Of a stretch of 50,284 nt of DNA, positions 1 to 50,284 are shown in pieces (position 1 is the stretch's first letter; every line of letters starts with the position of its first letter). This DNA is from Gemmatimonas sp. GTDB lineage: Bacteria > Gemmatimonadota > Gemmatimonadetes > Gemmatimonadales > Gemmatimonadaceae. The notes under the pieces were generated by a model. The model was given only the letters and a program-made list of their open reading frames with translations, searched no databases and had not been told where the DNA came from. The position numbers and the translations under genes were made by a program. Location of the stretch: positions 1-50,284 of the forward strand of contig PNKF01000002.1 of NCBI GenBank assembly GCA_013822285.1. The letters are read 5' to 3'.

Positions 1-60
1 CAGCTCAAAACGGAGCTTTTCGGCTTCGTCGGTGAGCTTCTGCTTGAGCGCCTCGATCAC
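1..60 (-). CDS. greA: GreA-like transcription elongation factor, N-terminal fragment
   Basis: Read on the minus strand from a GTG at 60, the frame is open to the window edge and gives about 20 residues beginning V/M-I-E-A-L-K-Q-K-L-T-D-E-A-E-K-L-R-F-E-L. This amphipathic, charged helix resembles the start of GreA-type coiled-coil hairpins. GreA factors stimulate transcript cleavage by backtracked RNA polymerase in the cytoplasm. A GAGGG stretch about 7 nt upstream of the GTG fits a ribosome binding site. Only the first 20 codons are visible, so the assignment rests on resemblance and is tentative. Any coiled-coil protein remains possible. Confidence 0.4.
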   Translation of the reverse strand, partial: MIEALKQKLTDEAEKLRFEL

Positions 61-97
61 GGCGCAGCCCTCGGGAAAAGGATGGAGCGGGGGGAGG

Positions 98-150
98 AAA
101 AAAGACCCGACGCCCGACCTGCGAAGGCCGGGCGCCGGAATGGTCTTTTC
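98..150 (-). terminator. Strong hairpin with U-tract, in the leader of the greA-like gene
   Basis: An inverted repeat is visible. The core CGCCCG-G-CCT pairs with AGG-T-CGGGCG around a four-base loop, flanked by AAAAGACC and GGTCTTTT arms that extend the stem. On the minus strand it is followed directly by TTTTTT, so it is a typical intrinsic terminator in that direction and a weaker one on the plus strand. It lies about 38 nt before the start codon of the minus-strand gene, and no minus-strand gene lies immediately upstream to be terminated. It is therefore most simply a leader attenuator. Confidence 0.65.
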
Positions 151-229
151 GATTCCCTGAAAGGTACTCCGTGGCACGCCGCTCGGCAATCGCGGCCTAG
201 GCCGTTTCGGCCACTAGCTTTGATGCAGA

Positions 230-1054
230 ATGCTCCAGTGTCTCGAGCACGGCGACGTGCGTGAACTCCGACTGACGTCCTGGACGAGTCGACTCGTCGG
301 CTATGGCGTGAGCGTGTTCATCACGCGCGACACGCTGATCGACGCGGGTTACCCGATGGCGGCCGCCGAGCTCGCTCGGTATGTCCGCGCACATCCAGTC
401 GCCGGCGTCATGCTGACGCACGCGCACGAGGATCACAGCGGCGGCGTGCCGGCACTACTCGATCTCGGCCTCGGGGTGCTCTGCGCGGCCGCGACCGAGT
501 CCGCGATGCGCGCCGCGGAGCACGTGGGCTGGTACCGCCGCCTGATCTGGGGCTCACGGCGGCGTCTCGAGCGCGCGCTTCCGCCGTTCACGCCGAACAG
601 CGCCCTGCGACTGCGGGCCGCGCCAGGCCACTCCGCGGACCATCATGTCGTGTGGGACGCCGAGCGCGGCACGGTGTTCGGTGGCGATCTCTTCATCGGC
701 GTGAAGCTGCGGATTGCCCACTACGATGAGGATGTGCGGGGGCAGATCGCCGTGCTTCGCGAGGTGGCGTCATGGCAGCCGAGTCGATTCTTCTGCGCGC
801 ATCGCGGGCTGTTGGCCAGCCCCTCGGAACAGCTGCTGGCGAAGGCGAACTGGATCGAGGAGATGGTCGTACGCATCGAGGCGCTCGTGCGACGCGGCTG
901 GGACGACGCGGCCGTGCGTGACGAAGTTCTTGGCCCCGAGGACGCCACCGGTCGCTGGAGCTTTGGAGCCTATTCCCGGCTGAACTTCGTCCGCAGCGTG
1001 CGGTCGAGCATGTCAGGGGTTCCCGGAGCAACGTCCGAGGCCCTTCAGGCGTAG
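230..1054 (+). CDS. Metallo-beta-lactamase-fold hydrolase
   Basis: A 274-residue protein with the full MBL metal-site pattern. It has THAHEDHSGG at about residues 63-72 (HxHxDH), a second His in APGHSADHH, the bridging Asp in GGDLF, and a late His in FFCAHRG. It probably binds two zinc ions and is cytoplasmic, because no signal peptide is seen. The substrate is unknown; glyoxalase II-like or lactonase-like roles are possible. The C-terminal 80 residues are helical, as in the longer MBL proteins that cover the active site. It stands just ahead of the DUF2911 operon with a 10-nt gap. The ATG is preceded by a TAGCTT about 9 nt upstream and by no clear Shine-Dalgarno sequence. Confidence 0.82.
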   Translation: MLQCLEHGDVRELRLTSWTSRLVGYGVSVFITRDTLIDAGYPMAAAELARYVRAHPVAGVMLTHAHEDHSGGVPALLDLGLGVLCAAATESAMRAAEHVGWYRRLIWGSRRRLERALPPFTPNSALRLRAAPGHSADHHVVWDAERGTVFGGDLFIGVKLRIAHYDEDVRGQIAVLREVASWQPSRFFCAHRGLLASPSEQLLAKANWIEEMVVRIEALVRRGWDDAAVRDEVLGPEDATGRWSFGAYSRLNFVRSVRSSMSGVPGATSEALQA

Positions 1055-1057
1055 AAT
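1052..1057 (+). promoter_or_regulatory. -10-like TAGAAT directly before the DUF2911 gene
   Basis: TAGAAT overlaps the stop codon of the MBL gene and lies 7 nt before the ATG at 1065. Transcription from it would begin at or next to the A of the start codon. No Shine-Dalgarno sequence and no good -35 are visible. This is inferred from spacing only. Confidence 0.35.
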
Positions 1058-1064
1058 TCATAGT

Positions 1065-2198
1065 ATGCGACTCCTGTCCCTTTCCCTGCTCGTCGCGCTG
1101 CCGGTCACCCTCTCCGCGCAGGCGCCCGCGACGCTGACCGCTCTGCTCGGCGTGGACACCGTCTCCGTCGAGAAGATGGTCCGCAACGGCAATACGCTGG
1201 TGGCGGAGGTGCTGACCCGCTCGCCGCGCACCACGCTGCAGCGCCACCGCGCGCAGTTCGACGCCGCGGGCAACCTGACCGCACTCACGGTGCGTGAAAT
1301 CAATCCCGCGACGGGCGCAGAAGAACGCATCACGACCTATACCAAGCGGGGCGATTCGCTGGCCATCGCCCTCGCAAGCAACCCGCAGGGCGAGCGCGTG
1401 ATTGCGGCACCGGCTGACTGGCTGCCGTTCATCGATCTCGTGCACTGGCCCTTCGAGGTGGCGCTGCAGCGGATGCGCCGGAACAATCAGACGCAGTATG
1501 CCGCGCCCATGCTCACTGGCCAGCGCATCTCGGCGTTTCCGCTGGCGCTGATCGGCCGCGACTCGGCCACCGTCACGCATCCGACGCGCGGCACGATGCG
1601 CCTCACGGTTCTGGCGGATGGGTCGATCCGCACCTTGGACGCCGGCGCGACGACGCGCGCCCTCATTGTCCTCCGCCGGGGCGACAGCGATGTGGACGCG
1701 TTGGCCCGCGACTTCGCGGCGCGCGATGCGGCGGGTCGCGGCATTGGCGAGCTGTCGGGTCGTGGCGGCGGTGCGTCGACCGTGCTGGGCGCTACCATCA
1801 CGCTGGACTACGGTGTCCCGATGAAACGCGGCCGCGAGATCTGGGGCGCGCTGGTGCGCTACGGGCAGCTGTGGCGGACGGGCGCCAACCGCGCGACGCA
1901 TTTCAAGACGGACCGCGAGCTGCGATTCGGCGATCTCGTGGTGCCGGCAGGGGAATACACGCTGTATTCGATCCCGGACGCCAACGGCGGGACGCTCATC
2001 ATCAATCGCCAGACTGGCCAGAACGGCCAGCAGTACAACCAGGCCCGGGACTTGGGCCGCATTCCGCTCCGCGCCCGCGCACTGGATCGCGAAGTCGAGG
2101 CGTTCACCATCAGCGTGCGCGAGGAGAATGGTCGCGGCATCCTTGCGCTGCAGTGGGATCGCACGGAACTGATTACCGAATTCACGGTGACTCGCTGA
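1065..2198 (+). CDS. Exported DUF2911 domain protein
   Basis: A 377-residue protein that opens with a signal peptide (MRLLSLSLLVALPVTLSAQA, cleavage near AQA). The C-terminal half matches the DUF2911 pattern: TITLDYGVPMKRGREIWG, then GQLWRTGANRAT, then VPAGEYTLYSIP. DUF2911 proteins are secreted or periplasmic, have no known activity, and are common in Bacteroidota and Gemmatimonadota. The first half (about residues 25-230) is a beta-rich domain I cannot name. The stop overlaps the next start by one base (TGATG), so it is translationally coupled to DUF3299 and the ABC transporter. Confidence 0.78.
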   Translation: MRLLSLSLLVALPVTLSAQAPATLTALLGVDTVSVEKMVRNGNTLVAEVLTRSPRTTLQRHRAQFDAAGNLTALTVREINPATGAEERITTYTKRGDSLAIALASNPQGERVIAAPADWLPFIDLVHWPFEVALQRMRRNNQTQYAAPMLTGQRISAFPLALIGRDSATVTHPTRGTMRLTVLADGSIRTLDAGATTRALIVLRRGDSDVDALARDFAARDAAGRGIGELSGRGGGASTVLGATITLDYGVPMKRGREIWGALVRYGQLWRTGANRATHFKTDRELRFGDLVVPAGEYTLYSIPDANGGTLIINRQTGQNGQQYNQARDLGRIPLRARALDREVEAFTISVREENGRGILALQWDRTELITEFTVTR

Positions 2199-2701
2199 TG
2201 CACACCTTTTTCGTGATGTCCTCCTTGCGCCTGCGCACCGGCCTCGTGGCCGCCAGCGTGGGGCTCGCCGCTCTCTCGCTCTCCGCGATGACGGCAGCGG
2301 CACAGCAGCGCCCCGCCGCCGCGCAGCGCGCCGCAGTCTCGATCGACTGGCGCCTGCTGGGTCAGATGAATCCAGACACGCGCGTCGCGCCGGACTCGTT
2401 GAAGCGCCTCGATGGCCAGCGCGTGCGCATTCCGGGCTTCGTGGTGCCGCTCGACGACGCGCAGGAGGACGGCGCCGAGTTCCTGCTCGTGCCGTATTAC
2501 GGTGCCTGCGTGCACACGCCGCCGCCGCCGCCGAACCAGATGGCCTTCGTGACGATGCAGGGCGGACGCTCCATCAAGCTCGCGCTGTTCGATGCCGTGT
2601 GGATGGAAGGCACGCTGCGCATCGTGAACTACGATTCGCCCTACGGCTCCGTGGGCTACACGATCGAAGGGCTCTCGATGTCGCCGTACACCGGCCGGTG
2701 A
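2198..2701 (+). CDS. Exported DUF3299 domain protein
   Basis: A 167-residue product. The ATG at 2198 overlaps the previous stop; a second ATG at 2216 (MSSLRLRTG) is an alternative start. An N-terminal hydrophobic segment ending in TAAAQQ is a signal peptide. The mature part contains GQRVRIPGFVVPLDD, EFLLVPYYGACVHTPPPPPN and the aromatic end typical of DUF3299. The Cys-x-His in the GACVHTPPPPPNQ motif is conserved in the family and could bind a metal or act as a redox site (inference). DUF3299 genes often sit beside a LolD/FtsX-type ABC pair, as here. Related cassettes in Vibrio and Pseudomonas are induced by zinc starvation, so a metal or lipoprotein trafficking role is plausible but unproven. 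Confidence 0.75.
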   Translation: MHTFFVMSSLRLRTGLVAASVGLAALSLSAMTAAAQQRPAAAQRAAVSIDWRLLGQMNPDTRVAPDSLKRLDGQRVRIPGFVVPLDDAQEDGAEFLLVPYYGACVHTPPPPPNQMAFVTMQGGRSIKLALFDAVWMEGTLRIVNYDSPYGSVGYTIEGLSMSPYTGR

Positions 2702-3396
2702 CCGAACCGGCCGTCGCCCTCCACGAGGTTCGCTTCGCGTATCGTGGCAGCGCGAACGTTCTCGACATTCCCGCGCTGCACATTGCCCGTGGCGAGCGAC
2801 TCTTCCTCCACGGGCCCAGCGGCAGCGGCAAGACGACCTTGCTCGGCTTGATTGCCGGCGTGCTCGCGCCGACCTCAGGCCGCGTGCAGGTGCTCGGGAC
2901 CGACCTTGGTGCGTTGGGCTCCGCGCAGCGGGATCGCTTTCGTGCCGCGCACATCGGCTACGTGTTCCAGATGTTCAACTTGATTCCGTACCTCTCGGTG
3001 CGGGAGAACATCACGCTTCCGGTGCGGCTGTCGTCTGCACGGCGCGAGCGCTTGGCCGGCACCGACGCGGACCGCGAGGCGGCGCGCTTGGCCGCTGGCC
3101 TCGAGATCGACGGCCTGCTCGACGCCCCCACCGCCGCCCTCTCCGTCGGCCAACAGCAACGCGTCGCCGTCGCGCGCGCGCTGATGGGCGCACCCGAGCT
3201 CATCGTGTGCGACGAACCGACCTCGGCGCTCGACTCCGATCGGCGCGAGCGATTCCTGGAACTGCTCTTCGATTCAGTCCAGAATGCTGGCAGCACGCTG
3301 GTGTTCGTCAGTCACGACCTCGCCCTGGCCACCCGCTTCGGACGCACGGTCGCTTTGACGCAGGTGAACCGGTCGAGCAGCGTGGTGGCGGCCTGA
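2698..3396 (+). CDS. ABC transporter ATPase, LolD/MacB-like
   Basis: The start is taken as the GTG at 2698, which overlaps the DUF3299 stop (GTGA). The product is 232 residues with Walker A GPSGSGKTT, Q-loop region YVFQMFNLIPYLSV, signature LSVGQQQRVAVARA, Walker B LIVCDEPTSALD and switch histidine VSHD. The signature reads LSVGQ where LSGGQ is canonical, a tolerated variant. The FNLIPYLSVREN stretch is characteristic of the LolD/MacB branch, whose members energise FtsX-type mechanotransmission permeases instead of classic importers. The stop overlaps the permease start by one base, so the two form one complex at the inner membrane. Confidence 0.9.
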   Translation: MTEPAVALHEVRFAYRGSANVLDIPALHIARGERLFLHGPSGSGKTTLLGLIAGVLAPTSGRVQVLGTDLGALGSAQRDRFRAAHIGYVFQMFNLIPYLSVRENITLPVRLSSARRERLAGTDADREAARLAAGLEIDGLLDAPTAALSVGQQQRVAVARALMGAPELIVCDEPTSALDSDRRERFLELLFDSVQNAGSTLVFVSHDLALATRFGRTVALTQVNRSSSVVAA

Positions 3397-4640
3397 TGTA
3401 CCTGGTCTCCTTGGCTTGGCGTTCCCTGCGTGCGCGCCTCACCATCTCGCTCCTCACGATCGCCAGCATCGCCCTGTCGGTGGCACTGCTGATCGGCATC
3501 GAGCATCTGCGCGTCGGCGTGCGCGAATCGTTCGCCGGGACCATCAAGGGCACGGACCTCATCGTCGGTGCCCGTGGCGGCACGACCCAGGTGCTGCTCA
3601 GCACGGTGTTTGGCATGGCCACGCCGTCGGGCAGCATCAGTTGGGACACGTACGAACGCTGGAAGGCGCATCCTGCCGTGGCCTGGACGATTCCCTACTC
3701 ACTGGGCGACTCGCATCGCGGCTTCCGCGTGATCGGCACGACCGCGGAGTTCTTCGAGCGGTATCGGTTCCGCGATCAGACCGTGACCTTCGCGAGCGGC
3801 CGCGCACCGACGACCGACCGCGAGGTCGCCATCGGATACGAAGTCGCGCAGCGGCTGCGCTACACGCTCGGTGCGGAGATTGTCCTGGCGCACGGCGTGG
3901 CGGAGGTGAGCTTCGCCGAGCACGAAGTGCATCCGTTCACGGTCGTGGGCATCATCGCGCGTACCGCGACGCCCATCGACCGCGCCCTGTACGTCACGCT
4001 CGAAGGCCTGACGGAGATGCACGCGGCCGAGAATGAGCGCGGTGGCGGGCTCATGATGGGTCCGCCGGCGCAGCACACGCACGACGAGCCGCCGATCACC
4101 GCGTTCCTGCTCGGTACCAAGAATCGCTTCGAGACGCTGCAACTCCAGCGCGAGATGAATGAAGACCGCAGCGAACCGCTCACGGCGATCATCCCTGGCG
4201 TCGCGCTTGCGCAGCTGTGGGATGTCGTGGGCAACGCCGAGCAGGCGCTGCGGTTGGTGAGCCTCTTCACGCTGCTCGTCGGGCTGCTTGGCATGTGCGT
4301 GGCACTGTACGCGTCGCTGGAGAGCCGCCGGCGCGAGATGGCCGTGCTGCGCGCGATCGGCGCGGGACCGCGGAGCATCGTCGCACTGCTGGTGAGTGAA
4401 TCCGCCCTCTTGGCACTCAGCGGCGCCATTGCCGGCGTCGTGCTCGTCTACGCCGGCTTGGCGCTTGCGGCAGGTCCGGTTGAGGCGCGCTACGGCTTCG
4501 CGCTCACCATGACAGGACTGGGCAGCACCGAGTGGATCTTCCTCGCGCTCGTCGTGTTGGCGGGCACGCTGGTCGGACTGGTACCCGCATGGAAGGCGTA
4601 TCGCAGTTCGCTGGCCGATGGGCTCAGCGTGAAGGTGTAA
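3396..4640 (+). CDS. FtsX/MacB-like ABC permease
   Basis: A 414-residue protein with the FtsX/LolE layout: one membrane helix near residues 20-40 (LTIASIALSVALLIG), a large periplasmic domain (about 45-275), then three helices at about 285-305, 330-355 and 380-405. The C-terminal AVLRAIGAGPRSIVALL stretch is the coupling region that meets the ATPase. The periplasmic domain carries a Met/His-rich loop (GGGLMMGPPAQHTHDEPP) that could bind metal. A single permease subunit implies a homodimer with two copies of the ATPase. Substrate unknown; the linked exported DUF3299 and DUF2911 proteins are likely partners. Confidence 0.87.
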   Translation: MYLVSLAWRSLRARLTISLLTIASIALSVALLIGIEHLRVGVRESFAGTIKGTDLIVGARGGTTQVLLSTVFGMATPSGSISWDTYERWKAHPAVAWTIPYSLGDSHRGFRVIGTTAEFFERYRFRDQTVTFASGRAPTTDREVAIGYEVAQRLRYTLGAEIVLAHGVAEVSFAEHEVHPFTVVGIIARTATPIDRALYVTLEGLTEMHAAENERGGGLMMGPPAQHTHDEPPITAFLLGTKNRFETLQLQREMNEDRSEPLTAIIPGVALAQLWDVVGNAEQALRLVSLFTLLVGLLGMCVALYASLESRRREMAVLRAIGAGPRSIVALLVSESALLALSGAIAGVVLVYAGLALAAGPVEARYGFALTMTGLGSTEWIFLALVVLAGTLVGLVPAWKAYRSSLADGLSVKV

Positions 4641-4676
4641 GCGTAGGTCGTGAACCACACTCGCAAGGAGACGTTC

Positions 4677-6323
4677 GTGTTCGCTCGTGCATTGATGCTC
4701 GTGGCGCTCGCCGCGCCACTGCTGTCTGCCCAGACGCCGGCTGGCCAAGCCCGGCCGCCGATGGGCTCGCGCAATCCGATGGCCGACCCGATCAACGTGG
4801 ACGCCGTGCCGGGCTACATCCGCCGCACGCCGCCCAGCGATGCGACCATCCAGCGCATCTGGGACGAAGGCATGAACCGCTCGCAGGCGATGACGCTGGC
4901 GCAGCAGTTCCTCGATCCCGTCGGCCAGCGCCTCACCGGCTCGCCGGAGAGCGAGCGCGCGCAGGACTGGCTGGTGCAGAAGTACCAGTCGTGGGGCGTG
5001 ACGGCCCGCAAGGAACGCTACGGCACCTGGCTCGGCTGGAAGCGTGGCGTGACGCACGTGGACCTCATCAGCCCGCGCATCCGGTCGCTCGAAGCGCACG
5101 CGCTGGCGTACAGCCCCGGCATGCGCCGGCCGGCTGAGGGCGAAGTGATCGCGTATCCCGAAGGGATCACGACTCCCGCCGAGTTCGATGCTTGGCTGCC
5201 GAATGTCCGTGGCAAGTTCTTCCTGATGAGCGTGCCGCGACTCAGCTGCCGGTCGCCGGGCCAGTGGGCGGAGTTCAGCACGCCGGCCGAGCGTGCGCGC
5301 GTCGACTCGCTGCAGAACGCGATGCAGCTCTCGTGGAACCAGCTGAACGTCGCGATGAGCGGCGGGCGCACGGTGTGGCAGAAGCTGAAGGATGCGGGTG
5401 CGCTGGGCGTCTTCACGCATCAGTTCTCGAACTACCCCGGCATCCAGAAGATCTTCGGCTCGCCGCAGCAGACGCTGCCGTCCTTCGCGATCGGCTGCGA
5501 GGACTACGGCCTGATGTACCGCATGTCGCGCAACGGCCAGGCGCCGAAGGTGCGCGCGTTCACGGACAGCGAAGTGCTGGGCGAGCGTCCGGTGTTCAAC
5601 GTCGTCGCGGAGATCCGCGGCAGCGAGAAGCCCGACGAATACGTGTTGCTGTCGGCGCACTTTGACTCGCACTCGGCGGCTTCCGGCGCGACGGACAACG
5701 GCACCGGCACGGTGACGATGATGGAAGCCCTGCGCATCCTGCGGCAGGTGTATCCGAACCCGAAGCGCACGATCCTCGTGGGCCACTGGAACGGTGAGGA
5801 GCAGGGCCTGAACGGGTCGCGCGCGTTCAGCGAAGATCATCCGGAAGTCGTGAACGGCCTGCAGGCGCTGTGGAACCAGGACAACGGCACGGGCCGCGTG
5901 GTGAACCTCAGCGCCGGTCCGTTCCCCGGGGCGGCGCGGCGCATCGAGCAGTATCTCGGCCAGCTGCCGAGCGAGATCACGAAGTGGATCCGCTTCGAGC
6001 CCACGGGTGGCCAGGCCACGGGCGGCACGGACCATGCGAGCTTCGTGTGCCATAAGGCACCGGCGTTCAACCTCGGCGCGCTGTCGTGGGACTACTCGTT
6101 CACGACCTGGCACACCGATCGTGACACCTACGACAAGATTGTCGAGTACGATCTCAAGAACAACGCGACGCTGGTGGCGATGATGGCGTATCTCGCCAGC
6201 GAGGATCCGCAGCGCATGCCGCGCGACGTGATGGATCCGCTGCCGGCCGGCCCGAATGGCCAGCCGCGGCCGTGGCAGGCCTGCAACCCGGCGCGTCGCT
6301 CGGCGGAAGGCGCGACGCGGTAG
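4677..6323 (+). CDS. Exported M28-family zinc metallopeptidase
   Basis: The start chosen is the GTG at 4677 because AAGGAG lies 6 nt before it. A GTG at 4650 has no such site. The product is about 548 residues with a signal peptide (MFARALMLVALAAPLLSAQ). A PA-like insert occupies roughly residues 150-290. The peptidase core carries M28 zinc ligands in SAHFDSHS and GATDNGTG, the catalytic Glu pair in HWNGEEQGLNGS, the Asp in NQDNGTGR, and the last His in FTTWHTDRDTYD. Family members are di-zinc aminopeptidases or carboxypeptidases such as the PSMA-like enzymes. Probably periplasmic or secreted, releasing residues from peptides. It is followed by a strong hairpin, so it ends its transcription unit. 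Confidence 0.88.
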   Translation: MFARALMLVALAAPLLSAQTPAGQARPPMGSRNPMADPINVDAVPGYIRRTPPSDATIQRIWDEGMNRSQAMTLAQQFLDPVGQRLTGSPESERAQDWLVQKYQSWGVTARKERYGTWLGWKRGVTHVDLISPRIRSLEAHALAYSPGMRRPAEGEVIAYPEGITTPAEFDAWLPNVRGKFFLMSVPRLSCRSPGQWAEFSTPAERARVDSLQNAMQLSWNQLNVAMSGGRTVWQKLKDAGALGVFTHQFSNYPGIQKIFGSPQQTLPSFAIGCEDYGLMYRMSRNGQAPKVRAFTDSEVLGERPVFNVVAEIRGSEKPDEYVLLSAHFDSHSAASGATDNGTGTVTMMEALRILRQVYPNPKRTILVGHWNGEEQGLNGSRAFSEDHPEVVNGLQALWNQDNGTGRVVNLSAGPFPGAARRIEQYLGQLPSEITKWIRFEPTGGQATGGTDHASFVCHKAPAFNLGALSWDYSFTTWHTDRDTYDKIVEYDLKNNATLVAMMAYLASEDPQRMPRDVMDPLPAGPNGQPRPWQACNPARRSAEGATR

Positions 6324-6344
6324 GCGCCAGTCTCGCAGCGGTCA

Positions 6345-6380
6345 AAGCGGCCCCTTCGGTACGTGCCGAAGGGGCCGCTT
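6345..6380 (+). terminator. Perfect 15-bp hairpin after the M28 gene
   Basis: AAGCGGCCCCTTCGG at 6345-6359 pairs perfectly with 6366-6380 around a 6-nt loop. It is followed by CCTTGTCC, a poor U-tract. It lies 21 nt after the stop codon. Confidence 0.8.
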
Positions 6381-6482
6381 CCTTGTCCACCACCCGGCTC
6401 GCTGGGACGGTGCGGCGACCGTGAGAATTCGCCACAGGGGCCTGAGCCCCCGCCTGCGTTAACACGACGCGCCCAGCCGCCG

Positions 6483-6488
6483 TATCTT
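6483..6488 (+). promoter_or_regulatory. -10-like TATCTT before the membrane protein gene
   Basis: TATCTT ends 7 nt before the GTG at 6496, so the transcript would begin at the start codon. There is no Shine-Dalgarno sequence. This spacing favours GTG 6496 over the upstream TTG at 6487. Confidence 0.35.
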
Positions 6489-6495
6489 GAGTATA

Positions 6496-6957
6496 GTGCG
6501 CTCTCCCGTCGCGATCGAACTCCTTGCCCGCCGTGCGCTGTTCGCCATCCTCGCGATCGGCGTGACCGGTACGCTTGCGGAACTCCTGCTCCTCAAGCAC
6601 TTCGACGGTGTCTGGCAGCTGGTACCGGTCACGCTTTTGGGCAGCGCCCTTGCGCTGCTCCTCATCAACGCGATGACCGACGCGAAGCCCGCGCGCCTCG
6701 CACTCGTTGCCGTGATGGCCTTGTTCGTCGCCGCCGGCGTCGTCGGCCTCGCGATGCATCTGTCTGGGAACATGGAGTGGGAGCTCGAGCGCGCGCCGGA
6801 GCTGACCGGTTGGCCGTTGTTGCGCGACGCGCTGATGGGCGCGACTCCAGCGCTCGCCCCAGGAGCCATGATTCAGCTCGGATTGATCGGCCTCTTGCAT
6901 GGATACTTGCTCCACCGTGAGTTACGGCGTCCTTCCCACGCATCACCGGAGTCCTGA
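6496..6957 (+). CDS. Small integral membrane protein, four predicted helices
   Basis: A 153-residue protein without a recognised family. Hydrophobic segments lie at about residues 12-33, 44-61, 68-90 and 122-140; the loop after the third (HLSGNMEWELERAPELTG) is acidic. An in-frame TTG at 6487 would add three residues, but the GTG better matches the -10-like box. Its stop (TGA 6955-6957) is one base from the next ATG, so it is co-transcribed with the secreted duplicated-motif protein. Function unknown. Confidence 0.6.
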   Translation: MRSPVAIELLARRALFAILAIGVTGTLAELLLLKHFDGVWQLVPVTLLGSALALLLINAMTDAKPARLALVAVMALFVAAGVVGLAMHLSGNMEWELERAPELTGWPLLRDALMGATPALAPGAMIQLGLIGLLHGYLLHRELRRPSHASPES

Positions 6958-6958
6958 C

Positions 6959-7615
6959 ATGTCTCGCTTCATCCTCGGCGCCATTGCCGCGCTCTGCTTG
7001 GGCTCGTCGTCTGCCGATGCACAGCTCGGTCGTCAGCGCGACCGGCTCGTTGAGCCGAACATCGCCGCCGACAGCACGCTGCTCGCGCTGCCGTATCTCA
7101 CCCCGACCATCGTCGAGGCCATCAAGGCCGCACGACCGATCCTCAGCGTCGTGACGCTGGACAGCATCCTCACCGCGCAGCGCCTGACCAAGCCGCAGCG
7201 CGACTCCTTGTATCGTCGCATGTTCGTCCACGTGGATCTCAACCGGGGGACGGACGCCGAGTTCCTGCTCATTCCCGGCGCTGGTCCGCGTATGCTGCGG
7301 GAGTTCAAGGAATACCGGCCGTGGACCTCGTACGCGCAGTTCGAGCGCGAGATCGGCAAGTACGTCCGTAACGTGCCCGGCGAAGTCGAACGTCTCGAGC
7401 AATACACGTTCATCGCCTTCGACCTGAACACCGCCACGGACGAGATCATCGCGACGTTCGCACCGATTGCCGTGGGGACGCCCCGCTGGATCCGCGAGTT
7501 CAAGGAGTATCGGCCCTGGACCTCGCAGGCGCAGTTCGAGCGCGAGATCGGCAAGTACGTGCGTCGCAATCCGACCGAAGTCGCCCGGCTCTGGCGTTAC
7601 GCCATCATCAACTGA
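6959..7615 (+). CDS. Exported protein with duplicated helix-hairpin-helix-like motif
   Basis: A 218-residue protein beginning MSRFILGAIAALCLGSSSADAQ, a clear signal peptide. It has two repeats. A variable LNxxTDxE segment comes first (DLNRGTDAEFLLIPGAGP and DLNTATDEIIATFAPIAV). A nearly identical REFKEYRPWTS-x-AQFEREIGKYVR block follows each time, at about residues 111-135 and 179-203. LN-x-A-T-x-x-E followed by G and F-K-x-Y-R resembles the helix-hairpin-helix fold of ComEA-like secreted DNA-binding proteins, so DNA binding at the cell surface is possible but not shown. It is one base downstream of the membrane protein gene. The near-identity of the repeats implies a recent internal duplication. 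Confidence 0.68.
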   Translation: MSRFILGAIAALCLGSSSADAQLGRQRDRLVEPNIAADSTLLALPYLTPTIVEAIKAARPILSVVTLDSILTAQRLTKPQRDSLYRRMFVHVDLNRGTDAEFLLIPGAGPRMLREFKEYRPWTSYAQFEREIGKYVRNVPGEVERLEQYTFIAFDLNTATDEIIATFAPIAVGTPRWIREFKEYRPWTSQAQFEREIGKYVRRNPTEVARLWRYAIIN

Positions 7616-7691
7616 CGACCGGCTCGTCACGCTTGGTTGCAGCGGCGCGCGACACGCGCTCAATTAGTGCCGTGCGCCATCCCGTCCCTCA

Positions 7692-8048
7692 GTGCTCGTA
7701 GCGGCTCGCGTCGCCACCGCAGGCGTTGCGCTGCTTCACCTCTACATCCTCGTGCTCGAGATGTTCTGGTGGAACACGCCGCGCGGCCGCCGCGCGTTCG
7801 GCACGACGCCGGAGTTCGCCGCACAATCACGCGTGCTGGCCGCCAATCAGGGGCTGTATAACGGCTTCCTCGCCGCTGGACTGCTGTGGGGGCTGTGGCT
7901 CGGGATCGCGGGCCGTCCCATCGTCCTCTTCTTCCTCGGCTGCGTCATTGCCGCTGGCGCATTTGGCGCTGCGACGGCGAATCGGCGCATCCTGTTCGTG
8001 CAGGCGCTGCCGGCCACTGCGGCGCTCCTCCTCACCCTGCTCTCATGA
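7692..8048 (+). CDS. DUF1304 family membrane protein
   Basis: A 118-residue protein with four predicted membrane helices. The LHLYILVLEMFWWNTPRG segment, followed by the AANQGLYNGFLAAGLLWGL segment, is diagnostic of DUF1304. Family members are small inner-membrane proteins of unknown role. The GTG start at 7692 gives the usual family length. Its stop overlaps the ATG of the M20 peptidase (ATGA), indicating translational coupling. Confidence 0.85.
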   Translation: MLVAARVATAGVALLHLYILVLEMFWWNTPRGRRAFGTTPEFAAQSRVLAANQGLYNGFLAAGLLWGLWLGIAGRPIVLFFLGCVIAAGAFGAATANRRILFVQALPATAALLLTLLS

Positions 8049-9517
8049 AGCGCTTCCTGCTTGTCGTCCTCGGTTCCGGCGTGGCGTTGCTGGGTCTGTT
8101 GATCGTAAACACGGCGCGCATACCCGGTGCTGCCGAACCTTTCGGTAGCTCATCGTCCGTGCGCATCGACGCGACGGCCGCCGCCGAGCGACTCGCGGGC
8201 GCGGTGCGCTTCCCGACCGTCAGCGTGCAGAGCGGCGCGCCAATCGACACCGCGGCGTTCCAGGGACTCTACGCCTACCTCGAGCGGAGCTACCCAGCCG
8301 CCCACGCGGCGATGCGCCGCGAGACCATCGGTGGGCTCTCGCTGCTCTATACCTGGCCCGGTACCGACAGCGCAGCGGCGCCGGTGGTGCTGATGGGCCA
8401 TGTCGACGTGGTACCGGTGACCGAGGAGAACCGTGCGGAGTGGTTGCATGGGCCATTCGACGGCACGGTCGCCGATGGATTCGTGTGGGGCCGCGGGACG
8501 CTGGACGACAAGGTGACGGTGCTCGCCGCGCTCGAAGCCGTCGAACAGCTCGCCGCCGCCGGGGAACGTCCGACGCGCACGGTGTATCTGGCCTTCGGTC
8601 ACGACGAGGAAGTCGGTGGGCGCTACGGCGCGCGTCTCATCGTCGACACACTCGTGGCCCGCGGCGTGCGTCCTGCCCTCGTGCTCGACGAGGGTGGCTT
8701 CATGACGGAAGGCGCGATTCCCGGCGTCGAGGGAATCGCTGCCGTCGTGGGCATCGCGGAAAAGGGCTATCTGTCACTGACGTTGACCTCGCGCGCGAGT
8801 GGCGGCCACTCGTCGATGCCACCGTCGCGCACAGCCGTTGGCGCGTTGAGTGCGGCGATCGATCGCCTGATGGCCAACCCCTTCCCCTCCTCGCTCGACG
8901 GGCCGACGGCGCAGATGATGACGGCAATGGCGCCGTACGTGCCGTTCGGGCAGCGCCTCGTCCTGTCGAACCTGTGGCTGACCGAACCTCTGGTGATTCG
9001 TTCGCTCCAAGGCACGCCGCTCGGCGGCGCCCTCACGCGCACGACGACGGCGCCGACGATGCTCGATGCCGGCGTCAAGGACAACGTCCTGCCGCCAGAA
9101 GCCACGGCGGTCGTGAACTTCCGCATCCGCCCCGGCGAGACGCGCGAGACGGTGATTGCCCGGGTCCGCGAGATCGTCAACGACACGATGATCACCGTCG
9201 CCCCGCGCGACTCGGCGACTGCGGATCCGTCCGCAGTCTCGCGCACCGACGTGCCCGCCTACCGGCTCATCGAGCAGACGATTCGCGCAATGGCGCCGGA
9301 AAGCAGCATTCCGGTGCTGCCATACCTCGTGATGGGCGGCACCGATGCGAAGTACTGGAGTGCACACTCCGACCGCGTCTATCGGTTCCTCGCCGTGCCG
9401 CTCGGTGACTCCGACGTCGCCCGTGTGCACGGCGTCAACGAACGCATCGGCATCGATGCGTTTGCCACGGCCATCGGTTTCTACGTGCGACTGCTGGGCG
9501 GACTGAACGGACTCTGA
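8045..9517 (+). CDS. M20-family metallopeptidase, PM20D1/carboxypeptidase S-like
   Basis: A 490-residue protein anchored by an N-terminal helix (FLLVVLGSGVALLGLLIV). Zinc-site residues are visible: His-Asp in LMGHVDVVPV, Asp in WGRGTLDDK, the catalytic Glu and metal Glu in FGHDEEVGG, Asp/Glu in LVLDEGG, and the late His in VARVHGVNE. The GHSSMPP segment belongs to the dimerisation lid. Length and motif spacing fit carboxypeptidase S/PM20D1-type enzymes, which cleave or form N-acyl amino acids. Probably membrane-anchored and facing the periplasm. The start overlaps the DUF1304 stop. It converges with the M1 peptidase gene with only 4 bases between. Confidence 0.88.
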   Translation: MKRFLLVVLGSGVALLGLLIVNTARIPGAAEPFGSSSSVRIDATAAAERLAGAVRFPTVSVQSGAPIDTAAFQGLYAYLERSYPAAHAAMRRETIGGLSLLYTWPGTDSAAAPVVLMGHVDVVPVTEENRAEWLHGPFDGTVADGFVWGRGTLDDKVTVLAALEAVEQLAAAGERPTRTVYLAFGHDEEVGGRYGARLIVDTLVARGVRPALVLDEGGFMTEGAIPGVEGIAAVVGIAEKGYLSLTLTSRASGGHSSMPPSRTAVGALSAAIDRLMANPFPSSLDGPTAQMMTAMAPYVPFGQRLVLSNLWLTEPLVIRSLQGTPLGGALTRTTTAPTMLDAGVKDNVLPPEATAVVNFRIRPGETRETVIARVREIVNDTMITVAPRDSATADPSAVSRTDVPAYRLIEQTIRAMAPESSIPVLPYLVMGGTDAKYWSAHSDRVYRFLAVPLGDSDVARVHGVNERIGIDAFATAIGFYVRLLGGLNGL

Positions 9518-9521
9518 GCGG

Positions 9522-12062
9522 CTAGCGCCGCAAGAGAAGATCCGCCGCCTGCAACGTTTTGCCACGCAGGCGCGGCGGATAGTCCGGATGCTCGTCGAGG
9601 AAGCGCCGGACGGTCGCGGCGGCCTCCGGCGAACGATGGCCATCAAGCACCGCGTTCATCCAGCGCAGCGGGAAGAAGATGTCGCCCGTCTGCTGGATCT
9701 CTTGCACCAAGTCGAGACTCGGGCGCAGCAAGTGCAGCGAAGCATCCGCTCGGAGCGGATGGTTCAGGTAGCCGACGGCATCGAGCACCCAGTTCTCCTG
9801 GCGCCGATTCTTGACATCGGCGAGCGTCGCAAAGAACGCATCGCGACGCGCGGAATCGGCACTCAGCGCCGGCCGCACGAATGCGAACCGCGCCTTGCGA
9901 TCGGCATTGGAGATTCGCGTGGCCTCTTCGTCGAGCATCTGCTCGGCATTCGGCAAGCCGCGCAGCGCGAGGGCTTCCGCCAGCCCCGTGAACTGCTGCT
10001 CCGACAGCGGCAGGCCGTCCGGCGGTGTCCGCGTGCGCCAGATCCGCTCGAGCCGCGCGATGCCCTCCGGCGTCAGCGTCGTAGAGACAAGTGTGCTGAA
10101 GAGCGCACCCTTGCGACCCGGCGTTGGCACGCGCTCGAGCTTCGACCACAGCTTCCGCTCCACGGCCGGTGCCAGCCGCAGCCTCGTGCTGTCATCGAGG
10201 TACGACCAGTACGTGAACCGCAGGAGACCGAGTACTTGCGAGGCCACGAGTTCGTCGCGCTCGGACTCGACGCCCGCCAGCGTCGCCGTGAGCAGCGCTT
10301 CGGGTTCGAGCACGCCCGCAATGAGCTCTTCCTGCAGCGTCTGCCACGCGACCGCCCGGTGCAGCGCCTGGGGCAAGCTGTGGACGCGATCAAGCAGCGT
10401 CATCCGCGAGGCCGAGTCGAGCGAGAATCGTCCGTAACTGACACCGTCGGCGCCGCCGAGCAGGATGCGTGGATTCGAGATGCCGGGTGGAAGCGGCAGG
10501 CGGACATTGCGTCCGGAGTAGTCACCGCGCAGCATCACGACCGCGTTGTCGGTGATGAGGGCGTAGCCGATGCGCTGCGGCCACCGGAGATCGCGCTCGG
10601 GCCAGGTGTCGGATTGGGTGATCGAGAGCACGCCGCTATCCGCCCACGCCGTGAAGGTCGGGCGACCGGGCTCCTCCACCCACACGCGACTCCACGCCGT
10701 CACATCCTTCGGGCTCAGGGAGTCGAGGATCGACACGAGGTCCGGCCAAGCGGCGTTCGCAAAGCGATGCCGATCGAGGTACAGCCGCAGTCCGTCGCGG
10801 AACGTCGAGTCGCCCACCATCGTCTCAAGCTGCTGCATGACGATCGGCGCCTTCTGATAGATGATCGCGCCATAGAGCGAGCCCGCCTCGCGCAGGTTCT
10901 CCAGCGGCTGGCGAATCGGGTTCGCGCCTTGCGTCCGGTCTACGCCGTACGCGGCGGCATGATGCGCTTGGAAGAAGCGCAGGCCTTGGTCCACGTCGGG
11001 GAACGAAGGGCCGACGATCTTCGCGGCCATGAAGTTCGCGAAGACCTCCTTCATCCACACGTCGTTGAACCACTCCATGGTCACGAGGTCGCCGAACCAC
11101 ATGTGGGCCGTCTCGTGCGCGATGAGACTGGCGCGGCCGAGCTCCTGCGAGCGTCCGGCAGATTCGTCGAGGAACAGCGAGCCCGCGCGATACCACACGG
11201 CCCCCGGATGCTCCATGCCACCGAACTGGAACGAGGGCACGGCGAAGAAGTCGAACTTGGAGAAGGGATACGCGATGCCCGTGTACTCCTCGAGCCATGC
11301 CAGCGCCGCGGCGTGCAGGTCGAAGATCGCGGCGCTGTTGCGGCGCACGCGGAGACTGTCCGTTTCGCGGTGGTACATCGTAAAGCGGCGTCCGTTGCGC
11401 TCCGCCGTCTCCTCCTTCAGAACGCCGGCCGCGAACGTCATCAGGTAGGTACTGATTGGCTCAGACTCAGCGAAGCGAAGCACATGTCGGTCGGCGTCAC
11501 TGCTGTCGCGGGCGACCAGCGGCCCGTTGCTGACCGCCTTCCACGCCGCGGGGACCGTGAGCGTGAGCGCGAACCGCGCCTTGAGATCGGGCTGCTCGAA
11601 GACCGGGAACGCGGTGGAAGCGCGATCAGGGACGAAGAGCGCGTACAGGTAGTCCGCGTTGCGGTTCAGCGCCGCATCGGTGCTGCGGAAGCGCAGGCTG
11701 ACGATGTGCGCGCCCGTCTCCAGCAAGCGCGGCCGGATGACGATATGGTCCTCGACGAACTGCGGCTCGATACGTTCGCCGTCGAGCCGCACTTCGTACA
11801 CGTGGTCGGCGGGGGCGCGGAAGTCGAGGACCAGTGGCCGGCGGACCTGCCCAAGGGTGAAGGCGATGTCTACGGCACCCGTGACCGCGGAATCCTTCTC
11901 GGCCGGGATGTCGAAGTGCACGTCGTAGCGGACGTCCGAGATGGATCGCGCGCGGTACTGGGCGAGTTCGAGGGCGACGCCAGGCGTTGGGTCAGCGCCG
12001 AAGCACGCGGCAAGGGCGAGGGGCGCTAGCAAGGCGCGCACGGCACGTCGTGAGGCGGACAT
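9522..12062 (-). CDS. M1-family aminopeptidase lipoprotein
   Basis: An 846-residue protein. The start is set at the ATG at 12062 (MSASRRAV); a longer frame to 12107 adds 15 residues before the signal sequence. The signal ends in the lipobox LALAAC, so the protein is lipid-anchored. It has the M1 order: an N-terminal beta domain, the substrate motif QFGGMEHPGA (GxMEN with His for Asn), the zinc motif HETAHMWFGD with the third ligand 19 residues later in VWMKEVFANF, then helical ERAP-like C-terminal repeats. The GGMEHPG variant is common in bacterial M1 enzymes. It likely trims N-terminal residues from peptides in the periplasm or at the surface. Confidence 0.9.
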   Translation of the reverse strand: MSASRRAVRALLAPLALAACFGADPTPGVALELAQYRARSISDVRYDVHFDIPAEKDSAVTGAVDIAFTLGQVRRPLVLDFRAPADHVYEVRLDGERIEPQFVEDHIVIRPRLLETGAHIVSLRFRSTDAALNRNADYLYALFVPDRASTAFPVFEQPDLKARFALTLTVPAAWKAVSNGPLVARDSSDADRHVLRFAESEPISTYLMTFAAGVLKEETAERNGRRFTMYHRETDSLRVRRNSAAIFDLHAAALAWLEEYTGIAYPFSKFDFFAVPSFQFGGMEHPGAVWYRAGSLFLDESAGRSQELGRASLIAHETAHMWFGDLVTMEWFNDVWMKEVFANFMAAKIVGPSFPDVDQGLRFFQAHHAAAYGVDRTQGANPIRQPLENLREAGSLYGAIIYQKAPIVMQQLETMVGDSTFRDGLRLYLDRHRFANAAWPDLVSILDSLSPKDVTAWSRVWVEEPGRPTFTAWADSGVLSITQSDTWPERDLRWPQRIGYALITDNAVVMLRGDYSGRNVRLPLPPGISNPRILLGGADGVSYGRFSLDSASRMTLLDRVHSLPQALHRAVAWQTLQEELIAGVLEPEALLTATLAGVESERDELVASQVLGLLRFTYWSYLDDSTRLRLAPAVERKLWSKLERVPTPGRKGALFSTLVSTTLTPEGIARLERIWRTRTPPDGLPLSEQQFTGLAEALALRGLPNAEQMLDEEATRISNADRKARFAFVRPALSADSARRDAFFATLADVKNRRQENWVLDAVGYLNHPLRADASLHLLRPSLDLVQEIQQTGDIFFPLRWMNAVLDGHRSPEAAATVRRFLDEHPDYPPRLRGKTLQAADLLLRR

Positions 12063-12068
12063 GTGTGA

Positions 12069-12074
12069 AAGGTA
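12069..12074 (-). promoter_or_regulatory. -10-like TACCTT before the M1 aminopeptidase
   Basis: On the minus strand TACCTT ends 6 nt before the ATG at 12062, placing a start of transcription at the A of the start codon. No Shine-Dalgarno sequence is present in the 6-nt gap. Confidence 0.35.
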
Positions 12075-12175
12075 GGGAAGACGATGGTGCCCTGCCGCAG
12101 CCTGCATAGATTGCGCTTCCTGCTTGCGCGTTCCACCAGGCCTGCGCGGCCTGCCTTCCTCGGCTCAGCACCTTG

Positions 12176-14281
12176 ATGTCGGTCGCACGATCGCCCGAAT
12201 TGGAGTTCGTGACCCGCTTGGCTCGGCGTCAGCCGCCTGCGGAGAGTGTCGCGCGTGCTCGGGTGCTGGCCTCCGCGGGACTCCGCTGGGATCGCGTCGA
12301 GGCGCTGGCCGACCATCACGGCCTCGCCGCGCTCGTGCACAGCACTCTGTCGCAGGTCGCGATCGACCTCCCGCGGGATGTCAGGCGGCGACTGGAAGCA
12401 TCCGCTTTGCAGGTTGCCACCGGCAATCTCGCGAAGTTTGCCCGCTGGAGCGCCCTGTGCTCCGCTTTCGATGCCGCGGGCATCCGTGCGGTGACGATGA
12501 AGGGCTTTCACGTCGTCCACAGCGTCTATCAGGACCTCGGGCTTCGTCCGGTGGGCGACCTCGACTTCCTCGTCGCTCCGGAGGATGTCGAGCGCAGCAT
12601 TCAGCTGCTGCAGGAGCAGGACTACTGGTTGGTCAGGCGTTGGAGCCGTGCGATCGCAAACGTCGGTTGGCGCTACGCGCTGACGCGTGGGCACGAAGTC
12701 CACTTGGGCGCCCCGGATGGTTTGGCCGTTGACCTGCACTGGCACGCCGGCCCCCACGGATTTGCGCTGCCGACGCAAGAACTGTTGCGCTCCGCCGTGC
12801 CGTTCACGGCGCAGGGTGTCCCGGCGCTCGGCGCTGATCTGCCTGATTTGCTCGCCATGCTCGTCGCCCACGGGCACAAGTCGCGGTGGCATCGCTTCCG
12901 CTGGGTTGTCGACGTGGCGGAGGGTTTGCGCCTGCTCGACGCCGACGGTCGCGAACGCATGCGAGTGCATCTGCAACGCCTCGACCTCTTACCCGCGCTG
13001 TCTCTGGTGGAACGCATCATCGCCGAGACCTGGGGCCCGGGCGATGAGGCGTCGCCCGTGTCCGTCGACGGTCGCGATCAGGGCCGTCGTCTTCGCCACA
13101 TTCTTGCGGTGCACGAGCGCGCGAACGATGTCAACCAAACCTTCGATGCGCGGCGTCCACTGCGACTGCTGCGCGAACGTCTCGCCGAACGGGAGTCCCC
13201 GTGGGAGGCGTTGCGCGCCGCGGCCACGCCTTCACATCAGGACTGGGCGGCGCTGCGCCTGCCGCCAGCGCTGCGCTTCGGGTATGCCGCGGTCCGACCC
13301 GTCCGCGTGATCCGGGATGCGCTACGTACGCTCGGACGCGAGCGGGCCACTACGCCGTTCCCCGCGCGGCAGATCACCTTTGTCACGGCGATCTACGACA
13401 ACGGCCCCGACAGCATCGTTGGGGGGCGCGGTCGTGGGCTGGATTTCTTCATCCCGACGCTCCGGGTCTTGTCGAATCTCGGCGCCCCACTCGTCGTTTA
13501 TTGCTCACGCGTCCACGCCGAGCGGGTGACCGCAGCGCTGGCCCCCATGTTTCCTCGTTTGATGGTTCGGCCGTTTGAGCTGTCCGAGTTCGAGTTCTAC
13601 CGTCCCTTTCTGGAGTGGAAGGCAGAGTACCGCGACGAACTGCCGAACAACTTTCGCAACGAGGTGCTCTGCTTCCTCAAGGCGTACTGGCTTCACGCCG
13701 TGAGCCAGGAGCGACCCTGGGAGCATGACCTGACGTTCTGGATCGATGCGGGCCTGTTTCATCACGGCATATTTCCCGAACGGTTTGGGGGCATGGAACT
13801 GCTCAAGCCCGCTGATGCATGGCGCATGTTTCCCAAGTACCCCGACGCGATTGTGAGGCCAGCCCTCTTGGACGGGCTCGTCGCTGCTACGCCACCGGGC
13901 AAGATGTTCTTCTGCGCACTACCGATGCTCGGGAGTGGACCGCACCACGATGGGTATCGTCGGCTCGCTCGAAATGGCGGCGGCACCGGAGCGCTCGTGA
14001 ATCATTTGGTCGGCGGAATTTTCGGGGGCGATTCGGAAAGCATCGACGCCTTTCAACGAGAATTCAGGAATCTCGTGGCCCGTGCGATCACCGAGCGCAT
14101 CTACACGCTCGAGGAACAGCTGTTCAGCGTGATGTACGATCGACATCCGGAGACGTTCGCGGTCCAGCACTTCGGGACCTGGCATTTCTATTCCCCCGGC
14201 GAGCCCTGCAGTTACCTCAGCCAAGAAGGCGACAGCTTCTATAAAGTGTTCGCGCGATTGGCTGGCGTGAGGACTGCCTGA
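12176..14281 (+). CDS. Nucleotidyltransferase (NTP_transf_5) fused to HtrL/YibB-like glycosyltransferase
   Basis: A 701-residue fusion; a TTG three bases upstream is an alternative start. The N-terminal part (about residues 10-340) has the layout of the uncharacterised nucleotidyltransferase family PF14907: AVTMKGFHVV near residue 107, RPVGDLDFLV near 125 with the metal-binding Asp pair, and LAVDLHWHAGP near 186. This family accompanies HprK-like kinases and PqqD proteins in lasso-peptide and related clusters. The C-terminal part (about 400-701) resembles HtrL/YibB/WlaTC glycosyltransferases: ITFVTAIYDNG, LVVYCS, NNFRNEVLCFLKAYW and FWIDAGLF. No signal peptide. The stop overlaps the kinase start by one base, so the two are co-translated. 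The fusion physically links a peptide-modification-associated domain to a sugar transferase. Natural substrates unknown. Confidence 0.75.
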   Translation: MSVARSPELEFVTRLARRQPPAESVARARVLASAGLRWDRVEALADHHGLAALVHSTLSQVAIDLPRDVRRRLEASALQVATGNLAKFARWSALCSAFDAAGIRAVTMKGFHVVHSVYQDLGLRPVGDLDFLVAPEDVERSIQLLQEQDYWLVRRWSRAIANVGWRYALTRGHEVHLGAPDGLAVDLHWHAGPHGFALPTQELLRSAVPFTAQGVPALGADLPDLLAMLVAHGHKSRWHRFRWVVDVAEGLRLLDADGRERMRVHLQRLDLLPALSLVERIIAETWGPGDEASPVSVDGRDQGRRLRHILAVHERANDVNQTFDARRPLRLLRERLAERESPWEALRAAATPSHQDWAALRLPPALRFGYAAVRPVRVIRDALRTLGRERATTPFPARQITFVTAIYDNGPDSIVGGRGRGLDFFIPTLRVLSNLGAPLVVYCSRVHAERVTAALAPMFPRLMVRPFELSEFEFYRPFLEWKAEYRDELPNNFRNEVLCFLKAYWLHAVSQERPWEHDLTFWIDAGLFHHGIFPERFGGMELLKPADAWRMFPKYPDAIVRPALLDGLVAATPPGKMFFCALPMLGSGPHHDGYRRLARNGGGTGALVNHLVGGIFGGDSESIDAFQREFRNLVARAITERIYTLEEQLFSVMYDRHPETFAVQHFGTWHFYSPGEPCSYLSQEGDSFYKVFARLAGVRTA

Positions 14282-15114
14282 TGTCGACCGAAGAGATCAC
14301 GCTTCGTTTCACGAGTTTCGGCGTGACGATGGAACTCGTCTGTCCCGACGCATCGCTGCTGGACAAAGCGATTCCTGCCCTGCCACCACGCTGGACGCCG
14401 GCGGTGGCTGGTGCAGCGCCGGAAGTTCGATTCGAGGTGAGCCAAGGTTCTGCAGGACCTCGACGCCCGCTCACCCTCCGAGTCGATAGCGTCGTCACGG
14501 TGACGAGTCTTCGAATTGCGACGATCGTCGATGCGCTTGAGGCTGCCGTGCGCACCGAGGTGGGCCGACGCGCGCCCGCGCTGTTGTTTGTGCACGCCGG
14601 CGTCGTGGCGGTCGGGAATGTCGGTATTGTCATTCCCGGCCGCAGCGGGAGCGGAAAGACCACCCTCGTTGAAGCGCTCCTGCGCGCCGGTGCAAGCTAC
14701 GGCTCAGACGATTACGCCGTGCTCGATGCCGATGGCATGGTCCATCCGTATCCGAGACGGCTGTCCATCCGAGTGGGAGGCGACCACCGCCTGCGCCGGC
14801 GCGCGGTCGAGGACCTCGGCGCAAGCGAAATACACGGTCCTGTGCCAGTTGGCATCATTGCCGTCACACAATTTGACAGCCACGCGCGCTGGGAGCCGAC
14901 CAAGCTCACGGCTGGTCAGGCTGCGATGGCCCTCCTAGACAATACGCTGGCCGCTCGAGAGCGACCGGTCGACACGCTTACCATCACTGCCCGCGCAGCA
15001 GCGGGGGCCCACATCCTTGCCGGAAGCAGGGGCGAGGCGACAGATTGTGCGCTCCAGCTGATTGCTGCCGCGCGCGCGGCGAGACCTTTTCGCACCGAGT
15101 TCCCAGCCCCATGA
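14281..15114 (+). CDS. HprK-like serine kinase
   Basis: A 277-residue cytoplasmic protein related to the C-terminal kinase domain of HPr kinase/phosphorylase. It has LLFVHAGVVAV (102-112), Walker A PGRSGSGKTT (119-128), and the catalytic acidic pair in YGSDDYAVLD (140-149), followed by the family's PYPRRLSIR. The N-terminal 95 residues replace the HPr-kinase N-domain. Such short kinases occur next to PqqD proteins and PF14907 nucleotidyltransferases, and in paeninodin-type lasso clusters they phosphorylate a precursor serine. NCBI families describe a similar uncharacterised 'HPr-rel-A' kinase-PqqD pair. Both ends overlap neighbouring genes, so the trio is a tight operon. The likely target, the Ser-rich tail of the next gene product, is inferred. 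Confidence 0.82.
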   Translation: MSTEEITLRFTSFGVTMELVCPDASLLDKAIPALPPRWTPAVAGAAPEVRFEVSQGSAGPRRPLTLRVDSVVTVTSLRIATIVDALEAAVRTEVGRRAPALLFVHAGVVAVGNVGIVIPGRSGSGKTTLVEALLRAGASYGSDDYAVLDADGMVHPYPRRLSIRVGGDHRLRRRAVEDLGASEIHGPVPVGIIAVTQFDSHARWEPTKLTAGQAAMALLDNTLAARERPVDTLTITARAAAGAHILAGSRGEATDCALQLIAAARAARPFRTEFPAP

Positions 15115-15764
15115 AGCCTCTTGCCCGCTCCGCAGGTCTCGTCAAGCAGGTCGTCGGCACCGAAACGCTGGTCTACGACACGAACGACGCGGCCGCGCGT
15201 CGCCTCAATGCGTTGTCTTCCACCGTCTGGCGCCACTGCACGGGCAAGAACACCGTCGACGAAATCGCGATGCTCGTCGCCGCGGAAGTCGAGCTTCCCG
15301 CGGGTGCCGATCCGGTCACGGTGACCTGGGGCGCGTTGGAAGAGCTTGAGCAACACGGGCTGCTGCAGGCGACGCCGGAGCAGGCCGCCGGCGGCGCCGG
15401 TGTCGGGCGCCGCGACGTGCTGGTCACGCTGGCTGCACTGCCGATTTTCCCGTCAATCGACCGGATCTTCGCGCCGCGGCTTTCGAACGCGGCCTCGGCG
15501 CCGCCGAGCTCGACGGAGACGTTGACGGCGACTGCGTCCGCCTCGATGACCGCGTCGGCGACGGGCACCGGCGTACCCGCCGCGACTGCCAGCGCAACGG
15601 CTCTGCCCGCGGTGTCGGCCTCCGCGTCGGCGCCCGCCGTCTCGCAGTCCGCCACGGCTACCATGACACCGACGCCGACTCGGACCGCATCTTCGACGCC
15701 GCCAGCTGTTTCGCAGTCCGCTACGCCGGCCGTGACCCCGAGCAACACCCCGACCCGTCCCTAG
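15111..15764 (+). CDS. PqqD-domain protein with RR motif and Ser/Thr/Pro/Ala-rich tail
   Basis: A 217-residue protein; its ATG overlaps the kinase stop (ATGA). Residues 1-88 form a PqqD-like peptide-binding domain (LARSAGLV, LVYDTNDAAARRLNALSSTVW, LEELEQHGLL). Residues 97-127 carry GVGRRDVLVTLAALPIF and then APRLSNAAS: a twin arginine followed by a hydrophobic run and small residues, like an internal Tat signal or membrane anchor. Residues 130-217 are low complexity: 16 Ser, 20 Thr, 13 Pro and 22 Ala of 88, no aromatic, Lys or Asp, and the octamer PAVSQSAT twice (175-182, 198-205). That resembles a mucin-like O-glycosylated stalk. The product looks like a carrier fused to its own modification substrate. 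This is inference; the tail might instead be only a linker. Confidence 0.72.
   Translation: MKPLARSAGLVKQVVGTETLVYDTNDAAARRLNALSSTVWRHCTGKNTVDEIAMLVAAEVELPAGADPVTVTWGALEELEQHGLLQATPEQAAGGAGVGRRDVLVTLAALPIFPSIDRIFAPRLSNAASAPPSSTETLTATASASMTASATGTGVPAATASATALPAVSASASAPAVSQSATATMTPTPTRTASSTPPAVSQSATPAVTPSNTPTRP
15498..15761 (+). repeat. Low-complexity segment encoding the Ser/Thr/Pro/Ala tail
   Basis: This stretch encodes residues 130-217 of the PqqD protein. GCG/TCG/ACG/CCG-type codons dominate. A duplicated octapeptide lies near 15633-15656 and 15702-15725. Ser plus Thr make up 36 of 88 residues. The lack of acidic, aromatic and Lys residues argues for a disordered, modifiable stalk. Confidence 0.6.
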
Positions 15765-15816
15765 TTCGTTGGTCGTTGCTCGGCGGTCAAAGCGTAGTAC
15801 AACTATTGTGAATGTC

Positions 15817-15851
15817 GCGGGTCAGGGCCGCATCGTCGGCCTCTGACCCGC
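15817..15851 (+). terminator. Hairpin between the PqqD gene and the first glycosyltransferase
   Basis: GCGGGTCAG pairs perfectly with CTGACCCGC, and GGCCG pairs with CGGCC inside, around the loop CATCGT. It is followed by GAGTCCGTTTCGCTC, so the U-tract is poor. It may be a weak terminator, a processing site, or a means of lowering expression of the downstream glycosyltransferases relative to the kinase and PqqD genes. Confidence 0.5.
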
Positions 15852-15878
15852 GAGTCCGTTTCGCTCTCTCGCCAGACG

Positions 15879-17156
15879 ATGTCGCAGACAATCTTCGTGC
15901 AGATGGCCGCGTATCGGGATCCCGAGTTGATCCCGACCCTCACTGACGCACTCGACCGCGCGAGCGACCCCCGCCGCCTGCATTTCTGCATCGCCTGGCA
16001 ACACGGGGACGAACTCGACCGTGCCGCATTCGCGCCAATCGAGGCGCGCACGCGCCTGACCATCCTCGACATCCCGTTCGGTGAGAGCCATGGCGCCTGC
16101 TGGGCTCGGCACGCCATCCAACAGCGCTATGACGGGGAGGATTTCACGCTCCAACTCGACTCCCACCATCGCTTCGTCGACGGCTGGGATTCACTCTGCA
16201 TCTCGATGGTCGAGGAACTGCAGGCGGCGGGAGTCCCTAAGCCCCTGTTGACGGCGTACCTGCCGTCGTACGACCCGCAGGACGACCCCGCAGCGCGCCA
16301 GCCCGATCCTTGGCACCTGACCTTCGATCGCTTCATCCCGGAAGGAGCGATCTTCTTCACCCCCGCGGCGATTCCGGGATGGCGCGAACTCCAGGCGCCG
16401 ACGCGCAGCCGGTTCTACTCCGCGCACTTCGCGTTCACCCTCGGGGCCTTTGCTCGCGAGGTGCAGCATAACCCGGAGTTCTACTTCCACGGCGAAGAGA
16501 TCACGATCGCGGCCCGCGCGTACACGCACGGCTACGACCTCTTCCATCCGCACCGCCTCGTCGCCTGGCACGAGTACACGCGTCGTGGTCGCACCAAGCA
16601 TTGGGATGACCACAGCAGCACCTGGGGCCAGCGCAACACGTCGACGCACGTCGCGTGTCGCCGCTTGTTCGGCATGGACGAGTTCATGGACGATTCCTCA
16701 GCCATCGCCGAGGAGCGGACGGGACCATACGGATTCGGAACGCTTCGCAGCTTTGAGGACTACGAGCGCTACTCGGGCATCAGCTTTCGCCGACGCGCCG
16801 TAACCTCGGCAGTCTTGGAGCACCGCGAGCCGACCCCCGCGGACAATCGCCACATCACGTACGAAGAATTCACCGCGTCGACGATTCCACGTTTCAAGCA
16901 TTGCATCGATGTGGGCTACGACCACGTGCCCCTCGACGACTACGATTTCTGGGTGGTCTCGTTCAAGGACGCGGATGGGGAAGAGCTGTTTCGACAGGAC
17001 GCGCAGCCCGACGAGATCGCGCGTATGCGAGAGGACCCCGACCGCTACTGCAAGATCTGGCGCCAGTTCGACACGGACGTACGCCCTCGCACTTGGGTCG
17101 TGTGGCCGCACAGTATCTCGCAGGGATGGTGCGCGCCGGTCGTGGGGCAGCTGTGA
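15879..17156 (+). CDS. GlcNAc-transferase family protein (Skp1 hydroxyproline GlcNAc-transferase-like)
   Basis: A 425-residue protein matching the GlcNAc-transferase family (PF11397). It opens with IFVQMAAYRDPELIPTL; the metal and nucleotide-sugar motif is LQLDSHHRFVDGWD near residues 90-105; the acceptor-side motif is FYFHGEEITIAARAYTHGYD near 200-220. Eukaryotic members attach GlcNAc to hydroxyproline of Skp1, and bacterial members are uncharacterised. No signal peptide, so it acts in the cytoplasm. The stop overlaps the next GTG (GTGA). Its position after a PqqD protein with a Pro/Thr/Ser tail makes that tail a plausible acceptor (inference). A conventional role on surface glycans is the main alternative. 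Confidence 0.8.
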   Translation: MSQTIFVQMAAYRDPELIPTLTDALDRASDPRRLHFCIAWQHGDELDRAAFAPIEARTRLTILDIPFGESHGACWARHAIQQRYDGEDFTLQLDSHHRFVDGWDSLCISMVEELQAAGVPKPLLTAYLPSYDPQDDPAARQPDPWHLTFDRFIPEGAIFFTPAAIPGWRELQAPTRSRFYSAHFAFTLGAFAREVQHNPEFYFHGEEITIAARAYTHGYDLFHPHRLVAWHEYTRRGRTKHWDDHSSTWGQRNTSTHVACRRLFGMDEFMDDSSAIAEERTGPYGFGTLRSFEDYERYSGISFRRRAVTSAVLEHREPTPADNRHITYEEFTASTIPRFKHCIDVGYDHVPLDDYDFWVVSFKDADGEELFRQDAQPDEIARMREDPDRYCKIWRQFDTDVRPRTWVVWPHSISQGWCAPVVGQL

Positions 17157-18895
17157 CGCAGGACCTCACCATCCTCACCGGGATCTGGGATCTCGGGCGC
17201 GACAAGGCCGGCGAAGGGTTCGCGCGCGATTTCGAGCACTATCGCCAGAAGTTCGCCCAGCTGCTGGCGGCGGACGTTCCGATGGTCGTGTTCGGCGACC
17301 CCGACCTCCGCGACTTCGTCGAAGACGCACGCGGAGAACGCCCCACGGACTTTCGGGAGTATCGCGCCGACGACTTCCGCACGCGCTTTCCGTTCTATGA
17401 CCGCGTGCAGGAGATCCGCACGCGACCGGACTGGGCGGCGCAAGCGGAATGGTTGTCGAAGTCGCCGCAGGCGACGCTGCCGCTGTACAACCCGATGGTG
17501 ATGTCGAAGATGTTCCTGCTGCACGACACGTCCATCTGGAATCCGTTCGCGACGTCGCGCTTCGCCTGGATCGACGGCGCAATCACGAATACGGTGCATC
17601 CGGGCTACTTCACGCACGATCGCGTGTTCGATCGGGTCGGGGCGCTGCTCGAGCGCTTCCTGTTCGTGACGTTCCCCTACCGCGACGGACCGGAGATTCA
17701 TGGCTTCCCACGCCCCGCGATGCAGCGATTTGTTGATACGGATCCGCGGTGGGTGTGCCGCGGCGGATTCTTCGGTGGACACAAGGACTGCCTCAGCGAG
17801 GTGAACGGCCACTACTACGGCCTGCTGAGCGCGACCCTTGGCGAAGGGCTGATGGGCACCGAAGAGAGCCTGTTCACGCTCATGGCCATGGAGTCGCCGG
17901 AGCTGTATGACCGCTTCCCGCTCGCCGACGAGCATCATGGCCTCCTCTCGCCGTTCTTTGAGCATGTGAAGGGCTTGCCGCTGCGCACCGCAGGCCGGCG
18001 AGGCAGCGCGATTGGCGCGACGCGTCCGCCACTGGTGGGACCCGAGCACCGACGGGCCCGCCGGAAGGCCTTGGCCCAGCGCATTCCCGACCGATCCATC
18101 GCGGGCTACGTCGTGACCTTCAACGCTCCGGAGCAGCTGGCGTCCGTGCTCGAAAGCTGGTCGCGCGGATTCCGCTTCGACGCGCTCTACGTGCTCGACC
18201 ATAGCACGGACACCGCGGCGCGGACCGCCAACGATGCCGTCATCGAACGCTTCGGTGCCACGCGGCTGATGCATCCGAAGGGCAATGGCGGCATCTCCGG
18301 CGGACGACAGTTCGTGGCCGAGCATTTTGCGGCGAGCGCTCACGACTACTACGTGTTCATCGAGGACGACATGTACCTCAATGACGCATCCGCCCCGGCC
18401 CTTTGCCGCAACGGCTTCCGCAGCACGGCGCCCGATCTCCGTGAATCACTCATTCACATCATGGAGCTCGAGGAGTACGACTTCCTCAAGCTCTCGTTCA
18501 CGGAGTTCTTCGGCGAGAACCGAACGCAGTTCTCCTGGTACAACGTGCCGGCATCCGTGCGCGTCGATGTCTGGCCTGAACAGACGAAGCTCCCGCGCCT
18601 CGGACTGGACCCCGACTCCCCGCCGACGCGCTTCGACACGATCGGGACGGTGCGCAACCTCTCCTACATCACGGGCGAGGTGTACTACAGCAACTGGCCG
18701 CAGATCGTCGGACGACGCGGGAACCAACGGATGTTCCTCGACACGGTGTTCGAGTATCCGTCCGAACACTCGTGGATGTCCCACTTCTTCCAGATGACGC
18801 TTCGCGGTGAACTGCGTCCGGCCGTCTTGCTCGCGTCGCTGATCACGCACGAGCGGTCGCACCACTACGATCCGGAGATTCGGCGGGAGAACTGA
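17153..18895 (+). CDS. Two-domain glycosyltransferase (HtrL/YibB-like plus GT-A type)
   Basis: A 580-residue protein read from the GTG at 17153, which overlaps the previous stop. The N-terminal domain (about 5-280) resembles the HtrL/YibB family: LTILTGIWDLGR, MVVFGD, LPLYNPMVMSKMFLLHD, FAWIDGAITNTVHPGYF, and later GGFFGGHKDC. This is the same family as the C-terminal half of the 12176 gene product. The second domain starts near 316 (IAGYVVTFNAPEQLASVLESW), with a GT-A style metal motif YVFIEDDMYL near 402 and a late SHHYDPE. It therefore has two transferase centres. Cytoplasmic, no signal peptide. It ends the plus-strand cluster and converges on pgl with 13 bases between. Confidence 0.77.
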   Translation: MTQDLTILTGIWDLGRDKAGEGFARDFEHYRQKFAQLLAADVPMVVFGDPDLRDFVEDARGERPTDFREYRADDFRTRFPFYDRVQEIRTRPDWAAQAEWLSKSPQATLPLYNPMVMSKMFLLHDTSIWNPFATSRFAWIDGAITNTVHPGYFTHDRVFDRVGALLERFLFVTFPYRDGPEIHGFPRPAMQRFVDTDPRWVCRGGFFGGHKDCLSEVNGHYYGLLSATLGEGLMGTEESLFTLMAMESPELYDRFPLADEHHGLLSPFFEHVKGLPLRTAGRRGSAIGATRPPLVGPEHRRARRKALAQRIPDRSIAGYVVTFNAPEQLASVLESWSRGFRFDALYVLDHSTDTAARTANDAVIERFGATRLMHPKGNGGISGGRQFVAEHFAASAHDYYVFIEDDMYLNDASAPALCRNGFRSTAPDLRESLIHIMELEEYDFLKLSFTEFFGENRTQFSWYNVPASVRVDVWPEQTKLPRLGLDPDSPPTRFDTIGTVRNLSYITGEVYYSNWPQIVGRRGNQRMFLDTVFEYPSEHSWMSHFFQMTLRGELRPAVLLASLITHERSHHYDPEIRREN

Positions 18896-18908
18896 GGCGC
18901 CGGCAATC

Positions 18909-19607
18909 TCAGCGCAGCAGGTGCACAGTGGTCGACGCCGTACGCTGCGCGAGAACCTGACCCACCGGCGCCGACGAGCCCGCGCCCTCCGCCACCGCCC
19001 GCTCCAGCACCGCGCGCTTCGCGTCACCCTCAATGACGACGACGCACCGCCGCGCCGCCGCGATCGCCGGCGCGGTCAGCGTGACCCGATCCACGGGCGC
19101 CTCCGGTGGCAACGGCTCCGGGTGCACGCCGACCGCCCGCACGCCGTCGGCAGGCATGAGCGCGGCCTCGAGATCCGGCCCCGCGAAGATGGACGCCGTG
19201 TGGCCATCCGCACCCATGCCAAGCCACACGAGGTCCAGCGGCCACTCGAGCCGCTGCAGCACGGCGTCCGCGCGTTGCCCGGCCTCATGGCGTGGCGCGA
19301 CGGCACCGACCAGGGGGACCACGCGAGCCCCGCTGCGCCCGAAGATGCGCACCAGCATGCCCGCATTCGACAATGCATCGCTGATCGGCACGATGCGGTC
19401 ATCGCTCGGCAACACCGTCACCGACGACCAGGGTAACGGCAGCGCCGCCAGACGCTCGAGGATCGCGACGGGCGTCTTCCCACCGGACAGGGCGATCGTC
19501 GCCCGCCCACGCGCGGCAATCGCATCCTCGATGCTTCCTCGCACGTCAGCAATCACGCCTTCGACGAAGGCGTCGCGATTGCCGTAGTCATTCCAAGTCA
19601 GCGACAC
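18909..19607 (-). CDS. pgl: 6-phosphogluconolactonase
   Basis: A 232-residue cytoplasmic enzyme of the DevB/Pgl family, which hydrolyses 6-phosphogluconolactone to 6-phosphogluconate. It has ALSGGKTPV near residues 35-43, LPSDDRIVP, and the family signature WLGMGADGHTASIF. The frame is open upstream into the eda gene, so the start is inferred: GTG at 19607 gives the normal length and leaves 34 nt after the eda stop. It is the last gene of the minus-strand operon zwf-edd-glk-eda-pgl and completes the oxidative branch. Confidence 0.87.
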   Translation of the reverse strand: MSLTWNDYGNRDAFVEGVIADVRGSIEDAIAARGRATIALSGGKTPVAILERLAALPLPWSSVTVLPSDDRIVPISDALSNAGMLVRIFGRSGARVVPLVGAVAPRHEAGQRADAVLQRLEWPLDLVWLGMGADGHTASIFAGPDLEAALMPADGVRAVGVHPEPLPPEAPVDRVTLTAPAIAAARRCVVVIEGDAKRAVLERAVAEGAGSSAPVGQVLAQRTASTTVHLLR

Positions 19608-19641
19608 AGAGATCGAAATGGGTAGGTGATGAGATGTCGAA

Positions 19642-20256
19642 CTACGGCCGCAGCGCGACCGCAGCACGCGCCGCGGCAGTGATCGCCGCCATGTCCGGCG
19701 CGCCCTTCGGTACCAGCCAGCTACCGCCGACGCAGAGTACCTGCGGCAGCGCAAACCACGCTGCCGCTCGCTCTGGCGTGATGCCGCCCGTCGGACAGAA
19801 CTGACACTGCGCAAAGGGCCCCAGCAGCGCCTTCAGCGCCGACACGCCGCCACTGGACTCGGCGGGGAAGAACTTGAAATGCGTGAAGCCGAGCTCCAGT
19901 CCGCGCATGATGTCGCCCGCATTCGCAACGCCGGGCAGGAACGGCACCGCGCGCGCCTTCGCCGCAGCGCCGAGTCGCTCGGTGAGCCCCGGCGAGACGA
20001 TGAACTCCGCCCCGGCCTGCAACGCCGCATCGAGTCCCGCGACGTCCACGACCGTGCCGGCGCCGACCACCGCGCCAGGCACACGCTTCATCTCCGCAAT
20101 CGCCTCGAGTGCCGCCGGGGTGCGCAGCGTCACCTCAAGCACCGGCAATCCCCCGGCGACCAGCGCCTCGGCAATCGGCCTCGCGTGCGCGACGTCCTCG
20201 ATCACCAGCACTGGGATCACCGGCGCGCTGCGCATGATGCGCTCAATCGGAATCAT
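19642..20256 (-). CDS. eda: 2-dehydro-3-deoxyphosphogluconate (KDPG) aldolase
   Basis: A 204-residue aldolase that cleaves KDPG to pyruvate and glyceraldehyde 3-phosphate, the last step of the Entner-Doudoroff pathway. The catalytic Glu is in [10 protein letters not shown], the Schiff-base Lys in THFKFFPAE, and the phosphate-site FCPTGGI and CVGGSWLVP motifs follow. The ATG at 20256 is preferred because GGGAG lies 6 nt before it; the longer frame to 20286 would run into glk. It lies 10 bases after the glk stop. Confidence 0.93.
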
Positions 20257-20266
20257 TGGTTCTCCC

Positions 20267-21235
20267 TCACCGATGCTGGCGCGCAAACGCCGACGCGGCG
20301 CCGAGCAGCCCAGGCTGCGGATGCGTGATGACCTTTACCGGAATGTCTGCCATCATGCCCTCGAAGCGTCCCTTCGCGCGGAATCGTTCGGCGAAGCCGG
20401 AGCGCAGCAGCACATCCTTCACGCGGAGGCCGAGCCCGCCGGCAATCACCACCCCGCCGAAGCCACCCTGGGCAAGCGCGATGTCGCCCGCGACGCTGCC
20501 GAGCGAGAGACAGAAGCGATCCACCGCGGCGGCGGCAAGGCTGTCCTCGCCGGTGCTGCCGAGGGTCCACAGCGCCTTGTCGTCGAGCACCTTGATGGCC
20601 CGCCCTTCGATGCCGGCCAGCGTCTCGTAGATCTCGATCAGGCCGGGACCCGAGACGATACGCTCCACCGATACGCGCCGATGCCGGCGACGCAGCCGCG
20701 CGAGAATCGCATCCTCGATGGCATCAAGTGGCGCGAAGTCGATGTGCCCGCCTTCGGTCGGCTGCACGTGATAGTCGCCTGGCAGGCGCAGCAAGTGTGC
20801 GACGCCCAATCCCGTACCCGGCCCGATGATGCTGATGGTCCCCAGCGGCGCCAGCGGACGATTCGGCCCGCAGAGATGCGTGAAGTGCGACTCATCGGCC
20901 TGCGCGACAGCGTGCCCCACGGCCTCGAAGTCGTTGACCAACGTGTACACATCCACGCGCATCTTCTCCGGAATCATCGCGGGCCGGATGATCCAGGGAT
21001 TGTTGGCGAAGCGGATGATGTCGCCGGCGATCGGAGCCGCGAGCGCGATGGCGACCACGCGGGGAAGCGCCCCGCCCTGCGCCGCAGCGAAGGACTCATA
21101 CGCGGTCTGAAACGACGCATGCTCCGCCGTACGCATCGTCGTGGGCTCACCAAGCCGCACGACCCGTCCACCCTCGATCTCCGCCAACGCGAATCGGGCG
21201 TGTGTCCCGCCGATGTCCACCGCGACGATCTGCAT
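20267..21235 (-). CDS. glk: Glucokinase (Glk family)
   Basis: A 322-residue cytoplasmic kinase that converts glucose to glucose 6-phosphate. It has [11 protein letters not shown] at the start (phosphate 1), [23 protein letters not shown] (phosphate 2), [11 protein letters not shown] (catalytic and sugar site) and [12 protein letters not shown]. It lacks the ROK zinc motif CxCGxxGC, so it belongs to the Glk family. Its ATG overlaps the edd stop (TGATG). In context it feeds glucose released by the nearby GH3 enzymes straight into zwf and the ED pathway. Confidence 0.93.
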
Positions 21236-23058
21236 CAGAGGCCCGCCTCCGCGAGCATCGCAGATCCACCGCGCTCCGGCGTGTCCGCCAGCCGTCGCAT
21301 CATCGCGAAGATCTCCCGGCCGACTCCAAACTCGGCCGGCGGCACGGGTGCCGCGGGACGCGCAGCGAACTCGCTGGCGTCAACGAGCACGTCGATCGTG
21401 CCCTTCACGGCGCAGACGCGCAGCACGTCGCCGTCACGCAGCTTGGCCAGCGGACCACCGGCGGCGGCTTCTGGCGTCACGTGGATCGCCGCCGGGACCT
21501 TGCCGGACGCACCGGACATGCGGCCATCCGTCACCAGCGCCACGCGATGTCCCTGGGCCTGCAGCACACCAAGCGACGGCGTGAGCTTGTGCAGCTCCGG
21601 CATCCCGTTCGCGACGGGGCCCTGAAAGCGCACGACGACGACGACATCACGATTCAGCTCGCCGGCCTTGAAGGCCTCGATGACGGCTTCCTGCGTCTCG
21701 AACACGCGACAGGGCGCTTCGATGGTCCATCGCGCTTGCTCGACGGCGCTGGTCTTGAACGTGCCGCGCCCAAGCGAGCCCTGCACCAGTCGCATGCCAC
21801 CATCCGGCTTGAATGCATCGGCGACTCCCCGGAGGATCGCCGCGTCGCCGCTGGTCGCAGGTGCAGCGCGCCAGCTGAGCGAGTCTCCGGCGAGCTGGGG
21901 TTCGCGCGCCCCAGCGCGCAGGCTGCTGCCGTACACCGTGCGAATGTCATCATGCGCCAGTCCGGCATCGACGAGTTCGCGAATCACGAACGGCATGCCG
22001 CCCGCCTCGGCGAACGCGTTCACATCGCCGTCGCCGTTGGGATACACGCGCACGATCAACGGCACCACGGCCGACAGCTCATCGATGTCCTGCCAGTCAA
22101 TCTGGATGCCCGCCGCCCGTGCGATGGCCGGCAGGTGAATGACGTGATTGGTCGAGCCACCCGTCGCCAACAATCCGACGATGCCGTTCACGATGGCCTT
22201 CTCGTCCACGCAGTGGCCCAGCGGACGATAATCGCCTCCATCCCAGCCGATCTGCGCGAGACGCTGGGTCGCGGCGCGGGTCAATGCATCACGCAACGCC
22301 GTGCCTGGGTTCGTGAAGCTCGCGCCAGGCATGTGCAGGCCCATCATCTCCATCAGCATCTGATTGGAGTTCGCCGTGCCGTAGAACGTGCAGGTACCCG
22401 CCGAGTGATAGGAGGCCATCTCCGCCTCCAACAGCTCCGCGCGTCCGATCTTGCCCTCAGCGTACAGCTGTCGAACGCGCTGCTTCTCCTTGTTCGGCAA
22501 TCCAGAGGGCATCGGGCCGGCCGGCACCAGGATCGTGGGCAGGTGCCCGAAGCGCAGTGCACCGATCAAGAGCCCGGGCACGATCTTGTCGCAGATGCCG
22601 AGCATCAGCACGCCTTCGAACATGCCGTGGCTCAAGCCGATCACGGTCGACATCGCGATCGTGTCGCGGCTGAACAGCGACAGCTCCATCGAGCGCTGGC
22701 CCTGCGTCACGCCATCACACATCGCCGGCACGCCAGCCGCCACCTGCGCGGTTGCCCCGACCTCGCGCGCGTAGGCCTTGATGCGCTCCGGGTACTCGCC
22801 GTAGGGCTGATGCGCCGAGAGCATGTCGTTGTAGGCGGTGACGATGCCGATGTTCATCGCGCCGCCATCCCGGATGCGCGCCTTGTCGCCCTCGCTGGCC
22901 GCGCAGCCGTGCGCGAGGTTACCGCAGGACAGCCGCGCGCGCGTCAGCCCGGCCTCGCGCTCCCGCGCGATGAGGTCGAGGTACGCCCGGCGCGTCGTCC
23001 GTGAACGTTCGACGATGCGGCGCGTGACCGCGGCAACCACCGGATGCAGCTCACTCAT
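21235..23058 (-). CDS. edd: 6-phosphogluconate dehydratase
   Basis: A 607-residue member of the IlvD/Edd family that dehydrates 6-phosphogluconate to KDPG using an iron-sulfur cluster. Cluster-ligand cysteines are visible in [27 protein letters not shown] and [31 protein letters not shown] and the length of about 600 residues point to Edd and not dihydroxyacid dehydratase (about 560). The start overlaps the end of zwf by 8 bases, and the stop overlaps the glk start. The operon context confirms the pathway. Confidence 0.94.
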
Positions 23059-24496
23059 GCCAGCTCACTCCGTCCCGTTCGGTAAGGGCGATCGACGCGC
23101 TCGGACCCCAGCTGCCCGCCCCGTAGGGCTTGGGCGTCACGCCAGACTCGGCCCACAGCTTTCGGATGGCATCGATCCACGTCCATTGGGCTTCGACCTC
23201 GTCACGACGGACGAAGAGCGCTTGATCGCCTTCAATAAGATCGAGCAAGAGCCGCTCGTACGCGATGCGACGACGCGTCCCGGCGAACGCCGCCGTCAGC
23301 GAAAGGTCCAGTGGCACCTGTCGCAGCCGCAGCCCGCCGCGGTCGAGACCAGGCTCCTTCGCCATCACCATCAGGCGCACGTACTCTTCCGGCTGGAGGC
23401 GGATGATCAAGCTATTGGCCTGCAGCTGCCCGCCCCGCTCGCGGAAAATGTCGTGCGGTACGGGCTTGAACTGCACGACGATCTCGCTGCGGCGCTCCGC
23501 GAGCCGCTTGCCAGTGCGCAGGTAGAACGGCACGCCCTTCCAGCGCCAGTTATCCACGTGCGCCTTGATGGCGACGAACGTCTCCGTGCTCGACGCGTGT
23601 CCGCAATCATCCCGATAGCTCGCCACCGGTGCACCGGCGATGGCGCCGACGCCATACTGCCCCGTCACCACGTCCCCGGCGGCGACCGGCCGGAGCGCGC
23701 GCAGCACCTTCACCTTCTCGTCGCGAATCGCCGTCGCGCCGCGATTGGCCGGCGGTTCCATCGCCGTCAGGGCCAACAACTGCAGCATGTGGTTCTGCAC
23801 CATGTCGCGCAGCGCGCCCGTCTCGTCATAGAATCCGGCGCGGCCCTCAAGACCCACGGTCTCGCTGACCGTGATCTGCACGTGGGCGATGTTGTTGGCG
23901 TTCCACAGCGGCTCGAAGAGCGCATTGCCGAAGCGCAGCGCCATCAGGTTCTGCACCGTCTCCTTGCCGAGGTAGTGATCGATGCGGAAGGTGCGCGGCT
24001 CGGGGAAGACGGCGTTCACGGCGTCGTTGATCGATCGGCTACTGGCCAAGTCGTTGCCGAGTGGCTTCTCGAGACCGATGCGGACCTGTTCGCCGGCGAG
24101 TCCGGCGGCGCGCAGGCCGGCGATGGTCGGCTCGAAGAGCTGGGGCGCGGTCGAAAGGAAGATCGCGAGCCCACCCGAGACGTCCCCGATTGTCTCGGCC
24201 AAGGCGGCGAAGGCCTCCGGCCGAGTGGCGTCGAGCGGCTGGTACCGCAGGCGCTTGAGGAAGCTTGTCACGTTCGCCTCCTCCTGGCGGTCGGCGGCGC
24301 CGAACTCCCGCAGCGACTCCCGGGCAAAGGTCCGGAAGCTCTCGTCCGAGTGCTCGGACCGGGCCGTCCCGACGATGCGCAGGCCGGGGGCGATCAGCCC
24401 GTCCGCGTGCAGCGCATACAATGAAGGGAGCAGCATCCGCCGGGCGAGGTCCCCAGTGGCGCCAAAGAGCAACAGGGTCTGGCTCGGCAGGCTCAT
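23051..24496 (-). CDS. zwf: Glucose-6-phosphate 1-dehydrogenase
   Basis: A 481-residue enzyme that oxidises glucose 6-phosphate to 6-phosphogluconolactone with NAD(P). It has the dinucleotide-binding [14 protein letters not shown], the EKPLGND substrate motif, the active-site motif [13 protein letters not shown] with its catalytic His, and YLRTGKRL. The ATG at 24496 is supported by AAGGA about 8 nt upstream; the open frame to 24769 overlaps the divergent gene and is not used. It is the first gene of the ED operon. Its upstream region holds the palindrome at 24533-24557, so it may share control with the beta-glucan genes. Confidence 0.94.
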
Positions 24497-24508
24497 CGGT
24501 GCGAATCC

Positions 24509-24540
24509 TTGACAGTCATGTCCCCAAACCCCACTTTGTT
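24509..24540 (+). promoter_or_regulatory. Sigma-70-like promoter of the glycosidase operon
   Basis: A perfect TTGACA (24509-24514) is followed 17-18 nt later by the start of a palindrome (CACTTTG...). The -10 is weak (CACTTT or nearby), as in an operator-overlapped promoter. The same TTGACA-spacer-ACTTTGTT arrangement occurs on the minus strand at 36841-36890. Confidence 0.5.
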
Positions 24541-24557
24541 TGGTGTCCGAACAAAGT
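24533..24557. promoter_or_regulatory. Palindromic operator 1, candidate ROK repressor site
   Basis: ACTTTGTTTGG, three bases, then CCGAACAAAGT: 11-bp arms with one mismatch. It lies between divergent zwf and the barrel-fused glycosidase gene, just downstream of TTGACA. It matches the site at 36841-36863 almost base for base. The AT-rich arms stand out from the GC-rich surroundings and resemble ROK-family (XylR/NagC-type) operators in layout. Confidence 0.7.
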
Positions 24558-24605
24558 AGTCTAACGCTTTCCCGCTGTCTCTGCCACGCCCCGCGTGGAG
24601 GCCCC

Positions 24606-27600
24606 ATGGGATCCGTCGTTCGCGCCGCTCTGATTGCCCTCACTCTCACGGCGCTCGCCCCCGCCCCTGCCGCCGCCCAGGCCGGATTGCCCGTTGTCCG
24701 AATCGCCAAGGACAGCAGCGGCCAGCGGCTCCAGGTCGATGGCCGCGACGTCTTCGTCCGCGGCGTCAACTGGGACTACTTCCCGATCGGGACGAACTAC
24801 GCGTTCTCGCTCTGGACCCAGCCCGACGACATCATCGTCGAGGCCCTCGACCGTGAAATGGGCCTCCTCCGGGTCATGGGCGTCAATGCCATCCGCGTCT
24901 ACAACGGTATCCCGGCCCGCTGGGTCCGCTACATCTATGAAAAGCACGGCATCTGGACGGTGCTCAATCACCCGCTCGGCCGCTACGGCCTCACGGTGGA
25001 TGGTAGCTGGATGCCGCAGACGGATTACTCCTCCCCTCGCGTCCGCCAACTGATCCTCGACGAAGTCGCCGCGACGGTGGCTGAGTATCGCGACACGCCA
25101 GGCATTCTCTTCTGGCTGCTGGGCAACGAGAACAACTATGGCTTGGAGTGGAAGTCGGCCGCGACCGAGAACCTGCCGGCCGGCGAACGTCAGGCGGCGA
25201 AGGCCCGCTTCCTCTACTCCCTGTTCGGTGAGGCCGTCGCCCGCATCAAGGCCGTAGACCCGCGCCCAGTCGCCATGGCCAACGGCGACCTCCAGTACCT
25301 CGACATCATCGCGCAGGAAGTGAAGGGCCTCGACATCTTCGGCTCGAACGTCTATCGCGGTGCCTCCTTCCGCGACTTCTTCACCCGCGTGCGCGAGACG
25401 CTGAACATCCCCGTGGTGTTCACCGAGTTCGGCGCCGACGCCTGGAACGCCAAGGACGAGCGCGAGGACCAGACGACGCAGGCCACCGTCGTCCTCAAGC
25501 AGTGGGAAGAGATCTACGCGAACGCCTCCGGCAAGGGACTGGCCGGCAATGCGATCGGTGGCCTGACCTTCCAATGGAGCGACGGCTGGTGGAAGTACGG
25601 GCAGGAGACCGGCCTCGACGTGCACGACATCAATGCCTCGTGGGCGAATGATGCGTATCCGGCCGACTTCGTCCGCGGCCAGAACAACATGAACGAAGAG
25701 TGGTGGGGCATCATGGCGAAGGGCCCCACGAACACGCGCTTCCAGTTCGAGCTCTACCCCCGCGCGGTCTTCTATGGATTGCAGCAGGCCTACCAGCTGG
25801 ATCCCTACGCCAGCGACGTCGACCGCAGCCGCATCGCGGCGCACTTCGCGCGCATCAACGTCTCCGAACTCGCGATGCGCGCCCGCGCCGATGGTGCCGC
25901 GATGGGCGGCGGAGACGTCGGCAAGGTGAGCCTGCGCGGCATGCGTATGGAGCTCTCGACCTTCCAGACCGGCGGCGACCGCATCTCGACGCCGCGTGAC
26001 GGCGGCGCCGTCTCGACGACCTACCCGGCATTCAAGGGCTTCGATCGCATGGAGTCCTTCTACGCCGAGGTCGAGGCGCGTCCGACCGAACGTCTGCGCG
26101 CCCGCATGTCGTTCAATGTGCTCGGCTCGGTGGCCGAGAATCCGATCGACGAGATCTTCTATGAGAATCGCGGTCGCGCGCGCGTGGTCAACACGAGCAC
26201 CGGCGGCCAGCTCACGACGGACGTCGAGCGTCTCCGCGTGTACCAGGCGAGCGTGACCTGGGACGACCCGAACTTCCGACTCGACGCCTTCCACCGCACC
26301 GGGCACTACCACTGGGGCTACGAGGGCGACTTCTTCGGCATCTATCGCGAAGCGAACTACGGCCGCAACATCGACATCTACAACGGTGAAGCGCCGATCG
26401 GCGTCGAGTTCACCGGCAAGCGCGGCTTTGACGGCCTGAAGATCGCCCTCGGTCCGGAACTCTGGTGGGGCGCGAACCCGGCGGCGTTGATCAAGTACCG
26501 CCGCAACGTGTTCGGCATCACGATGACTGGTCTCTTCCAAGAAGACATCGCCCGCAACAACCCCGCCGCGGCGCAGAGCTCGTTTGCGATTCCGGTGCCG
26601 CAGGCGCGCCGTGCCACGCTCCACGCGCAGACGACGGTTGGTCCGTTCGGCGTCGAGCTCGGCGGCATGTGGTCCGGCGGCTCGCGCATGGGCCAAACCT
26701 TCCAGTACGTGGAAGGCACGTCGGGCGCGTACACGGTCTACGAGGACGAGATCAGCGGCATGGACGCGCTGGGCGCGAAGGCGAAGGTGACCTTCAGCCG
26801 CGGTCGCCTCAACTGGTATGCGCAGGCCGCGCAGATGGGCCTCATCGCGGACGGCGGTCCGACCAGCGTGCAGACGTTTACCGGTTGGTGGTTGAAGGAC
26901 ACGGGTCTCAACAACCAGTGGAACGTCGTCTCCGGCTTCACGTGGACGCAGGGTAATCTGCAGATCGCGCCGAACTTCCTGTATCAGGCACCGATCATCG
27001 GCCCGATTCCGGCCGACGCACCGGCGCCGGCCCGCAAGCGCAACGTGATCGACGATCCCTTCGCGGTGCGCGCCAACCGCGAAACGCTCGGTGGCGAACT
27101 GCTGCTCACCTGGGACCCGACGCCAGCGACCTGGATGTACCAGTGGGACAATGACATGCGCGAGGACGCGAACTTCGCGGCGAGCGTCGGCTACGTGTTC
27201 CGTCACATGCCCACCACGCAGGACGCCGCCATCGGCATCCTCGGCGATGGTCGCACCACCTTCGCCTTCCCGGGCGCCACGCCGGCGCGCGACCTGTGGG
27301 AGACACGCGCACGCGTGGTCACGCGCCTTGGCGAACAGACGCGCGCGATCGTGAACGCCTACGTCGGCACGGCCGAGCCCAACGGCGACAGCCAGCGTCT
27401 GGTGAGCCGCTCGGGAGTGGACCTCCGCCTCGTGCATCGCCAGATGAAGGTCGTCGGCGCCGCGAAGATCAACGACTTCGGGCCTTTCGACTATCACCGC
27501 GACTTCAACCTGACCTTCCCGCGGCAGTACATGCTCGACCTCTCGTACGCCGTCGCGCGTCCGCAGTGGTGGGATGTGCCGGAGAGCAAGTTCGGCGTGC

Positions 27601-27755
27601 GTGGTACCTGGCGCTCGCTCGACCGCTACTCGCCGCGCTATTGCCCGACGACCGCGCCCGATGGGCTCGGCAACCCCGTCTGCGATCCGCTTGCGCCTGG
27701 CTTCGCGCTTGGCCGCGAGTGGGAGATCCGCAGCTACGTCATGATTGCCTGGTAA
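24606..27755 (+). CDS. Exported TIM-barrel glycosidase fused to a predicted outer-membrane beta-barrel
   Basis: A 1049-residue protein with ATG at 24606 and GGAGG 5 nt before it. Residues 1-22 are a signal peptide ending AAAQA. Residues about 30-440 form a GH2/GH5-like TIM barrel: GVNWDYFPIGTNY, VNAIRVYNGIP, acid/base E175 in LLGNENNYG, and nucleophile E274 in VVFTEFGADAW. Residues about 440-1049 alternate polar and aromatic residues in short strands (RLRARMSFNVLG, RLDAFHRTGHYHWGY, LNWYAQAAQMGL, KFGVRGTWRSLDRY) and end in YVMIAW. A terminal aromatic residue is the usual outer-membrane barrel signal. It would tether the enzyme at the outer membrane and might form a pore. The context suggests a beta-glucan substrate. 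The exact GH family is not certain. Confidence 0.75.
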   Translation: MGSVVRAALIALTLTALAPAPAAAQAGLPVVRIAKDSSGQRLQVDGRDVFVRGVNWDYFPIGTNYAFSLWTQPDDIIVEALDREMGLLRVMGVNAIRVYNGIPARWVRYIYEKHGIWTVLNHPLGRYGLTVDGSWMPQTDYSSPRVRQLILDEVAATVAEYRDTPGILFWLLGNENNYGLEWKSAATENLPAGERQAAKARFLYSLFGEAVARIKAVDPRPVAMANGDLQYLDIIAQEVKGLDIFGSNVYRGASFRDFFTRVRETLNIPVVFTEFGADAWNAKDEREDQTTQATVVLKQWEEIYANASGKGLAGNAIGGLTFQWSDGWWKYGQETGLDVHDINASWANDAYPADFVRGQNNMNEEWWGIMAKGPTNTRFQFELYPRAVFYGLQQAYQLDPYASDVDRSRIAAHFARINVSELAMRARADGAAMGGGDVGKVSLRGMRMELSTFQTGGDRISTPRDGGAVSTTYPAFKGFDRMESFYAEVEARPTERLRARMSFNVLGSVAENPIDEIFYENRGRARVVNTSTGGQLTTDVERLRVYQASVTWDDPNFRLDAFHRTGHYHWGYEGDFFGIYREANYGRNIDIYNGEAPIGVEFTGKRGFDGLKIALGPELWWGANPAALIKYRRNVFGITMTGLFQEDIARNNPAAAQSSFAIPVPQARRATLHAQTTVGPFGVELGGMWSGGSRMGQTFQYVEGTSGAYTVYEDEISGMDALGAKAKVTFSRGRLNWYAQAAQMGLIADGGPTSVQTFTGWWLKDTGLNNQWNVVSGFTWTQGNLQIAPNFLYQAPIIGPIPADAPAPARKRNVIDDPFAVRANRETLGGELLLTWDPTPATWMYQWDNDMREDANFAASVGYVFRHMPTTQDAAIGILGDGRTTFAFPGATPARDLWETRARVVTRLGEQTRAIVNAYVGTAEPNGDSQRLVSRSGVDLRLVHRQMKVVGAAKINDFGPFDYHRDFNLTFPRQYMLDLSYAVARPQWWDVPESKFGVRGTWRSLDRYSPRYCPTTAPDGLGNPVCDPLAPGFALGREWEIRSYVMIAW

Positions 27756-27783
27756 CCCAAGGACGATGACCGAGGTCGCAACG

Positions 27784-29961
27784 ATGTCGATCGCCAAGCG
27801 CGTGCAAGAATTGCTCGCGCAGATGACGCTCGAAGAGAAAGTGGGCCAGCTGCAGATGTTGCAGGGCGGCGGCTGGCACGTGCCCGACCACCTGCGCGAG
27901 GCGATCCGCGCGGGCCGCGTGGGCTCCGTGCTCAATGAAGTGCACGTGGAGACGGTCAACGAACTGCAGCGCATCGCGGTGCAGGAGAGCCGGCTCGGCA
28001 TTCCGCTGCTCGTCGGCCGCGACGTGATTCACGGATTCAAGACGGTGTTCCCGATTCCCCTCGGGCAGGCGGCTAGCTGGAATCCCGCCGTCGTCGAGCG
28101 CGGCGCGCGCATTGCCGCACTCGAAGCCGCGAGCCATGGCGTGAACTGGACCTTCGCGCCGATGCTCGACATCGGCCGCGATCCACGCTGGGGCCGCGTG
28201 GCCGAGGGTTATGGCGAGGATCCCTACCTGACGAGCGTGATGGGCGCTGCCGCCGTGCGTGGCTTCCAAGGCGACAAGCTCGACGGCCTGGGCAGCATCG
28301 CCGCCTGCGCCAAGCACTTCGCCGGCTACGGTGCGTCGGAGAGCGGCAAGGACTATAACTCGACGAACATCCCCGAGAACGAACTGCGCAACGTGCACCT
28401 GCCGCCCTTCGCGGCTGCCGTGGACGCCGGCTGCGCCACGGTGATGACGTCCTTCTCCGACATCGACGGCATTCCAGCCACGGCCAACCAATTCCTGTTG
28501 CGCCAAGTGCTGCGGGGTGAGTGGGACTTCGACGGCGTGGTCGTCAGCGACTGGGATTCGATCCGACAGCTGTCCGTGCATGGTCTCACGGCTGACAATC
28601 GCGAGTCGGCGCGTGAAGCCGCACTCGCTGGCGTGGACGTCGAGATGGCGTCCACCACCTATGCCGAGCATCTCGCCTCGCTGGTCAACGACGGAAAGGT
28701 CGCGATCGAGACTGTCGACGCCTTGGTGGCCAACATCCTGACGTTGAAGTTCCGTCTGGGTCTCTTCGAGAGCGCCGAGACCGACGCCGCGGCCTTCCCT
28801 GGCATTGGCATTCCCGCGCATCTCAACGCAGCGCGCACGGCTGCGACCGAAAGCCTCGTCCTGCTCAAGAACGCGCATGGCATGCTGCCGTTGCAGGCGG
28901 CGCACCTCAAGCACGTCGCCGTCATCGGCCCACTCGCGGACGAACCCTTCGAACAGCTCGGCACCTGGATCTTCGATGGCGACGCCAACCTGAGCGTGCC
29001 CCTGCTGCCGGCGCTCCGCGCGCGGCATCCGGAGATCGAGTTCGGGTACGTCCGCGGCCTGCCCACCACGCGCAGCCAGGACCGCAGCGGCTTCGACGAG
29101 GCCGTCGCGCTGGCCGAGCGCAGCGACGCCGTCATCCTCATGCTCGGCGAGGAGGCCATCCTCTCGGGCGAAGCGCATTGCCGCGCCGACATCACGCTGC
29201 CGGGTGCGCAGCAGGCGTTGATCGAGGCCGTCGCAGCCACGGGCAAGCCTGTCGTGCTCGTGCTCATGGCCGGTCGGGCGCTCGCGCTGCAGTCCGTCGT
29301 GCCGCATGTGCACGCCATGCTCTACGCGTGGCATCCGGGCTGCATGGGCGGGCCGGCGATCACCGACGTGCTGTTCGGTCACGCGACACCGAGCGGCAAG
29401 CTGCCGGTCTCGCTGCCGCGCGTCATCGGCCAGATCCCGATCTACTACGGGCACAAGCGTACCGGAAAGCCCGCCACGCCCGACACGATCGTGCGCATGG
29501 AAGACATCCCCGCGCGCGCCGAACAGCTCTCGATCGGCAACACGTCATTTCACCTGGATGTGCATCCGTCGCCGCTGTTCCCGTTCGGTTTCGGGCTCTC
29601 GTACACGACGTTCCAGTACGAGCAGCTCGCACTCAGCGCGCGCGAGCTGCGCCGTGACGAGACGCTCACGGTGAGCTTCGACCTCATCAACGCGGGCGCC
29701 CGTGATGCCACGGAGGTCGTGCAGTTGTACATCCACGATCCCGTGGCGAGCACGACGCGCCCCGTGCGCGAACTCAAGGCCTTCCGCCGCGTCGCGCTCG
29801 CGGCGGGCGAGCAGCGTCGCATTTCCTTCACCCTCACGGCCGACGACCTCGCGTTCTATGGACGCGACCGCCGCCGCAAGGCCGAAGCTGGCCAGTTCCA
29901 CCTCTGGGTGGGCGGCAACAGCGACGCCACGCTCCACCACGACTTCTTCTTGTTGGACTGA
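27784..29961 (+). CDS. GH3 beta-glucosidase, BglX-like, cytoplasmic
   Basis: A 725-residue GH3 enzyme. ATG 27784 has GAGGT 8 nt upstream; ATG 27766 is an alternative with a short AAGGA spacing. The (alpha/beta)8 domain has RDVIHGFKTVFPIPLGQ, the substrate motif CAKHFAGYGASESGKDYN and the nucleophile D256 in VVVSDWDS. The second alpha/beta sandwich has LLKNAHGMLPL, and the C-terminal fibronectin-III-like domain begins after FPFGFGLSYTTF. No signal peptide, so it acts in the cytoplasm on imported beta-glucosides and releases glucose for Glk. It lies 28 bases after the barrel-fused glycosidase. Confidence 0.9.
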   Translation: MSIAKRVQELLAQMTLEEKVGQLQMLQGGGWHVPDHLREAIRAGRVGSVLNEVHVETVNELQRIAVQESRLGIPLLVGRDVIHGFKTVFPIPLGQAASWNPAVVERGARIAALEAASHGVNWTFAPMLDIGRDPRWGRVAEGYGEDPYLTSVMGAAAVRGFQGDKLDGLGSIAACAKHFAGYGASESGKDYNSTNIPENELRNVHLPPFAAAVDAGCATVMTSFSDIDGIPATANQFLLRQVLRGEWDFDGVVVSDWDSIRQLSVHGLTADNRESAREAALAGVDVEMASTTYAEHLASLVNDGKVAIETVDALVANILTLKFRLGLFESAETDAAAFPGIGIPAHLNAARTAATESLVLLKNAHGMLPLQAAHLKHVAVIGPLADEPFEQLGTWIFDGDANLSVPLLPALRARHPEIEFGYVRGLPTTRSQDRSGFDEAVALAERSDAVILMLGEEAILSGEAHCRADITLPGAQQALIEAVAATGKPVVLVLMAGRALALQSVVPHVHAMLYAWHPGCMGGPAITDVLFGHATPSGKLPVSLPRVIGQIPIYYGHKRTGKPATPDTIVRMEDIPARAEQLSIGNTSFHLDVHPSPLFPFGFGLSYTTFQYEQLALSARELRRDETLTVSFDLINAGARDATEVVQLYIHDPVASTTRPVRELKAFRRVALAAGEQRRISFTLTADDLAFYGRDRRRKAEAGQFHLWVGGNSDATLHHDFFLLD

Positions 29962-29969
29962 CCCCTCGC

Positions 29970-31772
29970 ATGCCTGCGACTCTTATGCCTGTTGACGCCC
30001 GCGCCCACGCTGAGTCCCTGCTCGGCCAGATGCGCCTTGAACACAAGCTCGGCCAGATGATCCAAGCCGAGCGTGCCAGCACCACGCCGGATGACGTGGC
30101 GCGCTATCACATCGGCTCCGTGCTCAGCGGCGGCGGTTCAGTGCCCGGCGCCAATCGCGTGGCCGACTGGGTCGCGATGAACGACGCGTACTGGATGGCG
30201 TCCATGCGCGAGGAGGAGGGCCGCATTCCCGTGCCGCTCCTCTACGCCATCGACGCCATCCACGGCAACACCAATGTGCTCGGCGCGACGGTCTTCCCGC
30301 ACAACATCGGCCTCGGTGCCGCGCGCGACCCCGAGCTGATCGAACGCCTCGCGCGTCTCTGCGCCGAGGAAGTGCTGGCCACTGGCCTCGACTGGACGTT
30401 TGCGCCGACGCTGGCGGTGGTGCGCAACATCAAGTGGGGCCGCACCTACGAGAGCTTCTCGGAGGATCCGGCAATCGTGGCGTCGTATGCGGCCCAGTAC
30501 GTGAAGGGGCTGCAAGGCGCACTCGATGAGAACGGCGTGATTGCCTGCGCCAAGCATTGGATCGGCGACGGCGGCACCACGGGTGGCGTGGACCAGGGCG
30601 ACACGGCTTGCTCCGAGGAGGAGTTGCTGCGCATTCATGCGGCACCGTACCTGCCGGCGCTCGAAGCCGGTGTGCTCACCGTGATGGCCTCCTTCAATAG
30701 CTGGAACAAGGAGAAGTGCCACGCGTCGCGGTACCTGCTGACCGACGTCCTGAAGGGAAGGCTTGGTTTCGACGGCTTCGTGATTTCCGACTGGGATGGC
30801 GTCGACCAGCTCGACGATGACATCGCGACGGCGCTGGCCACGGCCATCAACGCGGGCGTCGACATGGTGATGGTCTCGGTCGAGTGGAAGAAGATGCTCG
30901 AGACCCTGCATCGTCTCGTGGCTGAGGGTCGGATTCCCATGTCGCGGATCGACGACGCGGTGCGCCGCATCCTCGAGGTGAAGGCGCGCGCCGGATTGTT
31001 CGAGCGTCCGCGCCCGGCGGAGCGTCCGTGGGCGAACAGCCCGACGTTCGGCGCGGCGGCTCATCGCGCCATCGCACGCGAGGCGGTGCGCAAGTCGCTG
31101 GTGCTGCTCAAGAATGACGGGTCGGTGCTGCCCGTGGCGAAGGGTGCACGCATCCTCGTCGCTGGCAAGAATGCCGACAACCGCGGACATCAGTGCGGCG
31201 GCTTCACGGTCGAATGGCAGGGCGCGCGCAGCAACGATCGCATCGAAGGCGGCACGTCGATCTGGGAAGGCATTCGTGCCGTCGCCGCGAACGCCGAGTT
31301 CAGCGAGGACGGATCGGCCGCCGACCGCGCGCGCCACGATGTGGCCATCGTCGTCATCGGCGAGACCCCGTACGCCGAGGGCATGGGCGACATCCGTCAC
31401 GGCGGGGCCGTGCCGCGCGGCTCCGGCATCCAGACGATGACCAACCTCGCGCCCTATGGCAGCACGCTGGTGTTGGCCGAGCGGCATCCCGAAGACCTGG
31501 CGACCATCCAGCGCATCCAGGCGCAGGGAATTCCGGTCGTGACCGTGCTCATCAGCGGACGTCCGCTGGTCACGAACGCGGAGCTGGATGCCTCCCAGGC
31601 CTTTGTGGCGGCGTGGCTGCCGGGCTCAGAGGGCGCAGGCGTCGCCGACGTGCTCTTCGGCGACCACGAGTTCCGTGGCACCCTGCCCTTCACGTGGCCC
31701 AAGACGGACGAAGGCGAGTACGGCCGTGTCGTACCCGCCTTCCCGCGTGGTTTCGGCCTGACCTTGCGCTAA
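29970..31772 (+). CDS. GH3 beta-glucan exohydrolase, ExoP/barley ExoI-like
   Basis: A 600-residue, two-domain GH3 enzyme. It has PLLYAIDAIHGNTNVLGATVF, AKHWIGDGGTTGGVDQGD, the nucleophile D274 in VISDWDGVDQL, the second-domain VRKSLVLLKNDGSVLP, and the QCGGFTVEWQG motif that holds the substrate Glu/Trp in plant-type exohydrolases. It lacks the fibronectin-III domain of the preceding GH3, so the two are different subfamilies and probably differ in linkage or chain-length preference. An in-frame ATG at 29985 is a possible start. No signal peptide. It lies 8 bases after the previous gene and ends the plus-strand operon at a hairpin. Confidence 0.9.
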   Translation: MPATLMPVDARAHAESLLGQMRLEHKLGQMIQAERASTTPDDVARYHIGSVLSGGGSVPGANRVADWVAMNDAYWMASMREEEGRIPVPLLYAIDAIHGNTNVLGATVFPHNIGLGAARDPELIERLARLCAEEVLATGLDWTFAPTLAVVRNIKWGRTYESFSEDPAIVASYAAQYVKGLQGALDENGVIACAKHWIGDGGTTGGVDQGDTACSEEELLRIHAAPYLPALEAGVLTVMASFNSWNKEKCHASRYLLTDVLKGRLGFDGFVISDWDGVDQLDDDIATALATAINAGVDMVMVSVEWKKMLETLHRLVAEGRIPMSRIDDAVRRILEVKARAGLFERPRPAERPWANSPTFGAAAHRAIAREAVRKSLVLLKNDGSVLPVAKGARILVAGKNADNRGHQCGGFTVEWQGARSNDRIEGGTSIWEGIRAVAANAEFSEDGSAADRARHDVAIVVIGETPYAEGMGDIRHGGAVPRGSGIQTMTNLAPYGSTLVLAERHPEDLATIQRIQAQGIPVVTVLISGRPLVTNAELDASQAFVAAWLPGSEGAGVADVLFGDHEFRGTLPFTWPKTDEGEYGRVVPAFPRGFGLTLR

Positions 31773-31780
31773 GCAGCGCC

Positions 31781-31806
31781 GGCGACGCGCCACACGGCGC
31801 GTCGCC
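31781..31806. terminator. Perfect hairpin between convergent operons
   Basis: GGCGACGCGCC pairs perfectly with GGCGCGTCGCC around ACAC. It sits between the GH3 stop (31772) and the transporter stop (31813), so it can serve both strands. There is no U-tract. Confidence 0.65.
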
Positions 31807-31812
31807 TGACCC

Positions 31813-33366
31813 TCACGACGAGGGCGACGACGCCGCCGCAGCCGCGAGGCTCCGGCGGCGTTCCAGTTCTACGCGGGTCGTGTGGGCACGCTTCTCCGTG
31901 ATCGGATACGAGGCGATCATCCAAATCGCCAGCGCCGAGGTGATCATCGGAATCACGACGTCGAACACGCGGAGCAGGAACAACGTCCGTTCCGTCTGCG
32001 CACCGCCCAAGGCGACGTCGAAGCCGGTCGCATTGAGCAAGAATCCGCCCGCCGCGAGTGCCGCCGCCATGCCGACCTTCACCACCCACCAGAAGATCGA
32101 GCCGAACATGCCTTCGCGACGCTGACGCGACGTGAGTTCGTCTTCGTCGACGACGTCCGCGATCATCGAGCCCATCAGCGTGAAGAGACCGCCGAGCCCG
32201 AACGCGATCAGCGGGGCGGGCAGCAACACCAGCCACGGACGCTCCGGGTCATAGCAGAACCACTTCAGGCCATAGCCGAGGATGGACATGCCCGTGGAGA
32301 AGAAGAACGCCTTCCGCTTGCCCACCTGCGTGGCGAGCCAGGTGACGATCGTGATTACGATGAAGGTCGACGCCGCGCCGAGCGTGCCGTTGTAGCCGGC
32401 GTACTTGGCGCCCATCTCCTGGTCGCCACCGAACACGTAGTAGATGATCACGTACGACTGGAACGACGCGATCATGATGAAGCCGTTGAATACCAGGAAC
32501 GTCGCGCCGCAGAGCTTTAGGAACGGCTTGGTGCGAATCGTGCTCCCGAAGCCGCGGAAGAACTCGCGCAAGCTCTTGGCGACGCCACCGGTCACCGGGG
32601 ACGTGAGGACCGCAGGATCGGCCGTCGACACGACGGCACGTTCGCGCAAGAAGAGGGCGGGCATGATACCCACGACCATCGCGGTGACGCCAACAGCGAT
32701 GGCAAGACCCTTGGCCCCCTCGGCAGGCGTCGGGAACCACGGCTTGTGGGTCATGATCCACAGGAACCACGGCGAGATGAGGTACGCGAGCTGGCCGATG
32801 AAGTTTTGCGTGCCCATGAGCCGGGTACGCTCGTGGTAGTCCGGCGTCAGCTCATACCCCAATGCCACCCACGGCGTCGCGAAGATGGTATAGCCAACAT
32901 AGAAGATCGTGGCACCGATGTTGAAGTACCAGAAGTACCACATCTCTGACTTGCCGACCGGCAGCCACCACAGCGCGATGTAGAAGATGCCTGAGAGGAT
33001 GGCGCCCGCGAAGATGTACGGGCGCCGACGCCCCCAGCGTGACCGCGTGTTGTCCGAGATGAAGCCCATCAGCGGATCGGTCAGCGCGTCCGTGATGCGC
33101 GGCAGCGCGCTTGCGAGCCCGACCAGCGCCGGGTTCACGCCGAAGCCGAGATTCAGGATGATCAGCATCCCGCCGATCGCCGCGGCCAGCGTGTTGTTCA
33201 CGAAGGCGCCGAGCCCGTAGGCGACCTTCTGCAGAAACGGGATGCGATCCGCATCCGCCGTCTCATAGTGCGCGATGTGTTCGCCCGTCTTGCGCAACCC
33301 GAGCCGCGTGTGCCAGGCCGCGAGCGCCACACGGACAATCTCGTTCCACTCGCTGCGCACGCTCAT
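31813..33366 (-). CDS. GPH/MFS-family sugar transporter
   Basis: A 517-residue protein with about 12 membrane helices. The GPH (glycoside-pentoside-hexuronide) cation symporter signature is clear: LPRITDALTDPLMGFISDNTR then SRWGRRRPYIFAGA. Also present are FATPWVALGYELTPDYHERT and the C-terminal DVVDEDELTSRQRREGMFG loop. The start ATG 33366 overlaps the GH16 stop (ATGA), so the two are co-translated. It probably imports beta-gluco-oligosaccharides produced outside by GH16 and the barrel-fused glycosidase. Distal gene of the ROK operon. Confidence 0.88.
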   Translation of the reverse strand: MSVRSEWNEIVRVALAAWHTRLGLRKTGEHIAHYETADADRIPFLQKVAYGLGAFVNNTLAAAIGGMLIILNLGFGVNPALVGLASALPRITDALTDPLMGFISDNTRSRWGRRRPYIFAGAILSGIFYIALWWLPVGKSEMWYFWYFNIGATIFYVGYTIFATPWVALGYELTPDYHERTRLMGTQNFIGQLAYLISPWFLWIMTHKPWFPTPAEGAKGLAIAVGVTAMVVGIMPALFLRERAVVSTADPAVLTSPVTGGVAKSLREFFRGFGSTIRTKPFLKLCGATFLVFNGFIMIASFQSYVIIYYVFGGDQEMGAKYAGYNGTLGAASTFIVITIVTWLATQVGKRKAFFFSTGMSILGYGLKWFCYDPERPWLVLLPAPLIAFGLGGLFTLMGSMIADVVDEDELTSRQRREGMFGSIFWWVVKVGMAAALAAGGFLLNATGFDVALGGAQTERTLFLLRVFDVVIPMITSALAIWMIASYPITEKRAHTTRVELERRRSLAAAAASSPSS

Positions 33367-34157
33367 TGCGGCCTCTGGTAGACGCGAACGTAATCGACGA
33401 TGAGTTGCTGCGGGAACGTCGTGCTCGGCCCCACCGGTCCGACGAAGCCGCCGCCCACCGCGATGTTCAGGATGATGTAGAAGTCGTGATTGAAGACCCA
33501 ATCGCCGCGCTGGTCACCGCGCTTCACCAGGTGATAGATCTGGTCATCCACGTACCAGCGGATCTCACCCGGGTCCCACTCGACCGCGAAGACATGGAAG
33601 TCGTCGTTGAGCGGCACGGGGCTGGTGTAGCGGCGCGTGATCGCGTTGCCCGCCGAGTAGCCGGGACCATGCAGCGACCCATGGTTGATCGTCGGCTCCT
33701 GGCCGCGGTACTCCATGATGTCGATCTCGCCGGTGCGGGGCCATCCGACCTCGGCGATGTTCGCGCCGAGGAGCCAGAACGCCGGCCAGATGCCTTGGCC
33801 GATCGGATTCTTGATCCGTGCTTCGAATCGGCCGTAGGTGAACTCGCGCTTTCCCGCGGTCGTCAGGCGCGCCGAGGTGTAGTTGCGCCCATTGAAGCTT
33901 TCCTGCCGCGCCGTGATGACCAGGTTGCCGTTGCCATCGAGCGCGGAGTTCTCGCGACGGTCCGTCGTCCACTCGAGCTGGGCGTTGCCCCAATCCGTCC
34001 CGATGTCGTAGCCCCAGTTGCTGGCATCCGGGGCTGCGCCGGCCGCGCCGACGAAGTCATCCTCCCAGACAAGCTGATAGGGCTGAGGTTCGGTGCTGCT
34101 GCAGGAGCCGAAGGAGAGTCCCGCCCCCAGCAGGGCGGTCAGGGCACGCAGCAGCAT
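33363..34157 (-). CDS. GH16 endo-beta-1,3-glucanase (laminarinase-like) lipoprotein
   Basis: A 264-residue enzyme. ATG 34157 has GAGG about 8 nt upstream; the GTG at 34169 is an alternative. The signal peptide ends in LSFGSCSS, a probable lipobox, so it is lipid-anchored outside the cytoplasm. The GH16 catalytic motif is GEIDIMEYRG (nucleophile Glu, Asp, acid/base Glu), with substrate-cleft motifs LVWEDDF, YGRFEARIK, GIWPAFWLLG and FHVFAVEWDPGEIRWYVDD. The EIDIMEY form (beta-bulge type) is typical of laminarinases. It would cut beta-1,3-glucan to oligosaccharides for the neighbouring transporter. Confidence 0.92.
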   Translation of the reverse strand: MLLRALTALLGAGLSFGSCSSTEPQPYQLVWEDDFVGAAGAAPDASNWGYDIGTDWGNAQLEWTTDRRENSALDGNGNLVITARQESFNGRNYTSARLTTAGKREFTYGRFEARIKNPIGQGIWPAFWLLGANIAEVGWPRTGEIDIMEYRGQEPTINHGSLHGPGYSAGNAITRRYTSPVPLNDDFHVFAVEWDPGEIRWYVDDQIYHLVKRGDQRGDWVFNHDFYIILNIAVGGGFVGPVGPSTTFPQQLIVDYVRVYQRPQ

Positions 34158-34172
34158 CAACGACCTCACGGT

Positions 34173-35360
34173 TCAGGTATCGCGGAGGGAAGGAAACAAG
34201 GAGGGATTGCGCAGCGCGGCATCCAGCACGAGCGTCGCGGCGCCGATGGCGACGACGCGGGGTCCGAGCGTGCTGACGACGATGTCCGTGGAGGCGACCG
34301 CCGGCACGAAGGTCCGGCGCAAGGCGCTGGCCCGCAGCGGCATCAGCAGTCGATCGCCGAGCACGGACAGGCCACCGCCGAGAATCACGGCGGCGGGGTT
34401 CAACAGATTGAGCACGCCCGCGATGGCCACCCCGAGATGTTCGGCGGCTTCATGGACCACCTGCAGGGCCAGCGCGTCGTCGCGCAGCGCCGCCTGCTCG
34501 ATGCGGCCCAGCGTGAGCTCGCCCGTGGCCAGTTCGCTGCGTGGAAATCGGCTCCGCAAGGCCGCCGCGCGGGCGACGAGCGCTGCACCGCCGACCAGCG
34601 TCGTGAGGCAACCACGATTGCCGCAGACGCAGAGCTCGCCGCGCGGATCGATCGCCACGTGCCCGATTTCGCCGGCGACGCCGCTGGCACCGCGCTGCAC
34701 GGCACCACCAATGAAGTGTCCGGCGCCGATGCCTGTCGCGACCTTGATGTACGTGAAGTCAGAGAGACCCTGCGCGCCACCCCACCAGTGCTCAGCCAGC
34801 GCGCCACAGTTCGCGTCGTTGTCTACCATCACGGGGACGCGGTACTTCGACAGCAAGGCCTTGAAGCCGTGCACGCCCTTCCATGCGGAGAGCGCCACCG
34901 TGCTCAGGCGTTCTGGATGTTTGGGATCGACAGGGCTCGGCACGGCGATGCCGATGCCGACCAGCTGCGTGCGCGCGACGCCCTGCATGGCTTCGGCGCA
35001 GAGTTCCTTGATCAGCGCGCGGGTACCGTCGGGATCCGTCTGGACGGCGAACTCTCGACCGACCCACGCGAGGATGCGGCCGCGGAGATCCATGCGCGCG
35101 ACGGAGACGTGCGAGGCGCCCATATCGACGCCGAGAATTTCGAAGGCCGAGTCCTGGAACTCGAGGACGATGGGACGTCGGCCGCCACGCGAAGCGCCGG
35201 CGCCCGCCTCGGACACGAGGCCCGAGGCGAGCAGCGGGTCCACCAACTCCGAGACCGTCGAACGAGAAAGTTCGAGGCGCTGTGCGATCTCCGCGCGGGA
35301 GATGCGGCGCTCCGCCCAGATCAGGCGGAGGATGTCGTCGGCGAGGGGAGTGCGTGGCAT
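34173..35360 (-). CDS. ROK-family transcriptional repressor
   Basis: A 395-residue protein. An N-terminal winged helix-turn-helix (RAEIAQRLELSRSTVSELV, about residues 21-39) is followed by a ROK sugar-kinase-like domain: LGVDMGASH, VDNDANCGALAEHWWG, and the zinc and sugar motif GEIGHVAIDP with CVCGNRGC near 230-250. Such proteins (NagC, Mlc, XylR type) bind palindromic operators and are released by a sugar. The gene lies inside the operon it probably controls. Identical palindromes occur at 24533 and 36841. The inducer is likely glucose or a beta-gluco-oligosaccharide (inference). Confidence 0.9.
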   Translation of the reverse strand: MPRTPLADDILRLIWAERRISRAEIAQRLELSRSTVSELVDPLLASGLVSEAGAGASRGGRRPIVLEFQDSAFEILGVDMGASHVSVARMDLRGRILAWVGREFAVQTDPDGTRALIKELCAEAMQGVARTQLVGIGIAVPSPVDPKHPERLSTVALSAWKGVHGFKALLSKYRVPVMVDNDANCGALAEHWWGGAQGLSDFTYIKVATGIGAGHFIGGAVQRGASGVAGEIGHVAIDPRGELCVCGNRGCLTTLVGGAALVARAAALRSRFPRSELATGELTLGRIEQAALRDDALALQVVHEAAEHLGVAIAGVLNLLNPAAVILGGGLSVLGDRLLMPLRASALRRTFVPAVASTDIVVSTLGPRVVAIGAATLVLDAALRNPSLFPSLRDT

Positions 35361-35373
35361 CGGTGGGGGGAGG

Positions 35374-35400
35374 TCCGGGGGACGAAGTACGTCCCCCGGA
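35374..35400 (-). terminator. Perfect hairpin between lipoprotein gene and ROK gene
   Basis: TCCGGGGGACG pairs perfectly with CGTCCCCCGGA around AAGTA. It lies 14 bases upstream of the ROK start and just after the glycan-binding lipoprotein stop at 35409. There is no U-tract. It could partly terminate or protect the highly expressed upstream message, giving more lipoprotein than repressor. Confidence 0.55.
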
Positions 35401-35408
35401 AACCGTCC

Positions 35409-36782
35409 CTACCGGTGCAGGAGAACGTTGTCTACGTAGACGGTGTTGATCCTACCGTCGCCAACGATGATCAGCTGCGCGAGCTTGGCACGCGTCGTAA
35501 GACCCGTGAACTGCGTGAACGGGATGTCGAGCGTGATCCACGAACCCGACGCAAGCGCCGGCGTCGACGTCGCGTTGAAGGTGAGCTCATGCTCCACGTC
35601 GTCGCCACCGCCGAAGGCACCGTTCGCGCCGAAATCTACCAGCTTGACCTTGAACGCCGAGGGCGCCGCGGCCGCATCCGGCGTCCAGATGTCCATGCGG
35701 AAGTGCGTCATCGTCGTGGCGTTGATCGGCGCCCCGGTGAACTCGATGCCCGCGAAGGTCAGGTTCGTGTAGCGCTTCGTCGCGTTGCCACCGATGGTCA
35801 CGTCCGCGACATCGGCCTGGTCCCAATCCGCCGACCAGGTATTCACGGCGACGTTCGTGTACGGATTGCTGAAGAGCGAGATGACGTCACCCGCCGCGTA
35901 GGTCGGCGTCGGCGCAGCCGTCGCCGGCGGCGCGACCGTGACGAGCGACACCGCACCCGTCGCGGCCGTCGTCCCCAGCGAGGCCGTGATGTTCGCGCTA
36001 CCCGCCGACACCGCGGTGACGCGACCGGCCGCATTCACCGTCGCGACTGCCGTGTTGCTCGACGTCCAGTTGAAGTAGGCCGGGAACGCCGAGACCGCGA
36101 TGTCAGCGCCGGCGACGGCGAACGTCACCCCGAGGCCCGTCATGTTCTGCGTGGCGCCGACTTCGGTCGTGATGGTGGCCGCCGCCAGCGTCGGACGCGG
36201 ATTGGTGATCGTGCCGAGCGTCTCGTAGCGGATGTCATCCAGCCAGAGCGTGTAGCCCGTCGCACCTTCGGCACCTTCCGCAAAGAAGAAGAGGCCCTGC
36301 TCGGCCGTCAGGCGCGAGGCGAGCGGGATCGGAATCACGACCTTCGTCCACGCCGTGGTGAGCGGGATGGCGTTGCGCTCCGCCGTGTACAGCGAGTTCC
36401 CGGTGTTGTCGTTGCCGATGCCGGCGACGTTGAGCGTCGCGGCGACGGAAGCGCGCGCATAGAACGTGAGCGCGTCGTAGTCGGTGAGATCGCGCGGGGC
36501 CGAGGCGACGAAGGCGCCGCCGGCGTAGCCGCCGGTCGGATCACCCGGCGCGGGAATCGTCACGCGCAGCGAGGCGGAGCCGCGGTACTTCGTTTCGGTG
36601 TCGAGCTGCACGGCGTCGAGCTTGGAGCCGCCGAACGCCTGGAAGTCCGAGGCGATGAAGTTGTCGATGAAGACTCGGCCGTCCCGTGGGGTACCGGCGA
36701 GGCCGGTCGGCGAATCATCGCGACAGGCAGAGGCCGTCAGGGCCACGAAGGCCGCCAGCACGAGGGCATTACGCGTACGCAT
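35409..36782 (-). CDS. Glycan-binding lipoprotein with CBM-like and Ig-like domains
   Basis: A 457-residue protein. ATG 36782 follows GGAGAG. The signal peptide ends at the lipobox TASAC, then RDDSPTGL. Residues about 40-190 form a jelly-roll domain (VFIDNFIASDFQAFGG, YTLWLDDIRYE) like CBM11/galactose-binding folds. Residues about 195-290 are a BIG2-like Ig domain (FNWTSSNTAVATVNAAGRVT). Residues about 300-457 are a second jelly roll (THFRMDIWTPD, WITLDIPFTQF, VYVDNVLLHR). No catalytic motif is seen. It probably captures beta-glucan on the surface for GH16 and the transporter, like the surface glycan-binding proteins of Bacteroidota. First gene of the ROK operon, directly behind the operator. 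Confidence 0.83.
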   Translation of the reverse strand: MRTRNALVLAAFVALTASACRDDSPTGLAGTPRDGRVFIDNFIASDFQAFGGSKLDAVQLDTETKYRGSASLRVTIPAPGDPTGGYAGGAFVASAPRDLTDYDALTFYARASVAATLNVAGIGNDNTGNSLYTAERNAIPLTTAWTKVVIPIPLASRLTAEQGLFFFAEGAEGATGYTLWLDDIRYETLGTITNPRPTLAAATITTEVGATQNMTGLGVTFAVAGADIAVSAFPAYFNWTSSNTAVATVNAAGRVTAVSAGSANITASLGTTAATGAVSLVTVAPPATAAPTPTYAAGDVISLFSNPYTNVAVNTWSADWDQADVADVTIGGNATKRYTNLTFAGIEFTGAPINATTMTHFRMDIWTPDAAAAPSAFKVKLVDFGANGAFGGGDDVEHELTFNATSTPALASGSWITLDIPFTQFTGLTTRAKLAQLIIVGDGRINTVYVDNVLLHR

Positions 36783-36840
36783 TCGTTCTCTCCGGGGTCC
36801 TGAGGACCGGTTACGACTTGCCGCATGGGCGGCGAGTCTG

Positions 36841-36863
36841 CTTTGTTCGACCATCGAACAAAG
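36841..36863. promoter_or_regulatory. Palindromic operator 2, candidate ROK repressor site
   Basis: CTTTGTTCGA, CCA, TCGAACAAAG: a perfect 10-bp palindrome. It overlaps the -10 box of the lipoprotein-ROK-GH16-transporter operon, so a bound protein would block RNA polymerase. It is almost the same sequence as 24533-24557. Confidence 0.75.
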
Positions 36864-36890
36864 TATGTGGGTCAGAAAAAATCCTGTCAA
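36862..36890 (-). promoter_or_regulatory. Sigma-70-like promoter of the ROK operon
   Basis: On the minus strand, TTGACA (36890-36885), 17 bases, then CATACT (36867-36862). The -35 is perfect and the -10 matches 4 of 6. The start of transcription would fall within operator 2, about 75 nt before the lipoprotein ATG. Confidence 0.65.
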
Positions 36891-36921
36891 GAGCGAGTCT
36901 TGGCAGGGGGGGTCCCTCAGC

Positions 36922-38052
36922 TCAGCAGCGAGCGGCGGCGCTGAGCGCCGGCACCGGCTTGGGCGTCAGCCGCCAGGCCCCGCCGTCCATCCGCTCGGCC
37001 GTGCCGAGCTGGAGCCGGCACTCCGGGGGGCGCTGGGCCCCTACTATATGAACGAGGTCGAACAACGCGGCGCTTTTCCGCCGCAGGGCGTGCCGAGTCC
37101 CGAAGGCGTGGACCAGCCACGAGTTAGCGTACTGGCCGTCCGTCATGTCGACGGACTCGACGCCCGTGAACACGGGGATCGATGGCCGACCGCCGGCGAT
37201 GCGCCCTGCCCGTTCGGTGTCGTTGACCACGGAGGAGAAGTACAGCACGCGGTCGTCTGACGAGGCATAGAGGAGCAGGCGCTGTGCCAGTGGTCGCGCA
37301 GCGGGCGCGACCGAATCGCCGAAGCGCTCCAGGGCAATGTCCGGCGAGACGAACGCCATCGCACGCAAGGGATCGGCGCTGAGCGAGCGCCGCAACGCGC
37401 TGTCCTGACGGAAGGTCTCCCCGACCAGTTGTCCGCCAAGACTGTGCGCGACCAGCATGAGCCGCGCACCGCCCGTGGCGGCGTGCGCCGTGCTGAGCGC
37501 AGCCGAGAACGCGTCGCGACTCTCCGCCGCCGATGCGGAATCACGGCGATACGCCGCCGTCAGCACCTCGCCAGCCCGAGGCCAGGCCACACCAGACCCG
37601 ATAGACGGCCAGGCGAAGACAATCCATGGCTGCGTCCCCCGCGCCCGGAGGCGCGCCATGGCCGCGTGCTCCCACAGATCGCGCAGCGATGTCCCGTAGC
37701 CATGCGTGTACATCACGGCAAAGCGCTCCGGCTCCGTCGGATTCGCGGCGCAGCCGGCCAAGGCATCCACGAAGGCCTCGCGGCTCAGGACCAGCGTGTC
37801 GAGCACTTGGATGCGCCCGCCATCCGTCGCCGGGTCATCCAGAATCGGCCGTCGCGTGAAGACCATGCCGTATTCGAGGCTCTCGGCCAGCCGCGCGACG
37901 TCGCGTCCGTCCTCCCGGGCGCGAGCCGAGATATAGAAGAGCGTATCGACGACGACAGGCGCGTCGCGGCGGCCGAGCAGCGGTCGACATCCGCTTGCCG
38001 CCAGAAGCGTCCCCGCGCAGGCAAGGATCAGCGACCACGACGCGCGTCGCAT
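36922..38052 (-). CDS. DUF900-type alpha/beta hydrolase lipoprotein
   Basis: A 376-residue protein starting at ATG 38052, which overlaps the stop of the RuBisCO-like gene (TGATG). The signal peptide ends in the lipobox LLAASGC. The hydrolase part has the oxyanion-side MYTHGYGTS, FAWPSIG, the nucleophile elbow LVAHSLGGQ, and a late Asp and His (DDRVLYFS, NSWLVHAFG). It matches the DUF900 group of esterase-like proteins. It probably faces the periplasm. Substrate unknown; its coupling to a cytoplasmic RuBisCO-like protein is puzzling. Confidence 0.8.
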   Translation of the reverse strand: MRRASWSLILACAGTLLAASGCRPLLGRRDAPVVVDTLFYISARAREDGRDVARLAESLEYGMVFTRRPILDDPATDGGRIQVLDTLVLSREAFVDALAGCAANPTEPERFAVMYTHGYGTSLRDLWEHAAMARLRARGTQPWIVFAWPSIGSGVAWPRAGEVLTAAYRRDSASAAESRDAFSAALSTAHAATGGARLMLVAHSLGGQLVGETFRQDSALRRSLSADPLRAMAFVSPDIALERFGDSVAPAARPLAQRLLLYASSDDRVLYFSSVVNDTERAGRIAGGRPSIPVFTGVESVDMTDGQYANSWLVHAFGTRHALRRKSAALFDLVHIVGAQRPPECRLQLGTAERMDGGAWRLTPKPVPALSAAARC

Positions 38053-39314
38053 CAGTCCTTCACCGGGCGCTCCATGTCGCGCGCCGCATCCTGCGTCGCC
38101 AACCGCGTCCATGCTGCACGCACACTCGCGGCACCGCCGCGCGGACCTTCCGCATGCCCGAAGATGCCTCGTCCGCACACGAAGCCGAAATCACGTGTGC
38201 CAATCGTCGCGTACACGCGGGGCAAGGTGTCCGCGGAATCGCTGCCCCCCGGCACCGGCAACGCCGGCTTGAGCGTGCCCATCGGCTCGAGACAAGCCCG
38301 TACGTTCGCCATGACTTCCGCTTCGGGCACCATCATGCGCTCACCGAAGCCAGGCATGATGACCGCATCGGCGCCGCAGAGGCGCTGCAACTTCGTCAAC
38401 ACGCGCGAGTGCACCCCGTAGCCAGGCACCCGCGTCAACGCCGCCAGCATCGGGAAGTGCGCGAACAACGGCACCCGTGCGTGCTCGCGCAACATACGCA
38501 GTCCGCTGAGGCCGACCGGCAACGAGTTCACCAGCAAGGCACCTGCGCCCCGCGCGACGGCCACATCATGCAAGGCACAGAGCTGCGATACCTCGTCCGT
38601 CACGTTCGCCATGTAGAGCTTCCGCTCGCCGGTCGCCGCTGCCGCGCGCGCGCGGGCCTCACCCATCAATCGCGCCCGCTCGTCGAGAGGCGACCAATCG
38701 ATATCGGCGAGCATCTCGTCGTCCTTCGCGATATCAAGCCCGCCGAGCCACGCCTCCTCGGCGATCGCCGCGAACGGCGCCGGGGCAAGCCCGATGTTGG
38801 GCTTCACCACCCCGAGGAAGATTGGCCGGTCGTACGCACCGAGCAGCTCGCGGAGTCCCTCGACGCCGAACTGCGGACCAGGGAACGCGGCGAGATACGC
38901 CTCGGGAAAGCGCAGGTCCTCGAGCCGGATGACGGGCACCCCAGGCACGTGATACACGCCTTCGCCCATCACGGCCGAGAGCAAGTTCGGGATGCGAGGG
39001 CCGAAGTTCCCGTGCGGATGGGCAATGGTCACTTGCACACGATGCAGCGGTCCGGCCGGCGCGCCGGGCACCGGCAGGCTCAGCGCCGAGATCGGTTCGC
39101 TGCGGAACGCGATGATCTTCGCCGCATGACGCGGCCGATAGTCCTCGTCTACACCGACGCGCTGCCACTGCGCCGTGGACTGCTCGCTGCACAGGTGCGC
39201 CGCCGCCACGCGCGGATCGCCGCCGCACTCGAAGACGTAGTCGAGCTCGAGGTACGCCGCCGCATCGAGCGCACGACGGTCCGCAAAGAAGGCCTCGATA
39301 TCCGGCGCCTTCAT
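38052..39314 (-). CDS. RuBisCO-like protein (form IV)
   Basis: A 420-residue protein with the RuBisCO large-subunit fold but not a carbon-fixing enzyme. The metal motif GGLDIAKDDE (near residue 195; carbamyl-Lys, Asp and Glu) is intact. LGVVKPNIGL has Asn where RuBisCO has its second catalytic Lys, and the loop-6 Lys region reads PGFGERMM, without Lys. GRGIFGHAEGPRGG is the phosphate-binding loop. Form IV proteins act as enolases, isomerases or decarboxylases on phosphorylated sugars or methionine-salvage intermediates. The start ATG 39314 overlaps the yjbQ stop (ATGA). No methionine-salvage or apiose genes adjoin, so the reaction is open. Confidence 0.85.
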   Translation of the reverse strand: MKAPDIEAFFADRRALDAAAYLELDYVFECGGDPRVAAAHLCSEQSTAQWQRVGVDEDYRPRHAAKIIAFRSEPISALSLPVPGAPAGPLHRVQVTIAHPHGNFGPRIPNLLSAVMGEGVYHVPGVPVIRLEDLRFPEAYLAAFPGPQFGVEGLRELLGAYDRPIFLGVVKPNIGLAPAPFAAIAEEAWLGGLDIAKDDEMLADIDWSPLDERARLMGEARARAAAATGERKLYMANVTDEVSQLCALHDVAVARGAGALLVNSLPVGLSGLRMLREHARVPLFAHFPMLAALTRVPGYGVHSRVLTKLQRLCGADAVIMPGFGERMMVPEAEVMANVRACLEPMGTLKPALPVPGGSDSADTLPRVYATIGTRDFGFVCGRGIFGHAEGPRGGAASVRAAWTRLATQDAARDMERPVKD

Positions 39315-39736
39315 GCGCCCAGCAGCTGCAGCTGCACCTGACGCTGTTCGCGCGGCCCGTCGAGCTCGACGAAGAACAGCGCCTGCCAGGCTCCGAGCTG
39401 CAGCGCGCCGTCGGCGACTTGGAGGGATTCGCTCGCCGGCATGAACAAGGCCGCCAGATGTGCGTGCGCGTTGTCGCGGCCGTCCACGGTGTGCTGATTG
39501 TGCTCGTAGGCCGCGTCCGCGGGCGCAAACCATTGCAGGTGCCGCAGCATGTCGCGCTGCAGCGCGGGATCGCGTTCGTTCACCACGATGCGCGCCGTCG
39601 TGTGCGGCGTACTGACCGTCAATAGCCCCTCGGCGATTCCCTGTGCGGCGACCCAACTGCGCACGCGCTCGGTGATGTCGAGGAACTCGATGCCGGACAG
39701 CGTCCGGATGTCCAGCGAATGGCGGCGCACTTGCAT
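39311..39736 (-). CDS. YjbQ/UPF0047 family protein
   Basis: A 141-residue protein of the YjbQ (UPF0047) family. Its signatures are LLTVSTPHTTARIVVNE, DGRDNAHAHLAALFMP and LGAWQALFFVELDGPR. The conserved His and Asp residues line a small active-site pocket. Family members have been linked to a secondary thiamine-phosphate synthase activity. Cytoplasmic. ATG 39736 is used because the longer frame to 39802 crosses the divergent promoter region. First gene of the trio with the RuBisCO-like and DUF900 genes. Confidence 0.88.
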   Translation of the reverse strand: MQVRRHSLDIRTLSGIEFLDITERVRSWVAAQGIAEGLLTVSTPHTTARIVVNERDPALQRDMLRHLQWFAPADAAYEHNQHTVDGRDNAHAHLAALFMPASESLQVADGALQLGAWQALFFVELDGPREQRQVQLQLLGA

Positions 39737-39742
39737 TGGTGA

Positions 39743-39748
39743 AATATT
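39743..39748 (-). promoter_or_regulatory. -10-like AATATT before yjbQ
   Basis: AATATT ends 6 nt before the ATG at 39736 on the minus strand, in the 36-bp gap between divergent genes. There is no Shine-Dalgarno sequence. The spacing suggests a leaderless message. Confidence 0.3.
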
Positions 39749-39772
39749 CAGGGAACCCCCGCCCCTTCGCCA

Positions 39773-40234
39773 ATGCGCCTTACCGTCAACGGTACGCCCC
39801 ACGAGCTCGACGTCGAACCCGAGATGCCCCTACTCTGGGCGCTGCGCGACGAACTCGGCATCACGGGACCCAAGTACGGCTGTGGCATGGGGGTCTGCGG
39901 CGCCTGCACCGTGCACGTCGATGGCAAGCCCGTCCGCAGCTGCTCGATGCCCGTAGGGCGCGTGACGCAGCCCGTCACGACGATCGAAGGCCTGGGCACG
40001 CCCGAGTCGCTGCATGCCGTGCAGCGCGCGTGGATCGAAGTGCAGGTCGCCCAATGCGGTTACTGCCAGTCTGGCCAGATGATGACGGCCGCCGCACTGC
40101 TCGCCCAGAACACGACACCGAGCGCCGCCCAGATCGACGACGCCATGCATCCGCACCTCTGTCGCTGCGGCACCTATCCGCGTTTGCGTCAGGCCGTGCA
40201 ACGCGCCGCCGAGCTCCTGCGCGAGGAGCGCTGA
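39773..40234 (+). CDS. iorA: Isoquinoline 1-oxidoreductase-type 2Fe-2S subunit
   Basis: A 153-residue electron-transfer subunit of a molybdenum hydroxylase. The first 2Fe-2S cluster (plant ferredoxin type) is bound by [21 protein letters not shown]-type spacing starting near residue 39 (the motif ends a little further on). The second has CGYCQSGQM and HLCRCGTY near 98-140. It passes electrons from the molybdopterin subunit encoded next, 1 base downstream. No signal peptide; such subunits are carried through Tat with the partner. The specific substrate is unknown, since this family also includes aldehyde and nicotinate-type dehydrogenases. Confidence 0.92.
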
Positions 40235-40235
40235 C

Positions 40236-42482
40236 ATGGGCAAGGTGAAGACCATCGCGCGACGCACGTTCCTGATCGGATCGGCGGCCGTTGCCGGCGG
40301 CCTGGTTGTCGGCTGGGCACTCGTGAAGTGGCCGCTGCGCAATCCGCTGCTCGACGTGCTCGATGACGACGATGCGGCGCTCAATCCCTATGTGAAGATC
40401 GACCCGAACGGCATCACGATCATCACGCCGCGCGCTGATGTGGGCCAGGGCGCTTACTCCGTGCAAGCGATGCTCGTCGCCGAGGAGTTGGACCTTGAGT
40501 GGGGCAGCTTCCTCGTCGAGCCCGGTCCGCCGGGCAAGGCCTACTACAACGAGGCGGTGCTGCCCGAAGGCATGCCCTTCGCGAGCATCAACGATGGCTT
40601 CGTTGCCCGCCAAGGGCGCGCATTGGGTGGCGCGGTCGCCAAGTTGATCGGCCTGCAGATCACCGGTGGCTCCTCGACGGTCCCTGACGCCTACGAGAAA
40701 CTGCGTGCCGCAGGCGCCGTCGCGCGCATCATGCTCGTCGAGGCGGCGTCACGGCGCACGGACATCCCGGTCGAGCAGCTGCGCAGCGAGAGTGGCCACG
40801 TCATCACGCCAAGCGGCGAGCGCATTCCCTACACCGCGCTGGCGGCTGAGGCCGCCCTGATCGATCCGCCGTCCTCCGTCACGCTGCGCGATCCATCCCA
40901 ATGGAAGTTCCTCGGCAAGCCGATGCCGCGACTGGACATTGTCGCGAAGAGCACCGGCACCGCGCAGTACGGCATCGACCTGCGCATGCCCGGAATGGTG
41001 TACGCGTCCGTGCTCACCAACCCGCGCATCGGCGGTGCCGTGGTGAGCATCGATGATAGCGCCGCGAAGGCCGCGCCCGGCGTCATCAAGGTGGTGCCGA
41101 TCACCGGTGGCGTCGGCATCATCGCGAACAACACCTGGCGCGCCTTCCGCGCGCTCGGTCTGCTGAAGCCCCAGTGGGGCGAGGCGCCGTATCCAAAGAC
41201 CAGCGCCGAGATGTTCCGCATCGTCGGCGACTCGTTCACGGATGAGCACAGGGACTCGCGCTTCCGCAATGACGGTGACGTCGACGAGGCGCTGACGGCG
41301 GCCGGTACCGATGTGCAGATCGCTGAGTACCAGCTGCCGTACTTGGCCCATGCGCCACTCGAACCGATGACCGCGGTGGTGAAGTTGAGCGGCGGCAAGC
41401 TCGAGATCTGGACGGCCACGCAAATCCCGCGCTTTCTCGTACAGTGGGCCGCGAAGACTGCCGGCATCGAGGAAGAGGCCGTCACGCTGCACGTGTTGAT
41501 GGCGGGCGGCAGCTTCGGTCGCCGGCTCGAGGACGACTACGTGCGTCAGGCCGTGCAGCTCGCGATGGCCCACCAAGACGTCCCCATCAAGCTCACGTGG
41601 ATGCGTGAGGAAGACTTCACGCACGACTTCCCGCGTCCGTTGGCGATGGGGCGTGGGCGCGGCGTGGTAAAGGACGGGAAGGTTGAGGCCTTCGACCTCG
41701 GCATCGCCGCCCCGGCGACGACGGCGTCGCAGATGGGGCGCATCGGCCTCTCCACACCCGGACCCGACATCTCCATCGTCGCGGGCGCCTGGGATCAACC
41801 CTATGCGATCCCGCACTACCGCGTGACGGGCTACCGTGCGCCGGAGATGGTGCCGGTGAGTTCGTGGCGCTCGGTGGGTGCGAGCATCAACGGATTCCTC
41901 CACGAAAGCTTTCTCGACGAACTCATCCATGCGGCGGGCGCGGATCCCCTGCGCGAGCGCATTCGCCTCTGCACCCACGAGCCGTCGCGGCGCGTGCTTG
42001 AGGCGGTGGCCGAGATGTCCGGCTGGGGCAGCGCCCTGGGCGCTGGCCGTGGTCGGGGCGTCGCCCTCACCGTGTCGTTCGGCGTGCCCGTGGCTGAGGT
42101 CGTCGAGGTGACGGACACGACGGCGGGGATCCGCATCGATCGAGTGTTCGTCGCGGCAGAGGTCGGACGCGTGCTCGATCCGGTCAACTTCGAGAATCAG
42201 GTGCAGGGCGCCGTCATTTGGGGACTCGGTCATGCCATGAACGCGGAGATCACCTACGCGGATGGCGTGGCCGAGCAGACGAACTTCCATCTGTTCGAGA
42301 CGATGCGCATGAAGCAGGTGCCGGACATCGTCGTGCGCGCGCTGGAGCAGGGGCCGAAGGTGCGGGGCATTGGCGAGCCGCCGGTGCCGCCGGCGGCTCC
42401 AGCGCTGGCCAATGCAATCTTCGCGGCGACGGGCACCCGGGTTCGCGAGTTGCCGATGCGGAAGACCGTCCGCTTCGCGTAA
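40236..42482 (+). CDS. iorB: Molybdopterin-binding subunit of a xanthine dehydrogenase family enzyme
   Basis: A 748-residue catalytic subunit. The N-terminus has a Tat-like signal (ARRTFLIGSAAVAGGLVVGW), so the enzyme is exported or membrane-anchored. Cofactor and active-site motifs of the IorB type are present: APLEPMTAVV, MAGGSFGRRLEDDY, SWRSVGASINGFLHESFLDE, and the C-terminal GIGEPPVPPAAPALANAI with the catalytic Glu. The enzyme hydroxylates N-heterocycles or aldehydes using water. It pairs with the 2Fe-2S subunit upstream. No XdhC chaperone gene adjoins. Confidence 0.9.
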   Translation: MGKVKTIARRTFLIGSAAVAGGLVVGWALVKWPLRNPLLDVLDDDDAALNPYVKIDPNGITIITPRADVGQGAYSVQAMLVAEELDLEWGSFLVEPGPPGKAYYNEAVLPEGMPFASINDGFVARQGRALGGAVAKLIGLQITGGSSTVPDAYEKLRAAGAVARIMLVEAASRRTDIPVEQLRSESGHVITPSGERIPYTALAAEAALIDPPSSVTLRDPSQWKFLGKPMPRLDIVAKSTGTAQYGIDLRMPGMVYASVLTNPRIGGAVVSIDDSAAKAAPGVIKVVPITGGVGIIANNTWRAFRALGLLKPQWGEAPYPKTSAEMFRIVGDSFTDEHRDSRFRNDGDVDEALTAAGTDVQIAEYQLPYLAHAPLEPMTAVVKLSGGKLEIWTATQIPRFLVQWAAKTAGIEEEAVTLHVLMAGGSFGRRLEDDYVRQAVQLAMAHQDVPIKLTWMREEDFTHDFPRPLAMGRGRGVVKDGKVEAFDLGIAAPATTASQMGRIGLSTPGPDISIVAGAWDQPYAIPHYRVTGYRAPEMVPVSSWRSVGASINGFLHESFLDELIHAAGADPLRERIRLCTHEPSRRVLEAVAEMSGWGSALGAGRGRGVALTVSFGVPVAEVVEVTDTTAGIRIDRVFVAAEVGRVLDPVNFENQVQGAVIWGLGHAMNAEITYADGVAEQTNFHLFETMRMKQVPDIVVRALEQGPKVRGIGEPPVPPAAPALANAIFAATGTRVRELPMRKTVRFA

Positions 42483-42512
42483 CTCTCGCGCCGCGATCTC
42501 CGTAGGGAGCGC

Positions 42513-42947
42513 ATGCCATACACCGTACACTACGACCCAAGCTGCGGCACCCTTTACACCGCCGTGAACGGTGTGGTGGACTTCGCGACCGTCGCGGCCT
42601 GGGAGGCCGAGCTGTACGGGGCGGTGCGCGCGTTGCCCGCAGGCAGCAGTTTCCAGGTGATCGAGGATCTCCGCGGGTACGAAGTCAGCGATCAGGTACT
42701 GGCCGTGCACAAAGAGCTGCGCGAAGTCACGCCTCGGTTCTACGCGGCGCACGGATTTGTCGTCGGGTTCTTCAAGCTCTACGAGGAGACCCCGCCCGAG
42801 CCGACCGAGCCCCGGACCTGCCGCCGCGTCGTCCACCTGCACCACGACGCCCACAAGATGGATCGGTATCGCGAGGTGCTGGGCACCGCCGACGAGAGCT
42901 TCTTCGCCGACGTGGATGCAGCGCGGGAATGGCTGACCAGCCGCTGA
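42513..42947 (+). CDS. Uncharacterised small soluble protein
   Basis: A 144-residue acidic protein with AGGGAG 4 nt before its ATG. No signal peptide. Opening strands (VHYDPSCGTLYTAVNGVVDF), helix AAWEAELYGAVRALP, then QVIEDLRGYEVSD and a final helix (ADVDAAREWL) suggest a small alpha/beta STAS-like fold, as in SpoIIAA/SEC14-like proteins. That is a fold guess, not a family match. A conserved function cannot be given. Confidence 0.7.
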   Translation: MPYTVHYDPSCGTLYTAVNGVVDFATVAAWEAELYGAVRALPAGSSFQVIEDLRGYEVSDQVLAVHKELREVTPRFYAAHGFVVGFFKLYEETPPEPTEPRTCRRVVHLHHDAHKMDRYREVLGTADESFFADVDAAREWLTSR

Positions 42948-42969
42948 GTCGCCCCCGGCGAGAAACGTC

Positions 42970-42975
42970 GATACT
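42970..42975 (+). promoter_or_regulatory. -10-like GATACT before the NTF2-like gene
   Basis: GATACT ends 7 nt before the ATG at 42983. The message would start at or next to the A of the start codon, and no ribosome binding site is visible. Confidence 0.35.
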
Positions 42976-42982
42976 TTAGGGC

Positions 42983-43429
42983 ATGTGGCTTCGGTCCCTC
43001 GTCGGGGCCTTGCTCGTGGGCGTCGCCGTGATCCCGGCGCGCGCCCAGGACTCGGCTCTGTTGCACCGCGATTCCCTCTGGAACTCGCTGCGCCTCCGCG
43101 GTGACGCGGCGGCGCTCGCGCCGTTGCTCGCCGATGACTGGCGGCTCACGCACTCTGATGGACGCGTGCAGGACAAGCGCGACTACCTCGCCGAACTCGC
43201 GACCGGTCGCCGCACCAATGGCCAGGTCGAGAACCTCGGCGTACAGGTGCGTAGCTACGGCAGCACGGCTGTCGTGACCGGCATCTCGGTCCAGTCTGGC
43301 ACCAATGCCGGCGTGCCATGGAGCGGGCGCTTCCGCTTCACGCGAACCTGGATCCTGAAGGACGGACTCTGGGTGATGGTGGCCTCGCATTCGTCACGCT
43401 GCGCCGACGGCGTCACCTGTGAGCCCTGA
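42983..43429 (+). CDS. Exported NTF2-like (DUF4440) protein
   Basis: A 148-residue protein with a signal peptide (LVGALLVGVAVIPARAQ). The mature part is a cone-shaped NTF2/DUF4440 fold: LLHRDSLWNSLRLRGDAAAL, LLADDWRLTHSDGRVQDKRD, and strands RFRFTRTWILKDGLWVMVAS. Such proteins bind small ligands or act as SnoaL-like isomerases or hydrolases. No catalytic residue stands out. It overlaps the diguanylate cyclase start by 11 bases. Confidence 0.78.
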   Translation: MWLRSLVGALLVGVAVIPARAQDSALLHRDSLWNSLRLRGDAAALAPLLADDWRLTHSDGRVQDKRDYLAELATGRRTNGQVENLGVQVRSYGSTAVVTGISVQSGTNAGVPWSGRFRFTRTWILKDGLWVMVASHSSRCADGVTCEP

Positions 43430-44627
43430 CGTGACGCAGGAGCCGACCGAGACGGCGCCGCGCCCGCCGCGCCGCTGGTCCAACTCGTTTACCAAGGGCG
43501 CCCCGAAGACGCCCGTGTGGTCGGCGCCAGATCCAGCGCTTGCCGCCGCGGGTATCGAAGGCGAGTACGTCGTGGCGCGCGTGCGATTGGTGGCGATGTT
43601 GCTGCTGCTGATCTCTCCGACCTACAGCTTGCTCAGCTCCCGCGGCGAGGACGCGATGCACGTCGCGGGCTTCGTCGTGACCCTGCTCTCGGCCGGCGTG
43701 TCGCTCGCGATCTTCTTCCGTCTGCGCAACGGCGCTTGGCGTCCCTGGATCGGATTCGCCTCCAGCGCCTTCGACGTGTCGATGGTGTCGTTGGCCCTCA
43801 CGAGTTTCTATTTCGTCGCCACGCCGCTGAACGCCATCAATTCGACGGTGACGTTCGAGATGTACTTCCTGGCGCTTGTCGCGACGTCGCTGCGCTATGA
43901 CGCCCGCATCTGCATGGTCGTCGGCGGCTTGGCGATCACGCAGTACGGCGCGCTGTGGGCGGCGGCCGCGGCCAGCGGCGATCTCAAGGCCGTCGAGATG
44001 ACGATGCGTGCGGGTCCGTACATCCCAATCGACCTCTTCACGCGGCTCATCCTGCTTGGCATCGCCACGCTGCTCTCGGTGAGCATCGTGCGACGCGCGC
44101 AGCGCCTGTTATATCTCGCGTCCCATGACCGACTGACCGGTCTCTACAATCGCGGACACTTCGACCGCGCCTTGGTCTCGGCGATGGACCAAGCGACGCG
44201 CGACAAGACGCCGCTGTCGCTGGCGCTGATCGACGTCGATCACTTCAAGCAAGTGAACGACCAGCATGGTCATGCCGTGGGCGACCGTGTGCTGGAGCAA
44301 GTCGCCGATCTCATGGCGCGCTCGATGCGGCGCACCGACATCGTCGCGCGCTACGGCGGAGAGGAGTTCGTCATCCTCCTGCCCAACACCACGCGCGACG
44401 CGGCGTACCATCGCATCGAGGCCCTGCGCCGGGAAGTGAGTGACTTCCCGCTGCGGACGGATGACGGGCGCGTGCTGCGCATCGACTTCAGCGCCGGCAT
44501 CGCCGCCACGCAGGCCGACGGGCCGATCATCGACCCGAAGGTGCTCGTGGACGTGGCGGACCGCCGGCTGCTGGCGGCGAAGCGCGCCGGTCGCGGTCGC
44601 TGCTTCGGCAGCGACGACGCGAGCTGA
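43419..44627 (+). CDS. Membrane-bound diguanylate cyclase (GGDEF)
   Basis: A 402-residue protein. Its six or so helices at about residues 52-70, 78-97, 106-128, 141-160, 165-182 and 205-225 form a membrane sensor region. The GGDEF domain (about 235-395) has DRLTGLYNRGHFDRAL, LIDVDHFKQVNDQHGHAVGD and the active site RYGGEEF. An I-site (RRTD) precedes GGEEF by five residues, so the enzyme should be inhibited by its product c-di-GMP. It synthesises c-di-GMP from two GTP. The start is GTG at 43419, with a second GTG at 43431 possible. The signal sensed is unknown. Confidence 0.92.
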   Translation: MSPDVTQEPTETAPRPPRRWSNSFTKGAPKTPVWSAPDPALAAAGIEGEYVVARVRLVAMLLLLISPTYSLLSSRGEDAMHVAGFVVTLLSAGVSLAIFFRLRNGAWRPWIGFASSAFDVSMVSLALTSFYFVATPLNAINSTVTFEMYFLALVATSLRYDARICMVVGGLAITQYGALWAAAAASGDLKAVEMTMRAGPYIPIDLFTRLILLGIATLLSVSIVRRAQRLLYLASHDRLTGLYNRGHFDRALVSAMDQATRDKTPLSLALIDVDHFKQVNDQHGHAVGDRVLEQVADLMARSMRRTDIVARYGGEEFVILLPNTTRDAAYHRIEALRREVSDFPLRTDDGRVLRIDFSAGIAATQADGPIIDPKVLVDVADRRLLAAKRAGRGRCFGSDDAS

Positions 44628-45932
44628 TCAGCGCCGCGGGCGAATCAGGATCAGGCGGTCCTGCGGCGCCACCAGCCACTCGGCGCCGGTCGCAGTGATC
44701 ACGACCATCTCTTCGGGCGAGAGCGTCTTGGTGCCTTCCCCCCAAGTCGTGCTGCCACCGGGCAGCGCCCACGCGTAGAAGCCGTCGAAGGCGAAGGTCA
44801 TGCCCTCGCGCAGCGTGCGCGTCTCGCGACGGTTCAGGTTGGGCCCCGCATCATGCGCCCAGTAGCCGACGCTGTGTCCCGTGCCCCATGGCACGGCGGC
44901 GGATCCGCCGCGGTTCATCACGACGCGCTGCGCAGAGTCCACCGCCGCGCCCGTGACGCCGGGGCGCATCGCGGCGAAGGCCGCGCGACTGCCGGCGCGC
45001 GCCTGCTCCCAACGGCGTAGGTCCTCAGCCGGCGGCGCGGTCTCGCCGGGCCGCAGCACGTACGCGAAGCGCTGGATGTCCGTGACCCACACCCCCCAGA
45101 CCTTGATGCCGAAGTCCGTCTGGATGAACTCCCCGTGCTGGATCACGCGGTCCGATGCATGCGAGTGCCCGCGATCGGGACCCGAGTTCACACTCGGATT
45201 CTGTGCGGGTGACCAGCCGTCCTCGACGCCGAGCTCGCGCATGCGCTGCTTGAGGAAGCGCGCGAGATCGGAGTCCTTCGTCACGCCCGGCACCACCGTC
45301 GCGTACGCCTCGGCTTCGAGCTGCGCCGTGAGCGCCGCCGCGCGGCGCATGATGTCGACTTCCGCCGGGAGCTTCACCTGCAGCCAAAGCTCCACCAGTT
45401 CCTCACTCGGCACCAGCCGCTTCGACCATTCCACGCCGAGCGCGCGCTCCAGCGCCACGCGCTGCGAGTACGAGAGCCCATCGGTGACGTTCTCACTGCC
45501 GCCGCTGTTGATGGCGATCCGGCGTGCCCCGCTCGCGCGCAGCCGCTCGGCGACGGCCTGCATCAGCGCGTCGCTGGAGTTCCGGTCGTAGACCACGACG
45601 GAGTCATGTAGTCCGAGCTCTCGCAGCGCGATCGCCTCGCCGAATCCAGAAATCATCACGGAGTGCAGGCGGTCGCCGTTACGGACGAACAGCACGGCGG
45701 ATGGCGCACCGGCGTTCTCTCCGCCGACGTGCAACGCCAGCGGATCGTTGGCGTTCTCACGCAGGAAGGTCACCCAGGCATCGACATTCGCCTCACGCAT
45801 GGCCTGCGGCAGCAAGCGCGTGATGCGTTCGCGACGGATCTCCGGCCAAGGACTGGGGCCGGTGAAGTCCGTGGGCTGCTGGGCAACGAGCGGGGCGGTC
45901 GCGAGCAGACTGGCGAGAACGAGGAAGCGCAT
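44628..45932 (-). CDS. Exported M24-family (Xaa-Pro aminopeptidase-like) protein
   Basis: A 434-residue protein with a signal peptide (MRFLVLASLLATAPLVAQQ). An N-terminal creatinase-like domain precedes the pita-bread fold. M24 metal positions: first Asp in IQTDFGIKVWG, second in VTDIQRF, His in GTGHSVGYWAHD, and the last Glu in WGEGTKTLSPEEMVV. The fourth ligand, normally Glu in a TIEPG-type motif, reads FAFDGFYA with Asp. Activity may be changed or lost. It is convergent with the diguanylate cyclase, with stops abutting. Probably periplasmic. Confidence 0.85.
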   Translation of the reverse strand: MRFLVLASLLATAPLVAQQPTDFTGPSPWPEIRRERITRLLPQAMREANVDAWVTFLRENANDPLALHVGGENAGAPSAVLFVRNGDRLHSVMISGFGEAIALRELGLHDSVVVYDRNSSDALMQAVAERLRASGARRIAINSGGSENVTDGLSYSQRVALERALGVEWSKRLVPSEELVELWLQVKLPAEVDIMRRAAALTAQLEAEAYATVVPGVTKDSDLARFLKQRMRELGVEDGWSPAQNPSVNSGPDRGHSHASDRVIQHGEFIQTDFGIKVWGVWVTDIQRFAYVLRPGETAPPAEDLRRWEQARAGSRAAFAAMRPGVTGAAVDSAQRVVMNRGGSAAVPWGTGHSVGYWAHDAGPNLNRRETRTLREGMTFAFDGFYAWALPGGSTTWGEGTKTLSPEEMVVITATGAEWLVAPQDRLILIRPRR

Positions 45933-46005
45933 GGACGAGGAGCGTTTGAAGGTTGTTGAAGTATCGCTGCACGCGGCGCAACCCGGAACTCGCCAGATTT
46001 AAGTG

Positions 46006-46389
46006 ATGCCCAAACGTCCTGCCGTCAGCTTTGACTGGTCTGAGGGTCGTTTCTTCGACCGCTGGATGCTCGTGCACTTTCTGAGCGGAGTCGCCGGCGG
46101 CTTCAGCAACCGATGGTTCGAATTGTCGACACCGATGGTGTTCGTCGTCGCCGTCGCCATGATGGCCGGTTGGGAGTTCGGGGAGTGGAAGCTCGGCGTG
46201 ACCGAAAGCCTGTCCAACATCGTGATCGACATCATGGTCGGCTGCGCCGGCGTGGGGCTCGCTCTGGCCATCGCAACCCGACTGTCGCCGACCGCTGAGG
46301 TTGTGGCGTTCGTGGCGACCTTCTCGGTCGCCGCCGCCGGAGGCGTACTGGGATTCGTTGCGTATCGGCGACGGAACGAGGCCAAATGA
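46006..46389 (+). CDS. Small membrane protein, unknown function
   Basis: A 127-residue protein with three or four helices: about 22-35 (MLVHFLSGVAGGF), 44-56 (MVFVVAVAMMAGW), 69-90 (NIVIDIMVGCAGVGLALAI) and 96-118. Conserved-looking polar residues inside the membrane part (HFLSG, WEFGEW, ESLSNIVID) suggest a functional core and not just an anchor. A CAGATT lies 6 nt before the ATG and no Shine-Dalgarno sequence is seen. Family not recognised. Confidence 0.62.
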   Translation: MPKRPAVSFDWSEGRFFDRWMLVHFLSGVAGGFSNRWFELSTPMVFVVAVAMMAGWEFGEWKLGVTESLSNIVIDIMVGCAGVGLALAIATRLSPTAEVVAFVATFSVAAAGGVLGFVAYRRRNEAK

Positions 46390-46392
46390 AGC

Positions 46393-46424
46393 TGGGCCCG
46401 GCCGCCGACAGGCGACCGGGCCCA
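46393..46424. terminator. Strong hairpin between convergent genes
   Basis: TGGGCCCGG pairs with CCGGGCCCA and CGCC pairs with GGCG, with one mismatch, around the loop GACA. It lies 3 bases after the membrane protein stop and 20 bases beyond the nuclease stop, so it serves both strands. Confidence 0.75.
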
Positions 46425-46443
46425 CTAGTGATCCCGCAGCGCG

Positions 46444-49400
46444 TTACCGGCCCTGGAGCGTGGACTTCCGCAGCCGGACGATAGCGCCGGACACGGGTCG
46501 CAGCGCTTCCTCCGAGAGTCGGCCGCTGCGCAGCATCGCCTCGAGCTCGTTCTCCAGCGCGCCAAGCTGACCGAGCAGCGCCTCAGCATTGCTGCGGCCG
46601 AGGCTGGCCTTGATGGCGCGAACCTTCGCGTTGAGCGACTGCGTCTCGCCGCGGTTCAGACCTGCGACGGCGACCAGCGCGTTGACCTCATCTTCGACCT
46701 GCAGCGCGGCCTGCGCCGGCGTGGCCTGGGCTACCGAGATCTCCGCACTCACGGTGTCCACGAGCCCGTCGTTGTCGGTCGTCACCAGCTGGACGGTGTA
46801 GGTACCGAAGGTCTCGTACTCGTGCTGCGGGGCGACGCCGCTGCCCGTCGTGCCGTCGCCGAAGTCCCAGGCGTACGACACGATGCTGCCGTTCGGATCG
46901 ACCGATGCGCTGGCGTCAAACGTGATGGCCGCACCTTCGAGGCCGCTCACCGACGCGATGGCACCGAGCGGCGGCTGCGTGCCCGTGATCAGCGCGCGAC
47001 GCGTCTTCTCCGGCAAGCCGCTGAGGAAGCGATAGCCGCTGAGTCGCTCGACGGAGTCGGCCGTGACGACGTACGACGTCTGCCAGTTCACGTTGCGGAT
47101 GCCCATCGCGTTCGGCATGACCACGGCGATCACCTGCAGGTCGCGGTAGTCGCGCACGTCCTCGAGCCGCGTGCCGGGCGCGGCGACCACGCTCACCTTC
47201 CAGGTCCACGCCGGAATGGTGATGAGGCCTTCATTCTTGATCGTGCCGACAGAGCCAGACGCGCCGGCATAGATGAAGACTTCCTTGCCCTGCGAGTCCG
47301 CGAGGTCGCCGAGGAACATCTCGTGCGCCGCCCACGGCCCCTGGTTGTTGTCAGAGAACTGCGGGATGATGTTCGAGAAGTAGAAGGTGCGCGCGTTGTC
47401 GAGCGCGCCGACGGTGCGATCGGCCGATCGCGCGAGGTGGCCGCGGTCGATGCCGATGCCTTGGCCGAGGAAGCCACCGGCGCCGGTGTAGTCGGCCGTG
47501 GAGTACCGCGAGAAGCCCGCCTGCTCGAGCAGCGGATCGAAGGTGAAGCAATCGCAGCGCTCGGCGCCTGGCACGCGGTTACCGGCGGCCACGCTGTAGG
47601 CCACCCAGTTCGGGATGCCGCGACCGCCATTCCACGAGCTGGTGAACTCGCGACGGTTCAGCAGGAAGTCGTCGCTCGCATCGTTGTCCACAGGCAGACC
47701 GAAGATCGCGGGATTCGCGTAGGTCACGCTGCTCGGCGCGAACTCACGCACCGGCAGGCGGAAGTTGCGGCCCGCCCCGTCTTCTGCCGTGATGCGGACG
47801 ATACCGGTGCCGATCGCGAGGCCGCGAATCACGCCGCGCGCATCGATGGAGAGGATGTCCGGCGTGAGCGAGGTCCACGTCCCGGTCGTGGCGACGGTGG
47901 CACCAGTCGCATCACGCAGCGTGCCGAAGAGCTGGTCTTCGAAGCCGACCGGCAACGTGTCCGTCGTCAGGCGACCGCTGATGGACCAGGTGTTGGGCGA
48001 CACGAAGGGCGGCGCGTCGGCCAAGCCCGTGTTCTCCGCACCCGGCGTGCCATAGTCCCCGTCGCCGAAGGTCGTGGTCGAGAAGCCCCAAGCCGCGTCG
48101 TCGGCGTTCGTCACCTGCGCAACGCCCGGCCGCAGTCCCTTGGTCACGCCACGCGGCAGCGTCGTCCATGAGAGCGAGTCAACGATGGCCTGCGTGGCGT
48201 CGAGCAGCACGAGGTAATCGTTGTTGTCGAGCCAGATCGTGCTGTTGCCGGTGAAGTAGTTGTAGTCGAGGGTCAGTCCACCGTTGCGCGCGGAATCGAA
48301 GCCACGACCGAGCACGGCGTATCCACCGGCCGGCACGATGACGGCCGCGCTGATCGTGTGCGCCGGCTGGCCGCTGCCGCCGGAGAGGATGCGCCAGCCC
48401 TGCAGGTTGATCGGCGCATCGCTCGTATTGTGGACTTCGAACCATTCGCCCCAGCTCGCGCTCTCGGCGTTCGCCGGATCGCCCATGAGCTCATTGATCT
48501 GCAACTGGATCGGCGAAACCGCGCGCGGCGCGGCGGTGACGGTGATCGTCGCCTGCGCGGACTGTGCACCGGCGCTGGCGGTGATCGTGGCGGTGCCGGC
48601 GGCGACGGCGGTCACGAGGCCGCTGCTGCTGACGGTCGCGACACTGGCTGCGCTGCTCGTCCACGAGATGGCGACGTTGAGCGCGTTGCCGTCGGCATCC
48701 TTCGGCGTGGCGGTCAGTTGCTGCGTGGCGCCGATGATGAGGCTGGCGGACGTCGCGGAAAGCTGGACGCTCGCAACAGTCGGGCCGGTGACGCCGCCGT
48801 CACAGGGGGCGATGGCGGGCGTGGCCGAGTTGCGCGCCACAAACCCGTTTTGGGTCACGATGTCGAAGTCGGCCTGCGCGATTCCCGTGTACGCACATCC
48901 GCCGTCCTTACGCCGCGCCGACGAGGTGTTTGACAGGTTCACCGTCCGCGTGCCCCACTCGACGACGCACGCCGCATCACCAGAGGCGGCCCCGAAGCCC
49001 ATGCGATCGACGACGTTGCTGCCCACAGGACAGGCTCCCGAGAGGTCTGATCCCGCGCTCACCAGTACGACCTTTCCTGCCATGGCCGACATGCTCGCAT
49101 TGCCAATCGCATCAGGAGTCGGCAGCGCAGGCTGCGTTCCGGTGCCAGCCGCCTGCTGCACGAGATAGTAGCCACCGGGCTGGATGCTGCCAGAAAGCGC
49201 CGTGTAGTTCCAGTTGCTTCCGGTGGAAGACGCGTATGCGACACGCCAGCCGGCGAGATTGACCGGCGTCGCTCCCGGATTGAACAGCTCGACGAAGTCG
49301 TTGCGATACAGGGCGCCTGCATTACCTCCGCCGCCCTGGATTTGACTGATCACCACCGCCGGCCGCGCCACCGACGCCGCCTGCACAAGCGTCGTAACCG

Positions 49401-49497
49401 CAGTGGCCCGCTGCGGCGCCGTCGGCGCCTCCGCACAGGAGAGAAAAGCAAGCGTAGCCGCGAGGGCGCTGGCGACACGAATAGACGAGAGGCGCAT
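46444..49497 (-). CDS. Secreted DNA/RNA non-specific endonuclease with lamin-tail, Ig-like and PKD domains
   Basis: A 1017-residue protein. The signal peptide ends in a lipobox (LAFLSC). Domains in order: lamin-tail (LTD) at about 45-230 (FVELFNPGATPVNLAGWRV); BIG2 Ig-like at about 240-325; a second LTD at about 335-490 (EWFEVHNTSDAPINLQGWRI); another Ig-like segment at about 505-585; a DNA/RNA non-specific nuclease at about 600-830 with the catalytic GIDRGHLARSADRT near residue 684; PKD at about 850-930 (YAWDFGDGTTGSG); and a helical C-terminus. The DRGH His and a downstream Asn (SNIIPQFSDNNQG) form the Mg-dependent site. It would degrade extracellular nucleic acid for nutrient or phosphate gain, or as a competitor weapon. 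Confidence 0.88.
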   Translation of the reverse strand: MRLSSIRVASALAATLAFLSCAEAPTAPQRATAVTTLVQAASVARPAVVISQIQGGGGNAGALYRNDFVELFNPGATPVNLAGWRVAYASSTGSNWNYTALSGSIQPGGYYLVQQAAGTGTQPALPTPDAIGNASMSAMAGKVVLVSAGSDLSGACPVGSNVVDRMGFGAASGDAACVVEWGTRTVNLSNTSSARRKDGGCAYTGIAQADFDIVTQNGFVARNSATPAIAPCDGGVTGPTVASVQLSATSASLIIGATQQLTATPKDADGNALNVAISWTSSAASVATVSSSGLVTAVAAGTATITASAGAQSAQATITVTAAPRAVSPIQLQINELMGDPANAESASWGEWFEVHNTSDAPINLQGWRILSGGSGQPAHTISAAVIVPAGGYAVLGRGFDSARNGGLTLDYNYFTGNSTIWLDNNDYLVLLDATQAIVDSLSWTTLPRGVTKGLRPGVAQVTNADDAAWGFSTTTFGDGDYGTPGAENTGLADAPPFVSPNTWSISGRLTTDTLPVGFEDQLFGTLRDATGATVATTGTWTSLTPDILSIDARGVIRGLAIGTGIVRITAEDGAGRNFRLPVREFAPSSVTYANPAIFGLPVDNDASDDFLLNRREFTSSWNGGRGIPNWVAYSVAAGNRVPGAERCDCFTFDPLLEQAGFSRYSTADYTGAGGFLGQGIGIDRGHLARSADRTVGALDNARTFYFSNIIPQFSDNNQGPWAAHEMFLGDLADSQGKEVFIYAGASGSVGTIKNEGLITIPAWTWKVSVVAAPGTRLEDVRDYRDLQVIAVVMPNAMGIRNVNWQTSYVVTADSVERLSGYRFLSGLPEKTRRALITGTQPPLGAIASVSGLEGAAITFDASASVDPNGSIVSYAWDFGDGTTGSGVAPQHEYETFGTYTVQLVTTDNDGLVDTVSAEISVAQATPAQAALQVEDEVNALVAVAGLNRGETQSLNAKVRAIKASLGRSNAEALLGQLGALENELEAMLRSGRLSEEALRPVSGAIVRLRKSTLQGR

Positions 49498-49620
49498 ATG
49501 AACCGGTCTGAGGTCGAGCTCCGCGGGCGCGCGGAGACCCCTAATGTGCCGCCCGCGCGCGCAACATTCAAACCGGCGCGGTCACGAATTCGTCGCGGTC
49601 TGCGGAACCCGTCCAAGACA

Positions 49621-49657
49621 ACGGTGCCCGGCAGACCGATCGTCCGCCGGGCACCGT
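49621..49657 (-). terminator. Perfect 12-bp hairpin after the BchE-like gene
   Basis: ACGGTGCCCGGC pairs perfectly with GCCGGGCACCGT around a 13-nt loop. On the minus strand it is followed by TGTCTTGG and lies 18 bases after the stop at 49675. The remaining stretch to 49497 shows no gene. Confidence 0.72.
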
Positions 49658-49674
49658 GTGCAGCACGTCCGTAC

Positions 49675-50284
49675 TCAGCAGGCCTTGATGCCCCCGCCCC
49701 CGGGCGGCTCCTTCGGCGTCAACGTACTCCGCTTCGGCGCGATGAACTCATCCGCCGGCAGGTCATGCCCGCTCATCTCAATGATGGGCAGGGACGAGTG
49801 CCGGACGTGCTGGATCTCTTTCTTTGACCGCATGCGAACTAGCTCTTCCTTGCTGGTAACCTTCGTCTCATCGAAGCCGAAGTCTACGGTGCCCTGGCCC
49901 CAGTAGTTGATGCGCCCGAGATCGTAGAATCGCCGTTCCACCGCGCTCTTGAGGTATGCCTTGAGGCAGCCGCGCAGGTACTTCCGTCGGTACGAGTCCT
50001 TGTCCCAGAGGTAGCCCCAGGTCGCCTTCTTGAAGTAGAAGCGCCGGTAGTTCTTGAGCACCCCCGCCAGCACCTGGTCACGCGTCATCGTCTCGGGCTG
50101 GATGATCGGCGTCACGAAGTTGTACTTGGCGTAGTCGCGCACTTCGACCTTGTCGCCCAGCTCCTGGAAGAGATCCGAGAAGGGCCACGGCGTGTAGCAG
50201 TTCCAGTTCACGAGGTCCGGCTTCCAGTCCTGCGCCATGGCATAGGTCTCTTCCAGCGTCTCCGGCGTCTCGTTCTCCAGGCCG
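49675..50284 (-). CDS. bchE: BchE-like B12-binding radical SAM protein, C-terminal part
   Basis: Open to the right edge, so the N-terminus with the cobalamin and CxxxCxxC parts is missing; about 202 residues are seen. Upstream of the first internal Met it reads GLENETPETLEETYAMAQDW, then VNWNCYTPWPFSDLFQELGD, YNFVTPIIQPETMTRDQVL, VLKNYRRFYF, RKYLRGCLKAYLKS and ERRFYDLGRINYWGQGTVDF. This pattern matches the end of BchE, the anaerobic Mg-protoporphyrin IX monomethyl ester cyclase of bacteriochlorophyll synthesis. A tail of about 60 residues ending in PPGGGG is extra. If correct, a photosynthesis gene cluster begins at this edge. A non-photosynthetic radical SAM relative is the alternative. Confidence 0.62.
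   Translation of the reverse strand, partial: GLENETPETLEETYAMAQDWKPDLVNWNCYTPWPFSDLFQELGDKVEVRDYAKYNFVTPIIQPETMTRDQVLAGVLKNYRRFYFKKATWGYLWDKDSYRRKYLRGCLKAYLKSAVERRFYDLGRINYWGQGTVDFGFDETKVTSKEELVRMRSKKEIQHVRHSSLPIIEMSGHDLPADEFIAPKRSTLTPKEPPGGGGIKAC

Follow-up and report, generated by a model that had tools for sequence, protein, structure and literature searches.

A candidate phosphorylated and glycosylated RiPP-like system from Gemmatimonadota with its recognition domain fused to the putative substrate

The five-gene cassette described here, from an uncultured Gemmatimonadota bacterium, tips the balance of evidence modestly towards a RiPP-like system that joins recognition domain and substrate in a single protein, the substrate part of which would be phosphorylated, glycosylated and exported through the Tat pathway; all of the chemistry, as well as export and cleavage, is inferred. 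The cassette occupies one strand (positions 12176-18895) of the stretch of 50,284 nucleotides that was analysed, hereafter the window, and all five of its open reading frames were confirmed (Table 1).

Table 1. Positions of the cassette genes and of features within them, numbered along the window.
Feature	Position	Strand	Evidence or remarks
Gene 1: PF14907 nucleotidyltransferase (NTF) fused to HtrL/YibB-like domain	12176..14281	+	Pfam E 7.4e-38 and 2.1e-5
Gene 2: HprK-like kinase	14281..15114	+	TIGR04352 49 bits, far under cut-off 200
Gene 3: putative precursor; PqqD/RRE domain (~1-90), Tat-like signal (~98-128), mucin-like tail (~129-217)	15111..15764	+	
Tat-like signal GRRDVLVTLAALPIFPSIDRIFAPRLSNAA	15405..15494	+	
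Ser129, predicted kinase site	15495..15497	+	Ser/Thr in 22/23 family members
Ser/Thr/Pro/Ala tail, predicted core peptide and glycosylation acceptor	15498..15761	+	88 residues, 41% S/T, 56% S/T/P, no Cys
RNA hairpin in precursor/enzyme gene gap	15815..15853	+	
Gene 4: GT60-family (PF11397) glycosyltransferase	15879..17156	+	E 2.6e-70; 238 bits vs curated cut-off 21
Gene 5: YibB-like domain (1-280) fused to unassigned domain (~316-579)	17153..18895	+	HtrL_YibB by Pfam; IEDDM motif in second domain

A preliminary description of this region had named five same-strand genes with these domains, which is borne out by the reading frames and by Pfam/NCBIfam, and four joints that overlap or nearly do so, which is only partly correct. 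Overlaps are seen at three of these joints and measure 1, 4 and 4 nt (the kinase frame begins on the final base of the gene 1 stop codon, and gene 5 has a GTG start overlapping the stop of the GT60 gene), but the PqqD-GT60 joint is a 114-nt gap that contains a strong, long hairpin. A hairpin in this gap is strong in three of the four cassettes known (the window; L063 from genome G004, 10084-10198; L064 from genome G025, 9825-9893; z -2.9 to -4.1), while the corresponding gap at locus L068 measures only 12 nt, so that no hairpin is possible there. An exact-pattern search did not reveal the hairpin as a genome-wide repeat, and it may perhaps set the ratio of precursor to enzyme. A sigma-70 promoter scan gave no match.

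According to Pfam, both flanks of the cassette are housekeeping genes on the opposite strand, with an M1 peptidase gene upstream and 6-phosphogluconolactonase and other Entner-Doudoroff genes downstream; the latter form a run (18909-24769) of 6-phosphogluconolactonase, KDPG aldolase, glucokinase, phosphogluconate dehydratase and G6PDH. No polysaccharide genes were seen adjoining the cassette in the window, and neither an SpI-like leader peptidase nor an MsbA-like/ABC exporter was found among the five genes or in the scanned flanks, distant reading frames of the window having been scanned only in part. Inspection of the cassette and of the surroundings of its homologues likewise revealed no separate precursor gene. 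The draft genome comprises 402 contigs and is 72% complete.

It is the PqqD-like protein itself, including a hypervariable C-terminal peptide, that is probably the precursor, an inference drawn from sequence alone. The PqqD model PF05402 scores marginally under its cut-off in the window protein (23.2 versus 23.4 bits) and exceeds it in six of seven scanned relatives. Alignment with relatives establishes a common domain order in which the PqqD domain is followed by a twin arginine, a short hydrophobic stretch, an A-P that is usually kept, an A-x-A-like site and a tail without fixed sequence. Twin arginine, hydrophobic stretch and A-x-A in this order can be read as a Tat-like signal lying within the chain. 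Tat-signal models find this position in three relatives, though never above cut-off, and not in the window protein, whose hydrophobic stretch is short; TatC was found in all eight genomes tested. A column just behind A-x-A holds Ser in 19 of the 23 members aligned, Thr in three and Pro in one (where a Ser lies one place off), whereas Ser or Thr occupies the flanking columns in only 1/23 and 3/23 members. This Ser/Thr is the sole near-invariant residue of the exported part among the 23 Gemmatimonadota relatives. Both the Tat-like signal between PqqD domain and tail and this residue had been overlooked in the preliminary description.

Since the same order of genes is found in three further genomes, with the NTF gene missing in one, the cassette cannot be ascribed to chance. 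The close genome G004 has all five genes together again, its NTF having another N-terminal domain; REEB316 (L068, whose position matches G419) has the full set including the NTF-YibB fusion; and RYN_358 (G025) has four of the five, with no NTF adjoining. Identities to the window proteins amount to 63–67% for GT60, 56–66% for the gene 5 protein, about 40–44% for the kinase and 43–45% for NTF, and the neighbours of the cassette differ among all four genomes (judged by eye, and by Pfam for the window flanks). Within the taxonomic family, 4 of 179 genomes carry GT60, as do 3 of 395 genomes sampled across the phylum, each time within the cassette. The architecture of PqqD domain, twin arginine, hydrophobic stretch, A-x-A and tail is more widespread, with 23 members among Gemmatimonadota relatives (other phyla were outside the survey), nearly all of which adjoin an HprK-like kinase and most of which also adjoin a PF14907 NTF; at two precursor loci (L116 and L120) there is no kinase within the stretch examined. 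The glycosyltransferases are a local addition to a wider core of kinase and PqqD-tail protein, with or without NTF, and it was not recognized earlier that this core extends to a larger family in which the tails are rich in Cys or QN. Two checks proposed at that stage, co-occurrence in related genomes and variation restricted to the tail, have come out in favour, the variation being concentrated in the tail.

The tails of the 23 members are Cys-rich (most with 6–10 Cys), QN-rich or Ser/Thr/Pro-rich, and strongly Ser/Thr/Pro-rich tails are present only where there is a GT60 gene. The Ser/Thr/Pro fraction ranges from 0.52 to 0.69 in the four GT60-linked tails and from 0.06 to 0.50 in the 19 others (nominal p 1.1e-4), the highest of the latter belonging to a tail of 8 residues. 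Because the four precursors form a single clade (support 100/98), the p value is only nominal and the link represents a single origin that persisted through divergence, not four. The GT60-linked tails contain no Cys and are alike in composition, not in sequence or length; that of G025 has merely 14 residues, three of them Ser or Thr. In the window, the Ser/Thr/Pro richness of the tail exceeds that of its other reading frames. The earlier proposal that the tail of the PqqD protein is the substrate, modified in the cytoplasm and then exported, is supported by comparative evidence only, modification and destination remaining inferences. A distant GT60 gene of Chitinophaga oryziterrae (L071, 3224-11293) closes a classical RiPP cluster with a precursor, two radical-SAM maturases and a C39 exporter, the precursor being 71 residues long with a GG-leader and a core enriched in Ser, Thr, Asn and Cys. 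This cluster lends independent support.

The catalytic motifs of kinase and NTF are intact, with H105, the Walker A sequence GRSGSGKTT and SDD retained in the former and D128, D130 and D186 in the latter; their activity is inferred. In the gene 1 protein, NTF spans about residues 37–285 and the HtrL/YibB-like domain about 391–701, and the entire fusion is found again at L068. The NTF of G004 (L063, 11541-13790) has a different N-terminal domain of about 350 residues, to which no family could be assigned, instead of the C-terminal YibB-like domain of the window and L068. The QLDSHHRF-type motif of GT60 is retained in all relatives. Gene 5 had been described as a double glycosyltransferase; its first domain is YibB-like, but the final ~260 residues have no match in Pfam or NCBIfam. 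The label for this last domain therefore rests solely on an EDD-type motif, on which basis it is probably another glycosyltransferase. The YibB-like domains of genes 1 and 5 are distantly related (22% mutual identity). A simple hydropathy scan gave no evidence of a signal peptide or membrane segment in the cassette enzymes, and glycosylation would therefore be cytoplasmic, before export. Glycosyltransferase chemistry and donors are not assignable from AlphaFold2 models of the gene 1 protein (mean pLDDT 41, alignment of 2 rows) and the gene 5 protein (mean pLDDT 37, 3 rows), and PDB sequence searches with NTF, GT60 and the gene 5 protein retrieved no credible relative.

Taken together, we propose that the N-terminal PqqD/RRE domain would remain in the cytoplasm and recruit the enzymes, that the HprK-like kinase would phosphorylate the near-invariant Ser next to A-x-A, and that the PF14907 enzyme would attach a sugar or nucleotide onto the Ser phosphate, as in pseudomycoidin. 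Ser/Thr residues in the tail would receive their first O-linked sugar from the GT60 enzyme, and the YibB-like and EDD-motif domains would lengthen the chains. The finished peptide would exit via the Tat pathway, which, unlike Sec, can transport cargo that is already folded or modified. Cleavage at A-x-A by a general signal peptidase would then release a phospho-glycopeptide. Each chemical step, the order of the steps, donors, substrate, export, cleavage and a role of the peptide at the surface or in competition are inferred from sequence alone.

The closest known system in logic is that of the linear polyphosphorylated peptides (LPP) of Bacillota, reported in 2026. Their HprK-like kinase targets Ser3 of the core, which adjoins the position where a signal-peptidase-like enzyme cleaves (PMC13381572), and the cassette probably resembles LPP up to the kinase step. 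Both share an RRE (marginally under the cut-off of its model in the window protein), an HprK-like kinase, an NTP transferase and a variable core, and lack a lasso cyclase (PMC13381572); the LPP combination of HprK-like kinase and PF14907-type NTP transferase is present in the cassette, except that G025 is without a neighbouring NTF. Moreover, the LPP target Ser adjoins a signal-peptidase-type site, and the near-invariant Ser/Thr is in the matching place, its phosphorylation being inferred. However, in LPP clusters the precursor, which bears a YxxP leader motif, and the discrete RRE are encoded separately, whereas here a single chain with a Tat-like signal comprises both. LPP clusters also contain a dedicated SpI of archaeal type as well as an MsbA-like exporter; the cassette has neither of these, and in turn adds GT60 and YibB-like transferases. 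As neither the discrete RRE and YxxP precursor nor the SpI and MsbA-like genes are matched, we do not class the cassette as LPP.

An HprK-like kinase and a nucleotidyltransferase acting on a peptide Ser are also features of paeninodin-type phosphorylated lasso peptides and of pseudomycoidin; in the latter, the nucleotidyltransferase links hexoses to the phosphate on a Ser residue (PMC8498205). The proposed site here is instead the start of the exported part and not a C-terminal Ser, and lasso-peptide membership was rejected, as no macrolactam cyclase or B2 protease is found in the cassette or scanned flanks. The GT60 family includes the polypeptide alpha-GlcNAc-transferases Skp1 Gnt1 and a Trypanosoma cruzi enzyme (PMC6939170), with which the gene 4 protein shares its PF11397 domain; GlcNAc transfer to a polypeptide is here inferred. 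The cassette enzyme differs in being bacterial, without an evident signal peptide or membrane segment, and linked to a RiPP-like precursor, and Ser/Thr is a likelier acceptor than hydroxyproline since the cassette encodes no prolyl hydroxylase. The pairing of kinase and PqqD protein further recalls HPr-rel-A (TIGR04352/TIGR04353), membership in which was rejected because the kinase falls far short of its cut-off and TIGR04353 misses the window protein and stays under cut-off in all scanned relatives. All in all, we lean slightly to regarding the system as a variant of phosphorylated and glycosylated RiPPs in an arrangement that we did not find described, with all chemistry inferred.

It is possible that the product is indeed a phosphorylated RiPP whose sugars are built, started by NTF, on the near-invariant Ser phosphate, the tail being a mere spacer. 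The attachment of hexoses to Ser phosphate by the pseudomycoidin enzyme (PMC8498205) and the fusion of NTF to a YibB-like domain in the window and L068 speak for this view; against it, G025 carries both glycosyltransferase genes without an adjoining NTF, and Ser/Thr/Pro composition tracks GT60, the known enzymes of this family having polypeptide acceptors. We consider it unlikely that the PqqD protein acts as a conventional recognition chaperone, serving a precursor whose gene lies elsewhere, with the tail as a disordered linker or membrane anchor. PqqD proteins elsewhere do work in trans, and a precursor could be missing because the draft is incomplete; yet no separate precursor was noticed next to the homologous cassettes, and the tails are hypervariable, often Cys-patterned, and follow A-x-A and a near-invariant Ser/Thr. 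Least plausible is a role of the transferases in decorating a cell-surface polysaccharide, with the kinase/PqqD pair as a chance neighbour. YibB/HtrL genes do lie near LPS genes in enterobacteria, but the constant order, the mostly overlapping starts, the recurrence in four genomes with different neighbours and the lack of adjoining polysaccharide genes in the window make this very improbable.

Returning to the reading of the tail as substrate, a bolder version, which is slightly likelier to prove wrong than right, is that of a new RiPP class of self-carrying precursors that combine an RRE with a Tat signal and a core in a single polypeptide, are phosphorylated and mucin-type glycosylated in the cytoplasm, are exported by the general Tat/signal-peptidase machinery, and comprise several unrelated core types across Gemmatimonadota. 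In the open-access literature searched (most subscription journals were outside), neither an RRE fused to a precursor nor RiPPs with Tat signals were found described. If true, a RiPP precursor can bear its own recognition domain, with Tat replacing a dedicated protease and ABC exporter; such systems would look like lone ‘PqqD family proteins’, and searches for small precursor genes would miss them. It would furthermore imply mucin-like O-glycosylation by a GT60 enzyme in bacteria, and allow exact site prediction for these HprK-like kinases.

Several further loci deserve mention. Tat-signal PqqD proteins ending in peptides with 6–10 Cys are encoded at L111-L116 and L121-L123, beside a kinase at most and an NTF at many of these loci, and their tails might be disulfide-rich or modified peptides. 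By eye, the cassette or precursor lies between an rpoC-like gene and rpsL/rpsG/fusA at L114 and L116, and adjoins rpsG and fusA at L115, these being str-operon genes. The signal/tail region at L065 (9824-10354) matches TIGR04117 (Cys-Xaa-Xaa-Xaa repeat radical SAM target) with an E value of 1e-5, under cut-off. Finally, a Sphingomonas MAG (L069, 6385-14050) has two GT60 copies; the large protein encoded next to them contains a glycoside-hydrolase-like domain and gives a weak match of the baseplate-assembly type.
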